A stretch of DNA of 64,000 nucleotides, from contig JAQBVJ010000015.1 in assembly GCA_027623235.1 (NCBI GenBank), forward strand, positions 1-64,000, given 5' to 3'. Shown here piece after piece: positions 1 through 64,000 of the stretch (its first letter is position 1; every line of letters begins with the position of its first letter). The notes beneath the pieces are model-generated. The model ran no database searches, was not told the origin of the DNA, and saw only the letters and a list, made by a program, of their open reading frames with translations. The stretch is from Planctomycetota bacterium (GTDB taxonomy: Bacteria > Planctomycetota > Planctomycetia > Planctomycetales > Planctomycetaceae). A program made the position numbers and the translations under genes.

Positions 1-1
1 C

Positions 2-283
2 CACAAAATCCAGGGGATCGGTGCCGGATTCATTCCTGCAATCCTCGACATGAGCCTCGTCGATGAGGTCGTCCAGGTGACCAACGAGGAAGCCCTCGAA
101 ATGGCACCGCGACTGGCAACCGAAGAAGGCATCATCTCGGGCATCAGCAGTGGGGCAGCGGTTGCCGCGGCACTGAAAGTTGCACAGCGACCGGAATCCG
201 CCGGCAAGACAATCGTCGTCATCCTCCCGGACTCGGGTGAACGATATCTCTCAACGCCGATGTTCGACTACGCCCGCGAGTAA
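2..283 (+). CDS. cysK: Cysteine synthase, C-terminal fragment
   Basis: This is the 3' end of a gene that begins before the window; the frame is open from base 2. Translation gives [12 protein letters not shown], the conserved stretch before the PLP-binding serine-rich region of O-acetylserine sulfhydrylases, then [18 protein letters not shown] and a C-terminal DSGERYLST motif, all typical of CysK/CysM fold-type II PLP enzymes. The family makes L-cysteine from O-acetylserine and sulfide in the cytoplasm. About 94 residues remain, so the catalytic lysine is outside the window. The gene converges on the minus-strand block that ends at 445. CysK is preferred to CysM or cystathionine beta-synthase from the GIGAGFIP motif, but this is a family-level call. 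Confidence 0.9.
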
Positions 284-350
284 GCCTGCCTCGCCAGGAA
301 ATCGTCTCGACGACCCAGCTCGTTCGAAACAACTTCCCGTTTTCCAGATA

Positions 351-411
351 ACCCGAAGCGTCAGCGAGGGCGAACATCGAGTTGACGTTCGCCCTCGCTG
401 ACGCTTCGGGT
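351..411. repeat. Perfect 25-bp inverted repeat (family A)
   Basis: Arms 351-375 and 387-411 are exact reverse complements separated by 11 bases. The arm begins ACCCGAAGCGTCAGCGAG. It lies between the convergent cysK end and the end of the CRTAC1 gene, so it could terminate transcription from both sides. A diverged copy of the same arm pair is at 13759-13840, so this is a dispersed repeat and not only a local terminator. Confidence 0.9.
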
Positions 412-444
412 CACTAACGGAACCGCTCCCCAAAGTCGAATGAC

Positions 445-3390
445 TCAGGGACCGTTTGGAACGAGGTGGCCGCCTTCGACGAGCCACACTTCCTGGTTCG
501 TCGGCGTCTCATCAAACGTCTGCACACGACCTGACGGCCAGCGGACGACCAGTTTCCGGATCGTCTCGCTTGTTCCGGTGCCGAAAATGAGCCGTCGCTC
601 ATTGCTCGCCTGATAACCGTCGCCAGCCGTCAGCTGCCGGACAATTGTCCGATCGCCGACTGTCGCTTCAATCGTCGTACCGATCGCGTCGCGCGGAGAC
701 TGAACGCCGAACAGGCGAATCGAAAGAAACCGACCGGCTTCCGCGGTCGTGTTCGTCAACAGACTCGACGCGTCCAGCAGATGTCCGATGAACAGGTCGT
801 CTTTCCCGTCGCGATTCCAGTCACATCGCGCGACGGCCCGACCAAGCCACTCGTTCTGAAAGTACTCTCCCAGCGTCGATGGTTCGACGAGAACAAACCG
901 GCCAGACACACGCCGGAAAATCTGAGCAGGCATGCGCCACGGACGGCCCTGAGCACTGAGGTCATCGACGTTGCCGTTCGCAACAAACAGCTCGAGCGCG
1001 CCATCCAGATCCGCATCGAGAAACTGTGTTCCGAATCCCAGAACGTCCATGGATGGAAGCTCCAGCCCCTGCTCCCGAGTCCGGTCTTCAAAAAATCCGT
1101 CGGCAACATTCATGTAGAGCGTGTTCGACTCAAACAGAAAATTCGTCACCAGCGCATCCAGCTTCCCATCGCCATCCGCATCGCCCAGAGCGATGCCCAT
1201 GCCGCCTTCCGCCTTCCCGTTTTCGTTCACGGCAACCCCGGCACCGATGGCATATTCCTTCAGCTGCCAATCTTCGCCATCCGTTCGGTCGATTTGAAAA
1301 AGCAGATTGGGGGTCGTGTCGTTTGCCACAAACAAATCGAGCCTGCCTCGCCCAGAGATATCCCACGCGGCAACTCCAAGCCCTTTCCCAGCCGACAGCA
1401 GATCAGATTTCAGTTCAACAAACCGGCCCTCACCGTCGTTGATCCACAAACGATCGTCCGCGCCGTCAAATTGAAATGGTGCGCAATGGCGAGGCGAACC
1501 GTCTTCGTGAGTGCAAACCCTCTCAAAAACATCTGATCCGGTCAGATAGTTGACCTCGTAAAGATCCGGGTGTCCGTCACCCGTCAGATCAACCATCACA
1601 CAACTCGTCGTCCAGTCGTCGCCGGACAGACCGACCTCGCGAGTGGCATTCGAAAAGGTGCCGTCTCCGTTATTGATCCACAATTGGTTCTGCCCAATGT
1701 TTGCCACAAACACATCGGGAAATCCGTCGGAGTTATAATCGCCAATTGTTACGCCCTGCCCGAATCCGCATTCGTCGATTCGAGCCGAAGACGAGACATT
1801 CTCAAATCGCTTTCCCTGATGATTTCGAAACAGCGTGTCGAGAAAACGAACCGTCCCGTCCGGACCGACAGGCTCGCCCCAGGGGTGCCCTTGCGAAAAC
1901 ACAGCATCACTGAATCCGTCCAGGTCGTAATCGAGTACGCCGATTCCGCCCCCCGTAAGGTCGTACATCATCGGCGATTTCTCACCAGAAGCGCCATTGC
2001 AGTAGCGAAACGTCAGCCCGACCTCTTCCGATTCGTCCCGGAATGAAAGTCGCACAGACGTGGCAGCTTCTGGCCGTGTCACCTTTCGTGCGATTCGCTG
2101 AAAGCTCGGCCGTGGAAAGGCAGACAGATCGATCTTCTTTGCCAGATGAAACTGGTCCCCGGTGCGCTGCGCCTTCTCTCGCGTCAATTCGTGACGGAGC
2201 CGCGCCGCCATTTGCCGGGCCTCAACGTGATCTGGATCTTTCTCCACAGCAAAAACGCACCAGCCGCTGGCTTCGTGAAACTGCCCAACCGCTTCCAGAT
2301 GGCGTGCCAGCTCAAGCAACGAGCCAACGGCAGGAGAGTCACCCGAGGACAGGACGCGACCCCGCGCGGACACCACCTTGCCGAGTAGACGGACTCGTTC
2401 AGCGAACATTTCCGACTCGGCCGTTCGACCTTTTTCGGCGAGGAGCCGCGCCAGCCTTGAGTTAGCCGTAAGAGATTCCGGCTCACGAAGACAGGCCTCC
2501 CAGTAACAGCGAATCGCCCCATCCGTGTCAGCACGCGCATCAGCCATTTTGCCGAGCACAACCCAGACATCGGACAAAGTCTCGGCCTGTTCGGGCAGTG
2601 ACTTCTGCCAGCTGTCAAGCAGGTCCACGTTCCCACCATCGAGCAATCGCTGCCCCAGTGCGGCGTGAGCGAAAATGTCCTTCGGGTCGATCGCGATTGC
2701 CTGGCGAAGCAGTGAAATGGCATCGTCATTCCGGTCCTGAACCGATGCCAGAAGCGCCAGCCCAGTCAGAGGTCGCGTATCACCCGGATCTGTCGCTCGA
2801 GCTTTTTCCAGCTCTGCTTGATCGTCGATCGAAGCCGCCGAGCTGCCCATCAGAACAATCAGATCCGTCGCGTAGCCTGAACGGATCAGATTCAGTGCAA
2901 CGGGAATCGCCTCACTCCGCCTGTCACTGCGAAACAGCAGCCGTGCCAACTCGGAGCTGGCTTCAACATGGGAAGGTGCAAGATCCAGGACGCTTCGCCA
3001 TGCGGACTCGGCATCCGCCATCCTGTGCAACTCGTAGTCCGTCAGTCGAGCAACCATCAACAGCGCCCGCAATTGAAGCTCAACGTTTTTCGTTTTGACT
3101 CGACCGGCGTATTCAATCGCGCGGGAGTATTCGCCCTGCTCGACAGCACAATCTGCCGCAAGAAAAGCGGCCTGAAAAAGCGACGAGTTCAGGTCGAGTG
3201 CCGCCGCCGCCGATGTTTCGGCCGCAGCCAGATCACCGGATGCCAGGGACTGCCTGGCCTGAATCAAAAGACGATCTGCCCTGGCCAGCGGCTGGTTGTA
3301 GAAATGCCAGCCGCACCAGGCAACAGTGACGACAGCGGCAAGGACAATCCGCACTGTCCACCGCCGTACATTCTGACTCCGGAACGTCAT
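445..3390 (-). CDS. TPR + CRTAC1-type (FG-GAP/ASPIC-UnbV) protein
   Basis: The product is a 981-residue envelope or exported protein. A single N-terminal hydrophobic segment (about residues 10-28) is followed by TPR-like helical repeats (about 35-430). Residues about 447-885 form an FG-GAP/VCBS-type beta-propeller with repeated calcium-binding loops such as DYDLDGFSD, DYNSDGFPD, DADGDGKLD and DWNRDGKDD. The last ~95 residues are an ASPIC/UnbV domain (GDGYQASNERRLIFG, VRWPSGRVQ). The frame stays open for 73 codons upstream to a TTG, but that would run into the preceding gene; the ATG at 3390 gives the hydrophobic N-terminus at the right place and has AGGA upstream. It is the last gene of the block and a tandem paralogue of the gene before it, with a gap of 100 bases. 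Function is unknown; CRTAC1-type proteins are generally thought to be secreted calcium-binding proteins. Confidence 0.88.
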   Translation of the reverse strand: MTFRSQNVRRWTVRIVLAAVVTVAWCGWHFYNQPLARADRLLIQARQSLASGDLAAAETSAAAALDLNSSLFQAAFLAADCAVEQGEYSRAIEYAGRVKTKNVELQLRALLMVARLTDYELHRMADAESAWRSVLDLAPSHVEASSELARLLFRSDRRSEAIPVALNLIRSGYATDLIVLMGSSAASIDDQAELEKARATDPGDTRPLTGLALLASVQDRNDDAISLLRQAIAIDPKDIFAHAALGQRLLDGGNVDLLDSWQKSLPEQAETLSDVWVVLGKMADARADTDGAIRCYWEACLREPESLTANSRLARLLAEKGRTAESEMFAERVRLLGKVVSARGRVLSSGDSPAVGSLLELARHLEAVGQFHEASGWCVFAVEKDPDHVEARQMAARLRHELTREKAQRTGDQFHLAKKIDLSAFPRPSFQRIARKVTRPEAATSVRLSFRDESEEVGLTFRYCNGASGEKSPMMYDLTGGGIGVLDYDLDGFSDAVFSQGHPWGEPVGPDGTVRFLDTLFRNHQGKRFENVSSSARIDECGFGQGVTIGDYNSDGFPDVFVANIGQNQLWINNGDGTFSNATREVGLSGDDWTTSCVMVDLTGDGHPDLYEVNYLTGSDVFERVCTHEDGSPRHCAPFQFDGADDRLWINDGEGRFVELKSDLLSAGKGLGVAAWDISGRGRLDLFVANDTTPNLLFQIDRTDGEDWQLKEYAIGAGVAVNENGKAEGGMGIALGDADGDGKLDALVTNFLFESNTLYMNVADGFFEDRTREQGLELPSMDVLGFGTQFLDADLDGALELFVANGNVDDLSAQGRPWRMPAQIFRRVSGRFVLVEPSTLGEYFQNEWLGRAVARCDWNRDGKDDLFIGHLLDASSLLTNTTAEAGRFLSIRLFGVQSPRDAIGTTIEATVGDRTIVRQLTAGDGYQASNERRLIFGTGTSETIRKLVVRWPSGRVQTFDETPTNQEVWLVEGGHLVPNGP

Positions 3391-3490
3391 GGGGAAATCC
3401 TGACGGCGGTTTCGATCCCAGGCTGTCGCATCGGATGAATTTTCAAAAGCGATTTCGAACAGAGGGTTGAATGAGATCGCCACAGCCAGA

Positions 3491-6400
3491 CTACGGAGCC
3501 ACTGGTCGCGGCTCCACTTGAATCGAGCGGGGAACACGGCCGCTCCATAGCGTCCCGGAGTCACCTGACTCAACAACTCGAATTGTGACGTTGGCCGGCA
3601 AGTCTTCAACGACAGTGACCTTCCCTGACGGCCAGGTCACCTTCATGCTGGCGATTCTTTCCGCGTCTCCAATTCCAAACTGAAGCACTCGCTGGTTACT
3701 CGCCATGTAACCGTCTCCGGCGACCAGTTGACTGGTCCAGCGGTGACCTACAGTTTTCACCTCAACGACTGTCCCGATGGCATCCCGAGCCGTCGATGTC
3801 GCACACAGCTCGACGTTCAGAAAATGTCCGGCAGCACTCTCATTCGTTGTGATGACTGCAGGTTCTCGAATATTCGACACGACAAATTCCATGCGTCCGT
3901 CGTCATTCCAGTCGAGCCGCGCGAGAGCGCGGCCCGCTCGTTCCTGACTGAAGAATGGACCAGCTTCCGCCGGATGGACCTCTTCGAATTTGCCGCCAAG
4001 GTTCCTGAAGAACTGAGGCTTCATTCCGTATCGTCCGCCGTCTTCCCGCATGTCATCAACGTCGCCGTTGACGACAACCAGATCCGGGTCGCCGTCCAGG
4101 TCCGCATCGATAAACTGCGTCCCCCACCCAACATAGGCCATGCTCGGTGCTTCCAGTCCGTACTGGCTTGTGGCATCGGTGAACAGGCCATTCGAATCCT
4201 GCAGATACAACGTATTTGCTTCCTCTTTGAAATTCGTCACAAAAAAATCGAGCCGGTCGTCACCATTCACATCGGCCGCAGCGATCCCCATGCAAGCCAT
4301 CGTGAGCCCGTCTTCATTGAAAGCCAGTCCGGATGAAATCCCGTGATCCTCCAACTGAAGGTTCTGCACATTCCCTGCCGGAACACTCTTGAGAAAAAGA
4401 TTGGCAACCTGGTCGTTCGAGATAAACAGACTTGGCCGCCCACTGTGAAAAATGTCAGCAGCGATCACTCCCAGTCCGGAATCTCTCTTCACCGTGAACT
4501 CAGCATCGCTGCGCATTTCCGCAATCGAAATAGAATCAAAAGAACCATCGCCGCGGCTGACGTGAACGACATCGGACTCGCCATAGAACTGCTTTGGGGA
4601 ACAACCCCGGCCGTCGCAAATGGCCACAAAAATATCGTCGCCGCGAAGGTAGTTAACGTCGTACAGGTCCGGCAGACCGTCGGCGTTCAAATCCACGATC
4701 AGGCAACTTGAAGTCCAGACCTTGCCAGCCAGCCCCGCACTCGATGTGACATCAGAAAATGTCCCGTCACCGTTGTTCATAAAAAGCCGGTTGGCCCCAA
4801 TGACCCCAACGTAGAGATCCGGGAAACCATCTTCGTTGAAATCCCCCTGCGAGACTCCCTGCCCGTATTCAAGACACTGAATGCCGACATTTGACGTGAC
4901 GTCAACAAATCGACGGCCACCTTCGTTGCGAAACAAGCGGTCCGAATACTTCTCACTCAGTTCTGGTGTCTGCTCACCGTGCTTCCAATCGGCCCCTTGC
5001 GTGAAATACAGATCAGGCCACCGGTCTCCATCAAAATCCACGACCGCAACACCACCACCCGATTGTTCAAACATCCGCCCGCCTTTTGAGGACGAATCGA
5101 AACCGTTGAAGTACGCGAAATCGACTCCGAGATTTTTTTCAATCCGAAAACTGATTTTCTCAGCGCGCGATTCAGTCCGTTGCTGCTTCGCGATCGGACT
5201 CAACGAATCAAGGAACCACCGATGATCAGGAAATCCCGATAAATCGTGCGTCAGAGCTGGATTCGATTCCACATGCGGCGACCCGGCTTGACTACCTCGT
5301 GAAGACAATCTGACGAGGGCGTCCTGCGGCCAGTCCGAGTGCTGAAATCGAGTCGACGATAACTCCGCCCAGGCACGGGCTTCCCTGTCTCTCCCGATAC
5401 TTTCAAGAATTTCAACCACCGACCGGAAAGCCGGCTCGTGTCGCCCATCAGACTTGATGACCTCGTTCAGCTCACCAGTCAACGCCAGAAGCCTTGTCCC
5501 CTGATCGATAAACACCTTTGCTGCGTCGTGAGTCAATACGGTCAAGACCTGGCCAAGCTGGTAATTTGCCCGCCGATGCGATGGTGCAATCTTCACCGCC
5601 TCCCAACTGCAGCGAGCCGCGATCTGCAGCTCGCCGTGCTTTCTTGCAAAGAGCCCACGAACAAACCAGATGTCTGGATGACCGTTCGCTCCCTCCGGCA
5701 ACTGGCGATGCCATTTCACGAATGCAAAATCATCATCGACCAGCAGTTCACCCAGTTTTGCCTGCGCGGACAGAATCTCTGGTTGAGCTTGAACAACGGA
5801 AGTCAGAATCTCTCTGCATCCATCCAAACGCCCCTTGGCGATCTCGTTGGAAACATGTGCAAGCCGCACGTAAACATCGTCAGGGGAACGGTTGCGGCAC
5901 TGCAGCAGAAATTCCGGTTGCTCGACCGGACGCTCAGCGTCCCCAATTAAGGACAGCCCGTCAGTCGTGATTTCGCCGTAACCAACAAGTGCCCATAAAT
6001 GAGGCAGAGACTCCCAGCGGCGGCCGCTGAATCCCCTTAAGAATGCGACCCGCGCGTGCGCCAACAGATGGTCCGGCTTGCTCGCGAGAACGTGCTCAAA
6101 GCACTCTTCAGCTCGGAACAGCTGTCCAGAAAGTCGATAAGCCTCACCGAGTTCGTAGACGGCCGTGAGACTTCGCTCTGTATCGTCCCGAGGGATCTGC
6201 AGGAAATATTGAATTGCCTTTTCAAGTTCGTCAGCTCTGAACGCAGCCTGCCCGGCGATGAGCCGGGCCTCCACCCACAGGGTGTCCTGCTCTGGGACGG
6301 CACTCGCATATCTTTCGGCGTCTGAATAGTCGCCTTTCAGGAGGGCAACCCGAGCCAGATCAAGCGAGTCCTGGGCCGAAGGTCCTGTCCACCAGAATAC

Positions 6401-6496
6401 GGCACCAACGCACAATGCCGCCACCACAGCAGAAGCGGACACGATTCTGGACTTACGCAAATGTGCCCTGCGTTCATTTGCCATGGGGAGCGACAT
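3491..6496 (-). CDS. TPR + CRTAC1-type (FG-GAP/ASPIC-UnbV) protein, paralogue
   Basis: This 1001-residue protein has the same order of parts as its downstream neighbour: an N-terminal membrane anchor or signal (about residues 17-37), TPR-like repeats (about 40-430), a beta-propeller from about 450 with DFDGDRWPD, DFNEDGFPD and DADLDGDPD loops, and a C-terminal ASPIC/UnbV domain (GDGYMASNQRVLQFG, VTWPSGKV). A CDGRGC pair in the propeller matches the CTHEDGSPRHC pair of the neighbour, which marks them as the same subfamily. ATG codons at 6496 and 6484 are both possible starts; 6496 is kept because it lies 10 bases after the preceding stop. The tight spacing to the lipoprotein gene suggests co-transcription. 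Function is unknown. Confidence 0.88.
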   Translation of the reverse strand: MSLPMANERRAHLRKSRIVSASAVVAALCVGAVFWWTGPSAQDSLDLARVALLKGDYSDAERYASAVPEQDTLWVEARLIAGQAAFRADELEKAIQYFLQIPRDDTERSLTAVYELGEAYRLSGQLFRAEECFEHVLASKPDHLLAHARVAFLRGFSGRRWESLPHLWALVGYGEITTDGLSLIGDAERPVEQPEFLLQCRNRSPDDVYVRLAHVSNEIAKGRLDGCREILTSVVQAQPEILSAQAKLGELLVDDDFAFVKWHRQLPEGANGHPDIWFVRGLFARKHGELQIAARCSWEAVKIAPSHRRANYQLGQVLTVLTHDAAKVFIDQGTRLLALTGELNEVIKSDGRHEPAFRSVVEILESIGRDREARAWAELSSTRFQHSDWPQDALVRLSSRGSQAGSPHVESNPALTHDLSGFPDHRWFLDSLSPIAKQQRTESRAEKISFRIEKNLGVDFAYFNGFDSSSKGGRMFEQSGGGVAVVDFDGDRWPDLYFTQGADWKHGEQTPELSEKYSDRLFRNEGGRRFVDVTSNVGIQCLEYGQGVSQGDFNEDGFPDLYVGVIGANRLFMNNGDGTFSDVTSSAGLAGKVWTSSCLIVDLNADGLPDLYDVNYLRGDDIFVAICDGRGCSPKQFYGESDVVHVSRGDGSFDSISIAEMRSDAEFTVKRDSGLGVIAADIFHSGRPSLFISNDQVANLFLKSVPAGNVQNLQLEDHGISSGLAFNEDGLTMACMGIAAADVNGDDRLDFFVTNFKEEANTLYLQDSNGLFTDATSQYGLEAPSMAYVGWGTQFIDADLDGDPDLVVVNGDVDDMREDGGRYGMKPQFFRNLGGKFEEVHPAEAGPFFSQERAGRALARLDWNDDGRMEFVVSNIREPAVITTNESAAGHFLNVELCATSTARDAIGTVVEVKTVGHRWTSQLVAGDGYMASNQRVLQFGIGDAERIASMKVTWPSGKVTVVEDLPANVTIRVVESGDSGTLWSGRVPRSIQVEPRPVAP

Positions 6497-6506
6497 TCCC
6501 GGCGAC

Positions 6507-7022
6507 TTACAGTTCCAGCTTCAGGTCGATGACGTTTTCTTTGCCGGCTTCCACGATCCCTGTCAGATCAGTGCTGTCGACATCCGCGTACTTTCCCGGA
6601 AGGCTGGACACACTGCCTGCGGAACTCTCGGCCGCATCATGCGAGCCGGTGGCAGTGGGATCCGATCCACTGGCGCGTGCCTTCTGAAACGCATCATGAT
6701 CCGTCACTGCTTTTCCCGTATCCGCCTTTTTTGCGCTTCTGATCACAAGTACTCGATACTCCCCGACAATCGCTCCATCCCCGGTGTCATACGTCGTCAG
6801 GGTGTATTTGCCGTTGTCGTCGGTTTGTCCCGTCGCCACGCGCTGATCTGATCCGGCGGGAGTAAACATCACCGTTGCATTGGCAACTGGAGCCCCGGCT
6901 AAAGTCACAGTCCCCTGCACCGCGTGGGTTGGTTTGCGACCTGCCGTACCGTCTCCCGAGCAACCGACAATAGCCCCAAGCAGAATGATGACCGCCAAAA
7001 TTTTCGCAAATCCGTAATTCAT
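6507..7022 (-). CDS. Small lipoprotein with carboxypeptidase-regulatory-like fold
   Basis: The protein has about 171 residues. A lipobox (LLGAIVGC) sits at the end of a short hydrophobic signal, predicting a lipid-anchored protein. The rest looks like one Ig-like carboxypeptidase-regulatory domain: VQGTVTLAGAPVANATVMF, then TDDNGKYTL and GEYRVLV. An in-frame TTG lies four codons upstream, but the ATG at 7022 has TTGAGG about 8 bases before it and is preferred. Small lipoproteins of this type very often follow a DUF1559 gene in planctomycetes, as here. A hairpin terminator separates the two, so this gene is probably expressed by read-through at a lower level. Confidence 0.8.
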   Translation of the reverse strand: MNYGFAKILAVIILLGAIVGCSGDGTAGRKPTHAVQGTVTLAGAPVANATVMFTPAGSDQRVATGQTDDNGKYTLTTYDTGDGAIVGEYRVLVIRSAKKADTGKAVTDHDAFQKARASGSDPTATGSHDAAESSAGSVSSLPGKYADVDSTDLTGIVEAGKENVIDLKLEL

Positions 7023-7040
7023 TGATCGCCTCAACTATTT

Positions 7041-7070
7041 AAAAACAGGGGCTACATCGCGTAGCCCCTG
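7041..7070 (-). terminator. Rho-independent terminator after DUF1559 gene
   Basis: A perfect 10-bp stem (7046-7055 with 7061-7070, CAGGGGCTAC / GTAGCCCCTG) with a 5-base loop is followed on the minus strand by five T residues and then AAATAG. It lies 33 bases past the DUF1559 stop and just before the ribosome-binding site of the lipoprotein gene. Confidence 0.85.
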
Positions 7071-7103
7071 CAAAACCAAATATGTCGCGTCACGCCAGCA
7101 GAA

Positions 7104-8177
<1,074 letters not shown>

Positions 8178-8223
8178 GGCAAACCTTTCATGACTGAAAA
8201 AAAGAAAAAGTACAACACATCGC

Positions 8224-8243
8224 ACGCCTGGAACACCAGGCGT
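8224..8243. terminator. Short palindrome in the gap before the DUF1559 gene
   Basis: ACGCCTGG and CCAGGCGT pair across a 4-base loop. On the minus strand T-rich DNA (8195-8208) follows about 15 bases later, so this could be a weak terminator of the CRTAC1 lipoprotein gene or part of the DUF1559 promoter region. The rest of 8178-8435 shows no gene. Confidence 0.35.
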
Positions 8244-8435
8244 CACTCAAAATATGATGAACCCGAAAAAACGCGGACGCAGAAAGAGACCGAAAAACAC
8301 GTGGAGCGTCACAGACTTCGTCCTGATGGACTTTATGCGCGGCAGTCTGGACGATTTGAGCGAGGATTTCTAACTGAACTCTACTCCGAACACCAACTCA
8401 TCCCTCAGAAAATGCATGAGGATTTGCATCGAAAA

Positions 8436-10364
8436 TCACTTCGTACGAAGCGGGCCCTGCCGTTCGATTGCCGTCCACACGCCCGGATTTGTCCGAGTAT
8501 GCGTATCCACACTGCCTGAAGGCCAGTTGATTCGAATTGTCAGGTCGGACCTCTTTTGGAGCCCCAAATGGATTTCCTGCGCGGATGCCGACTGGAATCC
8601 CGCACCACCTACAAGTTCGCGTCGCAGGGGAACCACATCGGATACGACCTCCACAACAGTTCCGATCCCGTTTCGATTTGATCTCGTCCCGACCAGCCGC
8701 AGGACGATCGAATTTCCCCCTGCGGTTTCGTTCTGAAGGGCGACTGACGAATCCTGCTGGTGAGAAACCACCGCGTCGATCCTTCCGTCGCGATCGAGGT
8801 CGCCGATGGCCAGTCCCCGACCAATCCACGCCTTCCGAAAAAACTCACCGCTCCAGTCAGAAACGTCCTCGAAACTTCCATCGCGCCGGCTTCTGTAAAG
8901 TTGAGGTCGCATTCGGTAGGGCTCATTCCTCAGCCAGGTTCTGTCATCGACATGTCCATTCGCCACGATCAGATCCAGCCAGCCGTTGTTGTCACAATCC
9001 AGAAACGCCGTCCCAAACCCGAGCGACTGCCGACTTGTCGTGCCAAGACGGCTTCCGCGTGTGGAGTCCTCAAACGTGAAATTTCCCCGATTGAGGTACA
9101 GGGTGTTCGTGTCTCCGAAAAAATGGGTGAGGAACAGATCGGCGAGCCCGTTTCGATCACAGTCTCCGACGGCGATTCCCATGCTGGCCTGAGCGAACCC
9201 GTCTTCATTGAGAGCGACCGCCCCCGCCAGGGCGCGATCTTCAAACCGCGGCACAGCCCCGAGTCCAGGGACGAGCGTGGATCGCACCCCCTCGACTGGA
9301 GGACCGAAAAGAAAATTGGCCTCTCCGTCGTTTGCGACGTAAATCTCCGGTTTCAAATCTCCGTCGAGGTCAACGACCGCAACGCCAAGACCTTTCCCGT
9401 TCAGCCCGTCGATGCCGCACGCTTTCGTACAGTCGACCAGTCGTCCGGCTCCGTCCGAAAGGAAGAGCACATCGTCGACGCCGTCAAACAGCGTCGGTGG
9501 ACAACCGGTATAGCCGTCCGGGCTTCTTTTTTCCGGGCAGAGCCTGGGCGACTCGTCCGACTCATCCAGATAATTCACGACATACAGGTCGAGGTGCCCG
9601 TCTCCGTTGAGGTCCGCAAAAGCCGCGCTCGAGCTCCACTGCGGAACGGCGGATCCGGTTGAGTCTGTCACGTCGCTGAAAGTGCCGTCGCCGTTGTTCT
9701 GCCAGAATGTGTTCCGGCCAAACGCCGTCAGGTAGAGATCGTCGAAGCCGTCCGCGTTGAAATCTCCGACCGCGCAACCGTGTGTCTGACCAAACTGAAC
9801 CAGCAGTGAGTCGCTCGCGATCGGCTCAAACTTCATTCCACCGAGGTTCCGGAACAGTTCGCCCGGCGTGCTGTGATCATCAAGCCTCACCGGCAATCGG
9901 CAGCCGTTTGTCATGTAGATATCCAGCAGGCCATCACCGTCGAAGTCAAAGAGAGCGACACCCCCTCCGTTGGTCTCGAGGATTCGTCGCTGTCCCTGAA
10001 TATCGTCGAACCTCTGAAATGCAAAACCCGATTCCGGACCGAGCATTCGGAAAGACGGAATGAGTCCCGGCGGTTTCGAGTCGGAACCCGCCTTTGTTTT
10101 TTGCCCCGGTTGAGGATTCGCCCCCGAACGATTCGCCCCCGAACGATTCGCCCCCGAACGATTCGCCCCTGACCGATTCGCCCCTGACCGATTCGCCCCT
10201 GACCGATTCGCCCCTGACGGGTGACCCGCTGACGGGTGACCCGCTGACGAGGCTGCCGACTGAGAACCGTCCTGCAGATTCTCTTCGTTGTCCGACCCGC
10301 AGCCACTCACAAGAGTGACGGCTAGAAGCAGCGGCAGGATCGATGGCAGCTGACGGAATCGCAT
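8436..10364 (-). CDS. CRTAC1-type lipoprotein with pentapeptide-repeat linker
   Basis: The protein has 642 residues. A signal ending in LAVTLVSGC predicts a lipoprotein. It is followed by a low-complexity linker made of two AGHPS and about six GANRS pentapeptides, then an FG-GAP-type propeller (DFDGDGLLD, DFNADGFDD, DLNGDGHLD, DCDRNGLAD) and a C-terminal ASPIC/UnbV domain (GGAGFQSASAQEIHLG, INWPSGSV). Unlike the two larger paralogues it has no TPRs; a separate TPR protein is encoded just upstream, so the domains may be split between two proteins here. ATG 10364 was chosen over an extension to 10442 because it begins the signal peptide. The RLCPEKRSP...GCPP pair matches the cysteine pair of the other CRTAC1 proteins. 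Function is unknown. Confidence 0.87.
   Translation of the reverse strand: MRFRQLPSILPLLLAVTLVSGCGSDNEENLQDGSQSAASSAGHPSAGHPSGANRSGANRSGANRSGANRSGANRSGANRSGANPQPGQKTKAGSDSKPPGLIPSFRMLGPESGFAFQRFDDIQGQRRILETNGGGVALFDFDGDGLLDIYMTNGCRLPVRLDDHSTPGELFRNLGGMKFEPIASDSLLVQFGQTHGCAVGDFNADGFDDLYLTAFGRNTFWQNNGDGTFSDVTDSTGSAVPQWSSSAAFADLNGDGHLDLYVVNYLDESDESPRLCPEKRSPDGYTGCPPTLFDGVDDVLFLSDGAGRLVDCTKACGIDGLNGKGLGVAVVDLDGDLKPEIYVANDGEANFLFGPPVEGVRSTLVPGLGAVPRFEDRALAGAVALNEDGFAQASMGIAVGDCDRNGLADLFLTHFFGDTNTLYLNRGNFTFEDSTRGSRLGTTSRQSLGFGTAFLDCDNNGWLDLIVANGHVDDRTWLRNEPYRMRPQLYRSRRDGSFEDVSDWSGEFFRKAWIGRGLAIGDLDRDGRIDAVVSHQQDSSVALQNETAGGNSIVLRLVGTRSNRNGIGTVVEVVSDVVPLRRELVGGAGFQSASAQEIHLGLQKRSDLTIRINWPSGSVDTHTRTNPGVWTAIERQGPLRTK
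10116..10250. repeat. Nine 15-bp tandem units inside a CDS
   Basis: Three units read ATTCGCCCCCGAACG, the next three ATTCGCCCCTGACCG, then one hybrid unit and two GTGACCCGCTGACGG-type units. The 15-bp period keeps the frame and encodes the GANRS/AGHPS pentapeptides of the lipoprotein linker. The block structure, with identical neighbours, suggests recent slippage or unequal exchange. Confidence 0.95.
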
Positions 10365-10447
10365 TGAACCGGAGTCTGGTCGCTGGGGTCGGGGCGAGTT
10401 GATTCTGATCTCACCACCAGTCGCAGGTGGCGAGACGACCAAAAAGC

Positions 10448-11785
10448 TTACCGTCCAGACTTTTCACCAGGCAGACCAGATTGAAAAGTCTGCGAGGCCG
10501 CTCGCTGAATCGTTTCCCGATGACGGCGGAAGACCACAGCCGCGTCCGGCATACCGATTTGTTCGCAGTTCACGGCCAGTTCTTCCAGTCCCTCTTCCCG
10601 TGTGAGACCCGCGCGAATTTTTGCGAGCGTCGCAGAACGGGCCGTCGCTGCCTCGGCCGCCTCGGGCTGATTCAGTGCTCGCAGCGCTCTCGCAAGGGCG
10701 CTTTGTGCCGACGGATTCGTCCGGTCCGCAGAAAGGACCTGCTCAAACCGCGGCACGGCTTCCTTCCACTTCTTCTGCTCCATCGCAAAGTGACCTCGCA
10801 TTCGAGTCAGCAGCCATGGCTCCCCGACGAGGTATTCCGGAACGGATACAAAGAAGTCGGCCAGTGAGTCCCGGTCGCCCGCCTCAAAATGGCACTCCAG
10901 CACGGCGGCGACCACCGCAAGATCCTTCGGGTCGTCGGCGAGCAGTTTATTCAGAACGACCAACGCTTCCTCCGGCTCGCCCTGAAACGTGAGGTAGCGG
11001 GCACGGGCCAGCCGCAAATGTCGGTTATCCGGGTCCTCTTTCAGAAACAGATCCAGTTGTTCGCTACCCGTTTTCGAATGCCAGAGGAGGAGGTGTGGAA
11101 AGAAAAACTGCTTCGAATCAAACAGGCTGACGGTTCCACTTTCGTGAGCCGACGCGAGCAGCGACTGCCGTTCCTCCATCCGAAGCTCGACCGACAGAAT
11201 AAACGCAAGCCGGCTGCGGGCCGCGTACACATCGAGAGGCGGCACGCCCCGCGTCTGAGCCGCCAGGGACAGGTACGCCCGCAAAGACGCTTCCGCCTCG
11301 ACCGCCCGGTTCAGTTCAAGCAGCACATGCCCTTCCTGCAGCCGCGCAGACAGACCGTAACGAGGATGGCTGCTGGGAATTTCCGCAAAGCACGCAACGG
11401 CGTCTGCCGGACGCCCTTCCGCCACGGCCAGCTCGGCAGCGAGTGACAGCACGTCGATCCGGTTGGGTTCCTTTTTGTAGAGCGACTGAAATTTTTCGGA
11501 GGCAGCGGCAAACTCCTCGGGCGAGAGGCCCGGCGGGAGTGGCGGATCCCGGAACAGAAGCGCGACTCCAACCGCGATGAGAACTCCAACCGCCACGATG
11601 AACCACAGCAACCCGCGTCGGCGGGAACTTGCCGCTTCGGACTCAGTCATTTCGGCCTCGACGGGAGCAGCCTCAATCGATGGCGCTCTCGTGGTTGCCC
11701 CCTCGACGGTTTCGAACGCTCGTTCTGCCCCGTTCGCAGAAGTGTCGACGTCAGCAGCCTCCTCGGGATTTTCCTGTTCAATCAT
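10448..11785 (-). CDS. Membrane-anchored TPR protein
   Basis: The protein has 445 residues. An acidic cytoplasmic N-terminus (about 1-55) precedes one transmembrane helix (LLWFIVAVGVLIAVGVALLF, about 59-78), then TPR-like repeats to the end, for example AELAVAEGRPADAVACF, ARYLTFQGEPEEALVVL and HFAMEQKKWKEAVPRFEQVL. The ATG overlaps the stop of the upstream cytochrome gene (ATGA, 11782-11785), which implies translational coupling. The topology puts the TPRs outside the cytoplasm, where they could scaffold the cytochrome and the CRTAC1 lipoprotein encoded next to it. The specific partner is inference; no enzymatic motif is visible. Confidence 0.87.
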   Translation of the reverse strand: MIEQENPEEAADVDTSANGAERAFETVEGATTRAPSIEAAPVEAEMTESEAASSRRRGLLWFIVAVGVLIAVGVALLFRDPPLPPGLSPEEFAAASEKFQSLYKKEPNRIDVLSLAAELAVAEGRPADAVACFAEIPSSHPRYGLSARLQEGHVLLELNRAVEAEASLRAYLSLAAQTRGVPPLDVYAARSRLAFILSVELRMEERQSLLASAHESGTVSLFDSKQFFFPHLLLWHSKTGSEQLDLFLKEDPDNRHLRLARARYLTFQGEPEEALVVLNKLLADDPKDLAVVAAVLECHFEAGDRDSLADFFVSVPEYLVGEPWLLTRMRGHFAMEQKKWKEAVPRFEQVLSADRTNPSAQSALARALRALNQPEAAEAATARSATLAKIRAGLTREEGLEELAVNCEQIGMPDAAVVFRRHRETIQRAASQTFQSGLPGEKSGR

Positions 11786-13719
11786 GGGGACGGTCTATCC
11801 AGGGAAGTTTCGGGCTTTGTTTCGGGCATTGAAATTGAAGTCGAATCGGACGGCAGAGTTGCGGTCTGCATTTTCTGCAGAATCTCCTCGTGCCGCTTTC
11901 GATCCGCTTCCCGTCCGGCCCGGTCGAGCTGCCGTATCAGCCACACGCGAACCTCAACAAAAGTCGGGTGCAGCCTGAGTGCCTGTTCCGCTGCGGCGAG
12001 AGCCTCGTCGCGGCGGTCCAGATTCAAAAGGATATCCGCCCGCAATGCCAGGATGCGGGCCGAACCCGGATCCACTTTCAGAAGCCGGTCCGTCAGAACC
12101 AGCGCACGATCAAACCTCGCCGCTCGGTAGTGAATGTTGAGCAGGTTATCGACCGCCGGAATCTCCGCTTCAGGAATCTTCAACAGACGCTCAAACAGCT
12201 TCTGAGCCGTGTCGTCGGCTTTCCCCTGCAGCGCGGACAGTGCCAGAGCTTCAAGAATCGCCCGGTCCTCCGGTCCCGTTTTCGAAAGCTCAACCAGTCC
12301 GGAAATGATGTCGATTCCGGGTTGCGCGCCCGACCGGGAACGGTATCCCCAGTTTCCGACGAGGAACGCTCGATCCCGCTCCCACTTCGGCATTTTGCGA
12401 GCGTTCTCCGGCAGTGCCAGCATCGCGGCCGGATCGGCTTTCTCGACTGCCGCCTCATCGCGCCTGCGGACCACGCGATGATCAGTCACCGACACGTGAG
12501 TCACATTGTTGGAATTTCCAGCCGGCATGTGGCACACGATGCACGAATCGCTCTCTGCCTGCCGAAGCTCACGCGGAGCCTCGCAGGACGAGTCGTCATG
12601 ACAGGTCAAACATCGCTTCCGGTAGAAGTCAGCCCGCTCGATTTCCGACGGAACGCTGTGAGCATCGTGGCAGGAAATGCACCCAAGCTGTCCCTCGCTC
12701 TCGACAAAGCAGCGGCTGCGGCGCATCTGCTGAACGTGGCTGACCGAGGTGACTTCCCCGTCACCGCTGACGTCCGAGGTCGCATCCATGAGGGTCCAGA
12801 TTTCGTCGACGTTCATACCGGGCCGAAAATCAAAATGCGTTCGCCCGTGGCGCAGCACTCGTGCGGCCGTCAAGTGGTGGCACTGATTACAGACACTCTC
12901 GCGGAGTTCCGGATCCAGCTTTGCGGGATTCACGATCGGATCTTTTCCAGACGTGCCGCCAGCCAGCTCGTGAAATTCGATGTGCTGCTTTGCCGGACCG
13001 TGACAGTTCTCACAGCCGATCGACATCTCATGAAACGCTGGCTTCTGAAACTGATCGAGGCCTCGCCCGACGACCGCGGGCCGACCGGTGTGACAACTGA
13101 GACACTCATCGTTCACCAGTCGGTCGAAACGGCGAGCGTCATCCGGAGAATATCCCGGCGCGACGTCCCAGACTTTTTTCTTCGAGTACCAGTTGAGAGG
13201 CGACATCAGTAACTGCGAACCGCGCTGGTAAATGTACGACTTCGCATCGCTGCCCGACCCGACGACATAATCCATGGGCACCGCCTGGTCGTAAATCAGG
13301 CTGCCCGATTTGTCGAGCATTTTTTCGTGATGCCGCATGACGCCATCCTCGACATCGACCTCAAAGAATCGCTGACGCCCGATCACACGACGCTGCTCGA
13401 TCGGAAGCAACCCTTCCTGCGCAACCGGATCTACAAGCGTGATCGACTGCGACATCGGGCTCGTTCGGTACAGCTCAACGATTTCCTCGTGACACGCGGC
13501 GCACGACTGGCTGCCAGCATAGCCTTCCGTCGAGGGGGGCTCGTAAGGTGCCACGACCACACCCGGCGGCCACACCTCGGCGACCTCATTTTCACTCGGT
13601 CCGAAAAAATACCAGCCAGCGACAGAGCACAAGCCAGCAACCAGTGCCGCTACGATCACAATTCCCACACGGCGCGACCGGCCTGACGACGATGCAGTGT
13701 CTGTCATTTCCGACTTCAT
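11782..13719 (-). CDS. Heptahaem c-type cytochrome with C-terminal TPRs
   Basis: The protein has 645 residues. One N-terminal membrane anchor (about 17-38) is followed by seven CXXCH motifs (Cys at 73, 206, 236, 277, 347, 370 and 393), including CENCHGPAKQHIEFH, a pattern seen in cytochrome c554/octahaem-reductase-like proteins. After about residue 480 come TPR-like repeats. ATG at 13719 is chosen; another ATG lies four codons on, and the longer frame to 13827 would run through a palindromic repeat. It is the promoter-proximal gene of the 13-kb block and overlaps the TPR gene by four bases. It probably carries electrons in the periplasmic space; the donor and acceptor are unknown. The haem spacing is nearly the same in the gene at 40674-42857. 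Confidence 0.9.
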   Translation of the reverse strand: MKSEMTDTASSSGRSRRVGIVIVAALVAGLCSVAGWYFFGPSENEVAEVWPPGVVVAPYEPPSTEGYAGSQSCAACHEEIVELYRTSPMSQSITLVDPVAQEGLLPIEQRRVIGRQRFFEVDVEDGVMRHHEKMLDKSGSLIYDQAVPMDYVVGSGSDAKSYIYQRGSQLLMSPLNWYSKKKVWDVAPGYSPDDARRFDRLVNDECLSCHTGRPAVVGRGLDQFQKPAFHEMSIGCENCHGPAKQHIEFHELAGGTSGKDPIVNPAKLDPELRESVCNQCHHLTAARVLRHGRTHFDFRPGMNVDEIWTLMDATSDVSGDGEVTSVSHVQQMRRSRCFVESEGQLGCISCHDAHSVPSEIERADFYRKRCLTCHDDSSCEAPRELRQAESDSCIVCHMPAGNSNNVTHVSVTDHRVVRRRDEAAVEKADPAAMLALPENARKMPKWERDRAFLVGNWGYRSRSGAQPGIDIISGLVELSKTGPEDRAILEALALSALQGKADDTAQKLFERLLKIPEAEIPAVDNLLNIHYRAARFDRALVLTDRLLKVDPGSARILALRADILLNLDRRDEALAAAEQALRLHPTFVEVRVWLIRQLDRAGREADRKRHEEILQKMQTATLPSDSTSISMPETKPETSLDRPSP

Positions 13720-13758
13720 TCGGGGATCGTAAAGTGGATCGGGAGCGAATTCACGGCA

Positions 13759-13840
13759 GCCCGAAACGCCAGCGAGAGGACCCATTCGACGCTGGAAAAC
13801 GAGTCTATCTCCAGGTGGCCCTCTCACTGGCGCTTCGGGC
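13759..13840. repeat. Imperfect 24-bp inverted repeat (family A)
   Basis: Arms 13759-13782 and 13817-13840 match at 21 of 24 positions and share the CCCGAAGCG-CAG-GAGRG core with the perfect repeat at 351-411. It lies between the divergent starts of the heptahaem cytochrome gene and the membrane protein gene, not at a gene end. Confidence 0.85.
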
Positions 13841-13915
13841 GACTATTTCCAAACGTATTCACGGGACGTGATCTCAGGCACGCTTCCACCAGATATTCAG
13901 GAAAACTCACTGCTG

Positions 13916-15760
13916 ATGACCGACCGGCTGGCGAAATTTCGGACGAGAAAATTCTGCGAACCATTCGCCATTCTCATCCTGTACTGCGTTCTTGCCGTGT
14001 GGTCCACCTGGCCGCTCGCTCGAAGCCCGCTGACGACCGTCCCTCTGGGAGCCAGCCCCGGCGCGACCGTTCCCATGTTCAATGTGTGGACCGTCTGGTG
14101 GAATTCGGACTGGTTCCTGAGTCATCCCCACCAGCCCAGTCGGACCTACTGGAACGCTCCGATCTTTCATCCGACGGAATCGGCGTTCGCTTTTTCGGAG
14201 CCGCAACCAACAACTCTGGCTGTCGCTGCCGTCGTCTGGCTGACTGGCTCTCGAATTCTCGCTTACAACATTTATCTGTGGCTGGGCCTGGTCCTGAACG
14301 CGGTCCTGACCTGGCGACTGCTGCGTTTTCTTCGCGTTGAAAAATACATCGCAGCCGGAGGCGGAGCGGCGATGCTGCTGTTGCCGATCGTCCACTGGCA
14401 ACGCGACGTTGTGCAGCTGTTGCCGGTCTGGGGAATCCTGTGGACGTGGCTGGCACTGACAAAGCTCGGACGCCGGCCCTCGCTTCGAAGAGGCGTCGAA
14501 GCAGGAGCCGCCTTTGGGGTTTCCTTCCTGATGTGTGGTCACCACGGCCTGTTCCTTGCCGTTCTGCTGGCCGGAACGGCGTGGATTTCGCCTCGAAGGT
14601 GGCGCTGCAGAAAAACCTGGACTGGCCTGGCGGGAATGCTGGTCGTTGCGGGACTGCTCACCGGCCCGGTCATCCTCGCGCTGAGATCGGCGGCCGAGAC
14701 ACACGAATTCAGCCGACCGGAAACCACCGTCGAGAAGCTCTCGGCAAAGCCTCAGGACTACCTGACAACGTACACCCCGCAGCTCATTACGCCGCAGCTT
14801 TCGGTCAAGAAGGATCGGCTGAAACTCTCACCTGGCTGGCTGAAGATCACGCTGGCCGCGATCGGAATCGGCTTCGGCCTCAGTCGACTCCGCTGCCGCC
14901 GCTGGACGATCTTTTTGCTGGCGACCGCGCTGCTGGCATTTCTTTTGTCGCTTGGCACCAACCTCAGCGTTTTCGAGTGGCAGCCCTGGCTGACGCTGGC
15001 AGACGTGGTGCCCGGATTTTCGCAGGTTCGCAGCGCGTTCCGTTTCGCATTCTTCGTGCAGATGGCCGCCGTGCTGTTCGCTGCGCAGGGACTGCACTGG
15101 CTGCTCGTCTCACTGAGGCTGCTGCAAAAACACCGGCGACTGCAAAAACACCGCGACTCCGGGCGGCTACGTTCTTTCCTTGCGGACATCGCCTTCCTCA
15201 ACCGACTGACGCGACGAGGCCCGACGCCCCGTGAAGCTCGGTTTCGCCCATGGAGAACACTCGGGTTTTCCGGGACGCTGATTGTCCTCGGAGCCGTCGC
15301 GACGTTTGAAACACTCCCCAAAGAAGTCGAAGTCGCCGAGCTTCCCAACGCCAGAGAACACACTGCCTGGATCCATTTCGTCAGGCAGAACACCCTCGCC
15401 GGAAAAGCGATTCTCTGCCTTCCGATGGCCGCCTCAAACAGCGTCGCCGATTTCCGGGTGACGGCGGACTGGATGTACTTTCAGACGTTTCACGGCATCC
15501 CAATGATCGACGGCTACTCCGGTTTTTTTCCTGCCAGCTACTTCGACCTGCGCCGAGCCGTCTCGAACAATTTCGCTACCCCTGAACAGCTCGCGACTCT
15601 CACTGAAACCAACGTCGATCTTGTGATCGTCGACCGGTCGCGTTTCGACGAGGAAAAGCTCAATAACCCCGAATCCGGATCGTTCTTCCTGGACCGAGTC
15701 CTCCAGGACGACCACTCGAGGATCGACGTCTACCGAATCACAAAACGGCCAACGCCGTGA
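13916..15760 (+). CDS. Polytopic membrane protein, GT-C-like topology
   Basis: The 614-residue protein has about ten hydrophobic segments, the first at about residues 17-36 (FAILILYCVLAVWSTWPLA) and others through about 400, then a soluble C-terminal part of about 170 residues (from LPNAREHTAWIHFVRQN). The layout resembles integral-membrane glycosyltransferases and YfhO-like proteins, but I see no decisive catalytic motif, so the function stays open. A GTG at 13868 would add 16 residues; ATG 13916 is preferred because it leaves a short basic leader before the first helix. A Lys/His-rich loop (LLQKHRRLQKHRDSGR) is locally repeated. The gene is divergent from the cytochrome block and about 270 bases upstream of the DUF1501 gene. 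Confidence 0.75.
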   Translation: MTDRLAKFRTRKFCEPFAILILYCVLAVWSTWPLARSPLTTVPLGASPGATVPMFNVWTVWWNSDWFLSHPHQPSRTYWNAPIFHPTESAFAFSEPQPTTLAVAAVVWLTGSRILAYNIYLWLGLVLNAVLTWRLLRFLRVEKYIAAGGGAAMLLLPIVHWQRDVVQLLPVWGILWTWLALTKLGRRPSLRRGVEAGAAFGVSFLMCGHHGLFLAVLLAGTAWISPRRWRCRKTWTGLAGMLVVAGLLTGPVILALRSAAETHEFSRPETTVEKLSAKPQDYLTTYTPQLITPQLSVKKDRLKLSPGWLKITLAAIGIGFGLSRLRCRRWTIFLLATALLAFLLSLGTNLSVFEWQPWLTLADVVPGFSQVRSAFRFAFFVQMAAVLFAAQGLHWLLVSLRLLQKHRRLQKHRDSGRLRSFLADIAFLNRLTRRGPTPREARFRPWRTLGFSGTLIVLGAVATFETLPKEVEVAELPNAREHTAWIHFVRQNTLAGKAILCLPMAASNSVADFRVTADWMYFQTFHGIPMIDGYSGFFPASYFDLRRAVSNNFATPEQLATLTETNVDLVIVDRSRFDEEKLNNPESGSFFLDRVLQDDHSRIDVYRITKRPTP

Positions 15761-16029
15761 TAACCGCTTCCTTTGTGACCCCCAGTGCCGCTGTGGGACA
15801 ACCGACCGCTCTCCATCACCACCTTGACCGAATCCACATCAGCGCGTCACATTAGAGTCGGTTTATCTGACGTGTCTGGAATCGCATCCTGTAGAGATCC
15901 CGTAAAGCCGGGTTCCGCCTGATTCTATTCCGCCCGGGACGCCGAAGATTTCAGAGGCAAACGCAGTCACGCCGATCCACGAAACACCAAATCAGTATCG
16001 CATGACAGGATTCGTGCGGGAGAAACGCC

Positions 16030-17370
16030 ATGAACGGACACCGAAACTACTGCGACAGGATTTCCCGCCGGAATGCTCTGCGAGTCGGCCTGGGTAGTTC
16101 CCTGGCCGGTTCGATCGGACTTCCGCAACTGCTCGCGGCCGACGCAGCCGCACAGCACGGGGTCGATACGTCGCGAGACGATGTTTCGCTGATCATCCTG
16201 TTTCTGCAGGGCGGACTGAGCACCATTGATACGCTCGACTTGAAACCGAACGCCCCGGCCGAGTTTCGGGGCGAGTTCAAACCGATCGACACGGTCGTGC
16301 CTGGGATGCAGGTCTGTGAGCACACACCTGGGCTTGCGAAAGTCGCCGACCGATTCTCGCTGCTGCGAAACTTCACTCACCACGATTCCGGCCATGGCCC
16401 GGCGGACCACTACATGTTGACGGGCTACGCACCGCGAGCCGGCTTCAACGGCGGTTTGAAACCGAACAACCACTATCCGGCTCACGGATCGATTATCGCC
16501 AAAACGCTCGGCCCGCGCGGCTCGGTGCCGCCGTACGTGTGTCTGCCGAAGATGCACAACTCGGGCGGATCGGCTTATCTCGGATCGAATTACGCCCCGT
16601 TCGTTGTCGACGCAGACCCGAACGCTCCCGACTTTTCGGTGCCCGACCTCGTGCCGCCACTGACGGTCGATTCGACTCGACTGGACTCGCGCCGCCAGCT
16701 GATGAAATCGGTCGACCGTTTTCAAAAAAGCGGTGAGGCGGCCGTCAATTCCGGAGCCCTCGCGCTGACAACGTTTCAGAAAAAAGCGTTCGACCTGGTC
16801 ACGTCTCCCGCGACAAAAATCGCCTTCGACATTGAGGCGGAATCGACAGCCGTTCGTGACGAGTACGGTCGCCACTCGCTTGGCCAGTCGTGCCTGATGG
16901 CAAGACGCCTTGTCGAAGCCGGAGTCCGCTGCGTGACGATCGACCACACAAACTGGGACACGCACTACAACAATTTCACGGTTCTCAAAGACGACCTGCT
17001 GCCGCACCTGGACTCCGGCCTGCCGATGCTGCTGCGAGACCTCGAACAGCGCGGCATGCTCGACACGACTCTTGTCTGCGTGATGGGCGAATTCGGCCGG
17101 ACTCCCCGAGTCAACCAGTACGCCGGCCGCGATCACTGGGGCCCGTCCAACTGCATCCTGCTTGCTGGAGGCGGCATCAAACCCGGTCGAGTCATCGGGG
17201 CAACGAACTCGAAGGGCGAACGTCCCGCCGCTGATCCAGTTGGCCCGGAAGACCTCTCCGCCACGATGTACAGCCTGCTGGGCATCGACGGCAAGGATGA
17301 GTTCTACACCCCGGAAGGCCGACCGGTAAAAATCGTCAACGATGGCCGGGTGCTGACCGAGTTGCTGTAA
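16030..17370 (+). CDS. DUF1501 protein with Tat signal
   Basis: The protein has 446 residues and belongs to DUF1501, a sulfatase/alkaline-phosphatase-fold family abundant in planctomycetes. The N-terminus has a twin-arginine leader (ISRRNALRVGLGSSLAGS). Family motifs include FLQGGLSTIDTLDLKP, HHDSGHGPADHYMLTGY, HTNWDTHYNN and GEFGRTPRVNQYAGRDHWG. A GGAGAAAC ribosome-binding site precedes ATG 16030. DUF1501 genes usually sit next to a DUF1549/DUF1553 cytochrome gene; none is present here. It is predicted to be exported folded; the substrate is unknown. A long open frame on the opposite strand over the same bases is a codon-bias shadow. Confidence 0.95.
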   Translation: MNGHRNYCDRISRRNALRVGLGSSLAGSIGLPQLLAADAAAQHGVDTSRDDVSLIILFLQGGLSTIDTLDLKPNAPAEFRGEFKPIDTVVPGMQVCEHTPGLAKVADRFSLLRNFTHHDSGHGPADHYMLTGYAPRAGFNGGLKPNNHYPAHGSIIAKTLGPRGSVPPYVCLPKMHNSGGSAYLGSNYAPFVVDADPNAPDFSVPDLVPPLTVDSTRLDSRRQLMKSVDRFQKSGEAAVNSGALALTTFQKKAFDLVTSPATKIAFDIEAESTAVRDEYGRHSLGQSCLMARRLVEAGVRCVTIDHTNWDTHYNNFTVLKDDLLPHLDSGLPMLLRDLEQRGMLDTTLVCVMGEFGRTPRVNQYAGRDHWGPSNCILLAGGGIKPGRVIGATNSKGERPAADPVGPEDLSATMYSLLGIDGKDEFYTPEGRPVKIVNDGRVLTELL

Positions 17371-17391
17371 CGGGCGCAGGATCTGAACCGT

Positions 17392-17433
17392 CCCGTAGGA
17401 CGGACGCCCCTTCGCCAAACGTTGCCCTACGGG
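17392..17433. repeat. Degenerate GTAGG-type inverted repeat
   Basis: CCCGTAGG (17392-17399) pairs with CCTACGGG (17426-17433). The left part, GTAGGACGGACGCCC (17395-17409), is identical to the start of the perfect repeat at 28462-28560. It lies between convergent genes and overlaps the last bases of the minus-strand DUF1559-type gene. Confidence 0.65.
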
Positions 17434-20060
17434 CTCTGCTGTTGCAGTGGCTTTGTCGACGGGGCATCGCGACGCGAACGAGCCGGGACCGCCTCTTGAA
17501 CGTCCTCCACTTCCTGCGGAACCGCGTCAAGAACGTCAAAACCTCGGATCACGCGGACCCGCTGTGTTGCGGCACCTCCCCGGAACTGGTTGAAGTCAAC
17601 CGGCTGGCCGTCGTTTCGCAGGACGAGTCGCACCAGCGTCTGAGCATCGATTGTCGACGGAATAAATTGCACCGCTCCGTCACAGAAGACCGTGAGGAAG
17701 CCGGCGGTCCGCAGGCCACCGAGTCCCGTGTGAGGCTTCTTCTCGTCGAACTCAAGATCATCCGGCTTCGTCCAGATGACCGCGTGATCGTCATCCGCTT
17801 CGACGGCCATGATCGTATTGCTCGTGCCGTCGGTAATGTCACGAAGCCGGGTCCCGTCTTCGCTGTGAAAGATTCCGTTCTTGTGTCGCAGGCCGATGTA
17901 GTTCGTTTTCCCCTCGCCCGCTTTGCTTCCCGGAGCCAGCAGCGATTTCGGCATGCGCGGGATGAGAGCCTTGTTGTGCGGACTGTCCCACGGCTCGTCC
18001 ATATGGAATTCCTGGAACAGGGGCGCTTCTTCGAGAAACGGCAACAACTGCACACGCCAGCTCAGCAAAGGCTTTCCATCGCCATCTTTGGTCGATGCTG
18101 CCGGAAAACGATTATGGACATCGTGGAAGTTGTGCATGGCGAGGCCGATCTGCTTCAGATTGTTCGTCGCCATGTTTCGCTGGGCACGTTTCGGCGAGAG
18201 AACATCAAGCAGTCCCGGCGAACTCGGCTGCCCGAAACGGGTCATCCGGGAGTTGGAGACACCGGCCACAAAGAACGCCGGCAGCAGCGTGCTCCCGACG
18301 CCAACACTGATCGGCAGAGTCCGCGTCGACACAACTTCAATTCCGTCGTCATGGCTCGTCACGGTTGTCATGGCTGGCTGAAGGTGCCGGGCGATTGACT
18401 CACCATCGGGCATGACAGAAATGTTGATGTCGACCCCCTCGCGCTGCAGTTCGGAAAACAGCACGTTGGCTCCCATCAGGACCAGCGGGTACGTCGTGCG
18501 GCAGACCTTCGCCGAGTCGATATGCACCAGCTTTGTCGGAGGAACATCTGCCTTCAGAGCCTGCTGAATGTGAGGCAGCGAAGAAAGATTGTCCGTCCCC
18601 GGCTTCCGGTTAAGAAATGCGGCGACTCCCTGAGGAAACAGCGAAACCACCAGGTGTGTGTCAGTGATGCACCACGCGGGCGCAAATGGAATTTCCTCAC
18701 CGATGGAATTCATGAAGTGAATGCTGTGGCCACCGACGGTCATTGTCCGCAGGCCAACCGTCCGGGGACGGCGTCCCTGCCTGGCCATCATCTGCTGCTC
18801 AAAAATGCGGGCGCTCTTCACAATTGTCTGCGAGACTGCGCGGAGGCGGGCCGGGTTTTTCACGCTGACAACGCCGGTCCAGTTTGTGAACAACGGGCCT
18901 CCTTCACTCGGCGACTGATAGATGTTCCACGTATCACCCAGTGAACCGATCAGGTCGTTCTCAATGCTGAACCCGATTTCTTCCGAAATGCCGGCGAGCT
19001 CCTGCCTCCTACGCCCCGCCGATCGAGGCTCGATCGTGTCGATCAGAGAAAGAAACTGCTCAAAGAGTTTCGAAGCATCCACCTTTGCCGCCAGAGCGAT
19101 CGTCGCGTCAGCCGGAACAACCTCCAGGTCGGCCGCCTGAATCGGTTCGGCACCGAGCATCGCAAACAACCCGGTCGGCTTCCCATCGATGTGCAGCCAC
19201 GTTCGACTTGCGATGCCGGATTCCGTCATCCCGGTCACGTTGACGACGGATTCCAGATTGGACAGGCCGAGCGACTTGACCATGTTGCCGGTTTCGGGGC
19301 CAGCCATCATGAAGAAAGGGGCCGCCGCCGCGAGGATCTCTTTTGTGTTGATAAAGGTCACCGACGCCACCCGGTCCATCGGCAACCGGTCGCGAATTCT
19401 TGCGAGCCAGTTGGGAACGACCTTGCCCGACATTCGCTCCTGAATTTCCGCGATCGTGCCTTCGCTGACTCCAAGAATGAAGTAGCCGTTATCGATCGTC
19501 CATTGAATCGTCGGAACGCCCGGCGGCGTATCCAGAGTCCGCACGCCATTCACCGACCGCGGCACAGGCTGCTCGGTTAAGATCTCCAGAACCGCCATCA
19601 GGTCCTTTTCAAACGCTCCGGCTTCGTCGCCCAGATTGACCACAATGCCGACGGGAACCGTCGTCGCGGTTGGACCAGCATTGAACTTGCCGGCGAAGAC
19701 CGCTGTCGGATTCACCGCGATCTGCATTAGCATTCGCGGCGTGATCTCCGCAACCTTGCGAGCCTTCTCGCCCTCGCCGGCTCCCTGCTGCAGAGCCGCG
19801 TTCAGGCGATCGGTCACTTCTTTGATGAAACGCCGAACTTCCGGTTCAGCCAGCAGCCGCTCGGTGTGATTCGGGCTGTCTGGCGACGCATCGGCCATCC
19901 CGCTCCAGGACAGGTAGAAGAGGCATTCTTCCGGAGCCACTCGGGCCATCGCCGGATCAGGCTCAGCCGGCGGAATTCCCAGTGGAAGGCCGGACAGACC
20001 GCCGGCAATCAGCATCGTGCCGAACATCGAGAGGAAGGAAAGCGAAAATCCAGTTGCCAT
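17427..20060 (-). CDS. Large exported protein with C-terminal DUF1559-like domain
   Basis: The protein has 877 residues. A hydrophobic N-terminal signal (about 1-28) is followed by a ~600-residue region without a motif I can name, then a DUF1559-like domain from about 645 ([70 protein letters not shown]). It lacks the prepilin [13 protein letters not shown] helix, and the usual H-x9-DG histidine is not at the expected position. The family as a whole is uncharacterised. GAGGA lies just upstream of ATG 20060. It converges on the DUF1501 gene, and the di-haem oxidoreductase gene lies 156 bases upstream on the same strand. Confidence 0.85.
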
Positions 20061-20216
20061 GAGTCAATCCTCGGTGCGAATCCAGTTGAGGGAACCTGGA
20101 AGGCCATTCTCCCGCAGCGATCAACGCTCGCGAGGGGGAGCCAGGCAGCAGATAAAAGAAACGGCGAACGCGAGGTTCACTCCCATTCGCCGCGGCAATT
20201 CTAAATCAAACTCTAA

Positions 20217-21965
20217 TCAGCGAGCGGAAGCCACCTTCCGGGTTTTCTCCGCTTCCTGAGTCGGAGCGATCAGCGATTTCATGAACGAGATCACCTGGAA
20301 CCGCTCGGCGTCAGACAGAGCAAAGAACTTCTGAGTTGATGTCTGAGCTTCTCCGCCGTGCATCGCGATCGCCTGAGCCAGCGTCGCTGCCCGACCGTCA
20401 TGCAGGTACGGGGCCGAGTCACGAACACCCCACAGCGGTGTCGTTCGCCATTCCTGTCGAGTCGCGCCCGTGAGCTTCTTCTGTTGATCGGGGTCGCCGG
20501 TCAGCAGCAGTTCGCCTTCCGGAGTCGAATCCGGAATGAACACGTCGTAGCTGCCGGTGTCGCCAAGTTCAGGCCCCATGTCATGCAGAAGCAGGTCGCT
20601 GAAAATTCCGGCGACTTCGCCAACTTTTTCAACATGGCAGTCCGCACAGCCAGCCTTCGCGAACAGAGCCTGCCCGCCGTGGATGTAGTTCCTGTCCGTG
20701 TCGTCACCGAACTTCCGCTGCGCCGGAGCAGGCAGACCTGCAATGTAGCCAATCAGTGCATTGCACTGATCCTGGTTCAGGTCCAGGCCGGCTGGTTTGT
20801 AATTCAGGTCCTGGGGAAGCCCGGCCTGCGGATGCTCCGGCACGTTGAGTCCGACTTCGACAGCACACGCCGTCAGAACGAAATCACCGAGGCTCGACTT
20901 CTGAGCTTTCCAGCCGAAGCGGCCTGGCGAGCCGTCTTTCAGACGTGCGACGCGACCACTGATGAGCGGATTCTTCGACTGAGCTTCCTCCAGCGCGACC
21001 AGCGTCTCTTCCGAAATGGAGTCGATCAGGCCCGCTCCAAACAGTGCGGTCGTGTTTCGCTGCGACTTTGTGACAACAAAACTGCCCTGCCGCATTGACG
21101 TATTGTTACCTCTATTGGAACCGAACTGAACTTCCTGCTTCAGCTGATTCATCAGCAGGGCGCCGTTCGACGGATTTGATGCAACCGCCTCTGTCCCCAC
21201 CACGTCTGCACCATCCGACACAAACATCTGAACCTGAGTTGCCTGCTGAAATCCACCGAACTGCATTCCGCCAACCTGGCTTCGCCACGTCTGATAGCCA
21301 CCATAGGTCGCGTCTTTGTGCAAAACGACGCTGTTAGCAAATGCGAATCCCGGATGCAGTTTCGCGAGCCGCTTGCGGTCCGCTTCCATCAGTTTCTTCT
21401 GAAGCTCAGCCTGTTTTTTACGCTGTTCAGCGGCTCGTTCTGCGCCAGCGAGCTGCTCTTTCGGATCGCCAGCAGGATCGGCCTGATCCTCAGCAGCGGC
21501 ATCGGCAGCCTGCTGCACCGGAACGTTGTCCAGTTGCCCAAAGACCGACTGAAACACGAGCCCCGGGAGAGTCGTCGGAACCCGCACGGAATTTCCACCG
21601 CGTTGCTGCTGATTCACCGGTGCGTGAAACGCCGTCACGATGTCAACGTTTTTGCTCGCTGGGCCACCGCCACCGACTCCGCCCTGGTTGTGGCAGGCCA
21701 CGCAGGAGCTGTCATTGAAGACCGGACCGAGCCCGTCACCGCCGTGCGATCTCGCGTCGCCGGGGATCCACTCGCGAGCAAAAATCTCCGCCCCATCGAT
21801 CGAGACGACTTTGGCCGCAGCAGCCTTCTGAGCCCGTTGTTCGACCGGCTCATCCGCCGCATTCGTCGCCAGCGCGAACACTCCTGCGCCGCCAAATGCC
21901 AGTGCCCCCCAGGCGGCAAGAGCTTTCACCTGTGATCTTTGCTGCGTGACTCGCGAACCACTCAT
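20217..21965 (-). CDS. DUF1111-type di-haem oxidoreductase
   Basis: The protein has 582 residues with an N-terminal signal or anchor and two CXXCH motifs (Cys88 in SSCVACHNQGGVGGGGP and Cys440 in GCADCH). FSDLLLHDMGPELGD and EWRTTPLWGVRDSAPYLHDG are diagnostic of the DUF1111/COG3488 di-haem oxidoreductase family, related to MauG/cytochrome c peroxidases and often labelled thiol oxidoreductase. Between residues about 152 and 203 there is an Ala/Gln/Lys-rich, probably coiled-coil segment (QLAGAERAAEQRKKQAELQK) that looks like an insertion. GGGGAGACGG precedes ATG 21965. It is predicted periplasmic; the substrate is unknown. Confidence 0.92.
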   Translation of the reverse strand: MSGSRVTQQRSQVKALAAWGALAFGGAGVFALATNAADEPVEQRAQKAAAAKVVSIDGAEIFAREWIPGDARSHGGDGLGPVFNDSSCVACHNQGGVGGGGPASKNVDIVTAFHAPVNQQQRGGNSVRVPTTLPGLVFQSVFGQLDNVPVQQAADAAAEDQADPAGDPKEQLAGAERAAEQRKKQAELQKKLMEADRKRLAKLHPGFAFANSVVLHKDATYGGYQTWRSQVGGMQFGGFQQATQVQMFVSDGADVVGTEAVASNPSNGALLMNQLKQEVQFGSNRGNNTSMRQGSFVVTKSQRNTTALFGAGLIDSISEETLVALEEAQSKNPLISGRVARLKDGSPGRFGWKAQKSSLGDFVLTACAVEVGLNVPEHPQAGLPQDLNYKPAGLDLNQDQCNALIGYIAGLPAPAQRKFGDDTDRNYIHGGQALFAKAGCADCHVEKVGEVAGIFSDLLLHDMGPELGDTGSYDVFIPDSTPEGELLLTGDPDQQKKLTGATRQEWRTTPLWGVRDSAPYLHDGRAATLAQAIAMHGGEAQTSTQKFFALSDAERFQVISFMKSLIAPTQEAEKTRKVASAR

Positions 21966-22429
21966 TTTCCGTCTCCCCGTCAGGTCGTTTTGAGGCCCAT
22001 AGAAGCCATCGTGAGCCTATGCTCGGCCGAGTGGCCACGCAACAGCATTCATTCCAGCAGTCGTCGCCGTTACGAAATATTTACAACGAAGAAACTCGGC
22101 GAATCCTGGAGATTTCCGCAAATCGCGGAGCCGACCGCGCGATCGACACATCGCCGTCTGACGAAGAGGAGCGGTGCGGCCACGAGAGTTGTCTCTGAAA
22201 AATGACGGTTCCGAAACAATTGACCGTGCCAGGAAATCTGTTCGTTCCGGGAGTGCTGTTGACCTCGGAAGATCGGCCATGAACAAGAGCCTGAGTCCAC
22301 CCGACCGCTGGCGGCACTCGTAGCGGAGTGGTAGCCTCAGACAGACCCGATGCGAATTGCTTTCTGAATTCGCCTTTCCCTGCCGCCGCTTTCCCCTGCC
22401 GCTTGCCCGCTCGACATGAGGAGTCACCG
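21966..22429. other. Divergent intergenic region
   Basis: About 460 bases separate the divergent di-haem oxidoreductase and hydrolase genes, so both promoters should lie here. Apart from an AT-richer stretch near 22070-22082 I see no convincing -35/-10 pair, hairpin, RNA gene or conserved reading frame. Confidence 0.5.
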
Positions 22430-23620
22430 ATGAAGACGCTCTCGCCCGCCATAACAGGACTGATTCTCGTTCTGGCTGCCTCGCCGCCAAACGCCCGGGC
22501 CTGGGAATCGAAGGATGAGAAGCCGACTCTTTGCGTCGGCAACTACCAGACCGAAGCAGAGGCCGTTCTTCAGCTCAAGCGCATGGCGGCAACCTATTCA
22601 AATCTGGAAGAGTGGAAAGCCCGAGCCGCGAAGATTCGCAGGCAAATCCTCGTCGGAGCAAAGCTCGACCCGTTGCCGGAGCGGACGCCTCTCAACTCCA
22701 TCGTTCGCAACAAACGCAGCTACAAGGGCTACACCGTTGAGGCGGCCGCGTTCGAAGCCCGACCGGGCTACCTCGTTTACGGCAACCTGTACCGCCCGCT
22801 CGATCGAAAGGGACCTCACGCAGGAATCCTCTGCCCGCACGGCCACGCCCGCGGTCGGGACGGCGGTCGGCTTCGGTCGGAGCAGCAGCATCGCTGCGCC
22901 ACGCTGGCCCGAATGGGAGCGGTTGTTTTTTCTTACGACATGGTCGGCTTCGGAGACTCCGAGCACTTTGGCTGGAACCACACGCACCCGCAGGCTCTCA
23001 CGCTGCAAACCTGGAGCAGTATTCGAGCCATCGATTTTCTGCAGTCGTTACCGGACGTCGATGACGATCGAATCGGAGTCACCGGCTGTTCTGGTGGAGG
23101 AACGCAGACGTTCCTGCTGACTGCGGTCGATGATCGAGTCAAAGTGGCCGTGCCGGTTGTGATGGTCTCTGCCCATTTCTTCGGCGGCTGCCACTGCGAA
23201 AGCGGCATGCCGATCCACAAGACGGCCCTGCTGGAAACCAACAATGTCGAGATTGCCGCACTTTGCGCCCCGCGACCGCTGAAACTGATCTCTGTCGGCG
23301 GCGACTGGACGAAGAACACACCGAAGGTCGAGTACCCCTACATCCGGAACATTTTTTCGTACTACGACAAAGCCTCCCAGGTCGAGTACTCACACTTTCC
23401 CGACGAGGGCCACGGTTACCAGCTCTCAAAACGGCAGGCGATGTACCCGTTTATGGTCAAGCACCTGAAGCTGGACTCGGAGGGCGTGCTCGATACGAAG
23501 ACCGGTGTCTACGACGAAACGGGCAACGTCATTGAAGAAGTCGACCTCATGCGGACTTTCGACAACGACAATCCGCTGCCGAAGCACGCCCTCAAACCCG
23601 GCTCACTGATTCAATTCTGA
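22430..23620 (+). CDS. Secreted alpha/beta hydrolase (acetylxylan-esterase-like)
   Basis: The protein has 396 residues. A signal peptide (about 1-24, ending NARA) is followed by an alpha/beta-hydrolase fold. The nucleophile elbow is VTGCSGGG (Ser221), preceded by SYDMVGFGDSE, and the catalytic histidine is probably His328 in HFPDEGHGY. Planctomycetes encode many such secreted esterases, often linked to polysaccharide breakdown; the substrate here is not evident. Start: AGGAG lies 8 bases before ATG 22430, which begins the signal peptide; the open extension to 22328 has no such site. Its last codons and stop lie in a triplicated 16-bp repeat. Confidence 0.88.
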   Translation: MKTLSPAITGLILVLAASPPNARAWESKDEKPTLCVGNYQTEAEAVLQLKRMAATYSNLEEWKARAAKIRRQILVGAKLDPLPERTPLNSIVRNKRSYKGYTVEAAAFEARPGYLVYGNLYRPLDRKGPHAGILCPHGHARGRDGGRLRSEQQHRCATLARMGAVVFSYDMVGFGDSEHFGWNHTHPQALTLQTWSSIRAIDFLQSLPDVDDDRIGVTGCSGGGTQTFLLTAVDDRVKVAVPVVMVSAHFFGGCHCESGMPIHKTALLETNNVEIAALCAPRPLKLISVGGDWTKNTPKVEYPYIRNIFSYYDKASQVEYSHFPDEGHGYQLSKRQAMYPFMVKHLKLDSEGVLDTKTGVYDETGNVIEEVDLMRTFDNDNPLPKHALKPGSLIQF

Positions 23621-23652
23621 GCTGATTCAATTCTGAGCTGATTCAATTCCGA
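23606..23652. repeat. 16-bp tandem triplication at a gene end
   Basis: CTGATTCAATTCTGAG occurs at 23606-23621 and 23622-23637, with a third, slightly altered copy from 23638. The first copy is the last codons and TGA stop of the hydrolase gene, so the gene end has been duplicated twice downstream. Confidence 0.93.
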
Positions 23653-23691
23653 ACAGAGCGTTCGGCCGACAGTGGTTCCTCAGCGGGAATT

Positions 23692-25059
23692 TCACGACTC
23701 GTCTTCGCCACTGATGAATGACTCTTCGACGGACAGGCTGTGGTCGACGGCTGCCTCCGGGACCGGAATGTCTGCGTGCCCGGCAACAGACTCGTCCCCA
23801 AGCAGCACTGAGAATGCCGTTCCATCGGAACCGGTCGACGTCAGCTCAATCGTGCCGGACGATCGTTCCAGTACCTGTCGGCAGACGAACAGGCCGAGGC
23901 CGGTTCCTGTGGTTTTCGTCGTGAAGTACGGTTGAAAAATCTGGTCGACGTTTTCGCTGGCAATGCCGAGGCCGGTGTCGCGAAAAGTGATCCGAATCCG
24001 GCCGGATTCCAGGCAGGTCAAGATCTCGATCGTACCTCCTTCCGGCGTCGCATCCATCGCGTTGAGAATCAGGTTGAGGAAGACCTGCACAAGCTCGTCA
24101 CGAACCACGCGAGTTGCCGGCAGCCCCGGTGCGTAACGCGTCCGGATCCGTTTTCCTTTTCGCCGTTTGTAGTACTTCGCAATGCTGAGTGCTTCTTCGA
24201 CGATCTCATGCACATTGCACTGAGATTCCTGCGTCGTCGCCGGTCGGCTGAAATCAACGAGCTCCCGCAGTGTGCCTTGAATCCGCCGCAACTGGTCACC
24301 GATCAGGCTGTACCGCTCCTGAGTGTCCTCATCGGTCGACCGCCGACGGAGCAGCTGCACCAGTGAGCTGATCGCGGCGAGCGGGTTGCCCACCTCGTGA
24401 GCGATCCCGGCAGCCAGCAGGCCGAACGCCGCCTGTTTTTCGTGCTGAACGAGCATCGCCTGAGATTCGTGCAGCTCGCGGGTTCGTTCAGCAATGCGTT
24501 GTTCAAGCTGCTCGTTGACTTCGGCCAGACGGTTCCGGGCCACTTGAATCAAACCGGCCATCCGAGTGCTCGCCCACGTCACCCACCCCATCGAGACGAC
24601 CATGATAATCCACGGCAGCGACGTTGAAGTCGGCAGCACCAGCAGCAGCATCGAGTAGCTAACGGCGTGAAACAGCACCGTCGCGTAGGTGATCGCCGCG
24701 GCGTACCGCATCGCGCAGACGACCAGCGACAGGAAGTAGTAAAAGCGGAAGGCACTCTCCTGGCCCTCGTCGAAGTAACAGAGCAGTCCGATGAACACCG
24801 CTTCGAGCAGCGAGACGGCGAGCGGCCAGTCACTGAGAAACACCTTGCCGCGAAAGCTGAACACCGTGTCGACGGCCACGTAAACGACGCCGAGCACAAG
24901 GATCATGTTCAGCAGTGTGACGTCGCGAACCGTTTCGGTTTCGCGAAGATTGACAAGCAGGAATCCGGCGGCGACACCAAACCAGCGGATCCGCAACGCG
25001 ATCGCCTCAGCGGCGAGCTCGAAGCGCGTAGCGTCAACATTGCGGGATTCGCTTGTCAC
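23692..25059 (-). CDS. Membrane sensor histidine kinase
   Basis: The protein has 455 residues. Five or six hydrophobic segments lie between about residues 25 and 165, followed by a coiled-coil linker (RLAEVNEQLEQRIAERTREL), a HisKA domain with H-box AGIAHEVGNPLAAI (His221), and an HATPase domain with N-box NLILNAMDA, G1 DTGLGIA and G2 GTGLGLF. It should autophosphorylate at His221 and pass phosphate to a response regulator, but none is encoded nearby, so it is an orphan kinase. There is no PAS domain, so sensing is probably through the membrane segments. The start is GTG 25059; no ATG lies near the N-terminus. Confidence 0.93.
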   Translation of the reverse strand: MTSESRNVDATRFELAAEAIALRIRWFGVAAGFLLVNLRETETVRDVTLLNMILVLGVVYVAVDTVFSFRGKVFLSDWPLAVSLLEAVFIGLLCYFDEGQESAFRFYYFLSLVVCAMRYAAAITYATVLFHAVSYSMLLLVLPTSTSLPWIIMVVSMGWVTWASTRMAGLIQVARNRLAEVNEQLEQRIAERTRELHESQAMLVQHEKQAAFGLLAAGIAHEVGNPLAAISSLVQLLRRRSTDEDTQERYSLIGDQLRRIQGTLRELVDFSRPATTQESQCNVHEIVEEALSIAKYYKRRKGKRIRTRYAPGLPATRVVRDELVQVFLNLILNAMDATPEGGTIEILTCLESGRIRITFRDTGLGIASENVDQIFQPYFTTKTTGTGLGLFVCRQVLERSSGTIELTSTGSDGTAFSVLLGDESVAGHADIPVPEAAVDHSLSVEESFISGEDES

Positions 25060-25566
25060 GGATCGTCCAGACTCAGATCAGGCCCTGTCAGAAACCGCCC
25101 GGAATTGGTCTATCGAAAATTGAATCAAACCCGGCGAGACTGTGAGTTTTTCAACGTGGCAGGCACACTCCGTGTGCCGTCCGCCCGAACCTGCCCTCAA
25201 CCCCGTATTTTCGGGGCATACGGCACACGGAGTGTGCCTGCTACTTTCAATTTTTCGAAAAACTCACCACCTCGGAGCATCGTCGCCCGATGCGACTTTG
25301 ACCAGACGCGATTGACATGACAGGTGGAGTGAGCGTCCCAATGAATCTTCCCGTTCGCTCGTTACGCTGCGGTCTTCCGGGCTGACTCGAACTTGTATCG
25401 ACTCGGCGAGGGAATTTCACGGCTTGAGGAATCTCACACGGCGAATCAGACCATCCTTCGCCACACATCGGCTTTGCCGCACATCGGATCGCCCGATAGA
25501 GTGGCTCATCGGTGAACCGTCGCCGCCTCTCGTCCCGCCAGATCATGACTCAGAATGAGGTCTCCG
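25060..25566. other. Divergent intergenic region with nested palindrome
   Basis: About 500 bases lie between the divergent histidine kinase and PQQ-like genes. The left half holds the palindromic element at 25142-25267. The right half (25268-25566) shows no conserved frame. A TTGACA at 25312 has no acceptable -10 partner. Confidence 0.5.
25142..25267. repeat. Nested inverted repeat, REPIN-like
   Basis: A perfect 22-bp pair (25159-25180 with 25220-25241) is flanked by an outer 11-bp pair GTGAGTTTTTC / GAAAAACTCAC (25142-25152, 25257-25267). Each 22-bp arm contains its own palindrome GGCACACTCCGTGTGCC, and the centre holds a CCCCG/CGGGG hairpin. Two hairpin units in opposite orientation are the layout of a REPIN. 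Confidence 0.92.
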
Positions 25567-26889
25567 ATGCGACTTCCTGCTTCTGTGCTGCTGCTCTCCG
25601 CCGTTCTTCTGCCCTCAACAACTTCCGCAGAGGAACCGTTCTGGAATCAATTTCGAGGCCCCTATGCCAACGGCACGTCGAAGGCCGTCGGCGTGCCCGT
25701 CAAATTTCACGAGGGCTCAAAGGAGATTGCCTGGAAGGTGCCGGTTGAGGGTCGTGCCTGGGCGTCGCCCGTCGTGTGGGGCAACCAGATCTGGCTGGCC
25801 AACGCTCCCGAGATTCAGAACCCGCCCGGAGCCACCAACGTGAACGCCAATCCGGGCCCGACGCCTGCGCTGGAGAAACCGCTGGTCCTGTCGGCCATCT
25901 GCCTCGATGTGGAGACCGGCAAGGTCCTGCACGACCTCGACCTGTTTGAGGTCTACCGACCGCAGTACACGCACCCGACCAACAGCCTTGCCTCGTGCAC
26001 ACCGTGGGTCGAGGAAGGCCGGCTCTACATTCACTTCGGCTCGTACGGCACCGCCTGTGTCGACACGAAAACCGGAAAAAAACTCTGGGAGCGGACCGAC
26101 ATCGAGTGCCACCACTGGCGAGGCCCCGGCTCGTCGGTCGTCGTTCACGGCGACCAGCTGTATCTCAACTTCGACGGCTACGACAAACAGTTCATCATCG
26201 CCCTCGACAAAAACACGGGAAAAACAGTCTGGAAGAGAGACCGCGACGTCGACTACGGCACGGACAATGGAGACCGCAAGAAAGCCTACGGAACGCCGAG
26301 CATTGTCACGGTCGGCGGGAGAGATCTCGTCGTCAGTCCGTTCGCCATGGCAACGATTGCCTACGCGGCAATCGACGGCAAGCCCGTCTGGACCGTCTAC
26401 CACGGTGGCATGAACGCGGCCGCGCGGCCGATCGTCAGCGATCGACTCGTCTATATCAGTGCGGGATCCGGGCCGGATTCGCTGATCGCTGTCGACCCGA
26501 ACGGCGAAGGAGACATCACGAAGACTCACATCAAATTTCGACAGGCGAAAATGACTCCGAATCGAGGCTCGCAGATTCTAATCGGAGACCTCTACTTCAT
26601 GGTCAATGACGAGGGCATCGCCACGTGCCTCGACGCGAAAAACATTCAGACTGTCATCTGGAAAGAACGGATCGAAGGAGCTCGCTGGTCCTCGCCGATT
26701 GCCGTTGGAGACAACGTTTACACGGTCGCCCAGGACGGAAAGATCACCGTCTTCAAAGCCGGTCGCGAATATGAAAATGTCGCGGAAAACCAGCTCGATG
26801 GGTTCTTCAATGCGTCGCCGGCCGTGGCTGGAAACTCGCTGATCATCCGCAGCCAGACACACGTTTATCGAATCGAGAAGAGCAAATAA
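25567..26889 (+). CDS. Secreted PQQ-like beta-propeller protein
   Basis: The protein has 440 residues. A signal peptide (about 1-20) is followed by the WNQFRGPYANG motif typical of planctomycete PQQ-binding-like propellers, then repeats of the type VETGKVLHDLDLF, DTKTGKKLWERTDI and DKNTGKTVWKRD. Such propellers fold like quinoprotein dehydrogenases or BamB, but I cannot see PQQ-dehydrogenase catalytic residues, so an enzyme call is not justified. ATG 25567 is preferred to ATG 25555 because GAGG lies 8 bases before it. Two bases separate its stop from the next gene, so they form a pair. Confidence 0.9.
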   Translation: MRLPASVLLLSAVLLPSTTSAEEPFWNQFRGPYANGTSKAVGVPVKFHEGSKEIAWKVPVEGRAWASPVVWGNQIWLANAPEIQNPPGATNVNANPGPTPALEKPLVLSAICLDVETGKVLHDLDLFEVYRPQYTHPTNSLASCTPWVEEGRLYIHFGSYGTACVDTKTGKKLWERTDIECHHWRGPGSSVVVHGDQLYLNFDGYDKQFIIALDKNTGKTVWKRDRDVDYGTDNGDRKKAYGTPSIVTVGGRDLVVSPFAMATIAYAAIDGKPVWTVYHGGMNAAARPIVSDRLVYISAGSGPDSLIAVDPNGEGDITKTHIKFRQAKMTPNRGSQILIGDLYFMVNDEGIATCLDAKNIQTVIWKERIEGARWSSPIAVGDNVYTVAQDGKITVFKAGREYENVAENQLDGFFNASPAVAGNSLIIRSQTHVYRIEKSK

Positions 26890-26891
26890 CG

Positions 26892-27572
26892 ATGGCGTCG
26901 AAACTGCAATCGTGGTTCGCGGCGAGAGTCCAGGAAGCCATCCGCTGGGACACTGTCTGCGCGGTGCTCCTTGTTCCGGGCGGAGCGATCGCGACGTTTC
27001 TCACCTACTGGATCGTGTGGGTGATGGTTTATCTGGGGCTCGGTCGACTGTTCGAATTGTCGGATTCGGCCGTCGACTGGATCACCGCCTCCTTCATGGT
27101 GGCAATTTTCGTCTGGCAGTTTACGGCAGGTCGTTATTTCGAAGAATCGTACGCGCTGACTCGTGATGAGCACGCCGAACAGAAAGTCGCATTGTCGCGA
27201 GCAGCGGGCGGTGGGCTGGCCATGCTGCTCGACCTGCAGGTCGCTTCGATGTTCGTTCGATTTGTGACGTTGATGTTTCTGATGGGACCGCGGATGTTTG
27301 GCGCTGCCGTCAAACTCAGCCAGCGAGTCCGGCGTCTGAAGCGGATGGACGTTGCCGCCAGCGGGCGAGTTGTCGCATTTCTGCTGAAGGCCCAGGGGCG
27401 AGTCTGCATCGAAGACGTGGCACATCGATTTCCTGAATCCGACGTGTTGCAGATTCTTCAGCCACTGGAAGATGTCGACGGCGTCGTCTTCCTGAAGAAT
27501 GACGATTCGGTCGCACTCACGCTGGCGCCGCGACTGGTCGAGGACTTTGAAGAGTGGGGCCGCGAAAATTAA
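26892..27572 (+). CDS. Small membrane protein with C-terminal winged-helix-like part
   Basis: The 226-residue protein is not recognised. Hydrophobic segments occur at about residues 24-52, 62-80 and 115-135. The C-terminal part (about 153-220; GRVVAFLLKAQGRVCIEDVA followed by LQPLEDVDGVVFLKNDD) has the helix-helix-helix-hairpin look of a winged-helix domain. It starts two bases after the PQQ-like gene and is probably co-translated with it. The role is unknown; a membrane-tethered regulator is possible but is inference. Confidence 0.75.
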   Translation: MASKLQSWFAARVQEAIRWDTVCAVLLVPGGAIATFLTYWIVWVMVYLGLGRLFELSDSAVDWITASFMVAIFVWQFTAGRYFEESYALTRDEHAEQKVALSRAAGGGLAMLLDLQVASMFVRFVTLMFLMGPRMFGAAVKLSQRVRRLKRMDVAASGRVVAFLLKAQGRVCIEDVAHRFPESDVLQILQPLEDVDGVVFLKNDDSVALTLAPRLVEDFEEWGREN

Positions 27573-27588
27573 ACGCTCAACGTGACTG

Positions 27589-28446
27589 TTGATTGATTAT
27601 TTTTTGTTAACTGTGGAATCGGTCCACGGGTTTCCCCACGTAAAGGAAACCACCATCAGCACTCTCAACACACGTCCGGAAATCACCACGGCCCGGCTCT
27701 CAGGCAGACCGCCAATGGGTTACCACACCTGGTCCGATCTTCTGTTTGTCCACTGGCGCGTCCCGCCGGAAGTGCTCTCACCGCTCATCCCGGCCCACCT
27801 TGAGATCGCAACATTTGATGGAGACGCCTGGCTCGGCCTGGTCGCGTTTCACATGAGCAACGTCCGGCCCAGTTGGTTTCCGGCCGTGCCGTTTTTCTCG
27901 GCCTTTCACGAAACAAACATCCGAACGTACGTACGGGCTCCGAATGGTGAGATCGGTGTGCGATTCCTCTCGCTCGACGCCGCCTGCTGGCCGGCGGTGA
28001 AAGTGGCTCGATGGCGCTGGCACCTGCCGTACTTTCACGCTGCAATGGAGCTGGAAAGAAAAGGCACCGGAGTTCGCTACAAAAGCCACCGGAAGCACAG
28101 GTCCGATCCGCAAGGCAACGTGAAACTGGAAGCGACGATCGAAGACGTGCTGCGTCCTCCAACATCCAGCGAGGACGAAGCCAGGCGGTTTGATGCGAAG
28201 TTCGACGAGCTGGGTCGGTTCCTCGTCGACCGTTATCTCCTGTTCGCCGATGACGGTCGCGGCGGGTTGCTGCGAGGCGAAGTCCGCCACAATCCGTACC
28301 CGATCCGCACGGCGACGGTCACCTCACTCAATGAGACTCTCACGGACGCGCTGGGAATTCCGATCAACGGCCGCGCTCCCGATCACGTCGTTTTCAGCGA
28401 GGGCGTCCAGGTGGAAGTCTTCCCGCTGGAGTCGGTCACTGTTTGA
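27589..28446 (+). CDS. DUF2071 (YqjF-like) protein
   Basis: The protein has up to 285 residues. HTWSDLLFVHWRVPPEVLSPLIP and LGLVAFHMSNVRP are typical of DUF2071 proteins, whose fold resembles acetoacetate decarboxylase; no activity can be assigned. The start is uncertain. The frame opens at TTG 27589 and has GTG 27613, neither with a good ribosome-binding site. ATG 27715 would begin immediately before the domain. The only strong Shine-Dalgarno-like sequence (AAAGGAAA, 27642-27649) stands 5 bases before an ATC at 27655. It follows the membrane protein gene by 16 bases and converges on icd. Confidence 0.85.
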   Translation: MIDYFLLTVESVHGFPHVKETTISTLNTRPEITTARLSGRPPMGYHTWSDLLFVHWRVPPEVLSPLIPAHLEIATFDGDAWLGLVAFHMSNVRPSWFPAVPFFSAFHETNIRTYVRAPNGEIGVRFLSLDAACWPAVKVARWRWHLPYFHAAMELERKGTGVRYKSHRKHRSDPQGNVKLEATIEDVLRPPTSSEDEARRFDAKFDELGRFLVDRYLLFADDGRGGLLRGEVRHNPYPIRTATVTSLNETLTDALGIPINGRAPDHVVFSEGVQVEVFPLESVTV

Positions 28447-28461
28447 ATCCACCCCGCCCCG

Positions 28462-28560
28462 CGTAGGACGGACGCCCACGTCCGTCCGGGCCTGGCCGTC
28501 CGTCCCAGGGAAAACGATTGATCATTGCGGGGTATGACGGACGTGGGCGTCCGTCCTACG
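28462..28560. repeat. Perfect 25-bp inverted repeat (GTAGGACGG family)
   Basis: Arms 28462-28486 and 28536-28560 are exact reverse complements with a 49-base spacer. Each arm contains a smaller palindrome GACGGACG-CCCA-CGTCCGTC. It fills the gap between the convergent DUF2071 and icd genes. Partial copies of the arm are at 17395-17409 and 51893-51908. Confidence 0.95.
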
Positions 28561-28580
28561 GAACGGTGAGGTCGTCGCGA

Positions 28581-31992
<3,412 letters not shown>

Positions 31993-32096
31993 GCTGGCTG
32001 CCGGGGCTCGTTTAAGAAGATTGGACGATAATTCAGCACCGACGGGCTTTCAACGACCTGCGAGCGACGGGAAAAACGTCCAGCTCGGACGGAGCT

Positions 32097-32990
32097 TCAT
32101 TCAGGCACGATGATCGACAAAGCTGCCGGCAGGAGTGTCATTTCGCAAGGCGTTTCTCCGATCGCCTCGCCGTCGATCTGCATCGGCACGGGAGAGTCAC
32201 TTTCGATGCGGACTCGAGAAGCCGTGGCGTGTTGAACTCCAGGGCGGTCGAAATGTTTTCGCCGGATCACCTGCCAGAAGTAGCGGGCGAGCTGGAAGCT
32301 GCCGGGCCGCTCAAACACACAAACGGAAAATCGACCGTCGTCTCCGACCGCGTCCGGGGTGATTGGCAGACGGAACGCGTAGGCCGCCAGGTTGGACACC
32401 ACGACCAGACTGCCTTCGATCGGCGTTTCGGAATCGTCCAGGAAGACTCGCATCATTGGGTACGGGTAGTTCGTCAGTGTGCCCAGAATCGGCTTTGCGT
32501 AGGTCAGTTTGCCAATGTTGCCTCGCCGCGACCGGTGGAGACGGTGGATGACCTCCGCATCAAAACCGGCGCTGCCCATCAGAACGAACCGGGTTTCCTT
32601 TTCCGAACCGGCTGCGGAGAACACTCCCAGATCCAGCGTCCTGGTATTTCCGGCGAGGATCATGTCCGCAACTTTTTCTCCGTCGTGACCGATGCCGAAG
32701 TAGCGACACAAAACGTTTTCAGTGCCGAGTGGAAACGGGCAGATCGTCAGTCCGGGAAAACGATTCATCACGTCGCTGACCGTTCCGTCTCCGCCGGCCG
32801 GGACCAGGCAGAGCAGCGACTCGCGCCGCGCCGGATCGGCAAGCACTTCGTCAAGCCGCTCGCGGCGCGAGAACAGACGCGGATTGAGGCCACGTTCTTT
32901 CAGTGCCCGTACGAACGCCAGGAGATGCCGTTTCCGACGTCCGCTGCCCGAGTTCGGGTTTCGTTGAATGGCGACCCAGGGCGAGCTCAT
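32097..32990 (-). CDS. Diacylglycerol kinase-like lipid kinase
   Basis: The protein has 297 residues in the DAGK catalytic family (YegS/DgkB-like). The nucleotide-binding motifs are RNPNSGSG near the N-terminus, GGDGT (PAGGDGTVSDVM) and FPLGTENVLCRYFGI, and the C-terminus has the SPVPMQIDGE stretch. It should phosphorylate a lipid alcohol such as diacylglycerol; the true substrate cannot be read from sequence. The start shares its A with the stop of the HAD gene (TGATG at 32992-32988), so the two are translationally coupled. The frame open further upstream lies inside that gene and is discarded. Confidence 0.9.
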   Translation of the reverse strand: MSSPWVAIQRNPNSGSGRRKRHLLAFVRALKERGLNPRLFSRRERLDEVLADPARRESLLCLVPAGGDGTVSDVMNRFPGLTICPFPLGTENVLCRYFGIGHDGEKVADMILAGNTRTLDLGVFSAAGSEKETRFVLMGSAGFDAEVIHRLHRSRRGNIGKLTYAKPILGTLTNYPYPMMRVFLDDSETPIEGSLVVVSNLAAYAFRLPITPDAVGDDGRFSVCVFERPGSFQLARYFWQVIRRKHFDRPGVQHATASRVRIESDSPVPMQIDGEAIGETPCEMTLLPAALSIIVPE

Positions 32991-33679
32991 CAGAGGACAG
33001 TTTCCAGTTCCAGCAGAGATTTCACGAGGGCCACACCGGCGGGTGGCGAACCCTCGCCGCGGTGAATCAGCACGGCGCAAATTCCAGCGGACTCGGCACC
33101 GCGAACGTCGTTTTCCAGATCGTCGCCGACCATCAGCACTTCATCCGGCGCCGCGCCGATCTCGTCCAGCAGGGCATCGTAGAACGAACGGGACGGTTTC
33201 CGGAATCCCACCTCGGACGACACGACACGCGGGCGGATTTTCGCGAGCGGGGCGAGGCCATCGCAGACCGGGTGCAGACGCGCGTCGAAGTTGGAAGCGA
33301 TGGCCGGTTCGAGCCCGCGGATTCTGAGCTGATCGAGAGCCGGCCGGACGTCTTCGAAACAGGACCACGACTCGGGCAGACCGAAATGCTCGAAGAGCTC
33401 GGCGAAACATTCCTCGTGCGAGCTCACATCCGGCAGAACGTCCGCAACGACGCGTCGCCAGCGTTGCTCTTCGGCAGCCTCACTGGTCCGGCTGGAGCCC
33501 TCGCCGGTGCGGTCACGGTTCTCCGCCTCGCGAAACGCCTTGCGAAAATGCGCGGCGACCTGTTCACGGCTGAGCCTTGATCCATGTCGCCGGCCGATCG
33601 AGTGGTAAGCCGTCGCGACGTCAGGCCTCGCGAAAATCAACGTGCCCACGGCATCAAAGACAACCCGGCGGACAGACAC
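32990..33679 (-). CDS. HAD-superfamily hydrolase (REG-2-like)
   Basis: The protein has 229 residues. Motif I is VVFDAVGTLIF with nucleophile Asp9; the second acidic residue of the usual DxDGT is Val, as in REG-2-like and haloacid-dehalogenase-like HADs. The serine/threonine motif is probably ASNFD, the lysine is in VGFRKPSR, and the acidic motif IV is MVGDDLENDV. It probably acts on a small phosphorylated or halogenated metabolite; the altered motif I makes an ordinary phosphatase call unsafe. GTG 33679 has GGGAG upstream. It ends in TGATG, coupling it to the lipid kinase gene. Confidence 0.88.
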   Translation of the reverse strand: MSVRRVVFDAVGTLIFARPDVATAYHSIGRRHGSRLSREQVAAHFRKAFREAENRDRTGEGSSRTSEAAEEQRWRRVVADVLPDVSSHEECFAELFEHFGLPESWSCFEDVRPALDQLRIRGLEPAIASNFDARLHPVCDGLAPLAKIRPRVVSSEVGFRKPSRSFYDALLDEIGAAPDEVLMVGDDLENDVRGAESAGICAVLIHRGEGSPPAGVALVKSLLELETVL

Positions 33680-33696
33680 GTGGCGACTCCCGGCGT

Positions 33697-34431
33697 TCAG
33701 GCAGCTCGGCGATTCTCTGCGGACGACGCCGCGCTGTCGGTCGAATCGCTGTCATTCGGCTCGGCGGGCTCAGTCGACGGAGCCGTTGCGTTGCCGGGCC
33801 TGCGGAGGAATCGCTCCTCGCCCAGAAAAACGACTGCGACCGTCTTCACGGCAATGGCCGCGTCAAGGTTGACGGAAAGCGACGTGACATAATCGGCATC
33901 GTAAATCCAGCGTTCCGGCCAGCTCAGAAAAATATTGCCGTTCACCTGAGCCAGGCCCGTCAGGCCAGGTCGTAGCAGCAGCCGTCGCAGTCCGTTTTCG
34001 TCGTAGTCACGAATGTGCCCGGGCAGTGCAGGTCGAGGGCCGATCAGCGACATCTCGCCGCGAAGAATGTTGAGCAGTTGCGGGAGCTCGTCGATTTTTG
34101 TTCGACGCAGCCAGCCGCCGATCCGTGTGACCTCGCTGTGCCCCGCCAGAACCTCCACGTGTTCCGTCCGCACTCGATGAGTCATCGATCGAAACTTCCA
34201 GGTCCGAAACGTTGATCCGTACCGCCCCAGCCGTTCCTGCACGAACAACACAGGCCCGCGAGAATCGAGGCGGACAAGAATTGCCGTCAGAACAAAGAAA
34301 GGCAGAGCCGCGACGAAGATCGGAAGACAGAGGACAAGGTCAAAAAGACGTTTTCCGAACAGCCGGTAGAACGACCGTGGCGGCAGGTCGGTGAGGCCGT
34401 ATGTGTGGCAGTATTCTTCCCGAGGAGACAT
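33697..34431 (-). CDS. Polyprenyl-phosphate sugar-1-phosphate transferase
   Basis: The 244-residue protein belongs to the bacterial sugar transferase family (WcaJ/WbaP catalytic domain). An N-terminal hydrophobic hairpin (about 28-52) is followed by WKFRSM and RRTKIDELPQLLNILRGEMS, then LIGPRPALP. It lacks the long N-terminal multi-span domain of WbaP, so it is the minimal monotopic form. It transfers a sugar phosphate to undecaprenyl phosphate to begin exopolysaccharide or O-antigen assembly. TTG 34434 and ATG 34431 are adjacent; ATG is chosen, with AAGGCG upstream. The C-terminal ~30 residues are Ser/Glu/Pro-rich and probably disordered. Confidence 0.93.
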   Translation of the reverse strand: MSPREEYCHTYGLTDLPPRSFYRLFGKRLFDLVLCLPIFVAALPFFVLTAILVRLDSRGPVLFVQERLGRYGSTFRTWKFRSMTHRVRTEHVEVLAGHSEVTRIGGWLRRTKIDELPQLLNILRGEMSLIGPRPALPGHIRDYDENGLRRLLLRPGLTGLAQVNGNIFLSWPERWIYDADYVTSLSVNLDAAIAVKTVAVVFLGEERFLRRPGNATAPSTEPAEPNDSDSTDSAASSAENRRAA

Positions 34432-34737
34432 CAAGACGCCTTGGCGTGAGGGCTGACGGAAGTCGCTGCCGTGACTGAAGGGCGGCTGATCACGCTTCCG
34501 GTGGGCGGCGTTCTAGCAGAACAATTCCTGCGGCCACAACGGCGATTTGAGCTTCGCGACGGATCGCACGTTGCCGTGCTCAGCTCGCAGAGAGGCAGAT
34601 TTCTCGGAGAACGCTGCGTTCCGCCATAACATTTTTCGCTGAGCCACGGCGAATCGGCGGAACTCTACAAAAAAGGCCCGCATTGCTGCGGGCCTCAGAA
34701 GTTTTCGAAATCCGATCCGGTGTCACACCCACCACGA
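34432..34737. other. Intergenic region
   Basis: About 300 bases lie between the PQ-rich protein gene and the sugar transferase gene, both minus-strand. The right side (34669-34695) is the terminator of the upstream gene. The remainder should hold the sugar transferase promoter; no clear promoter or RNA was seen. Confidence 0.5.
34669..34695 (-). terminator. Rho-independent terminator
   Basis: AGGCCCGCA (34674-34682) pairs with TGCGGGCCT (34687-34695) across a 4-base loop, followed on the minus strand by a run of six T residues. It lies about 43 bases after the stop of the PQ-rich protein gene. Confidence 0.9.
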
Positions 34738-36099
34738 TCAATAGACGATCAGGTCGACGATCCGTCCGGGAATCAATCGAATGCGGCGCGAGGCCAGTTT
34801 GCCGAGCGATTTTTCAATGACCCGATAAAAAGTGCGGCCGTATCGCACTTCAGAGACGGTCACTTCGCGAATCACTTCGACGCGAACGTTGTAGATGTGC
34901 GGAACCGTCGGCAGGAGAGGGTGGTCTGATTCAAAGTGCCAGACACCGTTTTCCCCACGGAATCCTTCAAGCGGCTCGTAGTTTCCATACATGTCTTCGG
35001 TGGTGACCTTGATCTTCACATCGTGAGCCAGCCCCTGTGTCAACGTGTCGAGAACCTCGACATCGACCATGCCGGTTCGTGGATGCTTGTCCCAGGGGAC
35101 CATTCGAACCGGTCGCATGTACGTTCGGCCGAGTGTTCCTGGTGGCGGCCTCGAAGTGTCATCGTCAAAAGCCTGGACATTGCGAGTTCGTGGAGCGGTC
35201 ATCACGGGTGCTGGACCGGACAGGTACGGTCCGGCGGGAGCACCGTAGTTCGGTCCGCCCTGGGCTGCGGCATGAGGAGCCGCCGCCGGGTAGGGACCAG
35301 CCGGATAAGGAGCATTTGCTGCCGGACCGGCCACTGAGGGACCCGCCTGCGGTTCGGCCACCAACTGAGGTCCCTGCGGAGTCATCACGTAATGACCCGG
35401 CGGAAGCTGAGCGTCAGACGACGAAACCGTCGGAACCGGTGCAGCCGCATTCGCACCCGGCTGGGCAAACGCTGCACCCGGCTGAGGGTACGGTCCACCT
35501 GGTTGAGGGTACGCTCCACCTGGCTGGGCAAACGCTGCACCCGGCTGAGGCTGAGGGTACGCCGCACCCGGAATTGGCTGCATAGCGACTTGCTGCCCCT
35601 GCTGAGGCTGAACGTAGTTCGGAGCGACGGGCGTCTGGACGAGCTGCTGGCCGGAAGCGATTGGCTGGACCACGGTCGGGTAAGGCTGAGCCACCGGCGT
35701 TGGATAAGGTTGAGCCACCTGCGTCGGGTAAGGCTGAGCCACCGGCGTTGGATATTGATAGGAACTGGCGGCCAGCGCCGCTGGATCAATGTCCGCCCAC
35801 TTCGGAGCAGGCTCCTGCAGAGCGAGCACAGGCACGGTGCCTCGCGGGCGTGCCCAGTGCGGTGCGGGATCAGGAGCCTGTCCCTGCACTGATCGCATCA
35901 TGGCCGTCGGCGGAGCGTAGTAGTAAGCCTGAGCAACCGGCATCGGCACGTAGGCAGGCACCGTTGCGTAACTCCTCTGGCAGGTACTGCAGTGCCCCAG
36001 CCCGAGCGTTCCCAGCAGGTCGCCCGCGTCGACGCGTGCCTCGCCGGCGACGCCAGCCGCAAGCAGTGCCGCCGCGAGTGTCAATCGTTTCCTGGCCAT
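34738..36099 (-). CDS. Secreted Pro/Gln-rich repeat protein, unknown
   Basis: The 453-residue protein has an N-terminal signal (about 1-25), a short CSTC motif, then about 200 residues rich in Pro, Gln, Ala and Tyr. These include four YPT-VAQP-type repeats and several AYPQPGGPYPQPG-type repeats. The C-terminal 150 residues are compositionally normal and predicted mostly beta (PVRMVPWDKHPRTGMVDVEV, EPLEGFRGENGVWHFESDHP), ending RIRLIPGRIVDLIVY. ATG 36099 has AAGGGAA upstream; the 15-codon open extension is rejected. A strong terminator follows. A surface or cell-wall role is plausible from export and composition, but I do not recognise the family. Confidence 0.82.
   Translation of the reverse strand: MARKRLTLAAALLAAGVAGEARVDAGDLLGTLGLGHCSTCQRSYATVPAYVPMPVAQAYYYAPPTAMMRSVQGQAPDPAPHWARPRGTVPVLALQEPAPKWADIDPAALAASSYQYPTPVAQPYPTQVAQPYPTPVAQPYPTVVQPIASGQQLVQTPVAPNYVQPQQGQQVAMQPIPGAAYPQPQPGAAFAQPGGAYPQPGGPYPQPGAAFAQPGANAAAPVPTVSSSDAQLPPGHYVMTPQGPQLVAEPQAGPSVAGPAANAPYPAGPYPAAAPHAAAQGGPNYGAPAGPYLSGPAPVMTAPRTRNVQAFDDDTSRPPPGTLGRTYMRPVRMVPWDKHPRTGMVDVEVLDTLTQGLAHDVKIKVTTEDMYGNYEPLEGFRGENGVWHFESDHPLLPTVPHIYNVRVEVIREVTVSEVRYGRTFYRVIEKSLGKLASRRIRLIPGRIVDLIVY
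35454..35755. repeat. In-frame low-complexity repeats of the PQ-rich protein
   Basis: Two repeat blocks lie here. At 35454-35573 GGCTGGGCAAACGCTGC and GGTTGAGGGTACGCT-type units recur, encoding QPGAAFA and QPGGAYP. At 35660-35755 units of about 27 bases (GGATAAGGTTGAGCCACC and variants) encode YPTPVAQP. Both keep the reading frame. Confidence 0.85.
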
Positions 36100-36402
36100 G
36101 TCCGATTCCCTTGACGAATACTCAAACTGACAAACAGTCAACACCGATAAATCTCAAACAGCGAAGTGACGTCTGGCAGTCGAGACTGAATCCAGACAAC
36201 TCAGTCAGCGTATCACCGCGCGGATTGCTCGAAAGCCTTCAGTCTGCTACCCCACACGTTTTCATCATTGTGGTGGCGTGGACCCTGCACTGGCCGGCAA
36301 AGCACGACTCTCCTGCCAGACCGGTAAACTTCCCGCGGCCCGTCACGACCGGTGTTGCGAGTTCCATTTCGCCTCAACGCCGACCGATTTTGCGGAGTGA
36401 GC
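36100..36402. other. Divergent intergenic region
   Basis: About 300 bases lie between the divergent PQ-rich protein and WecA-like genes and should hold both promoters. I see no hairpin, RNA gene or convincing promoter hexamers. Confidence 0.45.
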
Positions 36403-37530
36403 ATGTTTTTTCTGATTGCCGCGTGTTTCGGTTCGGGGTTCGTTGTGTCGATTGTGACGACGCGGCTGATGCGGACGCTCTCCCCGCGCTGGGGACTGAT
36501 CGATCAACCGGCGGCAAGAAAGGTGCATGTCACGCCGACTCCGCTGGGAGGCGGCATCGGAATCTGGGCCGGAGTCGTCATCCCGATCGCACTGGCTCAG
36601 GCAAGCGTCTTCTGGCTGAGCGGACTCGAACAACTGCCCGAGTGGCTGCCGGTGGAAATTCGGCCGCACCTCGATGGAGTCACGTTTCGATCAGGCCAAC
36701 TGTGGGGCATCCTTGCCGCCGGCACGATCCTGTCCGTCATGGGACTGATCGATGACATCCGCAATCTGCCCTGGCAGCCCCGCCTGGCGATCCAGGTTCT
36801 CGTCGCCGTCGGACTGACGTTCGCCGGAGTTCGCGCGACGGTCTTCGTCGAATGGACGTGGGTCGGCTACCTTGTCAGCGTGCTGTGGATTCTGTGCCTG
36901 GTGAACTCGTTCAACTTTCTCGACAACATGGACGGCCTCTCGGCGGGCATCGGTCTGATTGCCTCGCTGATGTTCGCCGCGATTCTGCTCACCGCGCTCA
37001 GCGAACCGCGCTGGCTGGTCGCCTCGGTGCTGCTGATCCTCGCCGGATCGCTCGCCGGATTCCTGTGGTGGAACTGGTCCCCGGCGAGCATATTCATGGG
37101 AGACACCGGCAGCTATTTCATCGGCCTGATCCTGGCGACGATGACGATTCTCGGCACATTTTATGAGGGCTCTTCAACAAGCGTCGGCGGTGCGTCCTCA
37201 GTCGGACGACACGTGATCCTCGCCCCGCTGTGCGTGCTCGCCGTGCCGCTTTACGACATCATTTCGGTCATGCTGATCCGGCTGAAACAAAAACGCAGCC
37301 CGTTCCAGCCGGACAAGAGCCACTTCTCACACCGCCTGGTGGAGCTTGGCCTGAAGCCGAGAAGCGCCGTGTTGACCGTCCACCTGGCCACGCTGACAAC
37401 CGGCTTCGGAGGCCTGCTGCTGTACCAGGTGCCGGACTGGAACTCGGCCTCGATCGTCGCCGGTCTGATCATCTGCGTCCTGCTGATCATCGCGATCCTG
37501 GAAACCGCCGGGCGATCGAAGCCAGAATAA
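36403..37530 (+). CDS. Undecaprenyl-phosphate GlcNAc-1-phosphate transferase-like
   Basis: The 375-residue integral membrane protein has about ten hydrophobic segments. It belongs to the MraY/WecA/TagO family, which transfers an N-acetylhexosamine 1-phosphate to undecaprenyl phosphate. Conserved motifs are DDIRNLPWQPR, NSFNFLDNMDGLSAG, MGDTGSYFIG and a C-terminal HFSHRL, placing it with WecA/TagO and not MraY. GGAG lies 8 bases before ATG 36403; an open extension to 36352 is rejected. It acts at the cytoplasmic face of the inner membrane to start a surface glycan. Confidence 0.94.
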   Translation: MFFLIAACFGSGFVVSIVTTRLMRTLSPRWGLIDQPAARKVHVTPTPLGGGIGIWAGVVIPIALAQASVFWLSGLEQLPEWLPVEIRPHLDGVTFRSGQLWGILAAGTILSVMGLIDDIRNLPWQPRLAIQVLVAVGLTFAGVRATVFVEWTWVGYLVSVLWILCLVNSFNFLDNMDGLSAGIGLIASLMFAAILLTALSEPRWLVASVLLILAGSLAGFLWWNWSPASIFMGDTGSYFIGLILATMTILGTFYEGSSTSVGGASSVGRHVILAPLCVLAVPLYDIISVMLIRLKQKRSPFQPDKSHFSHRLVELGLKPRSAVLTVHLATLTTGFGGLLLYQVPDWNSASIVAGLIICVLLIIAILETAGRSKPE

Positions 37531-37556
37531 TCCGCGGCCTCTGACGCCAGCGTCTC

Positions 37557-38276
37557 TCAATGAAACGCCGGCACCTCCGCGACACTCTTCCCATCAATCA
37601 TGTCCTGAAGATGAGCCGCCACCGCATCCGCCGTCGCGTCGATGAGGATCTGCCCGACCTCGGCGGTCGCCGCGAGCGGTTCTTTATCTTCCTGATCCTG
37701 CATCGCGTCGTGCCGGACGTTCTCGGGAAACGCGGCCAGCGCGAAGGCCGTCTCGAATTCCTGAGCGTGCCCAGGCCAGCGGCCTGTGGTGAGGTGTTTG
37801 TCGGCGACCTCTTTCGGAGTGAAGTCCCAGTAGCTGTGAAACTGCAGGTTGATTTCCAGTCGCTGCAGAAACTGCCCCCACATGCCCTCGCACGGAGCCA
37901 CGTTGCCGCCGTGCCCGTTCAGGACAAGGATGTTCGTAAACCCCGCGCTGTTCATGCTGCGGATCGTGTCGAACAGAACTCCCAGCCAGCTTCCGGGCAA
38001 CGCGGACAGCGTGCCGATGTGCCGCATGTGGTGCTCGCTGATGCCGATGTTCATCGACGGGGCGATAATCACCTGCGGAGCCAGTCGGCTGGCGATCTGC
38101 ACGGCCATGTGATTAACGCTGCGCCAGTCGTGCTCCATGGCGAGGTGTTCGAGATGCTGCTCGGTGGCGGCGACGGGAATGATGCACGCCTTGAGCTCTC
38201 CGGCCTGCATCCGCTCCCGAAACTCGCGCCGCGTGTGCTTGTGGACGTAAAGTCGATCTTCACCGGTGAGTGTCAT
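37557..38276 (-). CDS. Creatininase-family amidohydrolase
   Basis: The protein has 239 residues. The family's metal-binding N-terminal motif is ATEQHLEHLAMEHD, followed by SEHHMRHIGTLS, ILVLNGHGGN and GHAQEFETA. Creatininase-family enzymes hydrolyse cyclic amides or formamides (creatininase, MftE, ArfB and others), so the substrate cannot be inferred. AAGGACCC precedes ATG 38276. It converges on the WecA-like gene with only 26 bases between stops, and is divergent from the ABC permease. Confidence 0.88.
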   Translation of the reverse strand: MTLTGEDRLYVHKHTRREFRERMQAGELKACIIPVAATEQHLEHLAMEHDWRSVNHMAVQIASRLAPQVIIAPSMNIGISEHHMRHIGTLSALPGSWLGVLFDTIRSMNSAGFTNILVLNGHGGNVAPCEGMWGQFLQRLEINLQFHSYWDFTPKEVADKHLTTGRWPGHAQEFETAFALAAFPENVRHDAMQDQEDKEPLAATAEVGQILIDATADAVAAHLQDMIDGKSVAEVPAFH

Positions 38277-38517
38277 GGCGGGGTCCTTCGAGGTCGATGG
38301 TTAATGGTCGATAGTTGAGTGGGTTGGACGCGTGCCTTCGAAGACGGCGGCGATTATCCTCGCCGTACTGTAAGGCCCAATCTGACGACGAAAAGTCTGA
38401 CCGCCGTTTGTCGCCCGCCTTCAGGCGGATCGCACGGTGCGGGTCGGGAATCTTTGAGCCACAGAATACGGGTCCTCCGGCTAATGCCGGTACGACACAC
38501 AATCCGGAGCCAGCTCG

Positions 38518-39876
38518 ATGAGCATCACGCGACTCGTCTTCAACGAAATCCGGCACCGCAAACTCAACTTCGTGCTGACGATTCTGTCAGTCACGATCGC
38601 GGTCGGCTGCCTGACGGGAGCTCAAACATTGCTGCGTTCGGACGAGGTCCAGACCGACGACATCCTCGCCGCGAAGAAGACTGAGGTCGAAGCAGCGGTG
38701 GCCGAGCGGGTGAAGACGGTCGAGGAAGCCGGGAAGGCTCATCAGGATTTCGTGCGGAAGGAGATGCTGAAGCTCGGCTTCAACATTCTCATTCTGCCTG
38801 AAGAACAGGACGTGTCCGAACTGCTGCTGCACGGGCGGCTGACCGCGACGATGCCGGAGAGCTATGTCGATAAGCTCGCGCAGTCATCCGTCATGACAGT
38901 CAACCATCTGCTGCCGACCGTCGTCAAACGCGTCGATGTCGAACATGGCGGCACGAAATTCGACGTCGTGCTGCAGGGCACGCGCGGCGAGGTCCCGATC
39001 CTCAACCGCGGACAAAAGAAAATGCTGCTCGCAGCCGTGCCGCCCGGTTCGGTTGTGATCGGTTCCGAAGTGCAGAAGAAGCTCGGCCTGAAAAAGGCCG
39101 ACACGCTGACGATCCTGGGCGAGGACTTCACAGTCGCAACGATCAATAAGCCGACGGGATCGATCGACGATGTGACCGTCTGGATCGATCTGAAGCAGGC
39201 TCAAAAGCTGCTCGGGATGGAGAACCTCATCAATACGATCTTCGCGTTGGAATGCGGGTGTGTCGGCGATCGGCTGGCGCAGATTCGTGCCGAGGTATCC
39301 GCGCTGTTGCCCGGAACGCAGATCGTCGAGGAAGAGGCCAAGGCTCTCACGCGCGCCGAATCACGAGCCAAAGCGGAGGAAGCCGCGATCCAGGCACTCG
39401 CCGATGAGAAGGCCGCGGGGGAGGCAACTCTGAGACGCACCGAGGAAACTCGCATCGACATCGAGGACCGAAACGCGGGGCTGGCCGGCGTTCTGGTTCC
39501 GCTGGTCATGCTGGGCTGCGCGTTGTGGATCGGCTTCCTGGCGTTCGGCAACGTGCGTGAGCGGCAAAGCGAAATCGGAATTCTTCGTGCCATCGGCCTC
39601 AGCTCGAAGCAGATTCTCACGCTCTTCCTCAGCCGCACGCTGTTAACGGGAATCGTTGGCGGAGTGGTCGGCTGCCTGCTGGGTCTGCAGTTCGGGCTCC
39701 AATTCGGCGCGGCCGAGTCACTGGGCATCACGGTCTCGCGACTGTTCGAGGATGGCGATTTGAAATTGCTGGTGATCCTCGCCCCGATTCTGGCCGTGGT
39801 CTTTTCCGCGATCGCCAGCTGGCTGCCAGCCATGATGGCGGCAAAGCAGGATCCGGCCGTGGTCCTTCAGGAATAA
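38518..39876 (+). CDS. FtsX/MacB-type ABC transporter permease
   Basis: The 452-residue protein has one N-terminal transmembrane helix (about 15-37), a large extracytoplasmic MacB-like periplasmic domain, and three C-terminal helices (about 325-345, 375-400 and 415-440) of the FtsX domain, with the conserved RERQSEIGILRAIGLSSKQI loop. Charged, probably coiled-coil segments lie at about 48-80 and 272-322. Proteins of this topology do mechanotransmission or export (MacB, LolCE, FtsX). It pairs with the ATPase 31 bases downstream. No MFP or TolC-like partner is encoded next to them. Confidence 0.92.
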   Translation: MSITRLVFNEIRHRKLNFVLTILSVTIAVGCLTGAQTLLRSDEVQTDDILAAKKTEVEAAVAERVKTVEEAGKAHQDFVRKEMLKLGFNILILPEEQDVSELLLHGRLTATMPESYVDKLAQSSVMTVNHLLPTVVKRVDVEHGGTKFDVVLQGTRGEVPILNRGQKKMLLAAVPPGSVVIGSEVQKKLGLKKADTLTILGEDFTVATINKPTGSIDDVTVWIDLKQAQKLLGMENLINTIFALECGCVGDRLAQIRAEVSALLPGTQIVEEEAKALTRAESRAKAEEAAIQALADEKAAGEATLRRTEETRIDIEDRNAGLAGVLVPLVMLGCALWIGFLAFGNVRERQSEIGILRAIGLSSKQILTLFLSRTLLTGIVGGVVGCLLGLQFGLQFGAAESLGITVSRLFEDGDLKLLVILAPILAVVFSAIASWLPAMMAAKQDPAVVLQE

Positions 39877-39907
39877 TTCGCACAAATCGGCAGGACAGGC
39901 TGAGCTA

Positions 39908-40603
39908 ATGACAGAAATCCTCGACCTTCAAAAAGTCTGCAAGACGTACCGTGGCCGAAGTGGCGAAGTGCGGGCCGTTGACGGCGTGAGCCTGTCGCTG
40001 GACGCTGGCGAGTTCGTCGCCGTTCGCGGTCCGAGTGGCTGTGGCAAGTCGACGTTGCTGCTGTTGTCGGGAGGTCTGCTCGCACCGGACAGTGGCGATG
40101 TCACCGTCGCTGGCGAAGAACCGTATCTCATGTCGACCGATGCCCGTTCGCGATTTCGAGCGGCCAACATTGGCTTCGTGTTTCAGCAGTTTCACCTCGT
40201 GCCGTATCTCTCGGTCCTGGAAAATGTCCTCGCCCCGTCGATTGCCAACAAAACGGCGGCGGCTGACGAGACGCTGACGCGGGCTCGAAGTCTCGTCGTT
40301 CATTTTGGTCTGGAAGATCGCATCGACCACGTGCCGGGCGAATTGAGCAGTGGCGAACGGCAGCGCACGGCACTCGCGCGAGCTCTCCTGAATCAGCCGA
40401 AACTGCTGTTGGCAGACGAACCGACGGGAAATCTGGATGAGGAAAATGCCGAGCTCGTGCTCACGCACCTCGGCGAATTTGCGGCCAGCGGCGGTGCTGT
40501 GCTGCTGGTCACGCATGATGCCAGCGCGGCAGCCAGAGCCAGCCGCACGGTGTTTCTTGACAGCGGAAAAGTCGTGACGGACGACGCGGCGACAGCCAGT
40601 TGA
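39908..40603 (+). CDS. ABC transporter ATP-binding protein (LolD/MacB type)
   Basis: The 231-residue ATPase has Walker A GPSGCGKST, Q-loop FVFQQFHLVPYLS, signature LSSGERQR, Walker B LLLADEPTGNLD and H-loop VTHD, all in order. Sequence and length match the LolD/FtsE/MacB ATPase clan, which works with FtsX-type permeases such as the one encoded just upstream. The two form a two-gene operon. Confidence 0.96.
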   Translation: MTEILDLQKVCKTYRGRSGEVRAVDGVSLSLDAGEFVAVRGPSGCGKSTLLLLSGGLLAPDSGDVTVAGEEPYLMSTDARSRFRAANIGFVFQQFHLVPYLSVLENVLAPSIANKTAAADETLTRARSLVVHFGLEDRIDHVPGELSSGERQRTALARALLNQPKLLLADEPTGNLDEENAELVLTHLGEFAASGGAVLLVTHDASAAARASRTVFLDSGKVVTDDAATAS

Positions 40604-40673
40604 AAGTGGCGCACGGCGTCCGGACGAGGGTCGCTTTCCCAGGCAAAACCGGGCGGCGAGCGGCGCTACGGAT

Positions 40674-42857
40674 TCACCGACCGGTCGTCGAAGGCAGCGT
40701 CTGCAGTCTGCCGATTCGATTGGAGAGCTCGGTTCGAAGACGAATCTCTGTTGCCGGAGTTTTCTTCAGAAGCAGATTGAGCGTGACGATGGCCTCGGCA
40801 GTTCGACCCGTTTCGACCTGAGACTCGGCCCGCGCGATTTCGACGTCAGGCTCCTGCCGCGACGTTCGGTGCGAAAGCACTTCAACCACTTTTAATGCAC
40901 GATCAAATTCGCGGCGGTCTCGCAGCAGCCCGCGTAGCGCGAGACCACTTTGAATATTCTGCGGCTCAATCTGATTTGCGAGTGACAATCGGGCCTCAGC
41001 TTCGGTCGATTCGCCAAGCTTCCTGTAAGCCAGCGCGAGGTTGTAGTTAACGCGGAACGAGTGGGGTTCAAGTTCGTCGGCTTTCAGCAGGGCCGTCACG
41101 GCTTTCTGCGGTTCATTCTGAAGGTACCAGTACCAGCCGATCATCCCTTCACCGTACGCGTCGTCCGGGTCCAATTCAGAAACGGCCTGCCAGTGTTTCA
41201 GAGCTTTCCCGGTCTCACCGGTCGCGGCGAACAACGTGCCGAGCCGGCCGTGAGCCTTCGCATGATCGGGCTTTTCAACAAGCAGTTGTTCGAGCGTGGC
41301 GATGGCCGCACCCGTTTTCCTTTCCGCCAGCTGATTCTCGGCCCGGGAAAATTCCTGAGCGATGCGAAGGTACTTGCCCGATGTCCGCTGGAATTTCTCT
41401 TGGACCTCATTGGACGGCGAGAACCCGAGTGAGCGGCGGTACGCTTCGACGGCTGCCAGGAATCGGTACTCGCCGCTCAAACGGTCGCCTTCCTGATGTT
41501 CCCGCTCAGCGAGTGACTTCGAAAGACGCGCGGCCTCTTTGCGTGACTCATCGCCGGTCTGGCGGGAATGCCATTCCAGCAGCACCTCATCGCGCGCGGT
41601 CAGGTCGACGGCGATGCGGTGTTCCCAGCGCGGGGCGGCGGGGTACAGCGCGTCGGCTTTCGTATCAAAATTCACCTGTATCTTGTTCCGCTTCGGCATA
41701 TGACAGCCGACGCAGTTTTTCTGAACCGGCTCCGGCAGCCGCGGCTGCTCCCGACAGTGCTCCTGCTGGTGGCAGCTCATGCACGCGCTTTGCTGTGTGC
41801 CGTGCTGCTCTTTCCGGGAAACGTGCGGGCTGTGGCAGGTGGTACAAGTCAGCGAGTCGCTTTCCTGATAACACTTGCTGAGCTTCAAGTAGGCCGTCTG
41901 ATTGGCGACGTGGTCGTTCTCCGGATTTCGCGTGACGAGCGACCGGTACGTTTCGGCGAGAGGTGTTCCCGGGCGGTAAGAAAACGCAGCGTGCCGGTGC
42001 TTCATGGAGTTGCTGTGGCAGTACGCACACAGATCCATCTGCAGATCGCGGCTGAGCAGCGCCGGACGAACGATGTGCATCGGCGATTTTTCGGCCGGGT
42101 TCAGCTCATGAAATTCGACGTGGTTCTTTGCCGGTCCGTGACAGGCTTCGCAGGTGACTCCGGCAATCAAAGATTCGGGTCGGTACTGGTTCTTCGTACC
42201 GGGAACGTGCTCAAGCCATGTATTGTGACACTCGACACACCGGGGAGTTGTCTCTCTCGCGTCAGCAGAATCGAACGAGGTAACTCCCCACTCCTGCAGC
42301 GGGTACAGCCAGCTCATCGGCAGCTCAAAGAGGCTGTCGTCCTTCCAGGTGAAGTAGACCTCGTCTGTCCCGGCATCGTACCCGTACATCAGCGAGATGG
42401 GAGCAACGTTTCGTTCGATTCCTGACGGTGTTGCCCGCAGAGCGATCTGGACGAAGTCCTCGCCATTTTTCCGCATTTCAAAACGGACACCGCCGCGAGG
42501 TGGCTGGTACTCCGCATCTCCGGTTTGAAACGCCGCCGGCATCGTCTTGTCGCTCGCGGCGACGCAGGCGAGGTAGTGGCGGCTCTGGCGAAATTCGTGC
42601 ACTCGCTCCTTGTGGCACGCCGAGCATTTTTCCGGACCGACATAGCCAGCGGGATTCACATAAGGAGCCTTCGGTTCCGGCCCGCCCTTCGTTTCCGACC
42701 CGCTCTGTGATGACAGCGGCTCTTCCGACTGATCCGGTTCGACCTCGCCTCGAGGCCAGAAGCCGTAAGTCGCGATCGCGCATCCAGCGACCAGTGCGAC
42801 CAGCCATTTCCATTGGCGGCTGGTGCGGTTGTCCCCGGTGTTGTCTGCCGTCGTCAT
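40674..42857 (-). CDS. Heptahaem c-type cytochrome with C-terminal TPRs, second copy
   Basis: The protein has 727 residues, one N-terminal anchor (about 17-34), seven CXXCH motifs (Cys at 78, 207, 236, 277, 338, 359 and 382), then TPR repeats from about residue 455 to the end (for example AKAHGRLGTLFAATGETGKALKHWQ). CEACHGPAKNHVEFHEL nearly matches CENCHGPAKQHIEFHEL of the cytochrome at 11782-13719, and the spacing of haem motifs two to four is essentially identical, so the two are paralogues. ATG 42857 is preferred to GTG 42872. Here no CRTAC1 gene follows; it stands alone, downstream of hemG. Electron partners are unknown. Confidence 0.9.
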   Translation of the reverse strand: MTTADNTGDNRTSRQWKWLVALVAGCAIATYGFWPRGEVEPDQSEEPLSSQSGSETKGGPEPKAPYVNPAGYVGPEKCSACHKERVHEFRQSRHYLACVAASDKTMPAAFQTGDAEYQPPRGGVRFEMRKNGEDFVQIALRATPSGIERNVAPISLMYGYDAGTDEVYFTWKDDSLFELPMSWLYPLQEWGVTSFDSADARETTPRCVECHNTWLEHVPGTKNQYRPESLIAGVTCEACHGPAKNHVEFHELNPAEKSPMHIVRPALLSRDLQMDLCAYCHSNSMKHRHAAFSYRPGTPLAETYRSLVTRNPENDHVANQTAYLKLSKCYQESDSLTCTTCHSPHVSRKEQHGTQQSACMSCHQQEHCREQPRLPEPVQKNCVGCHMPKRNKIQVNFDTKADALYPAAPRWEHRIAVDLTARDEVLLEWHSRQTGDESRKEAARLSKSLAEREHQEGDRLSGEYRFLAAVEAYRRSLGFSPSNEVQEKFQRTSGKYLRIAQEFSRAENQLAERKTGAAIATLEQLLVEKPDHAKAHGRLGTLFAATGETGKALKHWQAVSELDPDDAYGEGMIGWYWYLQNEPQKAVTALLKADELEPHSFRVNYNLALAYRKLGESTEAEARLSLANQIEPQNIQSGLALRGLLRDRREFDRALKVVEVLSHRTSRQEPDVEIARAESQVETGRTAEAIVTLNLLLKKTPATEIRLRTELSNRIGRLQTLPSTTGR

Positions 42858-43024
42858 GTTTCGGCCTGTCACTTGACCACACGGGCTCGCTGCGAAAACG
42901 GATCGTTGATCGTACGAGACCGGTCAGATGTTGGGAAGCTGCCGTGAGGCGGATGGCAGAACGGTTTGTGCCGGCCACCAAGAGAAACGCTCAACTGCTG
43001 CAGACAACCGCCATGTGTGCAGGG

Positions 43025-43050
43025 ACTTCGTCAGGCGGAGCCTGACCTAC
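43025..43050. repeat. GTAGGTCAGG hairpin repeat, single copy
   Basis: These 26 bases are identical to 44577-44602. The core is the palindrome GTCAGGCTCCGCCTGAC on the minus strand, and the TAG in its first four bases is the stop codon of hemG. Confidence 0.93.
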
Positions 43051-44516
43051 TTCATGACGCGTTCGGCTGCGGATTCGGCGCTGGCGATGCAGTCGGGCAG
43101 GCCGACACCGCGATAGGCGTTTCCGGCCAGCTCGATGCCGGGCAGAGAATCGGTCAGCTCAAAGATTCGGTCGACTCGCTGAACGTGGCCAAGATGGTAC
43201 TGCGGCATGGCTCGATTCCACCGGACGACGTCCATGAAGTCGGGCTCGCCCCGCACGCCGAGCATCCCGGTGAGTTCCTCGGAGACGATCCGCGTGATTT
43301 CGTCGTCGCTCAGTTCGAGCAGTTCCGGTTGCATCGCACCTCCGACAAAGGTGCGGAGCAGAACGCGCCCGTCGGGAGCTCGCCCCGGAAACTTGCGGCT
43401 TGAAAAAGAAACGGCCAGCAGCTTGCGGTTCTCCGCCGCCGGAATGACCAGACCGAACGAGTTCAGCGGATGAGCGATGTCGGCCAGCCGGTGCCCGCTG
43501 ACGACAATCGCCGTCGAGGCATACTCGATCTCGCCGAGCAGTTTCTGAAGTTCCATGAGGTCCGACGAAGGGGCACTCGCTGCCGCGTTTCCGGCAGCCA
43601 GTCCGCCAAGCAGGCCGCTCGTCACGTAAGCCGGCGTCGCGAAGACAACACGGTCGAACTCACGCGACTCGGAGGCCGTTTGAACCAGCAGCGCTCCGCT
43701 TCCGGCTCGCGAAACCGACTCGACAGCCGCTTCAAATCGAACGTCGGCTCTGGTGGAGATCGTCGTTCGGAGTTTCTCCAGGAGGTCGGAGATTCCGCCG
43801 CGCAGTGTCGCGAACAGACCGTAGCGGGCGCCGGCCCCGTGCTGCTCTGCCTGAGTTGCCGCCTGCTTCCGCGTGGCGAGGATCAGACTGCGATGTTCGG
43901 CTTCCATGTCGAGAAACCGCGGCATCGTTGCGGCCAGGCTGAGCTTCTCCGGGTCGCTCGTGTAGATGCCACCGACCAGGGGCTGCACGATCCGCTCGAG
44001 GGCTTCTTTCCCGAATCGACGTCGAACAAACGCAGCGAGCGATTCATCAGGCAGAACCTCGCCACGACCGGCTCTGCGTCGAGGCACGAAGAACTCAAGA
44101 CCCATCCGCAACTTGCCGAGCGGCGAGAAAATCGGCGACTTCAGTATCGGCCAGACTTTTGCCGGGCTGAGCAGCATGAACCCGTCCGGCACGGGAACCG
44201 GTTTCCCGTTCCTCAGAACGAGCGATCCGCGATACGTCGTCTCCGTCGAAATCAGCTCGTCAGCCAGGCCGATCCGCTCGCAAAGGCGAATGCACGCGGG
44301 CTTGTTCGTGATGAAACTGTCGGCTCCGGTCTCGACCAGGTAATCACCGATCCGTCTGGTCCGGGCGACTCCGCCGGCCTTGTCGGTCGCTTCGAACAAC
44401 GTCAGCTCGACCGGCTGCGCTTCGCTTTCGGCCAGTTCGAGCACTCGATGCGCCGCCGCGAGGCCGGTGATGCCTCCGCCGATGATCGCGATTCGTTTTC
44501 GAGGAACGTCCGACAT
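43047..44516 (-). CDS. hemG: Protoporphyrinogen/coproporphyrinogen oxidase
   Basis: The 489-residue FAD-dependent protein is of the HemY type. The dinucleotide-binding motif is AIIGGGITGLAAAHRV, followed by GGVARTRRIGDYLVETGADSF; the C-terminal FAD contact is LAGNAYRGVGLPDCI. It oxidises protoporphyrinogen IX or, in the coproporphyrin-dependent route, coproporphyrinogen III; the sequence alone does not let me choose, so the symbol covers the oxygen-dependent oxidase class (also called hemY/cgoX). Its stop codon is provided by a repeat element. It lies downstream of hemE on the same strand, making a haem-synthesis pair. Confidence 0.94.
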   Translation of the reverse strand: MSDVPRKRIAIIGGGITGLAAAHRVLELAESEAQPVELTLFEATDKAGGVARTRRIGDYLVETGADSFITNKPACIRLCERIGLADELISTETTYRGSLVLRNGKPVPVPDGFMLLSPAKVWPILKSPIFSPLGKLRMGLEFFVPRRRAGRGEVLPDESLAAFVRRRFGKEALERIVQPLVGGIYTSDPEKLSLAATMPRFLDMEAEHRSLILATRKQAATQAEQHGAGARYGLFATLRGGISDLLEKLRTTISTRADVRFEAAVESVSRAGSGALLVQTASESREFDRVVFATPAYVTSGLLGGLAAGNAAASAPSSDLMELQKLLGEIEYASTAIVVSGHRLADIAHPLNSFGLVIPAAENRKLLAVSFSSRKFPGRAPDGRVLLRTFVGGAMQPELLELSDDEITRIVSEELTGMLGVRGEPDFMDVVRWNRAMPQYHLGHVQRVDRIFELTDSLPGIELAGNAYRGVGLPDCIASAESAAERVMK

Positions 44517-44529
44517 GGCGCCGTCTGTC

Positions 44530-44602
44530 GGTCAGGCTCTGCCTGACGGAGTCCTGCTTCAGAGAGATAAGAGTTAACTTCGTCAGGCGGAGCCTGACCT
44601 AC
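44530..44602. repeat. GTAGGTCAGG repeats in inverted pair
   Basis: GGTCAGGCTCTGCCTGACG (44530-44548) and its reverse complement at 44581-44599 match at 18 of 19 positions; each arm is itself a palindrome. The right copy (44577-44602) is identical over 26 bases to 43025-43050, and its TAG is the stop codon of hemE. The pair fills the gap between hemE and hemG. Confidence 0.93.
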
Positions 44603-45633
44603 AGGCCTTCGTGGACGATCTCGACGAGGGCCTTCACGTTGTCTGGCGGGACTTCCGGGAAGACACCGTGGCCAAGATTGAAAATGTGCCCGGTCGGGCC
44701 GGCAGCCTTCAGGACATCGTGAGCTCGCTTCTTCAACGTGTCGACATCGGCCAGTAGAGAAACAGGATCGAGGTTGCCCTGCACGGCGCGGTCCGGGCCG
44801 AGCATCGCTCGCGCGTCGGCCATGTCGACCCGCCAGTCGAGCCCGATGATCTGGCCCCCGGCTTCCGCAAGAAGCGGTAACAACGCGGGGTTTCCGGTGA
44901 GGAAATTAATGGTCGGAATCTCAGACGGCAGACCGTCCAGCACCGCCGTCGTGTGCGGCAGGACGAACTCGCGATAGTCGCTCGGCGAAAGACACCCGGC
45001 CCACGAGTCAAAGATCTGCACGGCCTGACAGCCGGCTTCAATCTGTGCCGTGAGGTACCGAATCAGTGTCGAAGTGAGCGTCTCCATCAGAGCGTGCCAG
45101 GCTCCCGGGTCGCGGTACATGATTCGTTTTGTGTTGAGGTAATTCCGCGAGCCGCCACCCTCGATTGCGTACGACGCGAGCGTAAACGGACAACCGGCAA
45201 AGCCGAGCAGCGGGATGTCTGCGGGCAGGTCCCGTCGAACAAGCTTCACCGTATCGAAAACGAAATGGAGCGACTCCATCGAGTCCAGCCGTTTGAGGCG
45301 GTCGACCTCGCTGGCTTCCCGGATGGGGTTGTGAATGACCGGTCCCTCGCCCTTTTGATACTCCAGATCCATCCCCATCGGCTCGAGCAGCGGCAGCAGA
45401 TCGGCAAACAGGATCGCCGCGTCCACGCCGAGAATCCGCTGCGCATCGAGCGTGACCTGAGCGGCCAGTTCGGGCGTTTTGCAGAGCTCGATGAAGGTGA
45501 CTTTGTTGCGGACTTCCATGTATTCCGGGAGGTACCGCCCGGCCTGCCGCATGATCCAGACCGGCGTCGCATCGACAGCTTCGCCGCGAGCGGCCTTCAG
45601 GAATCGGCAGTTTTTCAGTTCTTCGGTGATCAC
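44599..45633 (-). CDS. hemE: Uroporphyrinogen decarboxylase
   Basis: The 344-residue protein converts uroporphyrinogen III to coproporphyrinogen III. Signatures are PVWIMRQAGRYLPEY near the N-terminus, FAGCPFTLASY and IFNLGHGVFPEVP near the C-terminus. The open frame continues upstream to 45927, but that part overlaps the end of the sulfatase gene and has no family similarity; GTG 45633 gives the normal length and N-terminus (VITEELKNCRFLKA). A long hairpin repeat stands only 14 bases before this start and may affect its expression. It is followed by hemG. Confidence 0.95.
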   Translation of the reverse strand: MITEELKNCRFLKAARGEAVDATPVWIMRQAGRYLPEYMEVRNKVTFIELCKTPELAAQVTLDAQRILGVDAAILFADLLPLLEPMGMDLEYQKGEGPVIHNPIREASEVDRLKRLDSMESLHFVFDTVKLVRRDLPADIPLLGFAGCPFTLASYAIEGGGSRNYLNTKRIMYRDPGAWHALMETLTSTLIRYLTAQIEAGCQAVQIFDSWAGCLSPSDYREFVLPHTTAVLDGLPSEIPTINFLTGNPALLPLLAEAGGQIIGLDWRVDMADARAMLGPDRAVQGNLDPVSLLADVDTLKKRAHDVLKAAGPTGHIFNLGHGVFPEVPPDNVKALVEIVHEGL

Positions 45634-45646
45634 GTCGAGCCTGCGA

Positions 45647-45710
45647 GTAGGGCCGGTTCCCACCGGCCGTTGGTCTTGTTGCGTGAAAGCGGCCGGTGGG
45701 AACCGGCCCT
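45647..45710. repeat. 20-bp inverted repeat in the hemE leader
   Basis: Arms 45649-45668 and 45691-45710 are exact reverse complements (AGGGCCGGTTCCCACCGGCC) with a 22-base spacer; each arm is itself a palindrome. Left of the first arm is GT (45647-45648), giving the same GTAGG opening as the other repeats. It lies between the sulfatase stop and the hemE start. Confidence 0.93.
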
Positions 45711-45713
45711 GCG

Positions 45714-47327
45714 TTATGCCTTCTTCTTTTTGTTTTGAGCCGGGCGGAAGCCGGGTTTGAGGCTTGGCGGATCCTTCGGCACAGAGCCCGCATCGTCCGG
45801 GACCTGGTACTGTTTCTGAAGCCGTTTGACCTCGCTGGTCAGTTTCTTCACGACGCCCGCGTATTCGGGGTCGGCGTACACGCTTTTCATTTCGCGCGGG
45901 TCTTTCTCCAGATCGTAGAGTTCCCACTCGTCAAGATTATAAAAGTGAATCAGCTTGTACCGATCCGTGCGGACACCGTAATGACGCCTCACCATGTGTG
46001 CCGCCCGGCGGTCGCCGTAGAACTCGTAGTAGTGATAATAAAGGCTGTCGCGCCAGTCTTTCGCAGCGGGATTGCCGAACAGCGGGGTGAGGCTGACTCC
46101 CTGCATGTCCGCTGGAATATCGACGCCAGCGATGTCCAGAAACGTTTCGCCAAAGTCGAGGTTTGACGTCAACGCCTCGCACTTCGAACCCGCCTTAATG
46201 CGGCCCGGCCAGCGAACCATCAGCGGCATCCGAAACGATTCTTCATACATGAACCGTTTGTCGAACCAGCCGTGGTCGCCGAGATAAAAGCCCTGGTCGG
46301 ATGAGTAAATCACGACGGTGTTCTTTGCGAGACCCGATTCGTCGAGCCAGTCGAGCACTCGCCCGATGTTGTCGTCGACCGAAGCGACGCAACGCAGGTA
46401 GTCCTTCATGTATCGCTGGTATTTCCAGCGGACGAGGTCTTTGCCCTGCAGGTTGGCTTTGCGGAATTCGTCGTTTTTCGGCTCGTATGCAGCATTCCAC
46501 GTCGCGAGCTGTTCGGGAGTGAGATTCCTCGGAGGGGTCAGCTTCAGGTCAAAAGCCGTCATCGTTTTCGCAATCGTCATATCCTGCTGCTTCGCAGCGG
46601 AACCTCGCCCTTCGTAATCGTCGAACAGGTTATCGGGTTCGGGGATCGTGACGTCGTCGTACATCGTCAGGTGCTTCGGACTGGGTTGCCAATTCCGGTG
46701 CGGGGCCTTGTGCTGAAACATCAGCATGAACGGCTTGTCCTGGTCGCGGCCCTCCTTCAGCCAGTCGAGAGCCAGGTCGGTGATGATGTCCGTCGTGTAG
46801 CCGGTGTGTTTGACGAGCTTCCCGTTCTTGAACATCGGCGGGTTGTAGTACGGCCCCTGGCCCTGAAGGATTTCCCAATAGTCAAAGCCCTGCGGATCGC
46901 TCTTGCCACCGTGCCCCAGGTGCCACTTGCCGATCACGGCTGTCTGATAGCCAACCTGCTGCAGCAGCTTCGGAAACACCTGCTGACCGCAGTCGAACTT
47001 GTTGCCGTTCTGCAGAAAACCGTTCAGGTGCGAGTGCTTGCCGGTGAGGATGACCGCGCGGCTCGGTCCGCAAATGGAATTGGTGCAGAAGCAATTCTCA
47101 AAAAGCATCCCTTCGTTGGCGATACGGTCGAGGTTCGGTGTCTTATTAACTTGAGAGCCGTAAGCACTGATCGAGTGAGACGCGTGATCGTCGGTAAAGA
47201 TGAGAAGAATGTTTGGCCGCTCGGCCGCACGCAAAGCACCGGCGAGGCTCAATACGAAAACGAGGGCACTCGCCTTCAACACGAAACCACGAAGCCGGGG
47301 GAGCGACGAAATGAAACTGACAGTCAT
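45714..47327 (-). CDS. Exported sulfatase
   Basis: The 537-residue protein has a signal or anchor (about 13-35) and the type I sulfatase fold: [11 protein letters not shown] at the start (metal-binding Asp pair), the Cys-type formylglycine motif CGPSR at residues 86-90, [18 protein letters not shown], and [22 protein letters not shown]. Cys86 would be converted to formylglycine; a formylglycine-generating enzyme is encoded at 51926-52897. It probably desulfates a carbohydrate outside the cytoplasm; the substrate is not evident. ATG 47327 begins the signal; the longer frame to 47444 is not used. The C-terminus ends in a lysine-rich tail. Confidence 0.95.
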
Positions 47328-47617
47328 GAGAAAATCCAACTCGAAATTCGATTTCACTGCGGAGTCAGCTCGCTGGCTCGTATTAAAAAGACCGGCAAAT
47401 CCGGTCGTGCGACGCAGTTTAGCGAGGCATGCAGAAACTGGCATCCGTATGCCATCCCGGCAGACGGCGGCCTCCCGGCACTCCCGCGAACCAAACCGCG
47501 TAACGTGTTGTCCTGGCAGGAAGTTGCATCCGCGGCCGCCGACTCTCGGCGGTTCGGCATGCTCGTTGCATACACTCAGTGAGAAGGCACGATCCCATGC
47601 TGAAACGGGAGCTGATC

Positions 47618-48064
47618 ATGGTTGAGAATTCCGACAATCGAACAGTGCGAAAACTGACCGCCGCAGAGGGCTACCTCGAGCTGGATCTCCCAAAGCTGGC
47701 TCTGGAAGAACTCGCGTCAATTGGCAACCCCGGCGAGTATCAGCTTCCGGTTTTGTGGATGACAGGTGAGGCTCTCAAAGCCGATGGCCGCTTCGAAGAA
47801 GCCGTCGCCCCGCTGAAGCTCGTCGCCGAATCTGTCTCGGGACCAATCAGCGCCCGAGCCTGGAAGTCGCTGTCCGACTGCCTGGAGAAATCCGCTCGCC
47901 CGATCCCGGCCGAAGAAGCCGCCACCGCTCGCAGCGTCATCCCGCAATCGGCCGCCGAGCCAGCTCGAGTCAACGTGCAGATTCCCGGATTTGGCACACT
48001 CACGTTCGCTGCCAAAGATGGAGCCATCACGATTCAGGTCGAACCGCAGAAGCCGATGCAGTAA
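47618..48064 (+). CDS. Small TPR-like protein
   Basis: The 148-residue protein has no signal peptide. Residues about 10-90 form two or three TPR-like helix pairs (AAEGYLELDLPKLALEEL, TGEALKADGRFEEAVAPLKLV, AWKSLSDCLEKSARP), followed by a short beta-rich C-terminus (PGFGTLTFAAKDGAITIQVE). ATG 47618 has GGGAG 9 bases upstream; an ATG at 47597 and a GTG at 47579 are also in frame. The gene is divergent from the sulfatase and stands alone. It is probably a cytoplasmic scaffold; the partner is unknown. Confidence 0.75.
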   Translation: MVENSDNRTVRKLTAAEGYLELDLPKLALEELASIGNPGEYQLPVLWMTGEALKADGRFEEAVAPLKLVAESVSGPISARAWKSLSDCLEKSARPIPAEEAATARSVIPQSAAEPARVNVQIPGFGTLTFAAKDGAITIQVEPQKPMQ

Positions 48065-48078
48065 TTCTTCGGCCAGGG

Positions 48079-48117
48079 AACCAGCATCGACTCCATCCGG
48101 TTTGACGGATGCTGGTT
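48079..48117 (+). terminator. Possible hairpin terminator
   Basis: AACCAGCATC (48079-48088) pairs with GATGCTGGTT (48108-48117), and an alternative inner stem CATCCG/CGGATG is possible. It follows the small TPR gene by 15 bases, but only a short T run follows the stem. Confidence 0.45.
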
Positions 48118-48201
48118 TCTCCGTTGTCTGAGCGGCCCGAAATCCTGGCAACAGCTCTCCCCGATTTGGGCGGAGGGTTCTCGACGGCCTGCTGACGATT
48201 C

Positions 48202-49110
48202 TCACAACTCCGCGACGACTCCGACCGACTCGCCTTCGCGGACGCGTGGAAACGTTCGCAGCGTGATCACGATGCCTCCGTGCGGAGAACGGACTTCGTG
48301 CGGCGAGTGGCTCTCCAGGTCGTAGACCGTCCCGAGCAACCCGCCGCTCGAAATGACATCGCCGACTTCGACAGCGGTTTCAAAGTAGCCGGTCACGAGC
48401 GACGGATTGCAGACCTGCATGTGGCCCGAACCGGGTGTCGGGTCCTCGATGACATGCTCAACTCGACATTCCGGCAGCGGGCGATCGAGCAGCCCGAGTT
48501 CGCGCATCACGTTGAGGCAGCCCGCGACGTAATCCTCGACACCCGATTCCGAACACGTCGCCGAGCCAAGATACTCGCAGTAAATCGCCGGGACGCTGGC
48601 GTCGCGGGCAACCGACAGCGAGCGGCCATCCAGATCCCCCGCCGTCCCCCACACGACGGGCAGATTGAACGCTTTCGCCATGCGCCTTTGAACTTCGAGG
48701 ATTCGCGAATCACGATGCATCGAGTAGCCGGCCAGCGGCGTGACCGAGTACTCCGTGCCTCCCGTGTGAAGGTCGATGTAGAAATCCGCAGAGCGGATCA
48801 GCTCACTGAGTGCCGCCGCCTTCTGCTCCGTGACAGTGCCGTTCGAATCGCCTGGGCAGGTTCGCGCCAGGTCGAGGCCATCCTCGGCGCAGCGGTGACC
48901 GCGCAGAAAAGCCGCCTCATTGACGACCGGCACGAAGACGACTTCACCGCGAAACCCGGCTACGACTTTCGATTCGGATTCGAAGAGGGCAATGAGCCGA
49001 CGAATTGCGGCGATCGGTTCAAACTCGTCACCGTGAACGCCGCCGGTGACAAGAAGGCGCGGGCCGGATTCAAGACCTGAAAAATGAAACGTGCGGAGGG
49101 AGATGGTCAT
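48202..49110 (-). CDS. Succinylglutamate desuccinylase/aspartoacylase-family protein
   Basis: The 302-residue protein is a zinc carboxypeptidase-fold hydrolase of the AstE/AspA family. The first zinc motif is TGGVHGDEFEP and the second zinc histidine is in FYIDLHTGG; a catalytic glutamate is probably in IYCEYLG. The C-terminal ~90 residues (from VEDPTPGSGHMQV) form the beta domain typical of these proteins. They hydrolyse N-acyl amino acids; the substrate cannot be read. The gene is followed by a convergent small TPR gene and has no functional partner nearby. Confidence 0.9.
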   Translation of the reverse strand: MTISLRTFHFSGLESGPRLLVTGGVHGDEFEPIAAIRRLIALFESESKVVAGFRGEVVFVPVVNEAAFLRGHRCAEDGLDLARTCPGDSNGTVTEQKAAALSELIRSADFYIDLHTGGTEYSVTPLAGYSMHRDSRILEVQRRMAKAFNLPVVWGTAGDLDGRSLSVARDASVPAIYCEYLGSATCSESGVEDYVAGCLNVMRELGLLDRPLPECRVEHVIEDPTPGSGHMQVCNPSLVTGYFETAVEVGDVISSGGLLGTVYDLESHSPHEVRSPHGGIVITLRTFPRVREGESVGVVAEL

Positions 49111-49134
49111 GAGCAGCCCGGATTTAGAGTCAGG

Positions 49135-49277
49135 TTAGCCACAAGAAGGCACAGAAATCACAAAAAGCTTGATGACGAATTCTGAACTTGATGAAGTCCG
49201 AACTTCCAGCCGATGTGCTGGAGATTGAAGTGGCAAGCATCCCTTTGTTTTGTGCCGTTTGTGCCGTTTTGTGGCAA
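49135..49277. repeat. Diverged long inverted repeat (CCACAA...TTGTGG type)
   Basis: TTAGCCACAAGAAGGCACAG (from 49135) is mirrored, with many mismatches, by TTTGTGCCGTTTTGTGGCAA near 49258-49277. The outer arms are A-rich on one side and T-rich on the other. It lies between the aspartoacylase-like gene and the SDR gene and is unlike the surrounding GC-rich DNA. Confidence 0.7.
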
Positions 49278-49315
49278 CTCATAGCACACCTGAGAATGTA
49301 GTGGAGCGGTCGGCG

Positions 49316-50107
49316 TCACGATTTGCGGAGCGGGATCAATCCTTCGACGCGGCAGTCTTTAAATCGGAACAGTCCATCAACCGGCAGAACGGATCCGGTG
49401 ATGTAGTCGGCATCGCAGGACGACAGAAACGTCGCGGCTTTGCCGATGTCTGCCGGCAGACCGAGGCGGCCCCACGGGAGTTTTTTCCCTTCCGCTTCGA
49501 AGGCCTCTTCGCTGAACGTCACGTGCTCGCCCGGCGTGTCGATCCAGCCCGGCTCGATCGCATTGACGTTGATCCGGTGAGGCGACAGCTCAACGGCAAT
49601 CGTCCTCATCATGTGGTTGAGGCCGGCCTTCGCGGCTCCGTACGCGACGCACAGGCCGATCGGCATTTCGGCCTGAACACTCGAAATGAAAATGATCTTG
49701 CCCCCCTGCCCTCGCTCGACCATGTGCCGCGCGACGAGCTGGCTCATGTGAAACCCGGCGGTCAGTGTGCCGGCGATCGTCTTGTCGAATGACTCGGCGG
49801 GATAATCAAGGAACGCGCATCGCTGGCTGAAGGCCGGGTTGCTGACGAGGATGTCGATCTGCCCGGCGGCTTTTAACGCGGCTTTGAGAATTTGTTCGCA
49901 CCCCACGCGGGAGAACGCGTCGCTTTCGACGGCGTGGCACACTCGGCCGAGATCCCGGATCTCCGCGGCTGTCGCGTCGAGATCAGGGCTTCCCGGGCGG
50001 TCGTTGATCACGACGTCCGCTCCCGCCCGCGCGAGCTCGATCGCGCAGCCTTTGCCGATGCCTCGCCCGGCTCCGGTGATGAGTGCCGTTTTTCCAGTCA
50101 GGTCCAT
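49316..50107 (-). CDS. Short-chain dehydrogenase/reductase
   Basis: The 263-residue classical SDR has the cofactor motif TGAGRGIGKG, NNAG replaced by a VSNPAF stretch, catalytic serine in IFISSVQAE and YGAAK for Tyr-x3-Lys, with NVNAIEPGWIDTPG following. The ND motif after strand 2 (VVINDRPG) suits NAD preference, but this is inference. GAGG lies 10 bases before ATG 50107. It is divergent from the Ldh2-type dehydrogenase gene (101 bases), so the two may act in one catabolic route, perhaps for sugar acids. The substrate is unknown. Confidence 0.92.
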   Translation of the reverse strand: MDLTGKTALITGAGRGIGKGCAIELARAGADVVINDRPGSPDLDATAAEIRDLGRVCHAVESDAFSRVGCEQILKAALKAAGQIDILVSNPAFSQRCAFLDYPAESFDKTIAGTLTAGFHMSQLVARHMVERGQGGKIIFISSVQAEMPIGLCVAYGAAKAGLNHMMRTIAVELSPHRINVNAIEPGWIDTPGEHVTFSEEAFEAEGKKLPWGRLGLPADIGKAATFLSSCDADYITGSVLPVDGLFRFKDCRVEGLIPLRKS

Positions 50108-50208
50108 GATTGCCTCTTCGCATTAAAAGTCCGCATACTCTCCGCCCCGCATCGTGACGGCGACAGGCCGTTCAGTTCAACTCTCGCCCCCATTCCCACC
50201 GCTCGATC

Positions 50209-51327
50209 ATGACCACCGTCAATCACGACCACCTCCGCCAGTTCACGGTCGAAATTTTCGAAGCCTCGAACCTTTCAAAACAGGACGCAGAATACGCGGC
50301 CGATGTCCTGTTATGGGCGAGCCTTCGCGGCGTCGACACGCACGGCATCCGCAATCTGAAACGCTACTACATCGACAGTGCGGCCGGAGTCGGGCGTCGC
50401 GACGGAGTCATCATTCCCGATGCGGAACTGACTGTTGACGAGGAATCGGCAACGAGCGCGGCGCTGAACGCGAATGGTGGACTCGGTCTTTCCGTGTCCG
50501 TTCACGCGATGAATGTTGCGATCAAGAAAGCGAGCCAGAGCGGCATCGGCATCGTCACCGTGCGGAACTCGACGCACTTCGGGCCGGCTGGCTACTTCGC
50601 TCACATGGCGACCCGGCACGACATGCTCGGCTTTGCGTCGACCGGCTATTTCTTTCCGCACGGTCAGGACAAAGGCGTTGTCCCGTACGGAGGCCTGCTG
50701 CCGATGCTCTCGACGAATCCGCTGGCGATGGCGTGTCCGGGCGGCGATCTGCCGGACTTTGTGCTCGACATGTCGACGTCGCTCGTCCCGGTCAACCGCG
50801 TCGAGATGCTCGAAGAGGATGGCAAACCGATTCCGCCCGGCTGGATTCGCGACAAAGACCACAACGTGACCGCCGACCCGCAAGCCGTCTGCAAGGTCGA
50901 GCCGCTGGGCGGAGCCGTCACCTATGGCGGGCACAAAGGCTACGGCCTGGCTCTCGCCGGATGGATCCTGACCGGGCTCCTGTCCGGAGCCTGGCGACGT
51001 GATCCGAAGCTAGGTCGAGTCCTCGGTTCGACTCCCGAACTGAAACATGGTTTCGCTCAGGAAGGCATCGGCCACTGCTTCGCGGCTGTGAGGCTCGACC
51101 AGTTCGGCGACCCGGCTTTGATCCGCAGCGGCCTTGACGCGATGACGCGATCGCTCAACGAGTCCCCCGCCGCGGACGGTTTCGACCAGGTCTACATTCC
51201 GGGTCAGAAAGAAGTCGCCGTCGAAGCCGAACGGCGAGCCAACGGGATTCCGCTGTCAGGCTCTACGGTGACGGACCTGAAGAGCCTGTCTGAGGAATTC
51301 GGAATCCCGCTCGAGCTGTGCGATTAA
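50209..51327 (+). CDS. Ldh2/malate dehydrogenase-family oxidoreductase
   Basis: The 372-residue protein belongs to the LDH2/MDH2 family (NAD(P)-dependent 2-hydroxyacid dehydrogenases unrelated to classical MDH). Motifs are SLRGVDTHGIRNLKRYY with the catalytic His, VTVRNSTHFGPAGYFA, LSTNPLAMACPGG and GGHKGYGLALAGWILTG. Family members oxidise malate, sulfolactate, ureidoglycolate or similar; which one cannot be said. ATG 50209 has no strong ribosome-binding site. It is divergent from the SDR. Confidence 0.93.
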   Translation: MTTVNHDHLRQFTVEIFEASNLSKQDAEYAADVLLWASLRGVDTHGIRNLKRYYIDSAAGVGRRDGVIIPDAELTVDEESATSAALNANGGLGLSVSVHAMNVAIKKASQSGIGIVTVRNSTHFGPAGYFAHMATRHDMLGFASTGYFFPHGQDKGVVPYGGLLPMLSTNPLAMACPGGDLPDFVLDMSTSLVPVNRVEMLEEDGKPIPPGWIRDKDHNVTADPQAVCKVEPLGGAVTYGGHKGYGLALAGWILTGLLSGAWRRDPKLGRVLGSTPELKHGFAQEGIGHCFAAVRLDQFGDPALIRSGLDAMTRSLNESPAADGFDQVYIPGQKEVAVEAERRANGIPLSGSTVTDLKSLSEEFGIPLELCD

Positions 51328-51448
51328 AAAACGCGTCCCACGAATTCCGGGTCGGCATTGCGGAACGGCGAGGCTCCTGCCAAGCCGTTGACCTTCCCGA
51401 ACTTGCCCGCGAAAGACGAGACGCAGATCACCCCTACTTGTCCACACT

Positions 51449-51856
51449 TCATCCGTCCTGATCTGTGTCCATCCGCGGCTCATTCCGACCTTCACTTCCG
51501 TCCTCACCGTCGAGCAGCGCGAGCACGGGCCAGGCCTCTTCCACGTCGTATTCCTGAGGCTGGTTCTCGGCCGCCTCAGCGAATTCCCATTCGACTTCAA
51601 ACTGCTCGCTGCGGATTTCTCGATACGCGCCCCACGCCGCCGCTCGGCCTTCGACATCGTACTTTGCGTCGGCCAGCGTCGATTCCTCGTCGCACCAGAG
51701 TTCGCGGTCGTACATCAACGCGCAGCCGTTGACGAAGAGGTCGACCTGGCGGTTCGGATAACCGTCGTCGGCAATCTCAAGAAACCGCACGAACGAGCCC
51801 CACTCGGAGACTGGCGAATCGGCAACGGTCAGTTTGCTGGACTTGAGGTAAATCAT
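51449..51856 (-). CDS. Small acidic protein, unknown
   Basis: The 135-residue protein is not recognised. It is very acidic (about one residue in four is Asp or Glu), with no signal or membrane segment. A stretch of conserved look is SEWGSFVRFLEIADDGYPNRQVDLFVNGCALMYDRELWCDE, and the last residues (RMDTDQDG) are read from what looks like intergenic-repeat-type sequence. ATG 51856 has GAGAGAAGC just upstream; the extension to 51907 would read through a partial repeat and is rejected. A cytoplasmic role, perhaps as an immunity-like or binding protein, is only a guess. Confidence 0.65.
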   Translation of the reverse strand: MIYLKSSKLTVADSPVSEWGSFVRFLEIADDGYPNRQVDLFVNGCALMYDRELWCDEESTLADAKYDVEGRAAAWGAYREIRSEQFEVEWEFAEAAENQPQEYDVEEAWPVLALLDGEDGSEGRNEPRMDTDQDG

Positions 51857-51892
51857 GCTTCTCTCAGGTGACCTCAAAATGAAAAACAAAGC

Positions 51893-51908
51893 AGGACGGA
51901 CGCCCACG
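51893..51908. repeat. Partial copy of the GTAGGACGG repeat
   Basis: AGGACGGACGCCCACG is identical to 16 bases of the arm at 28462-28486. The rest of the unit and the opposite arm are missing. It lies in the 69-base gap between the small acidic protein and the formylglycine-generating enzyme. Confidence 0.75.
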
Positions 51909-51925
51909 GGATTCGACGAGAGAAA

Positions 51926-52897
51926 TCACACGTCGGCTGCGCAGCGGAAGCCGACGTTGCTACCGGAACTGTCGGGAGTATTGCCGATCCGCGCCGAGGC
52001 ACGATACCGGTTGCAGTAGGAATCGTGACAGAGATACGAGCCTCCGCGCTGCACTCGCTTCGTCCCGGACGGCGGGCCGACGGGATTCCCGGTGAGGTCC
52101 GGCCTCAGTCGGTGGTAGTCCGCGCTGAACCAGTCCTGACACCACTCCCAGACATTGCCGACGACGTTGTAGAGGCCAAAGCCGTTGGGCTCGAACGAGT
52201 CCACGGGAGCGGTCCCTTTGTAGCCGTCCTGTCCGGTATCTTTCTTCGGGAAGTCGCCCTGAAAAATGTTGGCGAGGAATTTGCCCTTCCTGCGGACCGA
52301 ATTGCCCCACGGATAAAGCTGCTGGTCGAGCCCGCCGCGCGCGGCAAACTCCCATTCCGCCTCTGTCGGCAGTCGCTTGCCGGCCCACTTTGCAAACTGA
52401 GCCGCGTCGTTCCAGGTCACGTGGACCACCGGATGATTCTCTTTTCCTTCAATCGTCGAGCCGGGTCCGAACGGTTCCTTCCAGAACGCACCCGGCACGG
52501 CAAGCCACCACTCGAGCCCTGCCACTCCACGCGATTTCCGCAGTTCTTCGCGTTTTTTCTTTGTCAGGTGCAGATGGAAAACGAACGACCAACTGTACCG
52601 CTCGGATTCGGTTGAGTAGCCGGTCGCGGCGACGAATCGAGCGAACTCGGCATTTGTCACGGCGAACGGGTCGATGCGGAACGGTCTGACGGTGACCTCG
52701 CGCACCGGGCTCTCGCCATCTTCGACCCACGCTTCCGGAGCGGTGCTGCCCATCCGGAAAACACCTCCGTCGATTTTCACCATGCGACCGTCATCGACCG
52801 CCGCATCGACCGTCACATCGGTCGCGTCCACGTTGACCGGCGTCAGCGTCACGTCTCTTTGCGCGGTGGGAGTGCAGCAGGATTTCTTCTCGGCCAT
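51926..52897 (-). CDS. Formylglycine-generating enzyme
   Basis: The 323-residue protein is of the SUMF1/FGE family, which oxidises the active-site Cys of sulfatases to formylglycine. GGVFRMGS, NHPVVHVTWNDAAQFAKWAGKRLPTEAEWEFAARGG (conserved substrate-pocket region), YNVVGNVWEWCQDW and the C-terminal GGSYLCHDSYCNRYR with Cys290 and Cys295 are all present. The latter pair are the copper-binding, catalytic cysteines of true FGEs, so this is more than a generic FGE-fold protein. ATG 52897 is preferred over an extension to 53005. It would activate the Cys-type sulfatase at 45714-47327. A CC motif near the N-terminus (KKSCCTPT) is also visible. Confidence 0.93.
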   Translation of the reverse strand: MAEKKSCCTPTAQRDVTLTPVNVDATDVTVDAAVDDGRMVKIDGGVFRMGSTAPEAWVEDGESPVREVTVRPFRIDPFAVTNAEFARFVAATGYSTESERYSWSFVFHLHLTKKKREELRKSRGVAGLEWWLAVPGAFWKEPFGPGSTIEGKENHPVVHVTWNDAAQFAKWAGKRLPTEAEWEFAARGGLDQQLYPWGNSVRRKGKFLANIFQGDFPKKDTGQDGYKGTAPVDSFEPNGFGLYNVVGNVWEWCQDWFSADYHRLRPDLTGNPVGPPSGTKRVQRGGSYLCHDSYCNRYRASARIGNTPDSSGSNVGFRCAADV

Positions 52898-53011
52898 GTC
52901 TTCGCCGTGGTGCGTCAGTTCCGATTCCAGACAGACTCCAGCCGCCAGACGGATTCCAGCCGCCGAACTTTCAACGTGGGCACGATGATCCGCGCGCCCC
53001 CTCAACGATCA

Positions 53012-54025
53012 TCAGTCGTATTTTGAGATCGTCGGTTCAGGCACTTCTCTGACAAGCCGTTCGATGATCGACTCGGCCGTGTAGCCCTCGGCCTGAGCCT
53101 GGAAGTTGGCTGAGATGCGGTGCCTCAACACCGGGATCGCGACTTTACGAATGTCGTCGATCGAAACGGTCGGCCGGGCATTCATCGCGGCCATGGCCTT
53201 GCCACCTGCGATGAGATACTGCCCGGCACGCGGCCCGGCTCCCCAGTCGATCAGATCCTTGATGAACTTCGGACTGTCGTCGTTTTTCGGACGGGTCGCC
53301 CGCACCAGTCGCGCGACGTAGTTGATTGTCAGCGGAGCGATCTCGATCATATTGATCTGTTTCTGCAGATAGACGATCGATTTTGCAGTGAGGACTTTGC
53401 GGACTTCCGGCCTCTCGCCACGTGTCGTCGCCTCAAGAATCTGCTCTTCTTCCTTGAGCGACGGGTAATCGAGCATCACGTTGAACATGAACCGGTCGAG
53501 CTGCGCCTCCGGCAGCGGGTACGTGCCTTCCTGCTCGATCGGGTTCTGTGTGGCGATGACGAAAAACGGATCTGGCAGGTCGTAGGTCGTCTGGCCGGCG
53601 GTGACTTCGTGCTCCTGCATGGACTGCAGCAGTGCGGCCTGTGTCTTCGGCGGCGTCCGGTTGATTTCGTCAGCGAGCAGGATGTTCGTAAAGACCGGCC
53701 CGTGGACGAAGCGGAACTCTCGCTTCCCGCCCTCGCCTTCATCCAGCACGTTCGTGCCGGTGATGTCGCTTGGCATGAGGTCCGGCGTGAACTGAATCCG
53801 CTTGAACTGAACGTCAAGAATCTTTGCGATCGTGCTGACGATCAGAGTCTTGGCCAACCCCGGCACACCGACCAGCAGGCAGTGCCCGCCCGTGAAAATT
53901 GCGGCGAGGATCTGATCGATGACGGCGTCCTGGCCGATGATGACCTTATGGAGCTCTTCGATCATGAGCTCACGATGCCGCTTGAATTTCTCAAGAAAAT
54001 CGTCGAAGTCGCGTTTGTCAGCCAC
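53012..54025 (-). CDS. MoxR-type AAA ATPase
   Basis: The 337-residue AAA+ ATPase has Walker A GVPGLAKT, Walker B ILLADEINRTPP, sensor 1 FVIATQNPIEQEGTYPLPEAQLDRF and a C-terminal lid. MoxR ATPases help mature or assemble metal-cofactor or surface complexes and are normally encoded beside DUF58 and VWA-domain proteins. Here the neighbours are a formylglycine-generating enzyme and a DinB protein, so the usual partners are elsewhere. The start is GTG 54025. It precedes the formylglycine-generating enzyme on the same strand (gap 114 bases). Confidence 0.95.
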   Translation of the reverse strand: MADKRDFDDFLEKFKRHRELMIEELHKVIIGQDAVIDQILAAIFTGGHCLLVGVPGLAKTLIVSTIAKILDVQFKRIQFTPDLMPSDITGTNVLDEGEGGKREFRFVHGPVFTNILLADEINRTPPKTQAALLQSMQEHEVTAGQTTYDLPDPFFVIATQNPIEQEGTYPLPEAQLDRFMFNVMLDYPSLKEEEQILEATTRGERPEVRKVLTAKSIVYLQKQINMIEIAPLTINYVARLVRATRPKNDDSPKFIKDLIDWGAGPRAGQYLIAGGKAMAAMNARPTVSIDDIRKVAIPVLRHRISANFQAQAEGYTAESIIERLVREVPEPTISKYD

Positions 54026-54073
54026 GTGAGGTCCGTTCGTGTGCGTCGTTCGTCCCGGCGAAAAATGTATCCG

Positions 54074-54556
54074 TCACTTGTTTCGAAACAGGTTCAGCGT
54101 GATGTGAGCCTGCCCGTGATGGTGGGCTTCGTGCCACGAGATGATCTGAAGAGCCTTCTGCACTGTCCAGCCTCGCGGCTGCAGTCCTGCAGGAATTGTC
54201 TGCAGATCGTCGTCGCTGAGCGATCGCACCGTCTCCAGCAGATGCTCACGCGTCGCGGAAAGTGTCTCAACAATTTCATCGAGCGAAGGCACATTCGAAT
54301 CCGGCTTGCTTTCTTTGCCGAATCTGGCAACGAGGTCCGCAAAACCGGCTTTGTTCTCAATCAGGCGTTCCTTTGCAAAGAGCTCTTCGGTCACGGCGAT
54401 GTGTGTCAGTTGCCAGCCGATGTGAGCACGTCCGGCTCCGGGCTGCCACGAGATCGCCGCCTGCGGGTCGGACTCACCGCGAAGCTCGCCGATCAGCGCC
54501 AGAGTTCTTTCGCGGTTGATTTCCCAGACGGAAACGACGGCATCGATAAAAGTCAT
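54074..54556 (-). CDS. DinB-family protein
   Basis: The 160-residue protein is a predicted four-helix bundle of the DinB/YfiT-like superfamily. The three metal-ligand histidines are placed as expected: HIAVTEE near residue 52 and HEAHHHGQAH near the C-terminus. Members include thiol-S-transferases and many uncharacterised metal-dependent proteins. GGAGCTG precedes ATG 54556. It lies 48 bases upstream of the MoxR start on the same strand. Function cannot be narrowed. Confidence 0.88.
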   Translation of the reverse strand: MTFIDAVVSVWEINRERTLALIGELRGESDPQAAISWQPGAGRAHIGWQLTHIAVTEELFAKERLIENKAGFADLVARFGKESKPDSNVPSLDEIVETLSATREHLLETVRSLSDDDLQTIPAGLQPRGWTVQKALQIISWHEAHHHGQAHITLNLFRNK

Positions 54557-54730
54557 GATTCAGCTCCACGTGCGTTTGCGATTTGATGTCCAGCGGACTG
54601 GAGCGTTTCCGTTGTCGTGCCAGGAAACGCTTTTTGAATGAGCAGCCAGCCAGGACTGTCCGGCACGGCCTCTGCGTATCGCATCGTCAGGCAGGAACCG
54701 TGCCGAACACGATTGGCAGCCAGCCTGTGT

Positions 54731-56740
54731 CTACCGGCTGGCAGTTCGATTCAGTGGCAATTTCCACTCAGTATCAAAGTGCTCGGCCCAGACTGTTTCC
54801 TCGTCGAAGCCTGATCCGGCCTTCTGAAATTTCTGAACGGCAATGTCGCCCAGCTTCGGGAAGAGCCACGAATTGGACGCCCGGAAATCCAGCTCGTGCA
54901 TCGTGTGGCCCGAGTTGATGACGACGTATTTCTGCGGGTTCAGCGGGTTGGGATAAATCATCGACAGCCCGTGCGTTTCCGCATCGAACTTCCGGCCGTT
55001 GACCACCATGCCCTCTTTCGTCCATTTCACAGGGAGCTTGGCGAGCACTCTGGCGAGAACAGAATTCGATCCGGGATCGCCAAACAGGATCAGATTCTTT
55101 GCAGCAATGTCTTCCTCAGAGAGGTCTCGGTCCTTGACGACCGGCACCGAACCGCGGAGCCACTTGTCGAACTCCCGCTGAAATCGCTGCAGCGTAAAGT
55201 CAGACCAGTCCCGCTGAGCTTCCGACCACGGATCGCCGGTCCCGGTGACGACCACAAAGGCCGACATGAAGGCGTCATCGATCGGGCCCTGCAGGTCCTG
55301 CCGCTTGTGGAGTTCCGTGTTCTTGTCGAAGGCTCGCGATTCGTCATAGCTGAGGACTTTCCAGCCATCGTCGCCGAGCGTGTAGTAAACGTCCGGCAGA
55401 AGTTGGTCGGCTGCCGACGCCAGTGGAAGTCGGGCACCGTCGATGACAACCTCGGCGGCGACATCGCGAGCGATCTGCAGCGCGGCGGCATTCTTCGTCC
55501 GCAGAATGACAACACCGTTCTTTGTGATGCCACCTTCGACCGTCGTCTGTTCGAGGTGCTTCTGCTGTTCGGCAATCTTCAGCCACTCACAGCGATTGTA
55601 CTTCGGAGTCCACGTCGTAAAGCGGATCGACGTCGCCCCGGGATACCCTGATCGCCCGGCCTTCGATTTCTCCGCGTGAAACGCCATGAACTCTTTGAAA
55701 CTGTCCGGGTGAAACTTGTGGCCGACGCCCGGCCCGATCAACAGCTTCACCGGAACGTCGAGGCCTTTCGCCAGTTCGACCATGTCGGTGCTCGCGACAA
55801 GCTGGGCATCGTCCTCGCCACCGTACGTCACGAACGGAACGTTGTAGAGGTTCAGCGTGTAGTCGACGGAATCGTAAATGTGCAGAGCACTGTGCTGATG
55901 AGGCGGCCGCGGCTTGTCGGTCTGCTTTTGATATTTGTAGAAGTCGACAAAGCCGGCGCCGGGTCCGACCGATGACCACTTCGACGGGTGATGCAGCCCG
56001 AGATGCCAGGCCCCCGCGCCGCCCATCGAGAAGCCCCACAGAGTCACTCGTCGATCGTCGATCCGGTAGCCGCGCCGGACATCGGCGATTGCCTCAAAGA
56101 CGTCGGTCTCGCCACTCCAGCGGTAGGCGTTGTCCGTTCGGCCGAACACGTCGAGCTGAATCCAGTTCTGTCCCTCGACCGGCTTCTGCCCCGAGTGCTC
56201 TGCGAAGAATCGAACTTCGTTCCGAGTTCCGCCTCGCCCATGCAGCTTCACGTGCAGCGGCCAGCGGTGAGTCCGCTCAGCATCCGCGAACCCTTCAGGA
56301 AGAGAAACCGCGTACGGCTGCACCGAACCATCCACCTTCGATGTGTAAGCACGAATCGTCGAGCCCACCTGGTCGAACCACGGAGACTTGCCGGCCGCCA
56401 GCAGCTTCGCCCGCGAAAGCCCCTCAGCAATTGCCGCGTCACAGTACTTGACGTAAGCCGTCGAGCCATTGCCGGCGCGAGGTTTGTAGAACTCGTTGTG
56501 CCGGATGCACCACTCGACCCCTTTGGCATAAATCGACACGTCGTCGATCAGCCGCTCATCGTGGTCACCCTGAGACAGAATCGCAACTTGTTTCTGCAGC
56601 GTCGCCAGACCGTCGAGCAACCGCGGCTCGTCTTCTTTCGGTACCGGATCAAACTGTTCCGGCGTCTGAATTCCGGTTTGGCCGAAAGCCGGAAGGCAAC
56701 TGGTGGCAAGCAGGACAGCGACAACAGATCGGATCAACAT
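54731..56740 (-). CDS. Secreted S9-like alpha/beta hydrolase
   Basis: The 669-residue protein has a signal peptide (about 1-20, LLATSCLPAFG), an N-terminal helical part and an alpha/beta-hydrolase domain with the nucleophile elbow WGFSMGGAGAWHLG and a probable catalytic histidine in GVGHKFHPDSF. The C-terminal ~250 residues (from PGATSIRFTTWTPKYNRCEW) look like a separate binding region. It resembles prolyl-oligopeptidase-type esterases that are common in planctomycetes; the substrate is unknown. ATG 56740 begins the signal; the open extension to 56887 runs through rRNA-unlike tandem repeat DNA and is rejected. It ends 174 bases before the DinB start region. Confidence 0.85.
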   Translation of the reverse strand: MLIRSVVAVLLATSCLPAFGQTGIQTPEQFDPVPKEDEPRLLDGLATLQKQVAILSQGDHDERLIDDVSIYAKGVEWCIRHNEFYKPRAGNGSTAYVKYCDAAIAEGLSRAKLLAAGKSPWFDQVGSTIRAYTSKVDGSVQPYAVSLPEGFADAERTHRWPLHVKLHGRGGTRNEVRFFAEHSGQKPVEGQNWIQLDVFGRTDNAYRWSGETDVFEAIADVRRGYRIDDRRVTLWGFSMGGAGAWHLGLHHPSKWSSVGPGAGFVDFYKYQKQTDKPRPPHQHSALHIYDSVDYTLNLYNVPFVTYGGEDDAQLVASTDMVELAKGLDVPVKLLIGPGVGHKFHPDSFKEFMAFHAEKSKAGRSGYPGATSIRFTTWTPKYNRCEWLKIAEQQKHLEQTTVEGGITKNGVVILRTKNAAALQIARDVAAEVVIDGARLPLASAADQLLPDVYYTLGDDGWKVLSYDESRAFDKNTELHKRQDLQGPIDDAFMSAFVVVTGTGDPWSEAQRDWSDFTLQRFQREFDKWLRGSVPVVKDRDLSEEDIAAKNLILFGDPGSNSVLARVLAKLPVKWTKEGMVVNGRKFDAETHGLSMIYPNPLNPQKYVVINSGHTMHELDFRASNSWLFPKLGDIAVQKFQKAGSGFDEETVWAEHFDTEWKLPLNRTASR

Positions 56741-56780
56741 GGGAAGCTCTCTTACCTGGAAAATGGTGTCAGACGCCGCC

Positions 56781-56836
56781 GCAAAGCCGCACAGCCGCAC
56801 AGACGCAAAGCCGCACAGACGCGAAGTCACGCAAAG
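56781..56836. repeat. Short GCAAAG/GCACAG tandem repeats
   Basis: GCAAAGCCGCACAG is followed by CCGCACAGAC, a second GCAAAGCCGCACAGAC, then GCGAAGTCACGCAAAG. It sits in the leader of the S9-like hydrolase gene. Translated on the minus strand it yields an RLCGFASVRLCGF-like string, which explains a spurious N-terminal extension of that gene. Confidence 0.75.
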
Positions 56837-56883
56837 ATCAGAAATCCATTTCACTTCACGCCTTTGCGTCAGATTCAGGAAAG

Positions 56884-58248
56884 TCAATTCTGAAGTCGAA
56901 TATCAACGCTCTCACTGTGAGCGGTCAGGCCTTCCTTCGCCGCCAGCAGACGAACATCGTCTGCGTGCCGCGCGAGCGAACCGGCGTTGTACCAGATCAC
57001 CGAAGAACGCTTGAGAAAATCGTTCGAGCAAAGCCCGTTTGCAAACCGGGCCGTTCCTCCTGTCGGCAACACGTGCGACGGCCCGGCGACGTAATCGCCC
57101 AGCGCGACTGGCGTGAAGTGCCCCAGGAAAATCGCACCGGCGTTCTGAACCTTGCTGAGCATTCCGTCCGGGTCAGCGGTCGAAATGTGAAGATGCTCGG
57201 GAGCCATCAGGTCCGTCAATTCGGCCGCCTCTTCCGCATTCTTCGCGAGGATCAGCGCTCCGTAATCGAGCAGGCTCTGCCGCGCGAGGTCACCTCGCGG
57301 CAGCTTCTCAAGTTGCTCGGCCAGCGCTTCCTGAACGGCTGCGATCAGCGGCTCGTGCCACGTGATGAGGACTCCCGATCCCGGACTGTGTTCCGCCTGA
57401 GAAATCAGATCGCTCGCCACGAAATCGGCTCGCGCGGTTTCATCGGCGAGGACGATGACCTCGCTGGGGCCGGCAATGCTGTCGATGTCGACCTCGCCGA
57501 ACACGTGTTTCTTCGCGAGCGCGACGAACAGATTTCCCGGTCCGACGATCTTGTCGACTCGCCGGATCCCCTCGACTCCGTACGCCAGCGCGGCGACCGC
57601 CTGAGCTCCGCCCATGCGGTAAACCTCGGTGATCCCAAGCTCGTGGCAGGCGGCCAGAAGGTCCGTGTTGTACCCGCCGAAATCGGTCGGCGGCACGACA
57701 ACGACGATCTCTTTGACGCCGGCCACTTGAGCTGGCACGGCCGTCATCAGCAGCGTCGACGGGTACGCAGCGGCCCCACCGGGAACGCAGATGCCGATCC
57801 GTTCCAGCGGCAGGTAACGCTGTCGAAGAGTGATTCGGTCGTCGCCCTCGCCGTCGATCAGCTCAACAGACTCGCTGAGGACCGCTCGCTGAAATCGCTC
57901 GACGTTCGCTCGAATTCGGCGCACCGTTTCCAGGTACTCCGGGCTCGCCAGCTCGTGCGCGGACGTGAATTCGCCGGGTGAGACCCGCATCGTGTCGAGT
58001 GTCAGTTTTTTTCCGTCAAGCTTCTCGCCGTACTCCAGCACCGCGGCGAGACCTCGCTGCTGAACGTCGCCACAAATTCGCTCGACCACCTGCTGCGGAG
58101 AAAGCGGCTCGCCAAAAAGTGCGATCGTCCGCTGCCGACCGGATTCGGACACGATGTTGCCGCGCGGGCTGAGTTTATTTCGGAGTTCATCAAGGGCCTG
58201 CCGGGCGTCGTCCTGGCGGCAGTCGATGATCGGAATCGGGAAGGACAT
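56884..58248 (-). CDS. hisD: Histidinol dehydrogenase
   Basis: The 454-residue protein catalyses the last two steps of histidine synthesis, L-histidinol to L-histidine with NAD, and has zinc at the active site. Signatures are YCVPGG-type GICVPGGAAAYPSTLLM, KIVGPGNLFVALAKKHVFG, IDSIAGPSEVIVLADE, DLISQAEHSPGS (zinc ligands Gln and His) and APEHLHI. Start: TTG 58260 is in frame, but ATG 58248 is better, with TTGAGA about 8 bases before it. No other his gene is adjacent, so the pathway is dispersed. Confidence 0.96.
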   Translation of the reverse strand: MSFPIPIIDCRQDDARQALDELRNKLSPRGNIVSESGRQRTIALFGEPLSPQQVVERICGDVQQRGLAAVLEYGEKLDGKKLTLDTMRVSPGEFTSAHELASPEYLETVRRIRANVERFQRAVLSESVELIDGEGDDRITLRQRYLPLERIGICVPGGAAAYPSTLLMTAVPAQVAGVKEIVVVVPPTDFGGYNTDLLAACHELGITEVYRMGGAQAVAALAYGVEGIRRVDKIVGPGNLFVALAKKHVFGEVDIDSIAGPSEVIVLADETARADFVASDLISQAEHSPGSGVLITWHEPLIAAVQEALAEQLEKLPRGDLARQSLLDYGALILAKNAEEAAELTDLMAPEHLHISTADPDGMLSKVQNAGAIFLGHFTPVALGDYVAGPSHVLPTGGTARFANGLCSNDFLKRSSVIWYNAGSLARHADDVRLLAAKEGLTAHSESVDIRLQN

Positions 58249-58355
58249 CGGAAATCTCAAGTCGGAACAGAATCGAAACGGGCATCATAGGCGGGACGAA
58301 ATCCCGTCGCGAACGTATGCGGTTTCGCTCAGGAAAAGGGAACTGCCAGGCCCGT

Positions 58356-60509
58356 TCAACGATACCGCGTTGCCAGCAACGAGGCTCCGGTGAGGGAAAA
58401 CGCCGTGAAAGCCAGCAGCCGAAGCAGGTGTCGCACCGGCTCATTCCACGTTCCCTGCCGGTTGGCGAGACGCGACATCGCCCAGCAGAACGGGACGGCA
58501 CCGGCAAATCCGGCCACGAAGGCCCATTCAAAAACCAGGCTCAAGCGACGGCACAGCAGAAAGTAGACGACGTTCGTCGAAAGAAAAAACAGCCAGAAAA
58601 CCCGGGACTGGCGTTTCGTCGGAGGCGGTGCGCCGATCGGTGTTTCGCCGGGACGCAGGCGTCGAAGCTGAAGTGAGCGGCCGAGCGGCTCACAGGCGAC
58701 GTAAAGAGCCAGTTGCCAGGTGAAGAAAAACTCGCCGGTCATTCGACTGAGAAATGTCGTGCCCAGGCAGCCCAGCACGAAGGCCGTTGCAAGGCAGACG
58801 ACATGCGGGTTGATGCGAGGTGACACGCGTTGCAGGACGGTTCCGAGAACTGATCCGGCCACTAGAAATGCCAGCGACGCCAGCAGCCAGCGACGTTGCC
58901 ATTCGTACGAAGGAATGTCGAAAGCGTATTCCGGTTCGATCGCCAGCAAAGTGGTGGCGAGGTCGGTGTACTCGGTCTGAGGCACATCAGCCACCGTCAA
59001 CAGCGGCGACTTTGCGTGAAGCAGTTCCGGGTCGCCGACATAAACGCAGACGGCCCGCGTCTGATTGCGGATGTAAACTCGTCCGCGGTGCAGAGCCGGC
59101 GGCGTCCAGGTGAGCTCGCCAGAGAGGACCGAGGCTCGCGCAAGTTCCTCATAGCGCTCCGAGTTGACTCGCGCGAGGATGAGCTCACCCATCTCGTTCA
59201 GCATGAGCAGCTTTCCGTCGACGACGATGATCCCGGCCTGGCCGATTTCCTGTTCGGCGTCGGCCGACCGCTCAGAGTTCACCCGTCGAGGCCGGCCGGT
59301 TCCGACTGCCCATTTCGTTTCACCTGACAGAAAGTCGACGCAAAGAAATTTGCCGCGCGACGGGCGGTGCGTTTTCGATTGAGCGTCGTAAATGTCGAAG
59401 CCGTAAATGTGGCCGTCGACCAGCACGCTCGACATGACATCGTTGGACAGGTCGCGAGTCTTCCAGATTTTTTTCAATTCGGCATCGTCAGCTCGCCGGA
59501 CACCGCTCGAACGTGCTTCGGCAAATTCCAGGGGCAAGCCCAGCAACTCCGACCCGCTGCGGAACGGGCCTGAAATCCAGATATGTGGCTCTCGATACAG
59601 CGGCCAGGCCGAGTGCTCGTCGTAGCCCTGCGAGAGTCCCGTTTGGCCAAGCACTTCGCCGGTTTTCTGATCGCAGAACAGCAGCGAATTCTGAAGGTAG
59701 CCGACGATGATCTTCCGCCCGCCGAGCGTGATCGGGAACGCCGGCGCGTAGCTGGCCGGCTCGTCGCCGGAGCTCCAAACCTCTTTGCCTGACTCCGCAT
59801 TGAGAGCGACGACGCTCGCCCCTTTGCCGCCGACAGGCAGAATCACAAGCCCAACGACGACCGTCGGTGAGCACGAATAACCGAACTCGATTCCCTCGCC
59901 GCCGTATTCCTCGACAACGTTGACCGACCAGACTTCCTTGCCCGTCGCTTGTGTCAGGCAGCCGATCAGCCCGTCCGGAGCCGCAAAGTAAACGTGCCGG
60001 CCGGCGAGTGTCGGCGTCGCGCGCGGACCGGGGTACGGCAGTAGCGGCTCGAAAGGCCAGTCGTAACGGTGTTCCCAGATCGTCTCGCCGGTGTCCGCGT
60101 CCAGACACAACACGACCTGACCGGCCATCGATTGAGCCTGTGTGAAAACTCGCCGGCCGGTTGCAACGAAGCTGGAGTAACCCTGGCCGAGCTCCCTCGT
60201 CCAGAGGACCGGCGGCCCGTCGTCAGGCCACCAGTCGGCTATGTGAATTTCCCGCGAATGGCCGTCGAATGTGGAATTGCGGATGAATGGCCAGCCGGTG
60301 TCCTCGACGCCTGGCGGGAGAAAATCATTGGAACCGCGCGGCGCGGGTGTCTCCGCCGTAACCTGCTGGGCAATCGACTCGCCAGCCGAAAGGGAAAGAA
60401 CCAAACCGGCGAGAAAGAAACATCCGGCACTCGCGACACGCGCGTAGCCAGCCACTCTCCATCGCGGCTTTAAAGGACTCGCTCGTGATTCCACCTGATT
60501 GTCCCGCAT
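58356..60509 (-). CDS. Membrane PQQ-like beta-propeller protein
   Basis: The protein has 717 residues. An N-terminal hydrophobic segment (about 22-45) precedes a beta-propeller (about 70-510) with repeats such as DADTGETIWEHRYDW, TQATGKEVWSVNVVEE and NAESGKEVWSSG. The last ~190 residues have about five hydrophobic segments (WLLASLAFLVAGSVLGTVL onward). So the propeller is held at the membrane. There is no PQQ-dehydrogenase active-site signature that I can see. ATG 60509 is chosen over an open extension to 60602. It converges on hisD in the same direction (107 bases) and is divergent from the next gene. Confidence 0.87.
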   Translation of the reverse strand: MRDNQVESRASPLKPRWRVAGYARVASAGCFFLAGLVLSLSAGESIAQQVTAETPAPRGSNDFLPPGVEDTGWPFIRNSTFDGHSREIHIADWWPDDGPPVLWTRELGQGYSSFVATGRRVFTQAQSMAGQVVLCLDADTGETIWEHRYDWPFEPLLPYPGPRATPTLAGRHVYFAAPDGLIGCLTQATGKEVWSVNVVEEYGGEGIEFGYSCSPTVVVGLVILPVGGKGASVVALNAESGKEVWSSGDEPASYAPAFPITLGGRKIIVGYLQNSLLFCDQKTGEVLGQTGLSQGYDEHSAWPLYREPHIWISGPFRSGSELLGLPLEFAEARSSGVRRADDAELKKIWKTRDLSNDVMSSVLVDGHIYGFDIYDAQSKTHRPSRGKFLCVDFLSGETKWAVGTGRPRRVNSERSADAEQEIGQAGIIVVDGKLLMLNEMGELILARVNSERYEELARASVLSGELTWTPPALHRGRVYIRNQTRAVCVYVGDPELLHAKSPLLTVADVPQTEYTDLATTLLAIEPEYAFDIPSYEWQRRWLLASLAFLVAGSVLGTVLQRVSPRINPHVVCLATAFVLGCLGTTFLSRMTGEFFFTWQLALYVACEPLGRSLQLRRLRPGETPIGAPPPTKRQSRVFWLFFLSTNVVYFLLCRRLSLVFEWAFVAGFAGAVPFCWAMSRLANRQGTWNEPVRHLLRLLAFTAFSLTGASLLATRYR

Positions 60510-60734
60510 CCTGATCGCCCTGTCGTCATCGCTGCTCGAAACCGGCTCCGGTTGTACTCGAAGCCAAAGAGAACCCAGAACGTATTTCGGCTCAACGATC
60601 AATAAAACGGGACTGGCTTTCGGCCGGCCGACGACGATGCGTTACGGAATCGCGTTCCAGGTTGAAGCCCCCGCGGCAAACGCGCATCCTTTGCGAATTC
60701 ATCCGCGCCGGACCTGGCGACACGGGAACTTCTC

Positions 60735-61763
60735 ATGAGACGAATCCTCTGCCTTGCTGTCATTGCCGGAATCGCTCTTGCGCCGTCTCCTGCGTCTGCT
60801 CAGCAAGGACCTTCCGCGAAGGAAGTCGACAAGTCGATCATTCGAGCTCTCAAGTATCTTTCGGCCACGCAGAACCGCTCGGGCGCATGGGCGATTCGAT
60901 CCGGCGGCGAGTCAGTCGCGCTGACGTCGCTTTCCATCATGGCGTTTATGGCAGCCGGGCATGTGCCGGGAGAGGGACCGTACGGCGACCAGCTTCTGAG
61001 CGGCGTGCGGTGGGTGCTCGATCATCAACAGGCAAACGGAATGTTCGTGCATAAAGCCGGACACGGACCGATGTACGCTCACGGAATCAGCACGCTGATG
61101 CTGGCCGAGGTGGCCGGCATGGTCGACAAGTCGCTCGCCAAACGGATCCGCGACAGCCTGGAGAAAGCGATCCTGCTGATTCTGAAAGCGCAGCTCGTGC
61201 CGAAGGGAATTCAGCACGCCGGCGGCTGGAGGTACCAGACAGACAGTACGGACAGCGACCTCAGCATGACCGGTTGGCAACTGCTCGCTCTTCGCGCGTC
61301 AAAGAACATTGGCTGTGACGTGCCCAAGGCCTCGATCGATGCGGCCGTCGCCTACGTGAGGCGGTGCGCCGCGAACGGTGGTTTTTCCTACCATCCTGGA
61401 CACGGAGTCACGGCGACTCGCACTGGAACGGGCATCCTGTGCCTGGAAATCTGCGGTGAGCATCATGCCAAAGAGACGATGAACGCCGCGGCCAATCTGA
61501 TGCGGCGGCCGCTCGGCTTCGACGACGGGTTTTACTTTTACGGCGTCTACTACTGCAGCGTCGGCATGTTTCAGGTCGGCGGACAGTACTGGGACCGGAC
61601 GCGCGACCACATCACCTCGCAGCTGCTTCGCATCCAGCGCGGCGACGGCCGCTGGGAGGCCAGCGAAGGCAACGAGCACGCCTACGGCGGAGCCTACGCG
61701 ACCAGCCTGGCGGTGCTCGCCCTGGCGGTTGAGTATCAGTACCTGCCGATTTATCAGAAGTAG
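60735..61763 (+). CDS. Exported squalene-cyclase-repeat protein
   Basis: The 342-residue protein has a signal peptide (about 1-22, ending ASA) and alpha/alpha-toroid repeats of the prenyltransferase/squalene-oxidase type (SLSIMAFMAAGHVPGEGPYG, SMTGWQLLALRASKNIG, ATRTGTGILCLEICGE, AYATSLAVLALAVEYQ). The DxDD or QW motifs of true cyclases are absent, so a sterol- or hopene-cyclase activity is unlikely. CGGGAA lies upstream of ATG 60735. Such exported toroids are common in planctomycetes with no known function. The 3' end and stop are duplicated just downstream. Confidence 0.85.
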   Translation: MRRILCLAVIAGIALAPSPASAQQGPSAKEVDKSIIRALKYLSATQNRSGAWAIRSGGESVALTSLSIMAFMAAGHVPGEGPYGDQLLSGVRWVLDHQQANGMFVHKAGHGPMYAHGISTLMLAEVAGMVDKSLAKRIRDSLEKAILLILKAQLVPKGIQHAGGWRYQTDSTDSDLSMTGWQLLALRASKNIGCDVPKASIDAAVAYVRRCAANGGFSYHPGHGVTATRTGTGILCLEICGEHHAKETMNAAANLMRRPLGFDDGFYFYGVYYCSVGMFQVGGQYWDRTRDHITSQLLRIQRGDGRWEASEGNEHAYGGAYATSLAVLALAVEYQYLPIYQK

Positions 61764-61781
61764 CCGATTTATCAGAAGTAA
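61746..61781. repeat. 18-bp tandem duplication at a gene end
   Basis: GCCGATTTATCAGAAGTA occurs exactly twice (61746-61763 and 61764-61781). The first copy is the last codons and TAG of the squalene-cyclase-repeat gene. Confidence 0.95.
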
Positions 61782-61786
61782 AAGGG

Positions 61787-61865
61787 GCTGAGAGGCGAGC
61801 GGCGAGGGCATTCTGGTCTCTGCGAACCGGTCGTCCCTTGCCCCTCACCTCTCGTTCCTCTGCCA
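61787..61865. repeat. Imperfect inverted repeat between convergent genes
   Basis: GGCTGAGAGGCGAGCGGCGA (from 61787) is mirrored by GCCCCTCACCTCTCG at 61841 onward; about 18 of 24 positions agree. It lies between the convergent toroid and epimerase genes and could act as a bidirectional terminator. Confidence 0.65.
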
Positions 61866-61870
61866 TATCT

Positions 61871-63439
61871 CTACGCCGCGCGGTTGAGAAACCGCCTTGT
61901 CGCGTGCAGTTCTTCCGCCTCCGGCCGCTCGAACTTCAGAGCGGAAAGTCCGTCACCCTGCAGCGTTTTGAGATTGCTGTAAACCGGATCCCGCCAATCG
62001 GAAATCGCTCCGGACCGGACGGCCTCCACCATTTCCTCGATGCCATCCTTCAGATCGACGCTCGCCCGAAAGCCCAGGACTTTCTGGATCTTCGTGAAGT
62101 CGACACGGTAATTGCGAGGATCTTCGTCGTTGGAAACCGCCTCGACGATCGTTCCGGGAACTGCCGTGCCGACGATTTCGCCGAGCTGCGTCAGTGTGAA
62201 ATTCTGGCTGTGATCGCCGACGTTGAAAATCTGCCCGCCGACTTTGCTCAGCGGAGCTTCCATCGCCAGGACACAGGCCCGCGCGATGTCTCGCGTGTGG
62301 ATGAACGGTCGCCACTGGTCGCCATTGAAAACGCGAATGTGATTTTCCGTGACCGCCTGCGCCGCGAACAGGTTTGCCACGAGGTCAAATCGTGGCCGGT
62401 GCGACCAGCCGTAAGCTGTCGCGAATCTCAGGATCGTCGGGCGAAAGATTCCGTTGTCCGCGTCGAGCAGAATCCGCTCGGCATCGACCTTGGTCGTGGC
62501 GTAAAGCGAAACCGGTCTCGGATCGGACTCTTCGGTACGGATCTCTTCCGACTCCCCATAGACACTGCACGTTGACGCGAAAACCACTCGAGAAATTCCA
62601 TTCGCGCGAGCCAGCTGAGACATCATCTTCGCCGCGGCATAGTTCACCGCAATCGTCGTTTCGTTGTCGAGAGCACACGCCGGGTCACCGACGATCGCAG
62701 CAAGATGAATGACGGCGTCGATGTCTCGCAGAGCCCGCACGATGTCCTCAATGTTGCGGAAATCTCCGTTCATGAACTCAAGGCGAGGATGCTTGATCAT
62801 CGATTTAAGGGAGTCGCGGCCGAAAAGCTCCATATCGAGAATTCGAACGCGGTAGCCCTTCGCAAGAAGCTGCTCGGTCAGCACGGAGCCAATGTATCCG
62901 GCGCCACCCACGATCAGGACGTCTTCGACTTTGCCGCTCTCGTCCTTCTCTCGCGGCACGACCCGGTAGTGCTGGCCGACCGACATTCGCGAATACCGGA
63001 TGCCGAAAATGGTGATCGCAAGCAGCGTCCAGGCCGGAGTCGCGACGGCGACGGATGCAGACAGCCGCTCGGGCAGAACGACGAGAGTGATGCCAACGTG
63101 CATCGCAAATCCGACGGCGCAGGCTCCAGTGACCGTCAGAAAACGCCGCCCGATCCGCGAACTCGGGACCGGACGATAAACGCCCGCAAGAGCCAGCAGG
63201 ACGACGGCCCAGACACCGAACCAGCCTGCGTGAAGAAAGTACTCCGCGTTGAATTTGCTGATCATCTGCCCGACAGGATTGTCGAGGTTCAAATGCCCGG
63301 TCACGACGATCCGCAGCACGGCCGCGACGATCAGCACCAGATTGGCCACCCAGAGATCGACCGCAACGCGAAGCAGCACCTGCTTCCGCGACGCATTTCC
63401 GAACAGGCGTCGTCTGAATCGATTGAGAAGATCAATCAT
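61871..63439 (-). CDS. Membrane-anchored extended-SDR sugar epimerase/dehydratase
   Basis: The 522-residue protein has an N-terminal membrane domain of about four helices (about 20-150), like the first part of CapD/FlaA1-type or polyprenyl sugar transferase proteins. A NAD-dependent extended-SDR domain follows: VLIVGGAGYIGSVLTEQLL, HLAAIVGDPA, FASTCSVYGESEE and SLYATTKVDAER. It probably modifies a nucleotide sugar for the surface glycan, but which sugar is not clear. ATG 63439 has GCAGGGACG upstream; the 56-codon open extension is rejected. The DegT aminotransferase gene lies directly upstream, so this is the end of a sugar-nucleotide operon. Confidence 0.9.
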   Translation of the reverse strand: MIDLLNRFRRRLFGNASRKQVLLRVAVDLWVANLVLIVAAVLRIVVTGHLNLDNPVGQMISKFNAEYFLHAGWFGVWAVVLLALAGVYRPVPSSRIGRRFLTVTGACAVGFAMHVGITLVVLPERLSASVAVATPAWTLLAITIFGIRYSRMSVGQHYRVVPREKDESGKVEDVLIVGGAGYIGSVLTEQLLAKGYRVRILDMELFGRDSLKSMIKHPRLEFMNGDFRNIEDIVRALRDIDAVIHLAAIVGDPACALDNETTIAVNYAAAKMMSQLARANGISRVVFASTCSVYGESEEIRTEESDPRPVSLYATTKVDAERILLDADNGIFRPTILRFATAYGWSHRPRFDLVANLFAAQAVTENHIRVFNGDQWRPFIHTRDIARACVLAMEAPLSKVGGQIFNVGDHSQNFTLTQLGEIVGTAVPGTIVEAVSNDEDPRNYRVDFTKIQKVLGFRASVDLKDGIEEMVEAVRSGAISDWRDPVYSNLKTLQGDGLSALKFERPEAEELHATRRFLNRAA

Positions 63440-63509
63440 GCTGCGTCCCTGCAGTTGAGAATTGTGTTTCGGCGTTGAGCTGGAGCTGTCTTCAAGTCGT
63501 TTCGTCGAG

Positions 63510-64000
63510 TCACGCGGCAGCCTGGGCCTCTGTTTGTCTGCGGCCCTCTCGAACGTGATGCAGGACTTTCGCCACAGCGGCCGCAATGTCCTGCATGTCT
63601 TCCTCACCCAGCGTTGGATGGATCAGGAACATCACAGACCGCTCACCAAAATCCCTTGCGACCGGAAGCCGCTGAGGCGGAGCAAACGGCCACAACGCCC
63701 GCTCGCGGTAAATCTCGGAGCAGAGCCCGCTGCCGCACGGAATCCCTTCCGCCTGAATGGCTCGCACGATGTCGTCCCGCGTCCAGTCTCCGCTCAACAG
63801 GTCCAGCGAGAGGTTGACGTTGAATTTGTAGCATGCGTTTTCGAAACGCGGCTCGGGACGGACCACCTCGAGACCGTCGACTTCCTCAAGCAGATCACAA
63901 AGCCGCTCGGCATTTGCACGCCGCTGCGCAATCCATTCCGGAAGTCGGCGCACGGCGACACGTCCGAGGGCCCCCTGCATCTCGGTCATGCGCCAGTTCG
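63510..64000 (-). CDS. DegT/DnrJ/EryC1-type aminotransferase, C-terminal part
   Basis: The minus-strand gene starts beyond the window end; the frame is open to base 64000. Translation includes NWRMTEMQGALGRVAVRRLP, the motif that follows the PLP lysine region of the DegT/DnrJ/EryC1/StrS sugar aminotransferase family, and CGSGLCSEIYRE. About 163 residues are present. The family makes amino sugars on nucleotide carriers. The stop lies 70 bases before the epimerase start, indicating an operon. The PLP lysine is outside the window. Confidence 0.93.
   Translation of the reverse strand, partial: NWRMTEMQGALGRVAVRRLPEWIAQRRANAERLCDLLEEVDGLEVVRPEPRFENACYKFNVNLSLDLLSGDWTRDDIVRAIQAEGIPCGSGLCSEIYRERALWPFAPPQRLPVARDFGERSVMFLIHPTLGEEDMQDIAAAVAKVLHHVREGRRQTEAQAAA

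Follow-up and report, generated by a model that had tools for sequence, protein, structure and literature searches.

GTAG-class REP elements abut the stop codons of hemE, hemG and many other genes of a planctomycete genome

Repeats at the ends of hemE and hemG

The window, as we call the whole 64,000-nucleotide stretch of planctomycete DNA that was analysed, carries hemE (NCBIfam TIGR01464, 420 bits) and hemG (NCBIfam TIGR00562 protoporphyrinogen oxidase, 286 bits) side by side on the minus strand. A sequence-only reading had reported identical 26-mers at the ends of the two genes. We found the bases at 43025–43050 and 44577–44602 to be the same (on the minus strand, GTAGGTCAGGCTCCGCCTGACGAAGT), and both stop codons do lie inside them: TAG at 43049–43047 ends hemG and TAG at 44601–44599 ends hemE. 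The span 44530–44602 given for the second element was slightly short, since this copy belongs to an inverted pair and the whole element occupies 44527–44602.

43025–43050, minus strand: single REP of family F1; GTAG tag at 43047–43050, hairpin GTCAGGC-TCC-GCCTGAC at 43030–43046, then GAAGT; TAG at 43047–43049 is the hemG stop
43047–44516, minus strand: hemG, protoporphyrinogen oxidase of the oxygen-dependent type (TIGR00562), 489 aa, ending ...AAERVMK*
44527–44551, plus strand: the REPIN's other REP, in inverted orientation; tag degenerate (GTCG) at 44527–44530, hairpin GTCAGGC-TCT-GCCTGAC at 44531–44547, then GGAG
44577–44602, minus strand: F1 REP, left half of the REPIN; GTAG tag at 44599–44602, hairpin at 44582–44598; TAG at 44599–44601 is the hemE stop
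44527–44602, no strand: whole REPIN; of the hemE–hemG gap it leaves 10 bases free, next to the hemG start
44599–45633, minus strand: hemE, uroporphyrinogen decarboxylase (TIGR01464), 344 aa, ending ...VHEGL*

As single-stranded DNA, the REP at 43025–43050 was predicted to form a hairpin of −7.0 kcal/mol, and the REPIN at 44527–44602 was predicted to fold as a single long hairpin (−24.7 kcal/mol; z −6.4). The former is a singlet, with no partner nearby at ≤3 mismatches. The space separating the hemE start from a sulfatase stop is filled by a REPIN of a different family (F2, GTAG-GGCCGGTTCCCACCGGCC; 45647–45713), so that REP elements lie at all three junctions in the run sulfatase–hemE–hemG–next gene.

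The F1 family among GTAG-class REPs

Across the whole 7.4 Mb genome we found 42 exact copies of the 17-base hairpin core and 82 copies of the tagged 25-mer at ≤3 mismatches, against 0 for a reversed-pattern control, demonstrating that the repeat is not due to chance. The consensus, G[T/C]AG-GTCAGGCT[C/G/T]NGCCTGAC-G[A/G]AGT, has a short palindrome preceded on its 5′ side by an unpaired GTAG (or GYAG). Copies are dispersed and mainly intergenic (of 95 sampled copies, one reaches further into a called gene than the gene's tail), and many, including 44527–44602, form inverted pairs with a spacer. F1 is therefore a GTAG-class REP, occurring singly or as an inverted pair (REPIN). No Rfam family was matched by the repeat, and a reading as a terminator was rejected, the T tract being absent and no terminator-like call falling at the REPs.

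GTAG-class REPs have been described as 24 families, with Planctomycetes included, and flanking ORFs often take their TAG stop from the GTAG terminus of such an element (Di Nocera and colleagues, 2013, PMC3733652). As far as the accessible portion of that paper describes them, F1 shares with this class the GTAG tag, a 6–9 bp stem, dimers and a location at gene ends, and with some of its families the degenerate tag GYAG; the assignment rests on these features, not on a match to any of the 24 families. TAG-supplying REPs were thus already known in 2013, and what we add, relative to that same portion of PMC3733652, are the counts, the arguments from phase and availability and the ortholog test. 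The element at 44527–44602 resembles the REPINs of Bertels and Rainey (2011, PMC3116915) in having two inverted REPs around a spacer and one long predicted hairpin, unlike the singlet at 43025–43050.

REPs have been linked to RAYT (REP-associated tyrosine transposase; TnpA-REP, NF047646; PMC2817692, PMC8266576), and in one relative (G022) a RAYT gene (NF047646, 172 bits) has inverted F1 REPs on both sides. In the studied genome (G000) a RAYT on contig C228 (181 bits) is flanked by F2 and has the TAG of F2 as its stop. Unlike the known systems, this genome, which is 93.65% complete and holds 4 Y1 genes, yielded no F1-flanked RAYT. In another relative, G042, the tagged hairpin has 182 exact copies, compared with 41 in the studied genome and 4–20 in other relatives, pointing to recent amplification.

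The window also contains a third GTAG REP family (F3, GTAG-GACGGACGCCCACGTCCGTC) at 28462–28560, 17387–17409 and 51890–51908, a 15-base unit (GATTCGCCCCCGAAC, with variants) repeated in tandem at 10100–10234, and an inverted pair of GGCACACTCCGTGTGCC hairpins at 25150–25250; in the relative G046 (L384), a Y1 transposase gene is flanked by a hairpin much like these.

Coincidence of the repeat with stop codons

We then placed the F1 copies relative to gene ends in 862 kb of sequence around all of them, with genes called by a home-made codon-model caller. In this sample, the TAG was the exact stop of the upstream gene in 30 of 35 co-directional GTAG copies (27 of 31 at ≤2 hairpin mismatches); in the other five the hairpin began 7, 9, 9, 18 and 51 bases past the stop. 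Copies at offset 0 showed no upstream conservation past GTAG. The sequence-only reading had taken its two cases to suggest that the element inserts precisely at gene ends, or was placed there and replaced the original stop, and had proposed this genome-wide comparison; a strong preference for gene ends was borne out, and insertion withstood the scan.

Nine copies carried GCAG instead. Six of these began 8–17 or 217 bases past a stop, and three were read into by the upstream gene, which then ended in RSGSA* at the hairpin's TGA. The frame of gene ends was thus 30 TAG to 0 hairpin TGA for GTAG copies and 0 to 3 for GCAG copies, the latter indicating that RSGSA* tails are tolerated. At L068, L183 and L187, GCAG-tagged copies give unrelated proteins an identical RSGSA tail. 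At another locus (L193; G000:C44:18001–37900), two REPINs lie between convergent genes and both outer TAGs are stops, so that one element ends two genes.

Stop coincidence extended to relatives at lower frequency: 11 of 23 co-directional copies in the G042 sample and 11 of 24 in a set pooled from various other relatives, with which a few G042 loci overlap. It did not extend to all families. Within the studied genome F2 had 2 of 4 copies at a stop, and F3 (GTAG-GACGGACGCCC) had 0 of 9 co-directional copies there, lying 9–47 nt past stops, by which a stop rule for all GTAG REPs of this genome was rejected. Conservation in F3 extends upstream of GTAG (CC at −6,−5), so its boundary may differ.

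To gauge the availability of GTAG, we counted it at gene ends bearing no REP. GTAG was the stop itself 83 times versus 22 occurrences within 20 nt downstream, which predicts 79% at stops; F1 was seen there in 30 of 34 cases. For G042 the counts were 18 versus 8 (69% predicted), and 11 of 17 copies within 20 nt were at the stop. GCAG sites near gene ends were under-used (5 observed against 16.5 expected), and a model with GTAG and GCAG as equally weighted targets was rejected (p 0.0003).

Orthologs came from eight to nine related genomes, all outside the genus of the studied genome and none offering a clean empty site. In a first batch, REP-less orthologs shared the end codon for 9 of 11 genes (e.g. 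sufC, typA, lpxD and a DUF1501 gene), a GT2 gene doing so in some relatives only; in a second, 3 of 10 were exact and most others lay ≤3 residues apart. The genes with the same end codon in REP-less orthologs were an sdhB-like gene, typA, lpxD, sufC, the DUF1501 gene, an enolase-like gene, a methyltransferase, a gene for a 774-aa protein, and L198, L066 and L177. Taking G041 and G046 orthologs alone, the end was exact in 10 of 20 REP genes versus 8 of 20 ordinary genes (control sets 5 of 10 and 3 of 10), indicating that the C-termini of REP genes are no more altered than those of ordinary genes. Replacement of the original stop, as a general rule, is contradicted by this comparison. In several cases relatives have a native GTAG without a REP (sufC, 5 of 7; an enolase-superfamily gene, 4 of 6; L066, 3 of 6; L198, 3 of 6). 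Among ortholog stops, TAG made up 15 of 37 for REP genes, 10 of 19 for GTAG genes of the studied genome without a REP and 6 of 16 for its TGA or TAA genes, an underpowered comparison that does not discriminate between the hypotheses.

For hemE itself, replacement is likely. The protein ends VHEGL*, 3–5 residues shorter than the VHELGAxQRA* or similar ends of its closest relatives, and in G041, G042 and G038 a REP lies a few bases past hemE's own stop, with a decayed trace in G040. The simplest account is that the native end was probably lost and the REP's TAG took over as stop. The tail of hemG is variable, relatives being 3–10 residues longer, and therefore this gene does not decide the origin of its stop. 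Overall, the earlier interpretation was partly supported.

Existing stops or supplied stops

Our preferred explanation, to which we assign a probability of roughly 0.6, is that F1 usually inserts beside existing G-TAG stops, with a take-over like that at hemE in a minority of cases. The REP would be short and non-autonomous, with RAYT as its presumed mover, and would insert beside G[T/C]AG tetranucleotides near the 3′ ends of genes. Most GTAGs near gene ends in a compact genome are stops (TAG preceded by a codon with G in third position), and an element abutting a pre-existing TAG would appear to have supplied it; in the minority, including hemE, loss or displacement of the original end may have let the element's TAG take over. 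The 30:0 frame ratio together with availability (79% predicted, 30 of 34 seen) favours an existing GTAG stop. Counting against this explanation are F3, with its 0 of 9 copies at stops, the use of GCAG sites below their abundance, and the search of the studied genome that yielded no F1-flanked RAYT.

Alternatively, the element may bring GTAG with it, so that a gene hit in its last codons gains a new TAG stop and selection spares only such mild insertions. The shortened hemE would fit, as would the ends of L192, L067, L189, L193(+) and L180, which are unlike those of all relatives, the two REPINs between convergent genes, where each TAG is a stop and an altered end is seen in one gene per pair, and the conservation of GTAG within other REP families. 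Yet stops supplied in random phase should yield RSGSA* ends about as often as TAG ends, which is not what the 30:0 ratio shows, and half of the tested genes retain their native end codon, as ordinary genes do; we consider this origin unlikely as the usual one. Less likely still is functional selection, by which copies directly past the stop are retained because their hairpin controls translation or the stability of the mRNA. REPs of E. coli that lie no more than 15 nt from a stop can reduce translation (cited in PMC12306157), and GTAG is retained in offset-0 copies, the others drifting to GCAG, but the need for a stop would itself explain that retention. Moreover, the affected genes are unrelated, F3 REPs of the same genome sit 9–47 nt past stops, and for most affected genes the REP is not conserved across relatives. 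Finally, a home-made rather than published caller might end genes at TAGs within repeats. This we regard as very improbable, because orthologs share the end codon, conserved genes such as hemE, sufC, typA and lpxD are unambiguous, and the identical caller gives F3 0 of 9.

In our preferred explanation, GTAG would form part of the target and RAYT would be the inserter. TnpA-REP cuts single-stranded DNA at C|T, with GTAG in a role like that of the guide sequences of IS200/IS605 (PMC8266576). The complement of a G-TAG stop, CTAC, would hold this C|T dinucleotide, whereas the complements of TGA and TAA would not. We tentatively suggest, at somewhat less than even odds, that TAG stops are the preferred F1 target through recognition of GTAG by RAYT. 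If true, the element would insert exactly at the junction behind the translation stop, leaving proteins unchanged.

Together, a family abutting stops in 30 of 35 copies and a relative with 182 copies offer natural filled and empty sites for deciding whether GTAG belongs to the element or to its target. They are also a warning that, in genomes of this kind, how often TAG serves as stop is tied in part to repeats.
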